Shown: one piece after another, positions 1-36,170 of the stretch
Layout: each line of letters opens with the position of its first letter
Position numbering within the stretch: the first letter of the stretch is position 1
DNA from: Prevotella sp.
GTDB taxonomy: Bacteria > Bacteroidota > Bacteroidia > Bacteroidales > Bacteroidaceae
Direction of reading: 5' to 3'
Assembly: GCA_017960525.1 (NCBI GenBank)
Contig: JAGCZA010000096.1
Coordinates: 1-36,170 of the forward strand
Length of the DNA: 36,170 nucleotides
Notes under the pieces: model-generated
The model's database searches: none
Seen by the model: only the letters and a program-made list of their open reading frames with translations
What the model was told of the DNA's origin: nothing
Made by a program: the position numbers and the translations under genes

Positions 1-1450
1 GGGCCATCTTCGAGATGGTCTCACGATACGGAATCTTCGGTTCCTGGTACTCAATCTGGATCTTCTCGTTGTTCTCCATACGCCACTTCAGCGTGCGCAG
101 GTGGAACTCACCCTGACCGTGGACGATAATCTGGCGCAACTCCTTCGACTGCTCCACCACCCATGTCGGGTCTTCCTGGCGCATCTTGTTCAGGGCGGCC
201 ATCATCTTCTCAGTTTCACTCTCGTTGATGGCCTTGATGGCACGTGAGAACTTCGAGTTGGGATACTGGATATAGTTGAACTTCCAGTCGGTGCAGTCCT
301 TGCCGTTCAGGGTGTTGCCCGTCTTCACGTCCTTCAACTTCACGGTGCAACCGATGTCGCCTGCGCAAAGTTGGTCTACCTGTACGCGGTTCGTTCCGGC
401 GCAGGCATAGAGCGTGCCCATACGCTCCTTCGAGCCACGGTCGGCGTTGGTCAGGTCGTCGCCGCTCTTGACGACGCCGCTCATCACCTTGAAGTAGGAA
501 ACTTCGCCGATGTGCGGCTCAATGCCGGTCTTGAAGAAGAAGAGCGATTCGGGACCGTTGCTGTCGGGAGCGATTTCCTGTCCGGCGGCGTTCTTCACCT
601 TCGGCATTTCGCTGACGAAAGGCACCACGTTGCCGAGGAACTCCATCAGGCGGCGCACGCCCATATCACGGCCAGCGCAGACGCAGAACACGGGGAAGAT
701 TGAGCGGGTGACGAGACCCTTGCGGATGCCTTCGCGCATTTCGTCCTCGCTGAGGTCTTCAGTCTCGAAGAATTTCTCCATCAGGGCGTCGTCGCCAGCG
801 GCGGCAGCCTCGACGAGGGCGGCCTTCATCTCCTGGGCCTTGTCCATCTGGTCGGCGGGGATGTCCTCGATGGTGGGAGCGCCACCTTCGGGCTTCCACG
901 TCAGCTTCTTCATAATCAGCACGTCGATGATGCTGTTGAATCCGGCGCCACAGGCCACAGGATACTGCACGGGCACACAGTTTGCGCCGTAGGTCTCTTG
1001 CAACTGATGCAGAATTTGTTCGTAGTCGCAATTGTCGCGGTCGAGTTGGTTCACCAAGAAGATAACAGGCTTCTGCAATTTCTCCGTGTTGCGGAAAGCG
1101 TTCATTGTTCCCACCTCGGGGCCGTACTGGCCATTGACGAGGATGACGGCCTGGTCGGTGACGTTCAGGGCGGTGATGGCACCTCCCACGAAGTCGTCGG
1201 AACCCGGGCAGTCGATGAAGTTCAACTTCTTCCCGTTCCATTCTGTGTGGAATACGGTGCTGAAGACGCTGTAGCCATACTCCTGCTCCACGGGGAAGTA
1301 GTCGCTCATAGTGTTCTTACCTTCCACGGTGCCACGGCGCTTGATGATGCCGGCCTCGTAGACCAATGCCTCGGCAAGAGTGGTCTTGCCGCTACCCGCA
1401 CTGCCAATGAGTGCAATGTTCTTGATTTCGTTTGTCTGATAGACTTTCAT
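1..1450 (-). CDS. EF-G-like translational GTPase, 3' end cut by window edge
   Basis: Reading leftwards from an ATG at 1448-1450, the frame stays open to the window edge (about 483 codons of a protein usually near 700 residues), so the C-terminus is missing. The N-terminus starts MKVYQTNEIKNIALIG and holds a P-loop GSAGSGKT (about residues 16-23), switch II DCPG instead of the usual DTPG, and a G4 motif NQLDRD instead of NKxD. The visible end carries PKIPYRETI, which matches the PxxxYRETI segment of elongation factor G. This is the EF-G-like paralogue common in Bacteroidota rather than the canonical fusA of the str operon, judging from the deviant G motifs and the neighbours. EF-G family members drive ribosome translocation or recycling with GTP in the cytoplasm; which step this paralogue performs is not shown here. 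A promoter lies about 50 bp upstream. Confidence 0.85.
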   Translation of the reverse strand, partial: MKVYQTNEIKNIALIGSAGSGKTTLAEALVYEAGIIKRRGTVEGKNTMSDYFPVEQEYGYSVFSTVFHTEWNGKKLNFIDCPGSDDFVGGAITALNVTDQAVILVNGQYGPEVGTMNAFRNTEKLQKPVIFLVNQLDRDNCDYEQILHQLQETYGANCVPVQYPVACGAGFNSIIDVLIMKKLTWKPEGGAPTIEDIPADQMDKAQEMKAALVEAAAAGDDALMEKFFETEDLSEDEMREGIRKGLVTRSIFPVFCVCAGRDMGVRRLMEFLGNVVPFVSEMPKVKNAAGQEIAPDSNGPESLFFFKTGIEPHIGEVSYFKVMSGVVKSGDDLTNADRGSKERMGTLYACAGTNRVQVDQLCAGDIGCTVKLKDVKTGNTLNGKDCTDWKFNYIQYPNSKFSRAIKAINESETEKMMAALNKMRQEDPTWVVEQSKELRQIIVHGQGEFHLRTLKWRMENNEKIQIEYQEPKIPYRETISKMA

Positions 1451-1499
1451 TGTTATTGGTATTATAATAAAATTGATAGTGATTTCGTTTAAGCGACCC

Positions 1500-1531
1500 C
1501 AAAATTATTCATTTTCCGTCATTTGGCCAAG
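1500..1531 (-). promoter_or_regulatory. Promoter of the EF-G-like gene
   Basis: On the minus strand TAATTTTG (1500-1507) matches the Bacteroidota -7 box TAnnTTTG. CTTG sits 20 bp further upstream (1528-1531), one base from the -33 box TTTG. The expected leader before the ATG at 1450 is about 40-45 nt. Confidence 0.5.
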
Positions 1532-1566
1532 AAAACCCCTTAAATATTAAGAAAAATTGGGATTTT

Positions 1567-1583
1567 ACCCTTCCTTCAAGGGT
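1567..1583 (-). terminator. Weak hairpin after the glycosyltransferase gene
   Basis: ACCCTT (1567-1572) and AAGGGT (1578-1583) form a 6-bp stem with a 5-nt loop, 26 bp past the glycosyltransferase stop. No clean U-run follows on the minus strand, so termination here is uncertain. Confidence 0.25.
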
Positions 1584-1608
1584 GGGGGTAGGAGGTGGGG
1601 TCTGTAAA

Positions 1609-2748
1609 TTAGCCCTCTGCGAGTGACTGGTAGATGTCGGCCATTTGCGCCGCCACCGATGTGCCTTGGAAGCGGCGGATGTAGTCGCGGCTACGGTCAA
1701 TCCGCTCCTGTCGCCCCTCCTCTCCGCGCAGCAGTTGGCAGGCTGCGGTGGCAAAGGCACGGTCGTCGTCGGGGCCAGTATAGAGGTTGTGCGGGCCTCC
1801 CGCCTCCTCTAAGCAAGAGCCTGTGCAAGCCACCACGGGCAGGCCGCTACTGATGGCCTCGATGATGGGGATGCCAAAACCCTCGTAGCGTGAGGGGTAG
1901 ACGAACAGGTCGGCCAAGGCATAGAATGCTGGCAGCTCATCGTCGCCGATGCCGTGCAGCATCAGCAGCCGCTCTTCCAAGCCCTCCCTGTGGGCAAAGC
2001 TTTGCAGTTGTGCGGTGTAGGGCGTAGGCCGTCCGATGGCCACCAACGCTACGTCGGCAGGCATCCACCGCAGGGCGCGCAAGGCCAGCATCAGGTTTTT
2101 GCGCTGCTCGATGGTTCCCACCGAGAGCATAAACCGGCGTGGCAGCTTGTAGCGGCTGGCCACTTCCTGGCACTGGTCGCCGCCTATGGGCTTGTCGAAG
2201 CGGGGGGCGCAGCTCTGGTACACCACTTTAATATATGAAGGGTCTATGCCGCCCAGCTCCACGATGTCGCGTTTGGTGCATTCGCTGATAGCCACGATGC
2301 AGTCGGCCTCACGCAGGGTGCGGCGGAACTTCCAGGTGTAGATCTTGGTGTCGGCCCAGTTGTAGTACTCCGGGTGGCGCATAAAGATGAGGTCGTGGAT
2401 GGTTACCACCGAGGCGATGCCGGACTGCTTGATGCCAATGGGCAATTCGCCGGTGAGACCGTGGAACACTTGCACGCCGTCGGCTTTCATCTGTCGTACT
2501 ACGCCGTGCGACCGCCACAGGGCTTTGCCTACGGCTCCCCAGGCGCGGCGAGGCAGGCGCAGCTCCACACCCTCCAGCCCCTCCACCTGAGAGCGCAGCC
2601 AGTCGTGGCCGAGGTCAGGGGCATAGAGTTGAAGGCTGAACCGGTCGAGTGCCGACAGGCCTGCCACCAGCGTGCGCCCGTAGCTGCCCAGTCCTGTGCC
2701 GTTGCGCACGATGCGCTTGGCGTCCATACCGATTACTGTCTTTCCCAT
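1609..2748 (-). CDS. GT4-type glycosyltransferase
   Basis: Predicted cytoplasmic or membrane-associated retaining glycosyltransferase of 379 residues. The fold is read from MGKTVIGMDAKRIVRN at the N-terminus, a central MLSVGTIEQRKN segment (start of the second Rossmann domain) and YPSRYEGFGIPIIEAISSGL, which carries the ExxxxxxxE nucleotide-sugar motif of GT4. The donor and acceptor cannot be told; a mannosyl donor would fit the manC gene elsewhere in the window, but that is inference. The frame is open further upstream to 2844, but those 32 codons run through the promoter and into a 22-bp repeat array. The ATG at 2746-2748 is therefore taken as the start, only 8 nt from the -7 box, a very short leader. 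The gene lies downstream of dgt on the same strand but has its own promoter. Confidence 0.85.
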   Translation of the reverse strand: MGKTVIGMDAKRIVRNGTGLGSYGRTLVAGLSALDRFSLQLYAPDLGHDWLRSQVEGLEGVELRLPRRAWGAVGKALWRSHGVVRQMKADGVQVFHGLTGELPIGIKQSGIASVVTIHDLIFMRHPEYYNWADTKIYTWKFRRTLREADCIVAISECTKRDIVELGGIDPSYIKVVYQSCAPRFDKPIGGDQCQEVASRYKLPRRFMLSVGTIEQRKNLMLALRALRWMPADVALVAIGRPTPYTAQLQSFAHREGLEERLLMLHGIGDDELPAFYALADLFVYPSRYEGFGIPIIEAISSGLPVVACTGSCLEEAGGPHNLYTGPDDDRAFATAACQLLRGEEGRQERIDRSRDYIRRFQGTSVAAQMADIYQSLAEG

Positions 2749-2756
2749 ACGGTGTG

Positions 2757-2788
2757 CAAAGGTAGGCATTTCTTCCGAATTGGCCAAA
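2757..2788 (-). promoter_or_regulatory. Promoter of the glycosyltransferase gene
   Basis: On the minus strand TTTG (2785-2788), a 20-bp spacer and TACCTTTG (2757-2764) match the Bacteroidota -33/-7 consensus exactly. The start codon follows within 9 nt, so the transcript would be nearly leaderless. The 22-bp repeat array begins 20 bp upstream of the -33 box. Confidence 0.8.
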
Positions 2789-2808
2789 CATATCCACCCC
2801 TTTTTAAA

Positions 2809-2890
2809 TTTGGTTCGTCCTAACCATAAGTTTGGTTCGTCCAAAGTGGGAGTTTGGTTCGTCCAAACTACAGGTTTGGTTCGTCCAAAC
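2809..2890. repeat. 22-bp-period tandem array, copy 1 (four units)
   Basis: Units start at 2809, 2831, 2853 and 2875, exactly 22 bp apart. Each begins with the invariant 12-mer TTTGGTTCGTCC followed by TAAC, AAAG, AAAC and AAAC. Units are separated by unrelated 6-bp spacers (CATAAG, TGGGAG, TACAGG). The core is a dyad: GTTTGG-TTCGT-CCAAAC folds into a short hairpin on either strand. The array sits between the 3' end of dgt and the promoter of the glycosyltransferase. The same unit recurs at 14269-14328. Function unknown. Confidence 0.9.
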
Positions 2891-2952
2891 TAAAAATGCC
2901 CTAAAGGCGTATTAAATCTTGTCCTGAAGGGAAGGTCAATCCTTCACCCTCC

Positions 2953-4272
2953 TTATACGATGGGAAGGGAGATACCGCAGATTTTCTGGTAGACATCGAG
3001 GGCATAGACGTCGGTCATGCCGCTGATGTAGTCAATGACGGCCATGAGGCGGGCCTCCAGGTCGGGGTTCTCGATGTCGTACTGGCTGCTGACGCGCCAG
3101 AGCAGTTGCTGGCTGTAGTAGCGGCTTGGGTGCTCGATGGCCTCGACCATCAGCTCCATCAGGGTGGCCATAATGCGGTAACCAGAGAGTTCCACGTCGA
3201 GAACGGGCTGGCTGCGGTAGATGCGCGTGCGAGCCACGTCCACGCAACGGCGGTAGGCATCACGCTGAAGCGGTGCCATATTGTCGACGAGCGAACCTTG
3301 GAATGTGCCTGCCAGAATCTCTTCCTCGTGGTCGATGAAGGTCTTGACGCACTCGTTCTCCAGTTTGCCGATGACGCAGGCCCTCAGGTATTGAATCTTC
3401 TCATTGGGGTCGGTAAGTGTCTCTTCCTCAATGCGTTGGCAGATGCGCTGGCGGGCGTCACTATCGAAGAAACCGAGCATCAGTTCTGACGTCTCTTCGA
3501 GCGAGAGCAGTTTCAGTTTGTAGGCGTCCTCCAGGTCCATAATCTCGTAACAGATGTCATCGGCGGCCTCCACCAGATAGACCAGCGGGTAGCGTGCCCA
3601 GCGGTCGGGCCCCATCTGCGGGATGCCCAGTTTCTGGGCCAGGGCCTCGTAGTGGGCACGCTCGGTGGCGAAGAAGCCGAACTTCTTCTTCGTGGCCTGC
3701 CCAGAGGTGAAGGGGTACTTCACGATGCTGGCCAGCGTGGAGTAGGTCATAGCGAAGCCGCCTGCGCGCCGTCCCTTGAAACTGTGGGTGAGCAGCCGGA
3801 AAGCATTGGCATTGCCGTCGAAGCGGGTGATGTCGGTCCAGAAAGCCTCGCTCACCTTCTCCTGCAAGTAGGCGCCCGGCCCCTCTGTAAAGAAAGTCTG
3901 TATGGCCTTTTCGCCGCTATGGCCGAAAGGCGGGTTGCCCAGGTCGTGGGCCAGACAGGCCGTTGCCACTATCTGCCCTATCTCAGAGATGAGGGGCGAG
4001 AGGTCGGAAGTGCGCGACGATAGATGGGTGGCCACATCGTTGCCCAGCGACATTCCCACGCTGGCCACCTCCAGCGAGTGGGTCAGGCGGTTGTGCACAA
4101 ACACGCTGCCCGGCAGGGGGAACACTTGGGTCTTGTTCTGCAGGCGGCGGAAGGGGGCGGAGAATATCAGGCGGTCGTAGTCGCGCTTGAACTCCGTGCG
4201 GTCGTCGTGGCGCTCCAGGTGGCGGTGCTCCTGGCCCAGACGGCAGTTAGATATCAGTTGGTTCCAGTTCAT
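2953..4272 (-). CDS. dgt: Deoxyguanosinetriphosphate triphosphohydrolase (dGTPase)
   Basis: HD-domain dNTP triphosphohydrolase of 439 residues from the chosen start, which hydrolyses dGTP (or other dNTPs in homologues) to the nucleoside and triphosphate in the cytoplasm. Family signs are RDYDRLIFSAPFRRLQNKTQ near the N-terminus, NRLTHSLEVASVG (first His of the metal site) and CLAHDLGNPPFGHSGE (the HD pair), with an aspartate in EAADDICYEIMDLEDA further on. The open frame extends 19 codons upstream to 4329, but those codons cover the promoter boxes. MNWNQLIS at 4272 follows the -7 box by 8 nt and is taken as the start. The gene is transcribed divergently from the DUF6242-like lipoprotein gene. 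Confidence 0.92.
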   Translation of the reverse strand: MNWNQLISNCRLGQEHRHLERHDDRTEFKRDYDRLIFSAPFRRLQNKTQVFPLPGSVFVHNRLTHSLEVASVGMSLGNDVATHLSSRTSDLSPLISEIGQIVATACLAHDLGNPPFGHSGEKAIQTFFTEGPGAYLQEKVSEAFWTDITRFDGNANAFRLLTHSFKGRRAGGFAMTYSTLASIVKYPFTSGQATKKKFGFFATERAHYEALAQKLGIPQMGPDRWARYPLVYLVEAADDICYEIMDLEDAYKLKLLSLEETSELMLGFFDSDARQRICQRIEEETLTDPNEKIQYLRACVIGKLENECVKTFIDHEEEILAGTFQGSLVDNMAPLQRDAYRRCVDVARTRIYRSQPVLDVELSGYRIMATLMELMVEAIEHPSRYYSQQLLWRVSSQYDIENPDLEARLMAVIDYISGMTDVYALDVYQKICGISLPIV

Positions 4273-4280
4273 ATCGGCTG

Positions 4281-4312
4281 CAAAAGTACACATTTCCGGC
4301 GAAACGGCCAAA
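4281..4312 (-). promoter_or_regulatory. Promoter of dgt
   Basis: On the minus strand TTTG (4309-4312), a 20-bp spacer and TACTTTTG (4281-4288) match the Bacteroidota consensus. The start codon at 4272 is 8 nt further on. Confidence 0.8.
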
Positions 4313-4482
4313 TATTTGACACTTTTCATTCCGTTTACACCTTATAGTATATTAGTAGGTGTATGCCGCTTTTGCCTTAGTACGACGGCCCCAAACCCTA
4401 AAAACAACTTAAAATCCGACAAATAATGATATATTTTCTTTAATAAAAGTGGGAAAATGGCGGCTTTTTGGAGAATTGTGCG

Positions 4483-4490
4483 TAAATTTG
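4483..4490 (+). promoter_or_regulatory. -7 box of the DUF6242-like gene and its downstream run
   Basis: TAAATTTG matches TAnnTTTG, 8 bp before the ATG at 4499. No TTTG lies at the usual 19-21-bp distance (one lies only 12 bp away), so the -33 box is absent or degenerate. The box decides the start: an upstream in-frame ATG at 4457 would lie above the promoter. Confidence 0.55.
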
Positions 4491-4498
4491 CAGCCAAA

Positions 4499-5842
4499 AT
4501 GCTTAAACAGACCTACTGGATGAAGAATCTATTTGGAGCGTTGTGCTTGCTGATGGCTACTGTTGGCGTCTTGTCTTCCTGCCTCAATGGCAACGATAAT
4601 GACGTGGCGGCCTATGAGGACACGGCCATTACCGGCATCACGTTGGGAACGCTCAACCGCTATACGCAAACCACCTCGTCGAAGACGGGCAACGATACTG
4701 TCATCAAGACTACGTTTACCGGTTCAGCCTATAAGATGACCATCGACCAGTTGGGACGCACCATCTATAACCAGACGGAGCTGCCTATGGGTACTGACCT
4801 GAAACACGTGGTCATCAGCAGCCTGTTGACAAAGAATGGCGGTGTGGCGTTCCTCAAGTCGCTCACCAGCGACACGCTCTCTTACATCAGCACTACCGAC
4901 TCACTCGACTTCTCTGCTCCCCGCACATTGCGTGTCTATTCCAGCGACGGCACCGCCTACCGCGACTACACCGTCACGCTCACGGCCAGCCAGACCACCG
5001 GCATCAACTTCGCTTGGAGGAAGACGCTGGAGAGTGACGAACTGAAAGGGTGGACGGACAAGCACCTCGTGGCCTGTCTGGACACCGTGCTGCTGGTCGA
5101 TAGGGGCACCATCATCACGGGAAGCAGCATCTACGACGTGAAGGCTATGCGTGTGGGTGTCAGCGGATATATGGAGTTCTTTTATATGGGAGTAGACGGT
5201 AAAGGCAGCAAGGTCTACTATGAGGGCTTGGACAACGACGAACTTTGGGAAAAGTCTCATTCGACTGAAGACGTCCCCGAGCTGGCCACCCTGATTGGGG
5301 CTACGAGCCACGAGATATTCGCCTTAGGCACCGACGGACGACTGAAGGTGTGCACCGATGGCATAGGCCTCAACTGGCGCGACGAACAACTGGACAGCGA
5401 CGCCAGTCTGCTTCCCACAACGGAACTGACAATGGTGAACTGGCCTTACGCCCCTGCCGACTCGATGGACTATGTGCTGCTGGCCGGACAGGACCAGAAC
5501 AACAACAACACCGTGCTTTGGCGCAAAATCAGCCGATACCACGCCCCAGGTTCTGACACCGAGGGCCGATGGGTCTATATGCCCCTCGACGGCGGAAACC
5601 GTTATCCGTTGCCCTGCCAGGAAGGCCTTTCAATGGCTTACTATAGTGGTTCGGTGCTCGCTGTGGGCAGTCTGTTGAGTGTGCGCCAGTCGCGTGACCA
5701 GGGCATCACATGGAAAAAGAACGGCGCATACGCACTGCCCGACGGAATCGAGGGCACGCGGGTGGCTATGACCACCAGTGCCAACGGCGAACTGTGGCTG
5801 GTGACCAATGCTGGCCAGGTGTGGAACGGAAAACTATGGTAA
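4499..5842 (+). CDS. DUF6242-like exported lipoprotein
   Basis: Predicted outer-membrane-anchored lipoprotein of 447 residues. The N-terminus has a hydrophobic segment ending in the lipobox LSSC at about residue 28. It is followed by a beta-rich domain (to about residue 170) and a C-terminal part with a sialidase-type Asp-box, SRDQGITWKK, which suggests a beta-propeller-like fold. The pattern and the position upstream of a DUF6089-like gene and uppS match a conserved but uncharacterised Bacteroidales family (DUF6242). The start at 4499 is preferred over the in-frame ATG at 4457 because the -7 box lies between them; MKNLFG at 4520 is an alternative. It heads the plus-strand run leading to bamA and murI, with 13 nt to the next gene. 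Its biochemical role is unknown. Confidence 0.7.
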   Translation: MLKQTYWMKNLFGALCLLMATVGVLSSCLNGNDNDVAAYEDTAITGITLGTLNRYTQTTSSKTGNDTVIKTTFTGSAYKMTIDQLGRTIYNQTELPMGTDLKHVVISSLLTKNGGVAFLKSLTSDTLSYISTTDSLDFSAPRTLRVYSSDGTAYRDYTVTLTASQTTGINFAWRKTLESDELKGWTDKHLVACLDTVLLVDRGTIITGSSIYDVKAMRVGVSGYMEFFYMGVDGKGSKVYYEGLDNDELWEKSHSTEDVPELATLIGATSHEIFALGTDGRLKVCTDGIGLNWRDEQLDSDASLLPTTELTMVNWPYAPADSMDYVLLAGQDQNNNNTVLWRKISRYHAPGSDTEGRWVYMPLDGGNRYPLPCQEGLSMAYYSGSVLAVGSLLSVRQSRDQGITWKKNGAYALPDGIEGTRVAMTTSANGELWLVTNAGQVWNGKLW

Positions 5843-5855
5843 GGAAGTGAAAAGT

Positions 5856-6596
5856 ATGGTAGCACTGCTGAATAGGAAAGAATGGGGTGGCACGGGCTTT
5901 ACTGTACGAGTCATCCAGGGTGTCACCATACTCATTGCCTGTCACCTCTCTCTTTCAACTTGTCTGGCCCAGGACCAGCCCGAATACCGTTTGGAACTGG
6001 GGGCCGGGGCAGGCCTGATGTCCTATCAAGGCGACTTCAGCGGCAGTCTGCTCAAGAGCGTGCAGCCGATGGGCGGGGCTGTGGCAAAATACAAGTTGAA
6101 TCCCAGAATGTCGTGGGCGGGCGTGCTGAACTACGGCCAACTGAAAGGCTCGTCGTCCAATGCGGAGACGTGGTATCCCGAACTCAGCAACAACCCCATC
6201 TCGTTCTCTACCAACCTGGTGGACTTCAACGTGTGCTTCGAGTATAACTTCTGGCCCTTCGGAACGGGCCGTGAGTATTTCGGGGCGAAACCGCTCACAC
6301 CGTTCATCGCCATCGGAGGTGGACTTGCCTTCGCCAAGAGCGACAACACGTCGGCAGTGGCTTTCCAGATGCCGGTGGGCGTGGGCGTGAAATACAAACT
6401 GGCACAGCGGCTCAACCTCACGGCGGAGTTGCTGATGCACATTTCGGGCAGCGACAAGCTCGACGGCATCGCCGACCCGTATGGCATCAAGAGCACAGGC
6501 ATGTTCAAGAACACCGACTGCTTCAGCACCCTGCAGGTCTCGGTCACCTACGACCTCTGGGCCCGCTGCAAGACCTGTATGAACGACGAAGATTAA
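5856..6596 (+). CDS. DUF6089-like outer-membrane beta-barrel protein
   Basis: A 246-residue protein with a hydrophobic signal peptide (about residues 18-35) and a likely cleavage after STCLAQ. The mature part opens with EYRLELGAGAGLMSYQGDFS and has alternating aromatic/glycine strands such as TPFIAIGGGLAFAKS, typical of small outer-membrane barrels. Its position directly before uppS and bamA matches the DUF6089 family of Bacteroidales. The frame is open from 5808 inside the previous gene. The ATG at 5856 is chosen because AAGGAAG lies 8 nt upstream of it and the signal peptide is then complete. Function unproven; a role linked to outer-membrane assembly is inferred only from the neighbours. 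Confidence 0.7.
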   Translation: MVALLNRKEWGGTGFTVRVIQGVTILIACHLSLSTCLAQDQPEYRLELGAGAGLMSYQGDFSGSLLKSVQPMGGAVAKYKLNPRMSWAGVLNYGQLKGSSSNAETWYPELSNNPISFSTNLVDFNVCFEYNFWPFGTGREYFGAKPLTPFIAIGGGLAFAKSDNTSAVAFQMPVGVGVKYKLAQRLNLTAELLMHISGSDKLDGIADPYGIKSTGMFKNTDCFSTLQVSVTYDLWARCKTCMNDED

Positions 6597-6610
6597 AATT
6601 ACATTATAAA

Positions 6611-6666
6611 TTGTGAATTATGAATTGTGAATTATGACTTGTGAATTATGAAGTGTGAATTAGATA
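6611..6666 (+). repeat. 14-bp tandem repeat across the uppS start
   Basis: Three near-identical 14-bp units TTGTGAATTATGAA start at 6611, 6625 and 6639, and a decayed fourth unit (GTGTGAATTAGATA) starts at 6653. The ATG of uppS (6648-6650) is the ATG inside the third unit, so the first codons of uppS are repeat-derived. Confidence 0.85.
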
Positions 6667-7373
6667 GAACCCGCATCCCGCAGCACATTGCCATCATTAT
6701 GGACGGTAATGGCCGTTGGGCCACCGAGCGTGGATGGGACCGTACGCTGGGCCACAAGGCCGGCATCGACACCGTGAAGAAAATCACTTCCGAGTGCGCA
6801 CGCCTGGGCGTGAAGTACCTGACGCTCTACACCTTCTCCACCGAGAACTGGAACCGCCCGGCCTACGAGATTGAGGCGCTGATGGGCCTTGTGCTCAGTT
6901 TCATCGAAATGGAACTGTTCACCGACAACAACGTGAAGTTCCGCATGGTGGGCGACTTCCAGCGGCTGCCTGAAAGTGTGCAGAAGAAGATTCGCTATAT
7001 GGAGGACCTGACGGCAGAGAACACGGGCATGACGATGGTTGTCGCCATGAGTTATTCTTCCCGCTGGGAGTTGACAAACGCCATGAAGCAGATTGCCAGC
7101 GAAGGCATCAAGCCCGAAGACATCACGGAAGAGACCATCAACAGCCACCTTGTCACCAACTTCATGCCAGACCCGGAACTGCTTATCCGGACAGGCGGCG
7201 AACTGCGCATCAGCAACTATTTGCTTTGGCAGATTGCCTATTCCGAGCTTTATTTCTGCGACACCTACTGGCCCGACTTCGACGAAGAGTGCCTCCACCA
7301 GGCCATCGCCAGCTACCAGGGCCGCCAGCGCCGTTTCGGCAAGACCGAGGCACAGGTGGAAAATGAGAAATGA
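6648..7373 (+). CDS. uppS: Isoprenyl transferase (undecaprenyl-diphosphate synthase)
   Basis: A 241-residue cis-prenyltransferase that extends farnesyl diphosphate with isopentenyl diphosphates to make the C55 carrier for peptidoglycan and surface glycans at the inner face of the cytoplasmic membrane. Visible signatures are [10 protein letters not shown] (about residues 16-25, with the catalytic Asp), [11 protein letters not shown], and near the C-terminus [20 protein letters not shown] followed by [11 protein letters not shown]. Length is normal for the family. The start lies within a 14-bp tandem repeat; [15 protein letters not shown] is the only start that leaves the first conserved block intact with a normal N-terminus. 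The stop codon overlaps the first ATG of bamA (ATGA at 7370), which indicates coupled translation. Confidence 0.95.
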
Positions 7374-10117
7374 TTAATATGATAAGTGTTTTTGACAATA
7401 TTAAGAGTTTAATGGGCAGATGGATGAGTTTGCAAGGGCAATACACGTGTCTTTGCAGAATTGTAATCATATTTCTCATCTCTCATTTTTCAACTCTCAT
7501 CTATGCGCAAGAAATCAGCTATGCCGGTACACCTATGGAGTGCCAGATAGGCGGTATCACCGTGAAAGGCGTTGAGGACTACGAAGACTTTGTGCTTATC
7601 AACCTCTCAGGACTCAGTGTGGGCCAGAAGATTGAGGTGCCGGGAAGCGAAATCACCGAGGCTGTGAAACGCTATTGGAAGCACGGACTCTTCAGCGATG
7701 TGTCGATAACGGCAGACTCTATCATCGACTCAAAAGTGTATCTGGGCATCCACCTCAAATTACGCCCACGCATCACCGAAATCCGTTACTATGGCGTGAA
7801 GAAGAGTGAGCGGGAAGATTTGGAGAGTAAGCTGGGAATGGCAAAGGGAATGAGCCTGACAAAGAACATCATCGACCGGGCCACTATCCTGGCAAAGAAA
7901 TATTTCGACGACAAAGGCTTCAAGAATGCCGAAATAGACATACGCCAGAGCGACGACGTGACGGGAAAAAACCAGGTGATGCTCGATGTCTACATAGACA
8001 AGAAGGACAAGATGAAGGTAAGGAAAATCATCTTCGAAGGAAACAACCAGTTGAGTGACGCCAAAATCAAGGGACACGTCTTCTCAAAGGGTGCCTTCGG
8101 CAAGATACACGAGGCAGGAACAATGCGCTCCTTCCTGAAGGCCAAGAAATTCACGCAAGAGAGATATGTGGAGGCCAAGCAACAGCTTATAGAGAAATAT
8201 AACGAGCTGGGATTCCGAGATGCCGCCATACTTGAAGACTCCATCTGGAACGCCGACGAAAAGCACGTGAACGTCTATGTCAAGATAGACGAGGGCGACA
8301 AGTACTACCTCAGAAACGTCAGCTGGGTGGGCAATACGGTGGTCAATACCGACTACCTGAACCGCTTGCTGGGAATGGAGAGCGGCGATGTCTACAACCA
8401 AAAGCTGCTTAACAAGCGCTTGCTGCAGGACGAGGACGGCGTGCACGACTACTACTACAACAACGGCTACGTCTTTTCGCAGATTGAACCCACCGAGGTG
8501 AACATCACGGGCGACAGCATCGACTTGGAAGTGCGTATTATGGAAGGGCCGCAGGCACACCTCAGCAACGTGAAAATATTCGGCAACGACCGCATTTATG
8601 AGGAAGTGGTACGTCGTGAACTGCGCACAAAACCCGGCGACCTCTTCTCAAAGGACGCTTTGATGCGCTCCGCACGTGAAATTGCTGCTATGGGCTATTT
8701 CGACGCCGAGACCATCAACCCCGACGTGAAGCCCAACTACGACGACGGAACCGTAGACATCAACTGGATGCTGGAGCAGAAGAGCAACGACCAGCTGGAG
8801 TTGTCGATGGGATGGGGCCAGACGGGTATCATTCTGCGTGCAGGCATCAAGTTCAACAACTTCTCGCTACGCAACCTTTTGGGTAAGAATAAGTTGCATC
8901 GTGGATTTATGCCTTCTGGCGACGGTGAGCAAATTGGCATTAACGCCCAGACCAACGGTCGTTACTACTCATCGTTCTCTACCAACTACAGCACGGGATG
9001 GTTCGGAGGCAAACGCCCCAATGCCCTCAACGTTGGCGCCTACTTCTCGCACCAGAGCGACGTGTCGAGCAACTACTACAACTCGGCCTATATGAACTCG
9101 TTGAGCTATCTCTATTCCGGCTTTGGCACCATGACCAATGGCTATTACAACAACTATGAGAGCTATCTCGACGACGACAAGTATGTGAACCTTTTCGGAC
9201 TCTCCGTAGGGTGGGGCAAGCGCCTGCGCTGGCCCGACGACTATTTCCAGCTCTCGGCCACCCTGGCCTACCAGCGCTATATGCTGAAGGACTGGCAGTA
9301 CTTCCTCATCTCCAACGGCAACTCCAACAACATCAGTCTCTCGCTGGCACTCACGCGCACATCGACAGACAACCCGCTCTTCCCACGTCACGGTTCGGAG
9401 TTCTCGGCTTCTGTGACCCTCACGCCGCCTTGGTCGCTCTTCGACGGCAAGGACTACAAAAACCTGGCCACTCAGAGAACCTATACCGAAGACTACAGCC
9501 GTTGGCAGGATGAGCAGTCGGAGAAATACAAGTGGGTGGAGTACCACAAATGGAAGTTCAAGAGCCGCACCTACACCGCACTCTCCAGCGCCCAGAAGTG
9601 CTTCGTGCTGATGACCAGGATTGAGTTTGGACTGCTGGGTTCCTACAACAAATACAAGCGCTCGCCCTTTGAGACATTCTATGTGGGCGGTGACGGTATG
9701 AGCGGCTACAGCACAAGCTACGCCGAGGAGACCATCGGACTCCGAGGCTACGACAACGGCTCCATTTCCGCCTCGGCCTACTACGAGGGCGGTGAATGGA
9801 CGGGAAGCCGCTACAGCGGCTACGATGCCTACGCCTACGACCGCTTCACCCTGGAGTTGCGCTATCCCTTTATGCTGGGTAACACCACCATCTACGGACT
9901 GGGATTCCTCGAGGGAGGTAACGCCTGGTACAAGACTCGCGACTTCAATCCCTTCAATATGAAGCGTTCTGCCGGTGTGGGTGTGCGCATCTTCCTGCCG
10001 ATGGTCGGATTGATGGGTATCGACTGGGCATACGGCTTTGACAAGGTCTACCAGGGCAGTAGCGGCCTGAAACAGGGTGGCAGCCAGTTCCATTTCGTAC
10101 TCGGACAAGAGTTTTAA
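7370..10117 (+). CDS. bamA: Outer-membrane assembly factor BamA
   Basis: A 915-residue BamA-type protein that inserts beta-barrels into the outer membrane. After a signal peptide ending near LIYAQEISY come repeated POTRA-like modules (about residues 60-440; examples are [20 protein letters not shown] and [20 protein letters not shown]). A barrel follows to the C-terminus, with aromatic-rich strands, [11 protein letters not shown] (like the conserved loop L6 region) and the terminal FHFVLGQEF ending in Phe. The first ATG overlaps the uppS stop; a second ATG three codons later is equally possible. The next three genes encode Skp-like periplasmic chaperones, the usual partners of this machine. 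Length is somewhat above the enterobacterial 810 residues, as is common in Bacteroidota. Confidence 0.93.
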
Positions 10118-10137
10118 GCGGCCTGCGGCCTAGTGAA

Positions 10138-10207
10138 TAGTGATAAGTGAAAAGTGATAAGTGAAAAGTGATAAGTGAATAGTGATAAGTGAAAAGTGAT
10201 AAGTGAA
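10138..10207. repeat. 14-bp tandem repeat between bamA and the first skp-like gene
   Basis: Five units of 14 bp, (A/T)AGTGATAAGTGAA, start at 10138, 10152, 10166, 10180 and 10194 and are identical except for the first base. The period equals that of the 6611-6666 repeat but the sequence differs. The array lies in the 143-bp gap between bamA and the next gene and would be transcribed with the operon. Confidence 0.9.
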
Positions 10208-10260
10208 AATATAGTATAAACCAAATATTTGAAAGTATGAAAACGAAAAAGGAAAGGATA

Positions 10261-10791
10261 ATGAACAAAAGGTGGATGGTGCTTTTGGCATTGTTCGCTA
10301 TTCAATGTTCTCTATTCGTTAGTGGCGCAAGTGCACAGAAGTTCGCGCTGATTGATATGGACTACATCTTCAAGAACATACCTGCCTACGAGCGTGCCAA
10401 CGAGCAGCTGTCGCAGGTGTCGAAGAAGTGGCAGGCTGAGGTCGACGCCCTCACCACCGAGGCGCAGACTATGTACAAGAACTACCAGAATGAATTGGTG
10501 TTCCTCTCGGCTGAGCAGAAAAAGGCCCGCCAGGATGCCATTATGGAGAAAGAGAAGAGTGCTAGCGAGCTGAAGCGCAAGTACTTCGGCCCGGAGGGCG
10601 AGTTGTTCAAGAAGCGCACCGCCCTGATGACGCCCATTCAGGACGAAATCTACAATGCCATCAAGGATGTGTCGGAGCAGCGTGGCTACCAACTTATACT
10701 CGACCGTGCCAGCGACACGGGCATTATTTTTGGCAGTCCCAAAATCGACATCAGCGACGAGGTGCTTCGCAAACTGGGCTACGCCAACTGA
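10261..10791 (+). CDS. OmpH/Skp-family periplasmic chaperone, copy 1
   Basis: A 176-residue exported protein. The signal peptide runs to about GASAQ; then comes KFALIDMDYIF, the short first strand typical of OmpH/Skp, a long charged coiled-coil (about residues 45-125, the tentacle) and a C-terminal beta segment (GYQLILDRASDTGIIFG). Skp-type proteins hold unfolded outer-membrane proteins in the periplasm for BamA. ATG 10261 is preferred to the in-frame ATG at 10237 because AGGAAAGG precedes it closely. First of three consecutive family members; followed by the palindromic element 10798-10931. Confidence 0.88.
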   Translation: MNKRWMVLLALFAIQCSLFVSGASAQKFALIDMDYIFKNIPAYERANEQLSQVSKKWQAEVDALTTEAQTMYKNYQNELVFLSAEQKKARQDAIMEKEKSASELKRKYFGPEGELFKKRTALMTPIQDEIYNAIKDVSEQRGYQLILDRASDTGIIFGSPKIDISDEVLRKLGYAN

Positions 10792-10797
10792 CCCAAG

Positions 10798-10931
10798 CCC
10801 CCTAAGTTAGGGGGTTAGGGGTCTGAACAAGCGCAGATTCCCTGACTCCCTGATTATCAAAACAAAATAAAAACTAATTAAAAATGTCTGATTAACGCTT
10901 GTTCAGACCCCCACCCCCCTAACTTAGGGGG
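10798..10931. repeat. 134-bp MITE-like element with nested 36-bp inverted repeats
   Basis: The left arm (10798-10833) and right arm (10896-10931) are inverted copies that differ only at a 3-bp position (TTA versus the complement of CAC). The outer half of each arm is itself a palindrome, CCCCCTAAGTTAGGGGG on the left and CCCCCTAACTTAGGGGG on the right. The inner half reads GGGGTCTGAACAAGCG. The 62-bp centre is AT-rich and has no ORF. The element fills almost the whole gap between two operon genes and ends 8 nt before the next ATG. No target-site duplication is obvious. Confidence 0.8.
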
Positions 10932-10939
10932 CATAAACA

Positions 10940-11443
10940 ATGAAAAAAATTATCATCTGCGCATTCTGCGCAATCTGCGGTTTCGTTACTGTCTCCGCAC
11001 AGAAATTCGGACATGTGAACTCACAGGAAATCATCCAGGCAATGCCTGAGTTCAACACAGCCAAGGCTGAAATAGAGAAACTCACCCAGCAGTATGAGGC
11101 CGACCTCAAACAGATGCAGGAGGAGCTTCAGAAGAAGGCCGAGGCATTTGAGAAGGAAGAGGCCACCCTGCCCGAGAACATCAAGCAGCGCCGCAACCAG
11201 GAACTGCAGGACCTCTACCAGCGCATCCAGCAGACCTACCAGGACAACCAGCAGGCTCTGGCAAAGGCCCAGCAGGACAAGATGGCCGCCATCACCACCA
11301 AAGTGGTTGATGCCATCAAGGTCGTCGGCCAGGAAGGCGGCTATGTTTACATTATGGAGACCGGAGCCGGCATCCCCTACATCAGCACAACGCTCTCTAC
11401 CGATGTTACCGCCCAGGTGAAAGCCAAACTCAACCTCAAGTAA
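10940..11443 (+). CDS. OmpH/Skp-family periplasmic chaperone, copy 2
   Basis: A 167-residue exported protein: signal peptide to about VTVSAQ, then KFGHVNSQEIIQAMPEF, a Gln/Glu/Lys-rich coiled-coil (about residues 35-120) and the C-terminal segment GGYVYIMETGAGIPYIS. This is the most canonical Skp/OmpH of the three. No Shine-Dalgarno sequence is visible: the end of the palindromic element (GGGGGCATAAACA) directly precedes the ATG. The following skp-like gene starts 6 nt after its stop, so the two are probably co-translated. Confidence 0.9.
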   Translation: MKKIIICAFCAICGFVTVSAQKFGHVNSQEIIQAMPEFNTAKAEIEKLTQQYEADLKQMQEELQKKAEAFEKEEATLPENIKQRRNQELQDLYQRIQQTYQDNQQALAKAQQDKMAAITTKVVDAIKVVGQEGGYVYIMETGAGIPYISTTLSTDVTAQVKAKLNLK

Positions 11444-11449
11444 GCCGTT

Positions 11450-12016
11450 ATGAAGCATCTGATTCTACTCTTCACCCTGCTCCTCACCCTGCCGATGACG
11501 GCGCAGGAGACGCAAGACCCCGCTGTGCTGCTGCACCACCAGCCCACGGTGTGCATTGGCTACGTGAGTTACGACTCGGCGTTGGCCGCTATGCCGCAGC
11601 AGGCCATCGTTCAGCAGCAGGTGCAGCAGCTCCGCGAGGCATACGACAGGGAGCTGCAGCGCACAGAGAAGGAGTTCAACCAGAAGTATGAGGCCTTCCT
11701 CGATGGAATGAAAGACTTCCCCCGCACCATTTTGCTCAAGCGCCAGAACGAACTGCAGCAGCTGTTGCAGCAGAATCTGGAGTTCAAGCGCAAAGGCCGT
11801 GCTGACCTGCGCAAGGCCGAGCAGGAGGCGATGGAGCCGCTGCGACAGCAGCTGAAGGCCGTCATCGCCAAGGTGGCCAAGAAGTATGCCCTCACGCTGG
11901 TGGTGAACACCGACTCCAACGCCTGCCCCTTCATCGATACCGACCTGAGTGTCGACATTAACAAGGAGGTCGTGGAGTTGCTCAATGCCGAATCTGCCGA
12001 GGACGGAAAGCAATAA
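11450..12016 (+). CDS. OmpH/Skp-family periplasmic chaperone, copy 3
   Basis: A 188-residue exported protein with a short signal peptide (MKHLILLFTLLLTLPMTAQ) and a mature part starting near VCIGYVSYDSALAAMP. A Gln-rich coiled-coil follows (about residues 60-140), then the C-terminal strand segment YALTLVVNTDSNACPFIDTD. It is more diverged than copies 1 and 2 and carries an insertion after the signal peptide, but keeps the OmpH layout. It follows copy 2 by 6 nt and precedes murI by 28 nt. Whether it is a true chaperone or a specialised relative cannot be told. Confidence 0.8.
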   Translation: MKHLILLFTLLLTLPMTAQETQDPAVLLHHQPTVCIGYVSYDSALAAMPQQAIVQQQVQQLREAYDRELQRTEKEFNQKYEAFLDGMKDFPRTILLKRQNELQQLLQQNLEFKRKGRADLRKAEQEAMEPLRQQLKAVIAKVAKKYALTLVVNTDSNACPFIDTDLSVDINKEVVELLNAESAEDGKQ

Positions 12017-12044
12017 GCGTGTGGATCAACTACAGTTGCAATCC

Positions 12045-12863
12045 ATGTCTCCCATCGGAATTTTCGATAGTGGCTATGGCGGGCTGACCATTCTGCACGG
12101 CATCCGCCAGCTGCTGCCTGACTATGACTATCTCTATCTGGGCGACAACGCCCGCGCACCATACGGACCACGTTCTTTCGACGTGGTCTATGAGTTTACG
12201 CGCCAGGCCGTCACCAAGCTTTTCGACTTGGGATGCCCTCTTGTTATCCTGGGCTGCAACACCGCTTCGGCCAAGGCGTTGCGCACCATTCAGGAGAACG
12301 ATTTGCCGCGCTTGGACCCTTCACGCCGCGTTTTAGGCATTATCAGGCCGACGGCAGAAGTCATCGGCAGTCTCACCAAGACGCGCCATGTGGGCGTGCT
12401 CGCTACGGAGGGAACCATCAAGAGCGAGAGTTACAATTTGGAAATCAGGAAACTGCACCCAGATGTCCAGGTGACGGGTGTGGCCTGCCCTTTCTGGGTG
12501 CCGCTGGTGGAGTACGACGAGGCCGACTCGCCCGGTGCCGACTATTTCGTGAAGAAGAACTTGGATCAGCTGATGCGCCGCGACCCGCTCATCGACGCTG
12601 TCATCTTGGGTTGCACGCACTATCCGCTGCTGATGCCCAAAATCCTGAAATACATTCACCCTGGAGTACGCATTGTACCCCAGGGTGAATATGTGGCGCA
12701 GTCGCTGAAAAACTATTTGGAGCGACATCCCGATATGGAGGCCCGTTGTTCTAAAGGCGGAACAGCCCGATTCCTCACTACTGAAAACGCCGACCGCTTC
12801 GGCCAGCAGGCACAGGTGTTCCTGCGCGAACCAGTCTGTGCCGACACCATTACGCTGGCATAG
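12045..12863 (+). CDS. murI: Glutamate racemase
   Basis: A 272-residue enzyme converting L- to D-glutamate for peptidoglycan in the cytoplasm. The start region is MSPIGIFDSGYGGLTIL, with the substrate-binding DSGYGG. The two catalytic cysteines lie in LGCNTASAKAL and LGCTHYPLL, both intact. The frame is open upstream to 11949 inside the third skp-like gene, but the family N-terminus begins at ATG 12045. It ends the envelope run and converges on manC with a 2-bp gap, too small for a terminator between them. Confidence 0.95.
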   Translation: MSPIGIFDSGYGGLTILHGIRQLLPDYDYLYLGDNARAPYGPRSFDVVYEFTRQAVTKLFDLGCPLVILGCNTASAKALRTIQENDLPRLDPSRRVLGIIRPTAEVIGSLTKTRHVGVLATEGTIKSESYNLEIRKLHPDVQVTGVACPFWVPLVEYDEADSPGADYFVKKNLDQLMRRDPLIDAVILGCTHYPLLMPKILKYIHPGVRIVPQGEYVAQSLKNYLERHPDMEARCSKGGTARFLTTENADRFGQQAQVFLREPVCADTITLA

Positions 12864-12865
12864 GC

Positions 12866-13957
12866 TCAGATGTAGGCCGAGCCGTAGCGGATGCCCACTT
12901 CGTTCACATATTTGCGTATGAGTGCCGACGAGTCGCTCTTCTTGCAGATGAGCAGCACGTCGCCCTGTTCGGCCACGATATAGCCGTCCAGGCCGTTGAT
13001 GACCCCCACGTGGCCTCGCGGCAGCTTGATGATGTTGTCGCTGCACTCCTCCAGAATCACCTCCGAGTCGATTACCACGTTGTCGCCCTCGCCTTTCTGC
13101 ATACACTCGTAGATGGCGTGCCAGGTGCCTAAGTCGGCCCAGCCGAAGTTGCAGCACATCACGTACACATTGTCCGACAATTCCAGTGCGGCCTTGTCCA
13201 TCGACAGGTTTGGATAGGCCGAGTAATACTGGTTGACAAACGCCAGTTCCTCTTCCTCCGAATGGATGTTGATGAGTTGGGCCATGCGGTGGGGCAGGTC
13301 CTGGATGACCGTTAGGAAGAACTGGCGCAGAAAGTTCAGGTTGGCCAGAAACATCCCCGTGTTCCACAGAAACTCGCCGCTCTCCATAAACAGCTGTGCG
13401 AACTGCCGCTCAGGTTTCTCCGTAAACGACTGTACCTTGCTGATGCCGGCATAGAGCGAAGGCTCGCCCATCTGGATGTAGCCGTAGCCCGGTTCCGGTC
13501 GGGTGGGGCGGATGCCCATCGTCAGTATGATGTCGGTCTTGGCCACAAAGTCGAGACCTTCCTCCACGCAGCGGCGGAAAGCAGCATCGTCGACAATAAG
13601 CTGGTCAGAAGGCACCACCAGCACACTGGCGTCGCTGCACTCGCGGTGGATGCGCACGCCAGCCCACGCCACGGCAGGGGCTGTGTTGCGGTTCACGGGC
13701 TCGCAGAGCACGTGGCGCTCGTCAATGTCGGGAAGCTGTGCGTGAACCAGCGGTTCAAACTCCTTACACGTACATATATATATATGGTCATTGGGGATGA
13801 TGCCCGAAATTCGGTCGAAAGTGGACTGAAGCTGTGTGCGGCCTGTGCCGAAGAAATCAACAAACTGTTTGGGGTGCTCTTGGCGGCTGGAGGGCCATAG
13901 GCGCTTGCCGCGTCCGCCAGCCAGAATAATGCAATAATTATTGTTCAAGTTGGACAT
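12866..13957 (-). CDS. manC: Mannose-1-phosphate guanylyltransferase
   Basis: A 363-residue nucleotidyltransferase making GDP-mannose from mannose-1-phosphate and GTP, feeding surface polysaccharide and glycoprotein synthesis. Motifs in order: LAGGRGKRLWPSSR (about residues 12-25, the GTP-binding pyrophosphorylase signature), EPVNRNTAPAVAWAG, VVPSDQLI, PEPGYGYIQ, FTEKPE and WNTGMF. Length fits the single-domain form lacking the C-terminal isomerase domain. It is transcribed convergently to murI from its own promoter. The name manC follows the enzymatic activity; no polysaccharide gene cluster surrounds it here. Confidence 0.92.
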   Translation of the reverse strand: MSNLNNNYCIILAGGRGKRLWPSSRQEHPKQFVDFFGTGRTQLQSTFDRISGIIPNDHIYICTCKEFEPLVHAQLPDIDERHVLCEPVNRNTAPAVAWAGVRIHRECSDASVLVVPSDQLIVDDAAFRRCVEEGLDFVAKTDIILTMGIRPTRPEPGYGYIQMGEPSLYAGISKVQSFTEKPERQFAQLFMESGEFLWNTGMFLANLNFLRQFFLTVIQDLPHRMAQLINIHSEEEELAFVNQYYSAYPNLSMDKAALELSDNVYVMCCNFGWADLGTWHAIYECMQKGEGDNVVIDSEVILEECSDNIIKLPRGHVGVINGLDGYIVAEQGDVLLICKKSDSSALIRKYVNEVGIRYGSAYI

Positions 13958-13986
13958 AAATTAGACTTTTGGTTAAAAAGACGGGG

Positions 13987-14018
13987 CTAAATTACGCAAA
14001 ACATTTCAAATAGACAAA
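13987..14018 (-). promoter_or_regulatory. Promoter of manC
   Basis: On the minus strand TTTG (14015-14018), a 20-bp spacer and TAATTTAG (13987-13994) match the consensus except for one base of the -7 box. The leader to the ATG at 13957 is about 25 nt. Confidence 0.55.
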
Positions 14019-14044
14019 GTTTTTTTATATTTTTAGCAGAAACT

Positions 14045-14076
14045 CTTGCATATTTCATTTTTTATTCGTAACTTTG
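14045..14076 (+). promoter_or_regulatory. Promoter of tRNA-Leu
   Basis: TAACTTTG (14069-14076) matches the -7 consensus 15 bp before the mature tRNA 5' end. CTTG, one base from TTTG, lies 20 bp upstream at 14045-14048. Confidence 0.6.
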
Positions 14077-14091
14077 CACCCGCTTTCAGAG

Positions 14092-14173
14092 GCCCAGATG
14101 GCGGAATCGGTAGACGCGCTGGTCTCAAACACCAGTGGGGAAACCCGTGCCGGTTCGACCCCGGCTCTGGGTA
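14092..14173 (+). tRNA. tRNA-Leu (anticodon CAA)
   Basis: A class II tRNA of 82 nt. The acceptor arms are GCCCAGA and TCTGGGT (first pair G-U) with discriminator A. The anticodon stem CTGGT/ACCAG closes the loop CTCAAAC, giving anticodon CAA for UUG codons. A long variable arm is present (GGG-AAA-CCC), and the T arm is GCCGG-TTCGACC-CCGGC. The 3' CCA is not encoded. It has its own promoter and is followed by an 11-13-bp hairpin. Confidence 0.93.
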
Positions 14174-14208
14174 CGCTGAAGCAGATAGAACGTAAGGGGT
14201 AAAATGGC

Positions 14209-14239
14209 AGGGGCTGTAGGGACATACCTTACAGCCCTT
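14209..14239 (+). terminator. Hairpin after tRNA-Leu
   Basis: GGGCTGTAGGG (14211-14221) pairs with CCTTACAGCCC (14227-14237) around the loop ACATA, with one G-U pair. Two more pairs (A-T, G-U) can extend the stem. It ends 36 bp after the tRNA. No long T-run follows, so it may be a terminator or a processing signal. Confidence 0.45.
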
Positions 14240-14268
14240 GAACTTTGCCTCTCCGCAGACCCGAAAAG

Positions 14269-14328
14269 TTTGGTTCGTCCAAACTGTCACTTTGGTTCGT
14301 CCAAACCAGCAGTTTGGTTCGTCCAATT
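14269..14328. repeat. 22-bp-period tandem array, copy 2 (three units)
   Basis: Units start at 14269, 14291 and 14313, exactly 22 bp apart, with the same invariant TTTGGTTCGTCC as at 2809-2890, followed by AAAC, AAAC and AATT. The 6-bp spacers are TGTCAC and CAGCAG, unrelated to those of copy 1. The strand orientation is the same as in copy 1. It lies between the hairpin after tRNA-Leu and the palindrome before murF. Confidence 0.9.
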
Positions 14329-14379
14329 TCTGACCCGCCAAAAACAGGCATTATATTCAAGTTCCGTATGATAGGAGTG

Positions 14380-14509
14380 ATAAGGAGTGAAAGGGGAGTG
14401 AGCCGACTGCCGTCGACGGGAGTGAAAGTGACAATAGTTCATGCGCTTGAACTATCGTCCCCTTCACTCCACCATCATTTCCCCTTCATTTCCCTTTCAC
14501 TCACCTTAT
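14380..14509. repeat. 130-bp imperfect palindrome upstream of murF
   Basis: The inner arms 14419-14441 and 14448-14470 are inverted copies with 20 of 23 positions paired around the 6-nt loop TGCGCT. The outer arms also match: ATAAGGAGTGAAAGGG at 14380-14395 against CCCTTTCACTCACCTTAT at 14492-14509, with a 2-bp bulge. The motif GGAGTGA recurs several times, and CGTCGACG (14411-14418) is a small palindrome of its own. The element ends 10 bp before the murF ATG. With copy 2 of the 22-bp array it accounts for most of the 346-bp gene-free stretch 14174-14519; no TAnnTTTG promoter was seen there. Confidence 0.7.
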
Positions 14510-14519
14510 AATAATAGTT

Positions 14520-15890
14520 ATGGACATCAATAAACTTTACCACATCTACCGCCAGCACAACGGAATCACTACCGACAGCCGCGACTGCCCCGAGGGAAGC
14601 ATCTTCCTGGCACTCAAGGGTGACTCTTTCGACGGCAACAAATTTGCCGCGCAGGCCCTGCAGAAAGGATGCTCACTTGCCATCGTCGACGAGCCGCAGG
14701 TCGTACCCCATCCCATGTCCCCGGACTTCAGGCAATATATCCTGGTGGAAGACTGCCTCCAGACACTCAAAGATATCGCCCGTGAGCACAGGCGGCAGTT
14801 CGACATACCCGTCATCGCCATTACCGGCACCAACGGCAAAACCACTACCAAGGAGCTGGTCAGGGCCGTGCTCAGTGAGAAATACAGCGTGCTGGCCACA
14901 GAGGGAAACCTGAACAACGACATCGGCGTGCCAAAGACGCTCTTACGCCTCAACAGCTCACACCAGATAGCCATCATCGAGATGGGGGCAAGCCATCCGG
15001 GCGACATCAAGACCCTCGCAGAAACCGCCGAGCCCACTTGTGGCATCATCACCAACGTGGGGCGCGCCCATTTGCAGGGCTTCGGCTCCTTCGAGGGCGT
15101 CGTCAAGACCAAAGGCGAACTCTACGACTACCTTGCCACCAGGGAGGACGGACTCATCTTCCTCAACGCCGATAACGACACCCTTGTCGATATGGTTCCC
15201 GACTCGCTTTGGGTCACACCTTACTCCACCGACCCAGACAAGCAGTATGAGTGCATTTCCGGCGAAATAATCTGCGACGACAACGGCCAGCCTTCGCCTT
15301 TCCTGCGGATGCGCTGGCGGAAACCCTTGATGGAGTTGGAAGACACGGGGGCGTCGCAGAAATGGCACAAGGTGCAGACGCAACTCATCGGCGACTACAA
15401 CATCGACAACCTACTGGCAGCCATCGCCGTAGGCATCAACTTCAGCGTAGACAGGAAGCAGATTTGTCACGCGCTGGAGAACTATGCGCCAACAAACAGT
15501 CGGTCGCAACTGATGAATACGGATGGCAACCGCCTCATCGTCGATGCCTACAACGCCAACCCTTCGAGTATGATGGCGGCATTGCAGAACTTCGCACGGC
15601 TGACAACCCTTGAAGGGGAAACGAAAATGGCCATCTTGGGAGACATGCGCGAACTGGGCGACGACAGCAGGGACGAGCATCAGAAAATAGTTGATTTGCT
15701 CCTTGCCACCGGCTTGGAAGACGTGTGGCTGGTGGGTTCGGAGTTTGCCGCCACCAACACCAGTTTCAGGAAATTCCAGTCCGTGGAAGAGGTGAAAGAA
15801 ACACTACAAAAGCAGAAGCCAACACGTAAACTCATCCTCCTAAAGGGGTCAAATGCTACAAAATTGTATCAACTTCCTTCAATGCTGTAG
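14520..15890 (+). CDS. murF: UDP-N-acetylmuramoyl-tripeptide--D-alanyl-D-alanine ligase
   Basis: A 456-residue Mur ligase adding D-Ala-D-Ala to the UDP-MurNAc-tripeptide with ATP, the last cytoplasmic step of the pentapeptide precursor. The N-terminal UDP-binding part has ITTDSRDCPEGSIFLALKG. The ATP P-loop is AITGTNGKTTTKEL (about residues 99-112), followed by EGNLNNDIGVPKTLL, the MurF-typical IEMGASHPGDI and TNVGRAHLQGFGS. The C-terminal domain has VDAYNANPSSM and LGDMRELGDDS. Length is normal. It is preceded by two repeat elements and no recognisable promoter, so it may depend on transcription from further upstream. Confidence 0.95.
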   Translation: MDINKLYHIYRQHNGITTDSRDCPEGSIFLALKGDSFDGNKFAAQALQKGCSLAIVDEPQVVPHPMSPDFRQYILVEDCLQTLKDIAREHRRQFDIPVIAITGTNGKTTTKELVRAVLSEKYSVLATEGNLNNDIGVPKTLLRLNSSHQIAIIEMGASHPGDIKTLAETAEPTCGIITNVGRAHLQGFGSFEGVVKTKGELYDYLATREDGLIFLNADNDTLVDMVPDSLWVTPYSTDPDKQYECISGEIICDDNGQPSPFLRMRWRKPLMELEDTGASQKWHKVQTQLIGDYNIDNLLAAIAVGINFSVDRKQICHALENYAPTNSRSQLMNTDGNRLIVDAYNANPSSMMAALQNFARLTTLEGETKMAILGDMRELGDDSRDEHQKIVDLLLATGLEDVWLVGSEFAATNTSFRKFQSVEEVKETLQKQKPTRKLILLKGSNATKLYQLPSML

Positions 15891-15916
15891 ATTTGGCAAA
15901 AAAAAATGCAAAAAAA

Positions 15917-15948
15917 TTTGCGTGGTATTATTTTTTTTCCTACCTTTG
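15917..15948 (+). promoter_or_regulatory. Promoter of the dockerin-protein gene
   Basis: TTTG (15917-15920), a 20-bp spacer and TACCTTTG (15941-15948) match the Bacteroidota consensus exactly. The leader to the ATG at 16038 is about 80 nt, AT-rich, with no clear structure. Confidence 0.8.
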
Positions 15949-16037
15949 CACCCAAACTAGTAATTTGTTTAATTGTATAATCGTCAAAACCCAACAAAAC
16001 CAAGAAACCCAATTATAATAACTAGCTACAAACAACT

Positions 16038-18845
16038 ATGAAGAAAAAACTACTATTTGTCGCACTCGCAATGACTTGCGCAATGTCATCCTTCGCATAC
16101 AGTGAGGGAGATTACGCTTTTCTCAAGAACGGACGAGTGAAGATCACAGGTGAGAACCTGATTACCAATGGCACTTTTGGCGACGCTACCACTGGCTGGA
16201 CTGATGCTGCAGGCGAACCCGTCAACGCTGAAACATGGGCTGTGGAGCCTGGTGAGGGCGAGAATGGCGAGAATGTTATTATGAGCCAAGGAGCAACCGA
16301 AGGAGCCGCTTTGGCACGTGTTATGAAACTGGACGCCGGTACCTATGTGGTTTCGTATCAGATACGTGCCGCTGGAGAGACCACTTCAGGCATCACTACT
16401 ATCGGAGAGTCAATAGGAAGCAACTATTTTGACATATTCCTCAATACCTCAGGCGAACTGAACAAGGCTGCTTCAACAGAAGATGCTCTTGTTGCAAACA
16501 TTGCTACCGCCGAGAACTTCAATGGGGAATGGACAACGGTAAACTATTATTTTGAAGTTTCCGACTCTGTCGGTGCACCTCAGATGTTGGCCATACACGT
16601 TGAGAAGATGGCTACGGGTGTCCAGATTACCAACTTCTCCGTCAATACAGCCGACGAAGTCTATGATATCCGCATTGCACAGAAGAAGATTGATTTCGCA
16701 AAGCTGTTGTTGGCAGATCCTAACTTTGATACTCCTGAGGCTGCCGATGCAAAGGCTGACATGGAAGGAAATGTCATCCCGATGATTGAGGCAATGATTG
16801 AGAACAATGAATTGGATGATGTTACAACTGCAGAAGGTCTGATGGGCGAAGAAGGCTTTGAAGGCGCACTGAACGCATATCTTGACGCCAGTTCAATCAA
16901 TATTGGCAAAGATGACACTTACTTCAAATATGTTTCCGACTTGACCGCTTTCCCGAAGTATAATCGTGGCAACATTAGCAATGGGCAGATTATCGGTGGC
17001 TTCAAGTTCTATGGTGACAACTGGCTGCATGCACAAGGGGCTGAAAACTTGAACAAGCAGATTCAGGGTACTTACGAAAATCCGGAAGGTAAGGTGGCTC
17101 TCTACAACCAATATCTGCCTGCAGGAAAGTATTACATTGCTGCTGAGGTACGCAATGCATATTGCGACAAGAATTATAATTATACCTATACCCTCGAAAA
17201 GAATGTCAAGGCTTTCGTTGGCAGTAACGAGGTTGAGTTGGGCACCATCGTCGGTGAGGACTATGTGAAATACTATATCGTAGCTGAATTCGATGGCAAT
17301 GGTCCCTTCGAGGCTGGCTTCTGGTGGGAAGGTCACAACGCCGGTTCTGCATTCAATATCAAGAACTTTGAGATTCGCAGCTTCGAAGAGGTTGCTGCCG
17401 GCGTAGAGCACAAGCAGGCTTTCGAAAAGTTTATTGCTCAATACAATGCTATGTTGGCCGCACGCGCAAAGGTGGTCAGTATGCAGGGCAAGAAGGATTA
17501 TCCTTGGGATCAGGCCACATTGGCTGCTGCCCTCGAGAAATACGACCCCTACTATAATGCCATCGTTGCCAAAGGCTGGGTTACCAGCGACGGTGAGGAT
17601 GCTGGCGTGGCTACCACCGAGGAGCTGAACGACTGGGCACTCTATCAGGGTGTCGAAGAGTACACAGAACCCGATGAGGAGGGTAATACCAAGCGTCTGG
17701 AATACCAGGTCGTGCGTGGCTATCAAAATGCAGCCAACGCTGTCATTGAAAGCAACAAGCCGATTGCAGATCTGTTTGCTGCCATCAACAATGCCAAGTC
17801 GGTGCGCAACAATCCGAAGAATGTAAATGCCGACAAGACCATTATCGACCCGGCAATTAAGGCTGCTTCTGATTTGTATAAAGAGATTTATGCTAACACT
17901 AATGATGATCGCCGTGACACAGACGTGGCTAATATCGAGTCTATGATTCAAGCTTTGGCAGAGGCCGTTGAGTCCTTCGAGGCAACTGCAGAAATTAAGC
18001 CTATTGTCGACATCGACTTCTCAACGGCTGTCGCACAAAATGATGCTGGTGAATATGTCGCTATAGGTAGTGCAGGAGAAATGGTTCTTAACCCATATTC
18101 TGACAATAATGACGACGGAAGTAACTTTGCACTGGGATATACGGATGCCCTTACGGATGTACTCCGTATTGGTAAGGGTACGGCAGTGGCCACTTTCGAT
18201 GCTCCTTCTGATAATGATATCATTGAGGTTAACTTTGATATGTGGTATGGTAAATTAGTAAATCGAACAACAGGTATTGAGTTGCAGAATGAAAATGGCA
18301 CTCGCGTTGCTGGTTTCACATTTAACTCTTATAATGCAGTTGTTGGTTATAACGAGTTTAACGATGACGCTAATAGTGGTATGGATATAAACGGATACGT
18401 AACGGGTATTGGCTCTGGTTCAGCATCTAATGGCGCTATTTGTGTAGACAATAATAAGTCAACATTTAAACTTGTTATTAATTATGCTGAAGGTACAGTA
18501 CAGGGTACTGTGGTTAACGCTCAGAAAGGTACTTGCACAGGCAATCCTATCAAGATTCAGGAAATGGATGACAACAAGGTGACTCGTTTCGTTATAACTT
18601 CTAACTATGATAACAAGGATCGCCGCTGCTGGTTCGACAATCTGAAGATCTTCAAGTTCGTTGGTGCTGCTGGTATCCAGGGTGACGTGAATGGCGACGA
18701 GCATGTAGACGTGGCTGACATTTCTTCCATCCTGACTGTGATGGCAAATGGTGGTAACGATGCTGTTGCCGACGTGAATGGCGATGGTTATGTCGATGTG
18801 GCTGACATCTCTACGGTGCTTACCATAATGGCAGGAGGCGAGTAA
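16038..18845 (+). CDS. Large exported modular protein with C-terminal dockerin
   Basis: A 935-residue secreted protein. The signal peptide ends near MSSFAYS. Two carbohydrate-binding-like beta-sandwich regions follow: about residues 30-215 (starting ENLITNGTFGDATTGW) and about 300-460 (GFKFYGDNWLHAQ, FWWEGHNAGSAFNIKNFEIR). Next come a helical linker (about 465-655), a jelly-roll/LamG-like region (about 660-880, from VDIDFSTAVAQND to CWFDNLKIFKF) and two dockerin repeats. In these, GDVNGDEHVDVADISSIL and ADVNGDGYVDVADISTVL keep the Ca2+-ligand pattern DxNxD...D and the helix. No catalytic domain is recognised. The gene uses more A/T-ending codons than its neighbours. The next gene encodes a cohesin-like protein. 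Confidence 0.75.
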   Translation: MKKKLLFVALAMTCAMSSFAYSEGDYAFLKNGRVKITGENLITNGTFGDATTGWTDAAGEPVNAETWAVEPGEGENGENVIMSQGATEGAALARVMKLDAGTYVVSYQIRAAGETTSGITTIGESIGSNYFDIFLNTSGELNKAASTEDALVANIATAENFNGEWTTVNYYFEVSDSVGAPQMLAIHVEKMATGVQITNFSVNTADEVYDIRIAQKKIDFAKLLLADPNFDTPEAADAKADMEGNVIPMIEAMIENNELDDVTTAEGLMGEEGFEGALNAYLDASSINIGKDDTYFKYVSDLTAFPKYNRGNISNGQIIGGFKFYGDNWLHAQGAENLNKQIQGTYENPEGKVALYNQYLPAGKYYIAAEVRNAYCDKNYNYTYTLEKNVKAFVGSNEVELGTIVGEDYVKYYIVAEFDGNGPFEAGFWWEGHNAGSAFNIKNFEIRSFEEVAAGVEHKQAFEKFIAQYNAMLAARAKVVSMQGKKDYPWDQATLAAALEKYDPYYNAIVAKGWVTSDGEDAGVATTEELNDWALYQGVEEYTEPDEEGNTKRLEYQVVRGYQNAANAVIESNKPIADLFAAINNAKSVRNNPKNVNADKTIIDPAIKAASDLYKEIYANTNDDRRDTDVANIESMIQALAEAVESFEATAEIKPIVDIDFSTAVAQNDAGEYVAIGSAGEMVLNPYSDNNDDGSNFALGYTDALTDVLRIGKGTAVATFDAPSDNDIIEVNFDMWYGKLVNRTTGIELQNENGTRVAGFTFNSYNAVVGYNEFNDDANSGMDINGYVTGIGSGSASNGAICVDNNKSTFKLVINYAEGTVQGTVVNAQKGTCTGNPIKIQEMDDNKVTRFVITSNYDNKDRRCWFDNLKIFKFVGAAGIQGDVNGDEHVDVADISSILTVMANGGNDAVADVNGDGYVDVADISTVLTIMAGGE

Positions 18846-18861
18846 GCAATAGTAAAACTGT

Positions 18862-18889
18862 GTGTGCCCGCTCAGATGGGCGGGCATAC
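18862..18889 (+). other. Intergenic hairpin between the dockerin and cohesin-like genes
   Basis: GTGTGCCCGCTC pairs with GGGCGGGCATAC around the loop AGAT (12 pairs, two of them G-U). No T-run follows, so it may set the 3' end of the first message or act as a partial terminator with readthrough. No separate promoter is visible for the next gene. Confidence 0.5.
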
Positions 18890-18971
18890 ATAGACTAAAG
18901 TAAAAATAAAGAGAATATATAATTATATTATTTATCATTAATTATTAACAACTTAAAAATTAAAAACAATT

Positions 18972-19634
18972 ATGAAAGCATTTAGACTTATGATGATGGC
19001 CGGTCTTCTGGCCTTCGCAGGTGCAGCTAACGCTGACGAAGTGACTGTTCTTACTGCTGCTGATGTTACAACAGCTGAAGACGGTTCTTTTGAACTTGTT
19101 GTAGGTATTGACTATGACACACAAGAAACGCTTTGTGGCGTGAATTTCTCGATTAAGTTACCAGAAGGAGTTGACTTTAATACGACTAGCACTAAAATTG
19201 CTGGCAAGAAAAAGTGCATTGAGGCTGGTGATGCAATCGATGAAGATGCCGATATCGAAGGCGGTAAGCAACTTCAAGAACTAGCAAGTGGTGATGGTTA
19301 TGTGTTTGCTTTTGTTGACGGTGATCATACTCCGTTTGCCTCCACACATGGCGTGCTCTTTACCTTCAAATTCAAAGCTGATGATCCCCAATTTAAGGGC
19401 GAAGGTAAGATTTGCAACATCGGTTTGGCTAACATCGCGAACGAGGGCTGGGCTACATTTGGCCAGGGTAATACCATTGCTGATGTCACTTTCAAAATCA
19501 ATGATGACACTAACGGCATCAACGAGGTTAAGAACGCAGAGAACAATGGCGCTATCTACAACGTCGCAGGCCAGCGTCTGGAGAAGGCTGCTAAGGGTCT
19601 CTACATCCAGAACGGCAAGAAGTACGTGAAGTAA
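18972..19634 (+). CDS. Small exported cohesin-like protein with sorting-like tail
   Basis: A 220-residue exported protein. A signal peptide runs to about GAANADE. A beta-sandwich domain follows (about residues 22-180) whose opening VVGIDYDTQETLCGVNFSIK and LPEGVDF resemble the first strands of cohesin-type modules; GVLFTFKFKADD resembles a later conserved strand. The C-terminal 35 residues (from GAIYNVAGQRLEKAAKGLYI to GKKYVK) resemble the Por/type IX secretion sorting tails of Bacteroidota. Codon use is AT-rich like the preceding dockerin gene, suggesting the two arrived or evolve together. Cohesin assignment is by pattern only, since this fold diverges strongly; a generic Ig-like domain is the alternative. 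Confidence 0.6.
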   Translation: MKAFRLMMMAGLLAFAGAANADEVTVLTAADVTTAEDGSFELVVGIDYDTQETLCGVNFSIKLPEGVDFNTTSTKIAGKKKCIEAGDAIDEDADIEGGKQLQELASGDGYVFAFVDGDHTPFASTHGVLFTFKFKADDPQFKGEGKICNIGLANIANEGWATFGQGNTIADVTFKINDDTNGINEVKNAENNGAIYNVAGQRLEKAAKGLYIQNGKKYVK

Positions 19635-19655
19635 TTTCATTCAAATCTTAATCCC

Positions 19656-19704
19656 AAGAATGGGGAGGAAAGCAGACTTTTCTGCTCCCTCCCCATTCTT
19701 TTTT
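19656..19704 (+). terminator. Rho-independent terminator of the cohesin-like gene
   Basis: AAGAATGGGGAGG (19656-19668) pairs with CCTCCCCATTCTT (19688-19700). The inner AGCAG/CTGCT stem closes the loop ACTTTT, and a run of T follows the 3' arm. It separates the dockerin/cohesin-like pair from hppA. Confidence 0.9.
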
Positions 19705-19713
19705 ATTGAAATA

Positions 19714-19745
19714 TTTGGCACATTCGGATTTTGTTAGTACCTTTG
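19714..19745 (+). promoter_or_regulatory. Promoter of hppA
   Basis: TTTG (19714-19717), a 20-bp spacer and TACCTTTG (19738-19745) match the consensus exactly. The leader is about 25 nt. Confidence 0.8.
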
Positions 19746-19776
19746 CACAACTAAACTGATTTTAAATTTTGTACAA

Positions 19777-21969
19777 ATGACTATTCCTGCTGCTTTTTGG
19801 ATTGTGCCCGTCGCTTCTGTAGTGGCTTTGGGTATGGCGTGGACCTTCTTCCGCTCGATGATGGGCGCTGATGAAGGCACTCCGCGTATGAAAGAGATTG
19901 CCGGTCATGTGCGTCGTGGCGCTATGGCCTATCTGAAACAACAGTACAAGGTGGTGACCATTGTCTTCGTGGTGCTCGCCGTCCTTTTCGCCTTTATGGC
20001 TTACGTGCTCCATTGGCAGAACCCGTGGGTGCCCTTCGCTTTCCTGACAGGTGGTTTCTTTAGTGGTCTGGCTGGTTTCTTCGGTATGAAGACCGCCACT
20101 TATGCCTCTGCCCGCACAGCCAATGCTGCCCGCCAGAGCATGGATGCCGGCCTGAAGATTGCTTTCCGTTCAGGTGCCGTGATGGGTCTTACCGTCGTGG
20201 GTCTCGGCTTGCTCGACATTGCCATCTGGTTCCTCATCCTGAACCACTTTTATCAGGGCGACCAAATGGCCCTAATCACCATCACCACTACGATGCTGAC
20301 CTTCGGTATGGGTGCCTCCACGCAGGCCCTGTTTGCCCGCGTGGGTGGCGGCATCTACACGAAGGCTGCCGACGTTGGTGCCGACATCGTGGGAAAGGTG
20401 GAGGCTGATATCCCGGAGGACGACCCGCGCAACCCCGCTACCATCGCCGACAATGTGGGTGACAACGTCGGCGACGTGGCTGGTATGGGTGCCGATCTAT
20501 ACGAGTCGTACTGCGGTTCCATCCTCTCTACTGCTGCCCTTGGCGCTACGGCATTTGCAATGGTGCCCGACATGCAGTTGCGTGCTGTCATCGCTCCGAT
20601 GCTGATTGCTGCCGTCGGTGTGTTCCTCAGCATCTTCGGTGTCTATCTCGTCCGCACCAAGGAAGGTGCCACAATGAAAGATTTGCTCCACTCGCTGTCA
20701 TTAGGCACCAACGTTTCGGCTGTGCTTATCGCTGCTGCCACTTTCGCCATCCTCTATCTGCTACAGATAGAAAACTGGCTCGGCTTGTCGTTCTCGGTCA
20801 TCACGGGTCTGGCTGCCGGTGTCATCATCGGTCAGGCAACCGAATACTACACGTCGCACTCATACAAGCCGACGCAGAAAATCTCTGAGGCTGGCCTTAC
20901 TGGCTCGGCCACCGTTATCATCAAGGGTATCGGTACGGGTATGATTTCAACGTGCATCCCTGTGGTTACCATTGGCGTGGCCATCCTGCTGAGTTACCTC
21001 TGTGCCAACGGCTTCAATATGGAGATGAGTGCTGAGGCACTGTCGAAGGGTCTCTATGGCATCGGTATCGCCGCCGTGGGTATGCTCTCCACGCTGGGCA
21101 TCACTTTGGCCACCGACGCCTACGGCCCCATCGCCGACAATGCTGGCGGTAACGCTGAGATGAGCGAGCTGGGCGAGGAAGTGCGTCATCGCACAGACGC
21201 CCTCGATGCACTTGGTAACACTACCGCTGCCACTGGCAAGGGCTTTGCCATCGGATCTGCTGCCCTGACCGCTCTGGCCCTGCTGGCCTCCTATATAGAA
21301 GAGGTGAAGATTGCGATGGAGCGCACAGGCACCACGCTCACCAACCTGAAGGGTGAGGTCATCAACGCCGCCCAGGCTACTATCCCCGACTTTATGAACT
21401 ACTTCCAGGTGACGCTGATGAATCCGAAGGTGCTCGTAGGTGCCTTCATCGGTGGCATGGCTGCCTTCCTGTTCTGTGGTCTCACGATGGAGGCCGTAGG
21501 TCGCGCCGCCCAGAAGATGGTGGAGGAAGTGCGCCGCCAGTTCCGTGAAATCAAGGGCATTATGGAGGGCAAAGCTACGCCCGACTACGGTTCGTGCGTG
21601 GAGATTTCCACCCGTGCTGCCCAGCATGAGATGATATTCCCGTCGCTGCTTGCCATTGCTATCCCCATCGTTGTGGGTTGCGTGCTTGGCGTGGCTGGCG
21701 TGCTCGGTCTGCTTGTTGGCGGACTGACTTGCGGCTTCACCCTGGCCGTCTTTATGGCCAATGCCGGAGGTGCCTGGGACAATGCCAAGAAGATGGTCGA
21801 AGAGGGTAACTTCGGAGGCAAGGGCAGTTTCGCACACAAGGCCACCATCGTTGGCGACACCGTAGGCGACCCGTTCAAGGACACCAGCGGCCCCTCGCTC
21901 AACATCCTTATCAAACTCATGTCGATGGTCAGCATCGTGATGGCTGGCCTTACCGTCGCATTCTCTTAA
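19777..21969 (+). CDS. hppA: K+-dependent membrane pyrophosphatase (ion-pumping)
   Basis: A 730-residue polytopic membrane protein (about 16 hydrophobic segments) coupling PPi hydrolysis to Na+ and/or H+ export. The substrate site motifs are intact: DVGADIVGKVEADIPEDDPR with IADNVGDNVGDVAGMGADLY (about residues 197-242), DAYGPIADNAGGNAEMS, and DTVGDPFKDTSGPSLN near the C-terminus. The segment GNTTAATGKG has Ala at 484 and Gly at 487, where K+-independent enzymes have Lys and Thr, which marks the K+-dependent subfamily. The ion pumped cannot be fixed from this alone; Na+ transport is common in this subfamily. It probably forms an operon with the nucleosidase gene 11 bp downstream. Confidence 0.95.
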   Translation: MTIPAAFWIVPVASVVALGMAWTFFRSMMGADEGTPRMKEIAGHVRRGAMAYLKQQYKVVTIVFVVLAVLFAFMAYVLHWQNPWVPFAFLTGGFFSGLAGFFGMKTATYASARTANAARQSMDAGLKIAFRSGAVMGLTVVGLGLLDIAIWFLILNHFYQGDQMALITITTTMLTFGMGASTQALFARVGGGIYTKAADVGADIVGKVEADIPEDDPRNPATIADNVGDNVGDVAGMGADLYESYCGSILSTAALGATAFAMVPDMQLRAVIAPMLIAAVGVFLSIFGVYLVRTKEGATMKDLLHSLSLGTNVSAVLIAAATFAILYLLQIENWLGLSFSVITGLAAGVIIGQATEYYTSHSYKPTQKISEAGLTGSATVIIKGIGTGMISTCIPVVTIGVAILLSYLCANGFNMEMSAEALSKGLYGIGIAAVGMLSTLGITLATDAYGPIADNAGGNAEMSELGEEVRHRTDALDALGNTTAATGKGFAIGSAALTALALLASYIEEVKIAMERTGTTLTNLKGEVINAAQATIPDFMNYFQVTLMNPKVLVGAFIGGMAAFLFCGLTMEAVGRAAQKMVEEVRRQFREIKGIMEGKATPDYGSCVEISTRAAQHEMIFPSLLAIAIPIVVGCVLGVAGVLGLLVGGLTCGFTLAVFMANAGGAWDNAKKMVEEGNFGGKGSFAHKATIVGDTVGDPFKDTSGPSLNILIKLMSMVSIVMAGLTVAFS

Positions 21970-21980
21970 ACGAAGACAGT

Positions 21981-22625
21981 ATGAGAGTAGGAATCATTGT
22001 CGCTATGGACAAGGAACTGCACCAGTTGCAGCAAGTGTTCAAAGGAAGTGATGTGCTGGTGCAGAAATGTGGCATCGGCAAGGTGAATGCTGCCCTTGGT
22101 GCCCAGAAATTGATAAACGAGTTCCACCCCGATTGCATCATCTCCAGCGGATGTGCTGGCGGCAATGGCGACGGGATTAATGTGCAGGACGTGGTGGTGA
22201 GCCGTGAACTGTGCTACCACGACGTGTACTGCGGGCTTGCTATCGACAGCACTACGCAGTTCGGCCAGGTACAGGGCTTGCCTGCCCGTTTCCAGGCCGA
22301 CCCCTATTTGTTGCAGCAAAGTGAACGTCTTGTGGTCGAAGGCTCTACTGTCCATCATGGCCTCATTGTTACTGGCGACTGGTTCGTCGACTCCAAGGAG
22401 AAGATGCGTGAGATTGTGGCCCACTTTCCCGATGCCATTGCCGTCGATATGGAGTCGTGTGCCATCGCCCAGACGTGCCATATCCTAGGTGTACCCTTCA
22501 TTTCGTTCCGTATGGTGAGCGACATCCCTCTGCGTGACACTGATGCCTCGCAGTACCACGACTTCTGGAACACCATTGCCGACCGCTCCTTCCAGACCAC
22601 CCGCTCTTTCGTTGAATCGCTCTGA
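21981..22625 (+). CDS. 5'-methylthioadenosine/S-adenosylhomocysteine nucleosidase
   Basis: A 214-residue cytoplasmic nucleosidase that cleaves MTA and/or SAH to adenine and a thioribose, part of methionine salvage and methyl-cycle detoxification. Seen: MRVGIIVAMDKELHQL at the start (Asp-Glu pair near residues 10-12), GIGKVNAALGAQKLI, SSGCAGG, and AVDMESCAIAQTCH with the nucleobase/ribose-binding Met-Glu, followed by FISFRMVSDIP. It is shorter than most MtnN proteins (about 230) but no motif is missing. It starts 11 bp after hppA, so co-transcription is likely. Confidence 0.85.
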   Translation: MRVGIIVAMDKELHQLQQVFKGSDVLVQKCGIGKVNAALGAQKLINEFHPDCIISSGCAGGNGDGINVQDVVVSRELCYHDVYCGLAIDSTTQFGQVQGLPARFQADPYLLQQSERLVVEGSTVHHGLIVTGDWFVDSKEKMREIVAHFPDAIAVDMESCAIAQTCHILGVPFISFRMVSDIPLRDTDASQYHDFWNTIADRSFQTTRSFVESL

Positions 22626-22643
22626 GGGGGCTTTTCCCTGTCG

Positions 22644-22688
22644 TAATCTCTTAATAACGTAATAACGTAATCTCGTAATAACGAAAAA
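22644..22688. repeat. Short degenerate repeats between the nucleosidase gene and alaS
   Basis: The 114-bp gap before alaS contains reiterated CGTAATCTC / TAATAACG words (for example CGTAATCTCTTAATAACG and CGTAATCTCGTAATAACG), then A-rich words with ATCG/AATCC. No TAnnTTTG box and no strong terminator are visible, so alaS may be co-transcribed with hppA. Confidence 0.5.
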
Positions 22689-22739
22689 CTCGAAAATAAA
22701 AAAATCAAAAATCGAAAATCCGTAAATCGTAAATAAACA

Positions 22740-25397
22740 ATGATGACTGCAAAAGAAATCCGCGACTCGTTCAAGAAGTATTTCGAGTCGAAAGGACATG
22801 CCATTGTGCCCTCGGCCCCGATGGTGATCAAGGATGACCCGACGCTGATGTTCACCAACGCCGGTATGAACCAGTGGAAAGACATAATTCTTGGCACCCG
22901 TGACCCGGAGCCGCGCCGCCGTGCCGACACGCAGAAATGCCTCCGCGTCAGTGGAAAGCACAATGACTTGGAGGAGGTGGGCCACGACACCTACCACCAC
23001 ACTCTGTTCGAGATGCTCGGCAACTGGTCGTTTGGCGACTACTTCAAGGAGGGCGCCATCGATATGGCCTGGGAGTATCTGGTTGACGTGCTGAAACTGA
23101 ATCCCGAAGACCTTTATGTCACCGTGTTCGAGGGTTCGCCCGAAGAGAATATCCCCCGCGATGACGAGGCCGCCCGTTACTGGGCCAAGCACGTGCCAGA
23201 AGACCATATCATCAACGGCAACAAGCACGATAACTTCTGGGAGATGGGCGATACTGGTCCTTGTGGCCCCTGTTCGGAGATTCACGTCGACAGCCGCACA
23301 CCAGAGCAGCGCGCCGCCAGCGGGAAGACCGGCCGCGAACTGGTGAACAAGGACGACCCGCAGGTCATCGAAATCTGGAATCTGGTCTTTATGCAGTTCA
23401 ACCGCAAGGCCGACGGTTCATTAGAGAAGTTGTCGATGAACGTCATAGATACTGGTATGGGCTTCGAGCGTCTTGTCCGTATGATGCAGGGCAAGCACTC
23501 GAACTACGACACCGACGTGTTCCAGCCTGTCATCAAGGCCGAGCAGCAGATAACTGGCCTTCACTACACCACTTTCGAGGAGGAAAATGAGACTACTGAA
23601 GCTCAAGAGCAAGTGAATGTCGCTATGCGCGTCTGCGCCGACCATCTGCGTGCTGTGGCCTTCTCGATTGCTGATGGCCAGTTGCCCAGTAATGCCAAGG
23701 CAGGCTACGTCATCCGCCGCATCCTGCGCCGTGCTGTCCGTTATGCCTACACGTTCCTCGAACAGAAAGAGGCCTTTCTCTACAAACTTCTGCCCACGCT
23801 CGTCGAGGAGATGGGCGATGCCTTCCCCGAACTGAAGGCCCAACAGCAACTCATTGGCCGCGTCATCAAGGAAGAGGAGGACAGTTTCCTGCGCACCCTC
23901 GACAAGGGTATCTCCCTGCTTGACAAGGCGATGGAGGAGATGAAGAGCAAGGAAGAGAAGGAGTTAAGTGGAGAGCAGGCCTTCCGCCTCTTCGACACCT
24001 ACGGCTTCCCCCTCGACCTGACGGAACTCATCTGCCGCGAAAACGGCTTCACCGTCAACGAAGAGCAGTTCAACGTCGAGATGCAGAAGCAGAAAGAGCG
24101 CGCCCGCAATGCCGCCGCCGTTGAGAACAGCGACTGGGTGGAACTGCAACCAGGCGAACAGCAGTTTGTCGGCTACGACTATACGGAACACACTTGTCAT
24201 ATTATAAGGCATCGCAAGGTTACCCAGAAGAAGAACACCTTCTACGAACTGGTGCTCGACTACACGCCGTTCTACGGCGAGATGGGCGGCCAGGTGGGCG
24301 ACACGGGCGTACTTGCCGGCGAGAACGAGACGGTGGAAATCATTGACTCAAAGCGCGAGAATGGCCAGACCGTCCACATTGTCAAGCAGTTGCCCAAAGA
24401 CCCGACGGCAGAGTTTATGGCCTGCGTCGATACCGACAAGCGCGACGCTTCGGCTGCCAACCACACCGCCACCCACCTCCTCGACTATGCCTTGAAGCAG
24501 GTGCTTGGCGACCATGTGGAACAGAAGGGTTCCTTCGTTTCGCCGGCCACACTGCGTTTCGATTTCTCCCATTTCGAGAAGGTCAGCGACGAGCAACTGC
24601 GTGAGGTGGAGCGTCTCGTGAACGACCTGATACGTCAGGACTTGCCCCGCGACGAACACCGCGATATGCCGATGGACGAGGCAAAGAAACTCGGTGCCAT
24701 CGCCCTCTTCGGCGAGAAGTACGGCGACAAGGTGCGCGTGATGCGCTTCGGCCCGTCGTGCGAGTTGTGCGGCGGCATCCATGCCACTTCCACAGGCCGC
24801 ATTGGTTTCTTCAAGATTGTCTCCGAGAGCAGCGTGGCTGCTGGCATCCGCCGCATCGAGGCCCGTACTGGCAAGGAGTGCGAGGAACTTCTCTATAACA
24901 TTGAGGACACGCTGAAGGCCATCAAGTCGTTCTTCAACAACGCGAAAGACCTGCAGGGCGTCGTCCGTATGTATATCGAGGAACACGACTCGATGAAGAA
25001 AGAGATTGAGACATTCCAGGCCCAGGCCGTTGAGCGTTATGCCAAGCAACTGCTGGGGAAGTCCCGCGAGATTGGTGGCGTGAAGGTGGTTACCACTATT
25101 ATGCCTATGGAACCGCAAGCCGCCAAGGACCTCGCTTTCAGAATACGCGCAAGCGTGGAAGGGCCGTTGTTCTGCGTCATAGGTTCAAAGGCAAACGACA
25201 AGCCGCAACTCACCATTATGATTAGCGACGACGTGGTGGCCAGTCACGGCCTGAATGCCGGCCAGTTGGTGCGCGAAGCCGCCAAACTCATCCAGGGCGG
25301 CGGCGGTGGTCAGCCCCACTTCGCCCAGGCAGGCGGCAAGAACGCCGACGGGCTGAGTGCTGCCGTAGACAAGGCATTGGAACTTGCCAACCTTTAG
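22740..25397 (+). CDS. alaS: Alanyl-tRNA synthetase
   Basis: An 885-residue class II synthetase charging tRNA-Ala. The aminoacylation domain opens with [18 protein letters not shown] and has [42 protein letters not shown] and DTGMGFERL. The editing domain has the metal motif HTATHLL (about residue 580) and the Cys/His pair [16 protein letters not shown]. The C-terminal oligomerisation domain ends in a Gly-rich [15 protein letters not shown] segment. Length is normal. The start is MMTAKEIR; the second Met is equally possible. It is followed after only 3 bp by the LtaS-like gene. Confidence 0.97.
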
Positions 25398-25400
25398 ACA

Positions 25401-27332
25401 ATGAAGAGATACCTCTCGCCATTGATGGCCATGCTTAGCAATCTGCTGCTGGCCTATGTGGTATATTTTCTGGCCCGTCTGGCCTATCTCATCGACAACT
25501 GGAGCTATTTCGCCTCCAGTTTGTCGATGGAGATATTCCAGGGCGGGCTTGTGTTTGATACTTCGGCCATCCTTGTCACCAATATTCCCTATATTGTGCT
25601 GATGCTGCTGCCTCTCCACCTGAAGGAGACGCATTTTTGGCATCTGTTGTGCAAGTGGGTCTTTGTGCTGATTAATCTTCTGGCCTTTGCCGTCAACCTG
25701 GCCGATGCGGCCTATTTCCCTTTTACCCTGCGGCGCACCACGACCACCGTGTTCAGCGAGTTTGGCAATGAAGGCAATCTTGGGGGTGTCATCTTTACCG
25801 AGACGCTTCGCCACTGGTATTTCCTGCTGCTCTTCATTGTCGTGGCCTACGGATTGTGGCGGCTCTACCGCACACCCCGGTTAGAGGCCCGCCGACTGTC
25901 TTGGTGGCGCTACGATCTGGCGACGCTTGCCTCACTTGCCCTTGTGGCCCCCTTTGTAGTGGCAGGCATCCGTGGTGGTTTCACTACAGCCGTCCGCCCC
26001 ATCACCATCAGCAATGCCAACCAGTATGTGGACCGTCCCACCGATGCCGCTCTGGTGCTGAACACGCCTTTTGCGCTCTACCGCACCATCGGAAAAGCAG
26101 TCTTCGTCGTTCCCGACTACTTCGCCCCAGAAGAATTGGAGACCATTTATACGCCAGTCCATAGACCCTATGAGTTTCAGAAGTCTCATAAGAACGTTGT
26201 AATACTTATTGTGGAAAGTTTTGGCCGCGAGTATATCGGAGCCCTTAACAAGAATCTGGAGAATGGGAAATACAAGGGCTACACTCCTTGCGTCGATTCC
26301 ATCATTGCACAGAGCACCACTTTCGAGTACAGTTTCTGTAATGGGCGCAAGAGCATCGACGGTATGCCGAGTATCCTGTCAAGCATCCCTATGTTCGTTG
26401 AGCCGTTCATCCTGACCCCGGCCTCGATGAACCATGTCGAAGGCATTGCCAGCCTGCTGGGCCAGGAGGGCTACCAGACGGCTTTCTTCCACGGGGCGCA
26501 GCGCGGCAGTATGGGTTTTATGGCTTTTGCCCGCAGCACGGGCTTCCAGCAGTATTATGGCCGTGAAGACTACGACGATGACCCCCGATTCGGCGGCGAT
26601 GACGACTTCGATGGTATGTGGGCTATCTGGGATGAACCCTTCCTACAGTACTACTGCACCAAGATGTCGGAAATGAAGGAGCCGTTTATGACCGCCATCT
26701 TCACCGCCAGCAGCCACCATCCCTACGCCATCCCCGACAAGTACCGCGATGTCTATCCCGAAGAGGGCCTCATCATCCACAAGTGCATCCGCTATACTGA
26801 TATGGCGCTGGGCCGTTTCTTCCGGCAGGCCAGCCGCCAGCCGTGGTTCCAGAACACCATCTTTGTGCTCACCAGCGACCATACAAACCAGACTGACCAC
26901 GCCTATTACCAGACTGACCTGGGTGGTTTCTGCTCGCCCATTGTCATCTATGAACCAGGCGACACTCTGCGCCAGCGTGGCGAGGTGCAGCATAAGATAG
27001 CGCAGCAGATTGACATCCTGCCAACAGTGATGGGGTTGTTAGGCTACGACAAGCCCTTTTTCGGCTTTGGCATAGACCTCTTCGCCACCGAGCCGGAAGA
27101 CACTTGGGCGGTGAACTACCTGAATGGCATCTACCAATATGTGAAGCACGGCCACGTCCTTCAGTTCGATGGAGAGCGTACCCGTGCCGTTTATTCACTT
27201 GCAGACTCGCTGATGCAGCAAAATGTGGCGGGACATTTCCCACAGCAACAACAGATGGAGCTTGAGTTGAAGGCCATCATCCAGCAGTATATGGAGCGTA
27301 TGACGCAGGACCGGCTCAGCTGCCAGCCCTGA
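25401..27332 (+). CDS. LtaS-like membrane sulfatase-fold phosphotransferase
   Basis: A 643-residue protein with about five N-terminal membrane segments (residues 1-200) and an extracytoplasmic sulfatase/alkaline-phosphatase-fold domain. It has NVVILIVESFGREYIG (metal Glu), GRKSIDGMPSILSSIP (expected nucleophile Ser in the position of the LtaS Thr), FTASSHHPYAIPD, and LTSDHTNQTDH (metal Asp-His). Such enzymes move phosphoglycerol or phosphoethanolamine groups onto surface glycolipids or glycans. In a Gram-negative organism the product is not classical lipoteichoic acid, so the acceptor is unknown. It is translationally close to alaS (3-bp gap) and converges on the GH2 gene with an 11-bp gap. 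Confidence 0.85.
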   Translation: MKRYLSPLMAMLSNLLLAYVVYFLARLAYLIDNWSYFASSLSMEIFQGGLVFDTSAILVTNIPYIVLMLLPLHLKETHFWHLLCKWVFVLINLLAFAVNLADAAYFPFTLRRTTTTVFSEFGNEGNLGGVIFTETLRHWYFLLLFIVVAYGLWRLYRTPRLEARRLSWWRYDLATLASLALVAPFVVAGIRGGFTTAVRPITISNANQYVDRPTDAALVLNTPFALYRTIGKAVFVVPDYFAPEELETIYTPVHRPYEFQKSHKNVVILIVESFGREYIGALNKNLENGKYKGYTPCVDSIIAQSTTFEYSFCNGRKSIDGMPSILSSIPMFVEPFILTPASMNHVEGIASLLGQEGYQTAFFHGAQRGSMGFMAFARSTGFQQYYGREDYDDDPRFGGDDDFDGMWAIWDEPFLQYYCTKMSEMKEPFMTAIFTASSHHPYAIPDKYRDVYPEEGLIIHKCIRYTDMALGRFFRQASRQPWFQNTIFVLTSDHTNQTDHAYYQTDLGGFCSPIVIYEPGDTLRQRGEVQHKIAQQIDILPTVMGLLGYDKPFFGFGIDLFATEPEDTWAVNYLNGIYQYVKHGHVLQFDGERTRAVYSLADSLMQQNVAGHFPQQQQMELELKAIIQQYMERMTQDRLSCQP

Positions 27333-27343
27333 CGTCTCGGCGT

Positions 27344-30340
27344 TTACAGGTTTTCCATCAGGTCGGCCTCCACGATGCGCAACTCGGTCTTGCCCTGTGC
27401 GCTCTTCATACGGTCCATCTCGTTGGCCACGCCTCCGGCCAGTTCCTTTACCGTTCCGAACTTCTTGCTGTCCTGTGCCGGGCCCACCATCTTGATGGTC
27501 AGTTCCTTGGCGGCCACGGGCTGCTCAATCTTCAGATGGACGTAGCCCAGCGTGGCGGGCGTAATGCCCTCCCACACCTTCTTCTTTCCGGCATAGACCT
27601 CTATCGGATAGCACTTCTGCCGCCATCCCCTGAGTTTCAGCGTAATCTCTCCGATGGCCGCCTTCCGCTCCAGTTTGTAGGTCACCCAGGCGTTCTGGCG
27701 CTCGCCGTCGCTCATCCATTCGGTCAGTTCGTTGTCATCGATGCTGTTCTTGGCGTCGGCGGCGTTGCTGCCTGCTTTGACGTCGGAGATGCCGACGCTG
27801 ACGAAACAGTCGCGGTAACTGGGCGTATTGGGCGTCTCGCCACGGACGAGGCTGGGCTTCAGGGTGAGCGAGGGTAGGGGATTGGCTTCTGGCTTCCTTG
27901 TGTTCAGATTCAGGTAGGCGGGCTTCACACCGTCGGCCTGTACGGCAATCTCGATGAGGCCAGGTGTGGTGGTCGAGCGCAGGACCACGCGGTTCACACC
28001 GCACTCCACGGGCAGCGACTCGTGGCCCACGTAGTTGTCCGAGAGGTTCTTCTTGTTGGCCGAGTCGAGCAGTTTCTTGTCCGGATTCGGGTCGTCTATC
28101 TGGAATTTCTTGTTGTCGCGTGTGCCAATGCCGCCAATCCAGCGCACTTCGCCGTTCACGTGGAAGTTCACCATACGGTCGTCGAGCGGGCAGCGGCGGC
28201 CCTGCTTGTCTACTACCTCCACCTGGACAAGAGCCATATCGGCACCGTCGGCGCGGAAGCCCTCAGGGTTCTCTATGGCGGTGAGTTTCAGTTGGTAAGG
28301 CTCTCCGGCGGTCTCAATCTTGTATGACGAACCGTCGCTGCCCTTTGCCTCAATGGTGCCAGGCTCGAAGGCGACGTCCTTGAACGTGAAGAGCCACTGG
28401 AACGAGCGCTCGCCCTTCCCCTGCGACTTTCCGTTGACGAACAGTTCCACCTCGTCGGCGGTGCTGACCACATAGACGGGCTTGCGTGTGCCCGACTGGT
28501 AGTTCCAATGGCCGACGATGTAGGTGCGGCTGCGCTCAGGCGACACCCATCCGTCCCACATCACTTGATGGGCGAAGAAGGCGTCCTTGGGCAGACGCAT
28601 GGCATCGACCACGCCGCTTGTGCGGTAGTTCGACTCGCCCCGATGGTGCGTGTTGGTGTCGCTGAACACAATCTTCACACCACCCGAAGAGACACGCTTG
28701 CCCGTTCCGGGCCGCTCCAGCCAGTACTCGTGCCAACGCTCCACCATACCGCAGGCCAGCGCGTCCATATTGTGGTTGTAGTCCAAGGCCGGCGCACCTC
28801 GGTAGAGCGGGCCGTCGCCCTCCTTGTGGAAGGGGTGGCTGTACTCGTCCCAATACTTGCGCAGACCCTCGTCGCGGTAGTATTCCATCGACCACATCGG
28901 CTTGGTTGCGCTCTTGTTGATGTAGAGCATTTCGCCGCCGTACTCCGCTTCCGGGCGGTCGAGCATCTCGCGGCTGCCTATGGCGCGCCCGCCGTAGGGG
29001 TCGTATTGGTTACGTATGCGCTTCATTTCCTCCATGTGCTCCTTCGAGATACGGAAGTTGCCGCACTCGTAGAAGATGATGCTGGGGTTGTTGCGGTTGT
29101 AGATGATGGCGTCGCGCATCACCTGTGTGCGCTGCTGCCAGCGGGCGCCGTCCACGTCCTTCTCAGCATCGCCGGCGGGCATCGCCTGGATGAGGCCCAC
29201 GCGGTCGCAACTCTCAATGTCCTGCTTCCACGGGCAGACGTGCATCCAGCGCACCAGATTGCCGCCGCTTTCCACCATCAGACCGTTGCTGTAGTCGCTC
29301 AGCCATGCGGGCACGCTGATACCCACGCCCGGCCACTCGTTGCTGGTGCGCTGGGCATAGCCGTGCACCATCAGCACGCGGTCGTTCAGGTAGATCTTGC
29401 CGTCCTTGAACTCTGTCTTGCGGAAGCCCGTGCGGGTGATGACCTTATCGACGGCAGAACCGTCGGCTACGAGGCTTGTCTCTACGGTGTAGAGGTAGCC
29501 ATAGCCCCACGACCAGAAGTGCAGTCCCTTGATTTCCTGCTTGGCGCTTGCTGTGAAGCTCTGGCCAGGCTTGAGGTTCATCGAGGTGCCTTCAAAGCGG
29601 GCCACCTCTTTGCCGTCTACATCGCGCACCACCACCTGAAGGGTGAACGTGCGGTTTTGGCTGTCATCGTTCTTCACTTGCGTCTCCACGTGGATTGTGG
29701 CTTTGCGTGCGGCTATGTCGAAGTCGGTGGCATAGACGTAGGTGCCTGTCGTGCCGAGGTTTGAGTAGAGGGGCAGCGTCTGGTAGAGCTTGTCGGTGAC
29801 GTGCAGCCAGACGTTCTTCGGCAGGCCGCCGTAGTTGGCGTTGAAGTTCTTGTCGTTCCACTGGTAGCGGCTGTCCAGTTCGCGGTCGCGGTACGTCCAC
29901 GAGTTGTCGCAGCGCACGGCCAGCACATTGTCGCCGTCCTTCATATAGGGTGTCAGGTCGAAGCCGAAGGCCATCACGCCGTTGTCGCTATAGCCCACTT
30001 TTTGGCCGTTCAGCCACACGTCGGCTCCCTGTCGGGCACCCTCGAACTCGATGAAATACTTTTGTTTTCTCAACTCAGAACCCTCAACTCTGAACGTTTT
30101 ACGGTACCAACAGATGGTGTCGGTCAGGTCTGTGATGTCCTTCTTGAAAGCCTCGTGGCCGTTGAAGGCATAGGGCAGGGTGACCTGCTGCCATCTGGAG
30201 TCGTCGAGCCCCGATTGGCTGGCGTCGGCAATGTCGCCCACCATCAGTCGCCATCCGGCGTTGAAGTTCAGCTTTTGCCGTTCTGCGGCAGTCGTTGTGA
30301 GTGCAAACAGCATCAAGAGGGGAAGTAGCAGTTTCTTCAT
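27344..30340 (-). CDS. Glycoside hydrolase family 2 protein with discoidin-like tail
   Basis: A 998-residue exported glycosidase, probably periplasmic: signal peptide MKKLLLPLLMLFALTTTAA, a sugar-binding jelly-roll (about residues 22-185), an Ig-like domain (about 190-305), a TIM barrel (about 305-600), further Ig-like domains (about 600-830; FVNGKSQGKGERSFQWLFTF) and an F5/8 type C-like C-terminus (about 840-960). The barrel carries NNPSIIFYECGNFRIS, where the usual GH2 acid/base in GNE is Phe429, with Glu425 nearby. The likely nucleophile is Glu486 in WSMEYY. Substrate unknown; beta-galactosidase-like activity is only a family default. No SusC/D pair is adjacent. Confidence 0.85.
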   Translation of the reverse strand: MKKLLLPLLMLFALTTTAAERQKLNFNAGWRLMVGDIADASQSGLDDSRWQQVTLPYAFNGHEAFKKDITDLTDTICWYRKTFRVEGSELRKQKYFIEFEGARQGADVWLNGQKVGYSDNGVMAFGFDLTPYMKDGDNVLAVRCDNSWTYRDRELDSRYQWNDKNFNANYGGLPKNVWLHVTDKLYQTLPLYSNLGTTGTYVYATDFDIAARKATIHVETQVKNDDSQNRTFTLQVVVRDVDGKEVARFEGTSMNLKPGQSFTASAKQEIKGLHFWSWGYGYLYTVETSLVADGSAVDKVITRTGFRKTEFKDGKIYLNDRVLMVHGYAQRTSNEWPGVGISVPAWLSDYSNGLMVESGGNLVRWMHVCPWKQDIESCDRVGLIQAMPAGDAEKDVDGARWQQRTQVMRDAIIYNRNNPSIIFYECGNFRISKEHMEEMKRIRNQYDPYGGRAIGSREMLDRPEAEYGGEMLYINKSATKPMWSMEYYRDEGLRKYWDEYSHPFHKEGDGPLYRGAPALDYNHNMDALACGMVERWHEYWLERPGTGKRVSSGGVKIVFSDTNTHHRGESNYRTSGVVDAMRLPKDAFFAHQVMWDGWVSPERSRTYIVGHWNYQSGTRKPVYVVSTADEVELFVNGKSQGKGERSFQWLFTFKDVAFEPGTIEAKGSDGSSYKIETAGEPYQLKLTAIENPEGFRADGADMALVQVEVVDKQGRRCPLDDRMVNFHVNGEVRWIGGIGTRDNKKFQIDDPNPDKKLLDSANKKNLSDNYVGHESLPVECGVNRVVLRSTTTPGLIEIAVQADGVKPAYLNLNTRKPEANPLPSLTLKPSLVRGETPNTPSYRDCFVSVGISDVKAGSNAADAKNSIDDNELTEWMSDGERQNAWVTYKLERKAAIGEITLKLRGWRQKCYPIEVYAGKKKVWEGITPATLGYVHLKIEQPVAAKELTIKMVGPAQDSKKFGTVKELAGGVANEMDRMKSAQGKTELRIVEADLMENL

Positions 30341-30415
30341 AGCTTTTTCAGTTAGTTATGTATGATAGTTAGTTTTCTGTAGCCTTTTCGTTTCGTCTTG
30401 TTGATTAATTTGGTG

Positions 30416-30423
30416 CAAAGGTA
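30416..30423 (-). promoter_or_regulatory. -7 box of the GH2 gene
   Basis: On the minus strand TACCTTTG matches the -7 consensus, 75 bp before the GH2 ATG. No TTTG lies 19-21 bp upstream; one at 30436-30439 is only 12 bp away. A weak -33 box would fit an activator-dependent promoter. Confidence 0.55.
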
Positions 30424-30491
30424 CGAAACTTTTCACAAATACGATGCGGTTCTGCCGTTAAAAGTATAGAAAATGTTGTTTGGTCTATCCT

Positions 30492-30560
30492 CTTTGCCAA
30501 ATTGCCGTAATGTCTTTGCCAATTTGCCGTAATCTTTCGCGCCAATTCTCTCGAGAATTG
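30492..30560. promoter_or_regulatory. Direct repeat and palindrome upstream of the GH2 gene (candidate operator)
   Basis: Two adjacent 22-bp units (30492-30513, 30514-30535) match at 20 of 22 positions. Each contains two TTGCC words 8 bp apart, as in CTTTGCCAAATTGCC. A palindrome CAATTCTC-TC-GAGAATTG follows at 30543-30560. The block lies 70-140 bp upstream of the GH2 -7 box in the 471-bp gene-free divergent region 30341-30811. An 86-codon frame over this block (30433-30693, minus) is not supported as a gene. Confidence 0.5.
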
Positions 30561-30773
30561 CGAAGAAAGATGCCTTGTAACTGAGCGGTTGCTGGCGTAT
30601 ATGCTGGAAACTGAACCGTTCTAAGCTTTTTCCCACCGAAAGTGTTGGCAGAATGAAGGAAATCTCTTTACTTTTATAAAAAAAAATGTCCAAAAAGGTA
30701 ACATAAATCAGTTATTTTTATTGATTTAATAATTTTTTTATTGAATTATTGTTCGGGATTTAATAATAATAAG

Positions 30774-30781
30774 TAATTTTG
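30774..30781 (+). promoter_or_regulatory. -7 box of the LruC-domain lipoprotein gene
   Basis: TAATTTTG matches TAnnTTTG; only a partial TTG is found at the -33 distance (30749-30751). The leader is about 25 nt. Confidence 0.55.
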
Positions 30782-30811
30782 CACCGGATAAACCATTAAT
30801 TAATTATTATT

Positions 30812-32977
30812 ATGAAATCTTTTAGGTTAGTAAAATTTTTGTTCATTGCATTTTTGACAGCTTTTGCTGCTTCTTGTAGCGACAAGGAAGTGTTTGATTC
30901 AAATGCAGGACAGGGCGGACAGTCTGGAGTTGTCAAAGAGGCAAACACATTTGATTTCTCCACCGTTCAGACCGTGAACATGACTGTGGACTACTCGGCC
31001 TTCCAGACCTATGGACAGGTCTTTTTCAGCATCTACAGCGAGAATCCTTTCGTAGGCGAAGGTGACGAAGAGCGTCTCGATGAGGCCATCACCCCTATCT
31101 ATGAGGACTTCACCAACGCACAAGGCAAGTTCAACATGGACATCAAGCTGCCGGCATACGCCAAGCACCTCTATGTGGTGACTGGCAACTACTTCGTGTC
31201 GGAAACTCTGATGGAGACCGAAGTGGTGAATGGCGCAGCCAAGGCTGTGGCTACGAAGACCACTCCGGCTATGACACGTGCTGCCAACTTCACACGTGGC
31301 GACGGTCCTCAGACCGACGATGTCTCGACTATGCCCCAGCTGTCGTTCATTGTTGACAATAACGGCAACAACACGGGCGAGCGCATCTACAAAGACTGGC
31401 TCACACCGCTGGGCACTTGGGATGCTAATACCGGCGAACCCAGCTATCTCATTCAGCCGGGACAGGTCGATGCCGAACTGCTCTTCAGCGATGTGGAGAT
31501 GGAAGGCTTGTTCTCAGCCGTCGGCCAGGCCCTCAATACCAACAAGGCCTGCAACCTGGAGTATCGCAATCAGGCCGACCTGACCCTGGAGAAAGAGTCA
31601 GAGGTCACCATTACGCTCCTGGGTGGCAACACTTGCTGGATGAGCACACTGGGCTACTACTACTATTTTGACAACCAGCGCCCCGCAACTACTCAGGACC
31701 TGAACATCATTATGCTGTTCCCCAACACGCAGGACGGCGAATGGTCGAAGCTGAAGAGCAACCAGAGCTATCAGGGCAATATCGGCGTGCGCCGTGGCGA
31801 TGCCGTTCAGCTGAAGTACTATCCCAACATTGCCAACAACGGCGACCTGTCGGGTGAGACCACCGTCTTCCCCAAGGGCATCAGAATTGGCTTCATCCTG
31901 AAGACCCACGGCTGGGGTATGCAGGGCAGCAAATACACAATCAAGGGCTTCAACGACAGCAACAGAAAGTACAATGTATGGGGTACGTCGACCAACGGCA
32001 TCTCGTTCTGCAGACCTTTCGGAGCAGCTGGCGTCGCTCCCTACCAGTATCCCAATCCCGATGGCGACAGCCGCACGGCTAAGTTCTCGTATATCTCGCC
32101 CGAAGGCGACAAGTACGCTATCGTTTCCTTCGAGGATGCTTGCAACGACCAGGACTACGACGACGTGATCTTTGCCCTCAAGCCCGTCAATTCATTCACC
32201 CCGCTGCCTGAGATTGAAGACCAGACCACGACCACAGTCGGTGTCTATGCCTTCGAGGACTTGTGGCCTGAGAAGGGTGACTACGACATGAACGACATCG
32301 TGGTGGACTTCAAGCACGAGAAGACTATGTCGAAGCAGAAGAGCGAGAAGGAGTTCAAGCTCTATAAGGAGACGTTCTATCTGACCACCTATCAGAACTA
32401 TGTCACCCTGAAGAGCGGACTGGCCGTGAGACTTAACACCCCCGTGACTCCGTCGACCATTTCGATGAAGAAGATTGCAAAGGGATCGAATGAGGCCGTT
32501 GAAGCTAATTTCGTTAAAGACCGTGACACCAATTCGGGCCAGGACGTCTATTGTCTGACAGATGACGTGAAGGCCGAGCTGGGCACCACCTATATCCTGG
32601 AGCTGGAGTATGCCACCGGACAGACCCAGAGCAATCTGGCTACCGTGCAGCCTTTCATCTACCGCAACGAGCCGGAGGGCAAGACCTGGGAGGTGCACGT
32701 ACCGTTTGAGGCTCCGACATTCAGAATGAACCTCAGCTACTTCGGCACACACGACGATGCCTCGTCTGTTAAGGACGCCAAGTACTTCGTCAGAGATGGC
32801 AACTATCCATTCGCTTTCTTCCTCTATGGTGCAAAGATTGAAAGCTTCATCAACACCATTCTGGAGCGCTCAAACGAGAGCAAGGCCATTGATGTGTTCT
32901 ATCCCGGTTTCCTCAACTGGTCTTTGTCAGGAGGTCAAACGGATGCTGACTGGTATCTCAAACCAGTACAGCAATAA
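30812..32977 (+). CDS. LruC-domain surface lipoprotein
   Basis: A 721-residue lipoprotein whose lipobox FAASC is at about residues 18-22. A beta-rich N-terminal half ends in a DUF4114-like segment (YISPEGDKYAIVSFEDACND followed by QDYDDVIFAL, about residues 430-460). It is followed by the LruC hallmark FEDLWPEKGDYDMNDIVVDF (about 484-503), an acidic putative metal-binding motif, and a C-terminal beta domain. LruC proteins occur widely in Bacteroidota and some Leptospira as exported lipoproteins; the molecular function is not established. It is monocistronic, between its own promoter and a strong terminator. Confidence 0.85.
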   Translation: MKSFRLVKFLFIAFLTAFAASCSDKEVFDSNAGQGGQSGVVKEANTFDFSTVQTVNMTVDYSAFQTYGQVFFSIYSENPFVGEGDEERLDEAITPIYEDFTNAQGKFNMDIKLPAYAKHLYVVTGNYFVSETLMETEVVNGAAKAVATKTTPAMTRAANFTRGDGPQTDDVSTMPQLSFIVDNNGNNTGERIYKDWLTPLGTWDANTGEPSYLIQPGQVDAELLFSDVEMEGLFSAVGQALNTNKACNLEYRNQADLTLEKESEVTITLLGGNTCWMSTLGYYYYFDNQRPATTQDLNIIMLFPNTQDGEWSKLKSNQSYQGNIGVRRGDAVQLKYYPNIANNGDLSGETTVFPKGIRIGFILKTHGWGMQGSKYTIKGFNDSNRKYNVWGTSTNGISFCRPFGAAGVAPYQYPNPDGDSRTAKFSYISPEGDKYAIVSFEDACNDQDYDDVIFALKPVNSFTPLPEIEDQTTTTVGVYAFEDLWPEKGDYDMNDIVVDFKHEKTMSKQKSEKEFKLYKETFYLTTYQNYVTLKSGLAVRLNTPVTPSTISMKKIAKGSNEAVEANFVKDRDTNSGQDVYCLTDDVKAELGTTYILELEYATGQTQSNLATVQPFIYRNEPEGKTWEVHVPFEAPTFRMNLSYFGTHDDASSVKDAKYFVRDGNYPFAFFLYGAKIESFINTILERSNESKAIDVFYPGFLNWSLSGGQTDADWYLKPVQQ

Positions 32978-32990
32978 TCAAATGATGATA

Positions 32991-33028
32991 CAACAAAAGA
33001 GGTCTTCACACGAAGACCTCTTTTGTTG
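32991..33028. terminator. Strong hairpin after the LruC gene
   Basis: A perfect 17-bp stem (32991-33007 with 33012-33028; core AAAAGAGGTCTTC) with a 4-nt loop ACAC. The TTTTGTTG tail on the 3' arm and the A-rich 5' arm would let it act on both strands. It insulates the restriction-modification region from the LruC gene. Confidence 0.85.
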
Positions 33029-33110
33029 AAGATAAAATACTAGTTTCCATACTAATTTGCCACCCAAATACTATTTTTTATACATCTTTTTAATAATATA
33101 GTGCCGATTT

Positions 33111-33132
33111 ACAAATAAAATTTGTACTTTTG
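33111..33132 (+). promoter_or_regulatory. Promoter of the structured RNA / mod leader
   Basis: TACTTTTG (33125-33132) matches the -7 consensus. No TTTG lies at the -33 distance, but an inverted repeat ACAAAT-AAA-ATTTGT (33111-33125) abuts and overlaps the -7 box by one base, as an operator would. The expected transcript start is near 33137-33139. Confidence 0.55.
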
Positions 33133-33136
33133 CAGA

Positions 33137-33499
33137 TGCATTGTGGCGTTAACTGAACTCTGACGGGAGGGAGGGCTGCGATGCACGAATTTTTGCTGGA
33201 TAAAGAAAGTCGTGTCATAATGACTGAGGTTTAAAAGTTGAATGTTGGCGCATGAAACGAAATGAAACCTCGGGCAGGGATGCGCCGTTATGGCGTACCC
33301 TTTTCCGAACGTTCTCATTTCAGGGTTCGCGCCAACTACCCAACTTTTAGGACTATTAGGGATTGGGTACCCTTTTCGTGTCTGGCAGTTTGGTAACTAA
33401 GAACAGATAACTGACATTAGATTTTAAAAGTTGGCGCTTTATGAAGAATCTAAAACAACGGTCTGTCTCTCTGAGTCGTACCCTTAAACGAGTGCGGCT
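33137..33499 (+). ncRNA. Candidate structured RNA or long leader upstream of mod
   Basis: A 363-bp gene-free stretch between a promoter and mod with several consistent pairings. P1: 33137-33144 with 33178-33185 (8 pairs, two G-U), beginning where transcription should start. P2: TAAAAGTTG (33232-33240) with CAACTTTTA (33341-33349), and GTTGGCGC (33244-33251) with GCGCCAAC (33329-33336). Inside this, GAAATGA (33259-33265) pairs with TCATTTC (33315-33321), and there is a hairpin 33281-33297. A hairpin TAGATT/AATCTA spans 33418-33452. A second copy of the 5' arm (TAAAAGTTGGCGC, 33425-33437) could compete for the same partner. It does not match tmRNA, RNase P RNA or 6S RNA as I know them. Whether it is an independent RNA or the mod leader is open. 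Confidence 0.45.
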
Positions 33500-35560
33500 A
33501 TGAGTAGGCATATAGACAAAGCTGAATTGATCAGCAAGTTGCAGACCTTGAAGGGCCTGACCAATGACGAGCGTAGTAGCCTTATCGGTCTATTGCGTGA
33601 GCATAAAAAGTATGGGCTGGTGTGGGAAGATAAACCAGAGGACGTTGAAGAACGGCTGCGAGACTCACTGCCTGTTCTCCGTGAAGTAAAGGAAAAGCGT
33701 ATCGTAGGCGTTCAGCCGGATTTGCAATCCGGCTGCACTGAACATAAGGATTTGCAATCCGAAAGGGGCATTACAAATGCTGATATTCACAGCGAGCGGA
33801 TTACAAATCCGCTCGAACAGCCCATTCCAAACCATATTTTGATTGAGGGTGACAACCTCGAGGCTCTTACAGCCTTGAGTTATACCCACGAGGGGAGAAT
33901 AGATGTTATCTACATCGATCCTCCTTATAATACAGGCAACAAAGACTTTGTCTATAACGATTCGTTTGTAGATACAGAGGACAGCTATCGACACTCCAAA
34001 TGGCTCTCGTTTATGAACAAACGCCTAAGGATCGCCAAGAAGTTGCTATCGGATAAAGGTGTTATCTTTATCTCGATTGATGATAATGAGCAAGCAAACT
34101 TGAAGCTGTTGTGCGATGAAGTGCTTGGGTACGACCACTATGTTGCTTGCGTTTCATGGCAACGAACCTATTCAACAAGAAACGATTCAAAAGGAATACC
34201 CAAAGAAGTTGAATCTATCCTTGTGTATAGCAAGCAAGATACTTGGACCCCTAAAAAGCTTACACGTACAGACAAGATGAATGCTCTTTACAAAAGTCCC
34301 GACAATGACCCCAAGCCTTGGACAAGCAGTTCTGTTTCTGCACCAGGTGCTACAACCCACCAAGGAATGGTTTACGCCATTCAACATCCATATACAGGAG
34401 AAATGATGTATCCAACAGTTGGGCGGTGTTGGAGTTTAGGCCAAGAATATATGTTGGAAAACCTCAATCAATGGTGCGCATATAAATTGGAAGATTTGCA
34501 TGACGAAAAAGAGCGTGCAAATATTTGTGGGCTTGCAGTGACTGATGTTCGTGCCAACGTGCAGGGAATCGTTCTCGCCGAACCTTTATCAGCGTCTCGT
34601 TCTAAAGTTCTTTCTATTTTGAATAGAGGGAATTGGCCATACTTTTATTTTACGAATGGTGGAAAAGGTGGTCTTCGCAGAAAGACGTATCTTGACAACA
34701 TGGAAGGAAGGGTCGTAACTAACTATTTTCCTTACGATGAATGTGGCCATACGGATGAGGCAAAAAAGGAGTTGATGTCAATGCTTAATGGCAAGTCACC
34801 CTTTGATACCCCCAAACCTGTGAGGCTGATAAAAAGAATTCTTCAAATCGCCTGTGATACCGACTCCATCATCTTGGACTTCTTCGCCGGCTCTGGTACC
34901 ACTCTCCACGCTACGATGCAACTAAACGCCGAGGACGGAGGCCACAGACAATGTATCCTTGTGACGAACAACGAGAATAACATCTGCGAGGAAGTGACCT
35001 ACGAACGTAACAAGCGAGTGATAGAGGGCTACACCACTCCGAAAGGCGTAAAAGTGGAAGGGCTGAAGGCCAACACGCTTCGCTACTACAAGACGGACTA
35101 CATCTCTCGCGACCGCACACAGAAGAACATGAGGGATTTGGTGGCAGCCGCCACAGACCTGCTGTGCATCAAGGAAGATTTGTATGAAGAGCAGAAGACA
35201 TTCGGACGGTTTAAGTTAAAGCCTCGACTTGCTCGCTATTTCAACAACGGTCGGAAGCACATGATGATTATCTATCGCGAAGAGCTGATAGATGAGATTG
35301 CTGAAGAAATCAAGCAGTTGAACTTTGACGGTAAGCGCCTGAAAATCTATGTATTCTCCCCTGGCCGCTATGCCTTTAACGATAACTTCCGCGAAGTGGA
35401 GGACAAAGTGGAACTGGTAGCTCTGCCTGCAGCCATCTACGATGCCTATCAGAAGGTATTGCCAAAGCGCAGAGAAAAGCTATTGGAGTCTGAGATTGCA
35501 AATCCCCTCCAACAAGAAACAAAAATCCCCACCGATCTATTCGAGGGGCAAGGAGAATAA
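33500..35560 (+). CDS. mod: Type III restriction-modification DNA methyltransferase (Mod)
   Basis: A 686-residue adenine-N6 methyltransferase, the DNA-recognition and modification subunit of a type III system. The catalytic motif IDPPYNTGN (DPPY at 140-143) precedes the SAM-binding DFFAGSGTT (460-468), the beta-class order. The region between (about 180-440) should carry the target-recognition domain and is where base composition is most AT-rich. Residues 72-106 (VQPDLQSGC to ERITNP) are encoded by a cluster of REP-like palindromes, in frame and without a stop. The Mod core resumes at NHILIEGDNLEALTAL. The expected partner res starts at 36121, but a toxin-antitoxin pair lies between them. Confidence 0.9.
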   Translation: MSRHIDKAELISKLQTLKGLTNDERSSLIGLLREHKKYGLVWEDKPEDVEERLRDSLPVLREVKEKRIVGVQPDLQSGCTEHKDLQSERGITNADIHSERITNPLEQPIPNHILIEGDNLEALTALSYTHEGRIDVIYIDPPYNTGNKDFVYNDSFVDTEDSYRHSKWLSFMNKRLRIAKKLLSDKGVIFISIDDNEQANLKLLCDEVLGYDHYVACVSWQRTYSTRNDSKGIPKEVESILVYSKQDTWTPKKLTRTDKMNALYKSPDNDPKPWTSSSVSAPGATTHQGMVYAIQHPYTGEMMYPTVGRCWSLGQEYMLENLNQWCAYKLEDLHDEKERANICGLAVTDVRANVQGIVLAEPLSASRSKVLSILNRGNWPYFYFTNGGKGGLRRKTYLDNMEGRVVTNYFPYDECGHTDEAKKELMSMLNGKSPFDTPKPVRLIKRILQIACDTDSIILDFFAGSGTTLHATMQLNAEDGGHRQCILVTNNENNICEEVTYERNKRVIEGYTTPKGVKVEGLKANTLRYYKTDYISRDRTQKNMRDLVAAATDLLCIKEDLYEEQKTFGRFKLKPRLARYFNNGRKHMMIIYREELIDEIAEEIKQLNFDGKRLKIYVFSPGRYAFNDNFREVEDKVELVALPAAIYDAYQKVLPKRREKLLESEIANPLQQETKIPTDLFEGQGE
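33713..33815. repeat. Mirror-symmetric cluster of four REP-like palindromes inside mod
   Basis: Cores: GGATTTGCAATCC at 33718-33730 and 33748-33760, GCATTACAAATGC at 33768-33780, GGATTACAAATCC at 33798-33810. The first and last extend to 10-bp stems (33713-33735, 33793-33815). Loops are TGC, TGC, ACA, ACA, and core spacing is 30 bp on both sides, so the cluster is symmetric about 33764 like a REPIN. It is translated in frame as mod residues 72-106. Confidence 0.85.
35493..35510. repeat. Single REP-like core near the 3' end of mod
   Basis: AGATTGCAAATCCCCTCC resembles the last core of the 33713-33815 cluster and its flank (GGATTACAAATCCGCTCG), and the following AACAA matches AACAG. In protein it gives EIANPLQQ, parallel to RITNPLEQ at the cluster, suggesting a second, decayed insertion of the same family. 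Confidence 0.55.
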
Positions 35561-35562
35561 GC

Positions 35563-35832
35563 TTACTTGGAATAATGGAAACGCATCGAAAGAACATAAA
35601 CATAAATCATCCCATTACTGACAGAATACACCAAGCGGTGCTCGTCGGTAATGCGGCGACTCCACACTCCGTGCAAGTCACCCTTCAAAGGTTCTGGCTT
35701 TCCTATGCCTGTGAAAGGATGCAAGAGGATGTCGTCAAGCAACTTCGTTATGCGTTTCATAATGCGCTTGTTGCCTGTAGATTTCCAATAGGCAAGATCT
35801 TCTTCTGCCTGCGGCATGAGCTTTACTTCCAT
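35563..35832 (-). CDS. yoeB: YoeB-family mRNA interferase toxin
   Basis: An 89-residue RelE/YoeB-type toxin that cleaves mRNA on the ribosome when free of its antitoxin. The family body is nearly complete: EEDLAYWKSTGNKRIMKRI, the GKPEPLKGDLHGVWSRRI segment with the catalytic Glu and Arg, TDEHRLVYSV, and the C-terminal FHY with the catalytic His. Its start overlaps the antitoxin gene by 10 bp. The 3' end converges on mod with a 2-bp gap, so no terminator separates them and the messages can be antisense to each other. Confidence 0.93.
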   Translation of the reverse strand: MEVKLMPQAEEDLAYWKSTGNKRIMKRITKLLDDILLHPFTGIGKPEPLKGDLHGVWSRRITDEHRLVYSVSNGMIYVYVLSMRFHYSK

Positions 35833-36062
35833 AGGTCTTCAACTTTTACGACACGCCCACGCCCCTCTTCAATATCCTTCTGGCCTTGTCGTATAATCTC
35901 GACCATCTTGGGCGAGGACATAATGTACTCGGTCTCGTCCATAGCCTGCTTCTGTGCTGTCAATTTCTTGAGATACTTCACGGCCTTCTTCATCAGGCCT
36001 TCATCCTCGGCAATAATACTCAATTCACGGAACAACTCCGCATTCATCTGTAGTGCTGTCAT
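35823..36062 (-). CDS. Antitoxin partner of YoeB
   Basis: A 79-residue antitoxin, the first gene of the pair. The N-terminal half is helical (NAELFRELSIIAEDEGLMKK); the C-terminal half (MSSPKMVEIIRQGQKDIEEG and VVKVEDLWK) resembles the toxin-wrapping tails of antitoxins paired with Txe/YoeB in Bacteroidota. It should neutralise the toxin and, with it, repress the shared promoter. ATG 36062 is used; MNAELF five codons later is an alternative start. Confidence 0.85.
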   Translation of the reverse strand: MTALQMNAELFRELSIIAEDEGLMKKAVKYLKKLTAQKQAMDETEYIMSSPKMVEIIRQGQKDIEEGRGRVVKVEDLWK

Positions 36063-36081
36063 AATAATCTGCTTTTGGGTG

Positions 36082-36112
36082 CAAAATTAAGAATAAATTT
36101 TGAATAAACAAA
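36082..36112 (-). promoter_or_regulatory. Promoter of the toxin-antitoxin pair
   Basis: On the minus strand TTTG (36109-36112), a 19-bp spacer and TAATTTTG (36082-36089) match the consensus. The -33 box lies 8 bp from the res start codon on the other strand, so a repressor bound here would also cover the res upstream region. Confidence 0.75.
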
Positions 36113-36120
36113 GAAAAGCT

Positions 36121-36170
36121 ATGAAAGAAATAATATACCAACAAAAGTATGTGCGAAAGTTAGTGGATGA
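36121..36170 (+). CDS. res: Start of the type III restriction subunit (Res), cut by window edge
   Basis: Sixteen complete codons are visible (MKEIIYQQKYVRKLVD). This N-terminus resembles type III Res helicase-endonuclease subunits, and the position after mod on the same strand fits. Res would provide DEAD-box ATPase/translocation and the nuclease. No perfect promoter is seen in the 58 bp before the ATG; TAAATTTTG at 36095-36103 has one base too many to be a consensus -7 box. The assignment rests mostly on context. Confidence 0.6.
   Translation, partial: MKEIIYQQKYVRKLVD

Follow-up and report, generated by a model that had tools for sequence, protein, structure and literature searches.

The leader of the mod gene

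Positions 33137 to 33499 of the window, by which is meant the whole 36,170-nucleotide stretch of Prevotella sp. DNA analyzed here, form the 5' leader of the mod mRNA, bounded by a Bacteroidota-type promoter on one side and a type III mod gene on the other. The gene was identified as a type III methyltransferase by its matches to PADLOC MTase_III (3.7e-94) and Pfam N6_N4_Mtase (7.1e-36). Downstream of it, an ORF starting at 36122, probably res, runs off the end of the window, and between the two, at 35563 to 36060 on the minus strand, lie two small ORFs that by eye have the look of a YoeB/YefM-type toxin-antitoxin system. The features of the leader are as follows; the swap test, from which the z values and permutation counts derive, and the folds S1 and S2 are described further below.

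33125..33132, +, -7 promoter box TACTTTTG, Bacteroidota-type (position read; TAnnTTTG conserved upstream of copies)
about 33137-33140, +, expected (presumptive) transcript start
33137..33185, +, 5' hairpin P0, 33137-33147 with 33175-33185 (predicted fold; sequence differs between loci)
33224..33232, +, P2' strand, partner of X1 (33265-33273) in S2 (z -10.65, 0/5000)
33232..33240, +, preA strand, partner of postB (33341-33349) in S1 (z -18.19, 0/5000)
33244..33251, +, segment A (GTTGGCGC), partner of B (A:B z -11.34, 0/5000)
33259..33321, +, P4, 33259-33265 with 33315-33321, in S1 (z -14.62, 0/5000)
33265..33273, +, strand X, partner of P2' in S2 or of Y in S1 (P2':X1 z -10.65; X2:Y z -5.38)
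33277..33300, +, D:E hairpin, D 33277-33286 and E 33292-33300, the most conserved part (z -7.65)
33301..33309, +, strand Y, partner of X in S1 or of Z in S2
33329..33336, +, segment B (GCGCCAAC), partner of A or C (sequence and swap tests)
33341..33349, +, postB strand, partner of preA (swap test)
33355..33382, +, candidate intrinsic terminator E-Y:Z-F in S2, with Z 33355-33364, F 33365-33372 and U-rich tail 33373-33382 (E:F z -5.80; EY:ZF z -12.05)
33417..33453, +, P6 hairpin, 33417-33423 with 33447-33453, holding C and the leader start codon (sequence read; by eye in other loci too)
33429..33437, +, segment C (AGTTGGCGC), a copy of A, complementary to B (B:downstream z -7.90, 0/5000)
33441..33503, +, 20-codon leader ORF (MKNLKQRSVSLSRTLKRVRL) with ATGA overlap with mod (8/8 intact window-type loci)
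33500..35560, +, type III methyltransferase gene mod, 686 aa (PADLOC and Pfam matches)

The sequence TACTTTTG at 33125 to 33132, which we take to be the Bacteroidota form of the -7 box, is followed by a paired 5' end, as the earlier note on this DNA had described: the hairpin 33137-33147/33175-33185 starts five bases past it. The two-part long-range helix was likewise recovered at the bases proposed there, 33232-33240 with 33341-33349 and 33244-33251 with 33329-33336. The claim of a structured RNA with further stems was borne out as well, since the computed folding energy of the 363-nt strand 33137-33499 is -123.1 kcal/mol, while shuffled versions average -98.3 (sd 4.5; z = -5.46) and 0 of 100 are as stable, and compensatory changes keep the stems in homologs. 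The description of the region as GC-rich and ORF-free had to be revised: the core, with 48% G+C, is not strongly so, and a 20-codon ORF is present at 33441-33503, overlapping the mod start by ATGA. As for the terminator placed upstream, a simple scan of 32950-33520 listed no terminator-like site, and a perfect 17-bp inverted repeat at 32991-33007/33012-33028 may be the one that was meant. That 33137-33499 is a conserved RNA in the leader of defense genes is close to certain.

A four-codon ORF (ATGACTGAGGTTTAA) immediately preceding A was also noticed at 33220-33234; window-type copies retain ATGACTGAG, whose bases also belong to the P2' helix.

Homologous copies

When 398 genomes of the genus were searched by blastn, 62 had matches, mostly short pieces of the promoter region, with about ten covering the RNA. 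Nine aligned copies yielded a consensus of 24 pairs, 13 of which were changed on both sides in at least one sequence. At an E-value cut-off of 0.001, a covariance model built from the core of these nine copies (R1) matched 53 of the 398 genomes. Ten matches stood out at over 120 bits, all of the window type: eight stand before an intact mod, one (L046) lacks mod, and one (L049) ends at a contig end. The remaining matches, at 37 to 66 bits, had the same layout with different genes behind. In L046/L038 (G228:C20), the window-type RNA, C, and the leader ORF are intact in the absence of mod, and the leader frame continues into a long unrelated ORF.

A search with a DNA pattern of the hairpin found 83 stretches in the named genome collection, assigned to Prevotella, Prevotellaceae, Bacteroidaceae, Muribaculaceae, Alloprevotella, Bacteroidales, and Bacteroidia, with one labeled just as an uncultured bacterium. 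One pattern hit, L178, was left out of the alignments because the true copy sits on the opposite strand; the gene survey counted it in that orientation. A second model (R2), for which 36 non-redundant copies were used, matched 28 of 251 family genomes, in 9 of 30 genera, 2 of 295 genomes at the level of the order, and 2 of 395 at that of the phylum, each count including the window's own genome. R2 later matched a further copy before the mod gene of another genome, G034. The large genome searches score few candidates per genome and miss copies; the R1 search missed a second copy in the window's own genome, which stands before an MmeI-like methylase.

Genes behind the RNA

From 164 entries, 126 distinct copies were obtained by merging, and 115 were surveyed, the other 11 having too little downstream sequence. 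The first gene belonged to a restriction-modification (RM) or related defense family in 103 of the 115 and, after clustering at 90% identity, in 45 of 54 clusters. The most common were D12 methylases of the DpnII type (52), MmeI-like methylases (14), and type III mod (14), followed by BrxP (7), HKD-SNF2 (5), IIG (4), HmaA (2), and SspB (2) and by single cases of DrmD, a C5 methylase, and a PAPS-reductase. Five of the 103 were assigned by eye (two broken D12, two broken SNF2, and the PAPS-reductase) and the rest by blastp to one reference each, with references or duplicates identified by HMM; the MmeI-like reference cleared its Pfam cut-off of 27 only modestly, scoring 29.4, and the BREX, DISARM, Hma, and Ssp assignments refer to marker genes rather than whole systems. 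As the copies had been found by their RNA and not by their gene, the link between RNA and defense is not built into the search. The reverse link fails: the RNA was present at 3 of 7 mod genes in 60 genomes of the genus.

The 12 non-defense copies comprised seven before a sulfatase gene, two before an unassigned gene with a weak mad8-like neighbor, and L046, L114, and L153. A sulfatase-domain gene was seen behind defense-type RNA in L133, L145 (Pfam PF00884), L160, L186, L217, L218, L220, and L221, some of which may be one place seen in two collections. The leaders at these loci begin M-x-x-NL, as do those of the IIG loci L185 and L149.

The placement of the copies was conserved. TAnnTTTG was found upstream in 101 of the 103 distinct copies with enough upstream sequence to be tested, compared with 14 of 103 in a window of the same size 1 kb further up, and the start codon usually lay 25 to 60 nt past the RNA core. 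Relatives of the window RNA lie before many unrelated DNA-modification defense genes in Prevotella-type bacteria and may act as a shared RNA switch.

Two competing folds

Pairings were examined with a swap test, in which the duplex energy of each copy's own strands was compared with that of strands exchanged between copies (36 non-redundant copies, 5000 permutations). Two sets of helices were obtained. S1 is a single long hairpin made of preA:postB (z = -18.2), A:B (-11.3), P4 (-14.6), X:Y (X2:Y, -5.4), and D:E (-7.7). S2 consists of a 5' hairpin with A in its loop (P2':X1, -10.7, and the weaker G1:D, -3.8) and a 3' hairpin, E-Y:Z-F, with B in its loop (Y:Z, -10.8; E:F, -5.8; EY:ZF, -12.1), followed by a U-rich tract. 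The local P1 hairpin gave -5.5, and five control pairings ranged from -0.13 to +1.39. A small hairpin can also be made by the short arms on either side of A (-7.31), and another by those around B (GGGT at 33323-33326 and ACCC at 33338-33341), for which a first test with badly placed windows gave -1.28 and a test with the windows set on B gave -3.91; PA5:PB3 (-5.45), taken as a control for the arms around B, shares bases with A:B and is not valid as one. A closing helix between GTATC (5' element, G1) and F, suggested by RNAalifold, was dropped (-0.03).

In an independent count on alignment A4, S1 paired 85.1% of cells, compared with 72.3 when shuffled and 39 to 48 when slid, and its covariation score was 0.425 versus 0.211. 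D:E and X:Y share E and Y with E:F and Y:Z, and all of these helices covary. It is therefore well supported, at the level of comparative sequence analysis, that the RNA has two alternative folds. The two sets are probably mutually exclusive, since, with linkers of a few nucleotides, Y:Z and P2':X1 would need to span the complete S1 stem.

Terminator-like end, segment C, and leader ORF

In all 36 copies, 6 to 8 U residues were found within the 9 nt after F. Two sequence features of an attenuator are present, namely a covarying stem with a U-rich tract upstream of a gene and a competitor that shares its strands. B also paired more favorably with the F-to-gene interval of its own locus than with that of foreign loci (z = -7.90, 0/5000), the control A:downstream giving -0.96. 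Segment C, counted by eye, lies within a few nucleotides of an AUG in 19 of the 36 non-redundant copies, the window included, and is absent from 17. A, B, and C change together between types: the sequence is GTTGGCGC in the window type, AACTGGCC in L004 and L050, GTCGACCAA in L006, L009, and L013, and CAATCTTCC in L197. In all eight intact window-type loci the AUG beside C opens a leader ORF of 20 to 32 codons, and despite this varying length its TGA overlaps the mod ATG (ATGA) in 8/8. At the MmeI-like loci, C precedes the start of the methylase itself.

Rfam and literature comparison

At gathering thresholds, Rfam 15 matched only a tRNA (14092-14173) in the whole window, and a search of 33100-33520 at E up to 10 gave three chance-level matches far below gathering. 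Nothing was matched on the element in 10 other family members or on the elements themselves in 30 loci of the wider class described below. Those passages of PMC12707154, PMC8040213, PMC2864571, PMC9723704, and PMC7366714 that were compared do not describe the element. The bistable leader RNA family is thus undescribed as far as Rfam and the literature searched go, with a 2017 list of 224 candidate RNAs lying outside the comparison. The earlier proposal of a structured RNA of no described class before a type III mod gene consequently stands: covariation is strong, Rfam gave no match, and the position relative to the promoter and the start codon is conserved. Both of the checks suggested with it that were run, for covariation and against Rfam, left it intact, as the stems covary among homologs and no known class was matched.

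Proposed mechanism and alternatives

We hold, with moderate confidence, that the element is a cis-acting attenuator with a translational back-up, forming a bistable leader of the mod mRNA. The suggestion that it regulates mod in cis is accordingly retained as the best reading, by inference, whereas that of a separate defense element found no support. In this reading, S2 would be the OFF state, its 3' hairpin stopping transcription before the gene, and S1 the ON state, in which the long hairpin would prevent the terminator-like hairpin and let transcription through. The complementary loops A and B could allow the two-hairpin form to convert to the long hairpin. C would add a translational lock: lying next to the start codon in the window and in roughly half of the copies, it may take B whenever A leaves B free, and B:C pairing would then block translation of any read-through mRNA. 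In the window the blocked start codon would be that of the leader ORF, to which mod would be coupled via ATGA. The balance could be shifted by elongation speed, a protein, a ligand, or another RNA, and since family members lead many unrelated defense operons, one signal may set several.

A metabolite riboswitch, in which ligand binding to the 5' part or to an internal loop picks between the same two folds, seems unlikely. Two exclusive folds with a terminator-like arm are the usual layout of such switches, and a conserved, apparently unpaired GACATTGTGGGT-like motif was seen by eye before P1 in many copies. However, few core columns outside the helices are invariant, the short arms around A and B explain several of the conserved internal-loop bases, and the first genes share no single metabolic theme. 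Nor did any Rfam riboswitch aptamer core, for SAM or another ligand, match over the window copy or the 10 other members. For SAM as the ligand, the present analysis found no support: the first genes include non-methylases (BrxP/PAPS-reductase, SspB, SNF2 helicases) and the wider class leads other genes.

An improbable alternative of similar standing is a free small RNA, whereby the transcript would usually end at the U-tract to give a 230-nt product with B exposed that acts in trans, for example on C of a read-through mRNA. Such an RNA would account for the element's own promoter, its own terminator-like end, and the ability of B to pair with C next to the start codon, and the variation of A and B between copies would keep the copies apart. 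The tight start-codon spacing in most copies and the constant link to the next gene nevertheless favor action in cis, and C is missing in 17 of the 36 copies.

Very unlikely is a static fold, in which S1 alone forms a stable 5' hairpin that protects the mRNA or sets its translation, the S2 pairings being by-products of repeats. Computed energy does favor S1 in 36/36 copies, by 2.9 to 22.2 kcal/mol with loop-loop pairing excluded from the sum, but P2':X1 and Y:Z covary independently of S1, do so again in the wider class, and appear incompatible with the full S1 stem. Least credible of all is a DNA element (a recombination or integration site or a cruciform) marking defense cassettes, as its near-palindromic layout and the unrelated genes behind it are set against frequent G-U pairs in the covarying stems, a promoter pointing through the element, constant start-codon spacing, no blastn match of the window copy to phage and plasmid records, and 0 matches in two pattern scans of viral contigs.

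Relation to known systems

In attenuators and terminator-type riboswitch platforms, two competing hairpins, one of them a terminator with U residues, precede the first gene of an operon. The attenuator that we propose resembles these in its competing hairpins, of which one is terminator-like with U residues, and in its place before the first gene. It differs in that the antiterminator would be one very long hairpin made from both of the smaller ones, with complementary loops, and in that the switch is without an assigned ligand or leader peptide. In ColE1 RNAI/RNAII, kissing loops of two hairpins convert to a full extended duplex. The likeness here is two hairpins with complementary loops, convertible to a full duplex; in contrast to ColE1, both hairpins belong to one molecule and the proposed outcome is termination or read-through. 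Flavo-1 (RF01705), Bacteroidales-1 (RF01693), DUF805 (RF03081), and DUF805b (RF02914) are also structured intergenic RNAs of Bacteroidota, but none matched the element itself. Known controls of RM genes include C proteins, antisense RNA, promoter methylation, and start-site hairpins (PMC12707154). The passages of this review that were compared likewise concern control of RM expression, partly at the start of translation, and do not describe a structured leader shared by many unrelated RM and defense families, as found here.

A wider class beyond defense genes

Weak R2 matches outside the defense set had the same layout with other genes behind. With a model built from nine of these non-defense loci (R3), matches were obtained in 30 of 99 genomes from the order and in 5 of 99 from the phylum, counting the window's own. 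The latter holds four copies, and a single genome, G654, holds 25, many on short contigs. The genes behind 36 wider-class loci mostly had the look of secreted proteins by eye, and some did not. In swap tests on 44 sequences, z values were -23.3 for P4, -21.8 for preA:postB, -14.1 for Y:Z, -13.9 for A:B, -10.3 for D:E, -9.5 for E:F, and -9.2 for P2:X1, with controls at +0.64, +0.25, -0.86, and -2.05 (42/2000 for the last). X1:Y was not supported in the wider class (z = -1.13).

The helix set is common to the defense copies and the wider class. R3 matched 9 of 11 defense-type loci at E up to 0.03, the exceptions being the window copy (L043) and L042, and matched another window-type copy at 29.7 bits. 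From this pattern the defense-linked copies appear to form a subfamily of a larger class of the same architecture, the window type standing furthest out within that subfamily.

To our knowledge, the timing with which bacteria express self-toxic defense systems is poorly known, and the regulators found so far are mostly system-specific. We tentatively propose, with confidence a little short of even, that a very large class of bistable leader RNAs, as yet undescribed, is present in Bacteroidota, with up to 25 copies per genome and a private complementary loop pair in each, one branch of which would be a common control of restriction-modification and BREX-, DISARM-, Hma-, and Ssp-type operons, a single cellular condition, sensed through the folding of the RNA, switching many DNA-modification defenses together. 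If so, one RNA leader before at least 11 kinds of defense first gene would amount to a control layer of general reach, and through the wider class a major phylum of gut and soil would gain a large regulatory RNA family.

Three individual loci of the wider class may be recorded. An Rfam DUF805 RNA lies about 26 nt after the wider-class copy in L262 (L262:1406-1474, minus strand), and a DUF805b RNA is present in L237 (L237:4288-4322). In L243 (G716:C34), the ORF behind a wider-class copy looks by eye like an EcoRI-type methylase.
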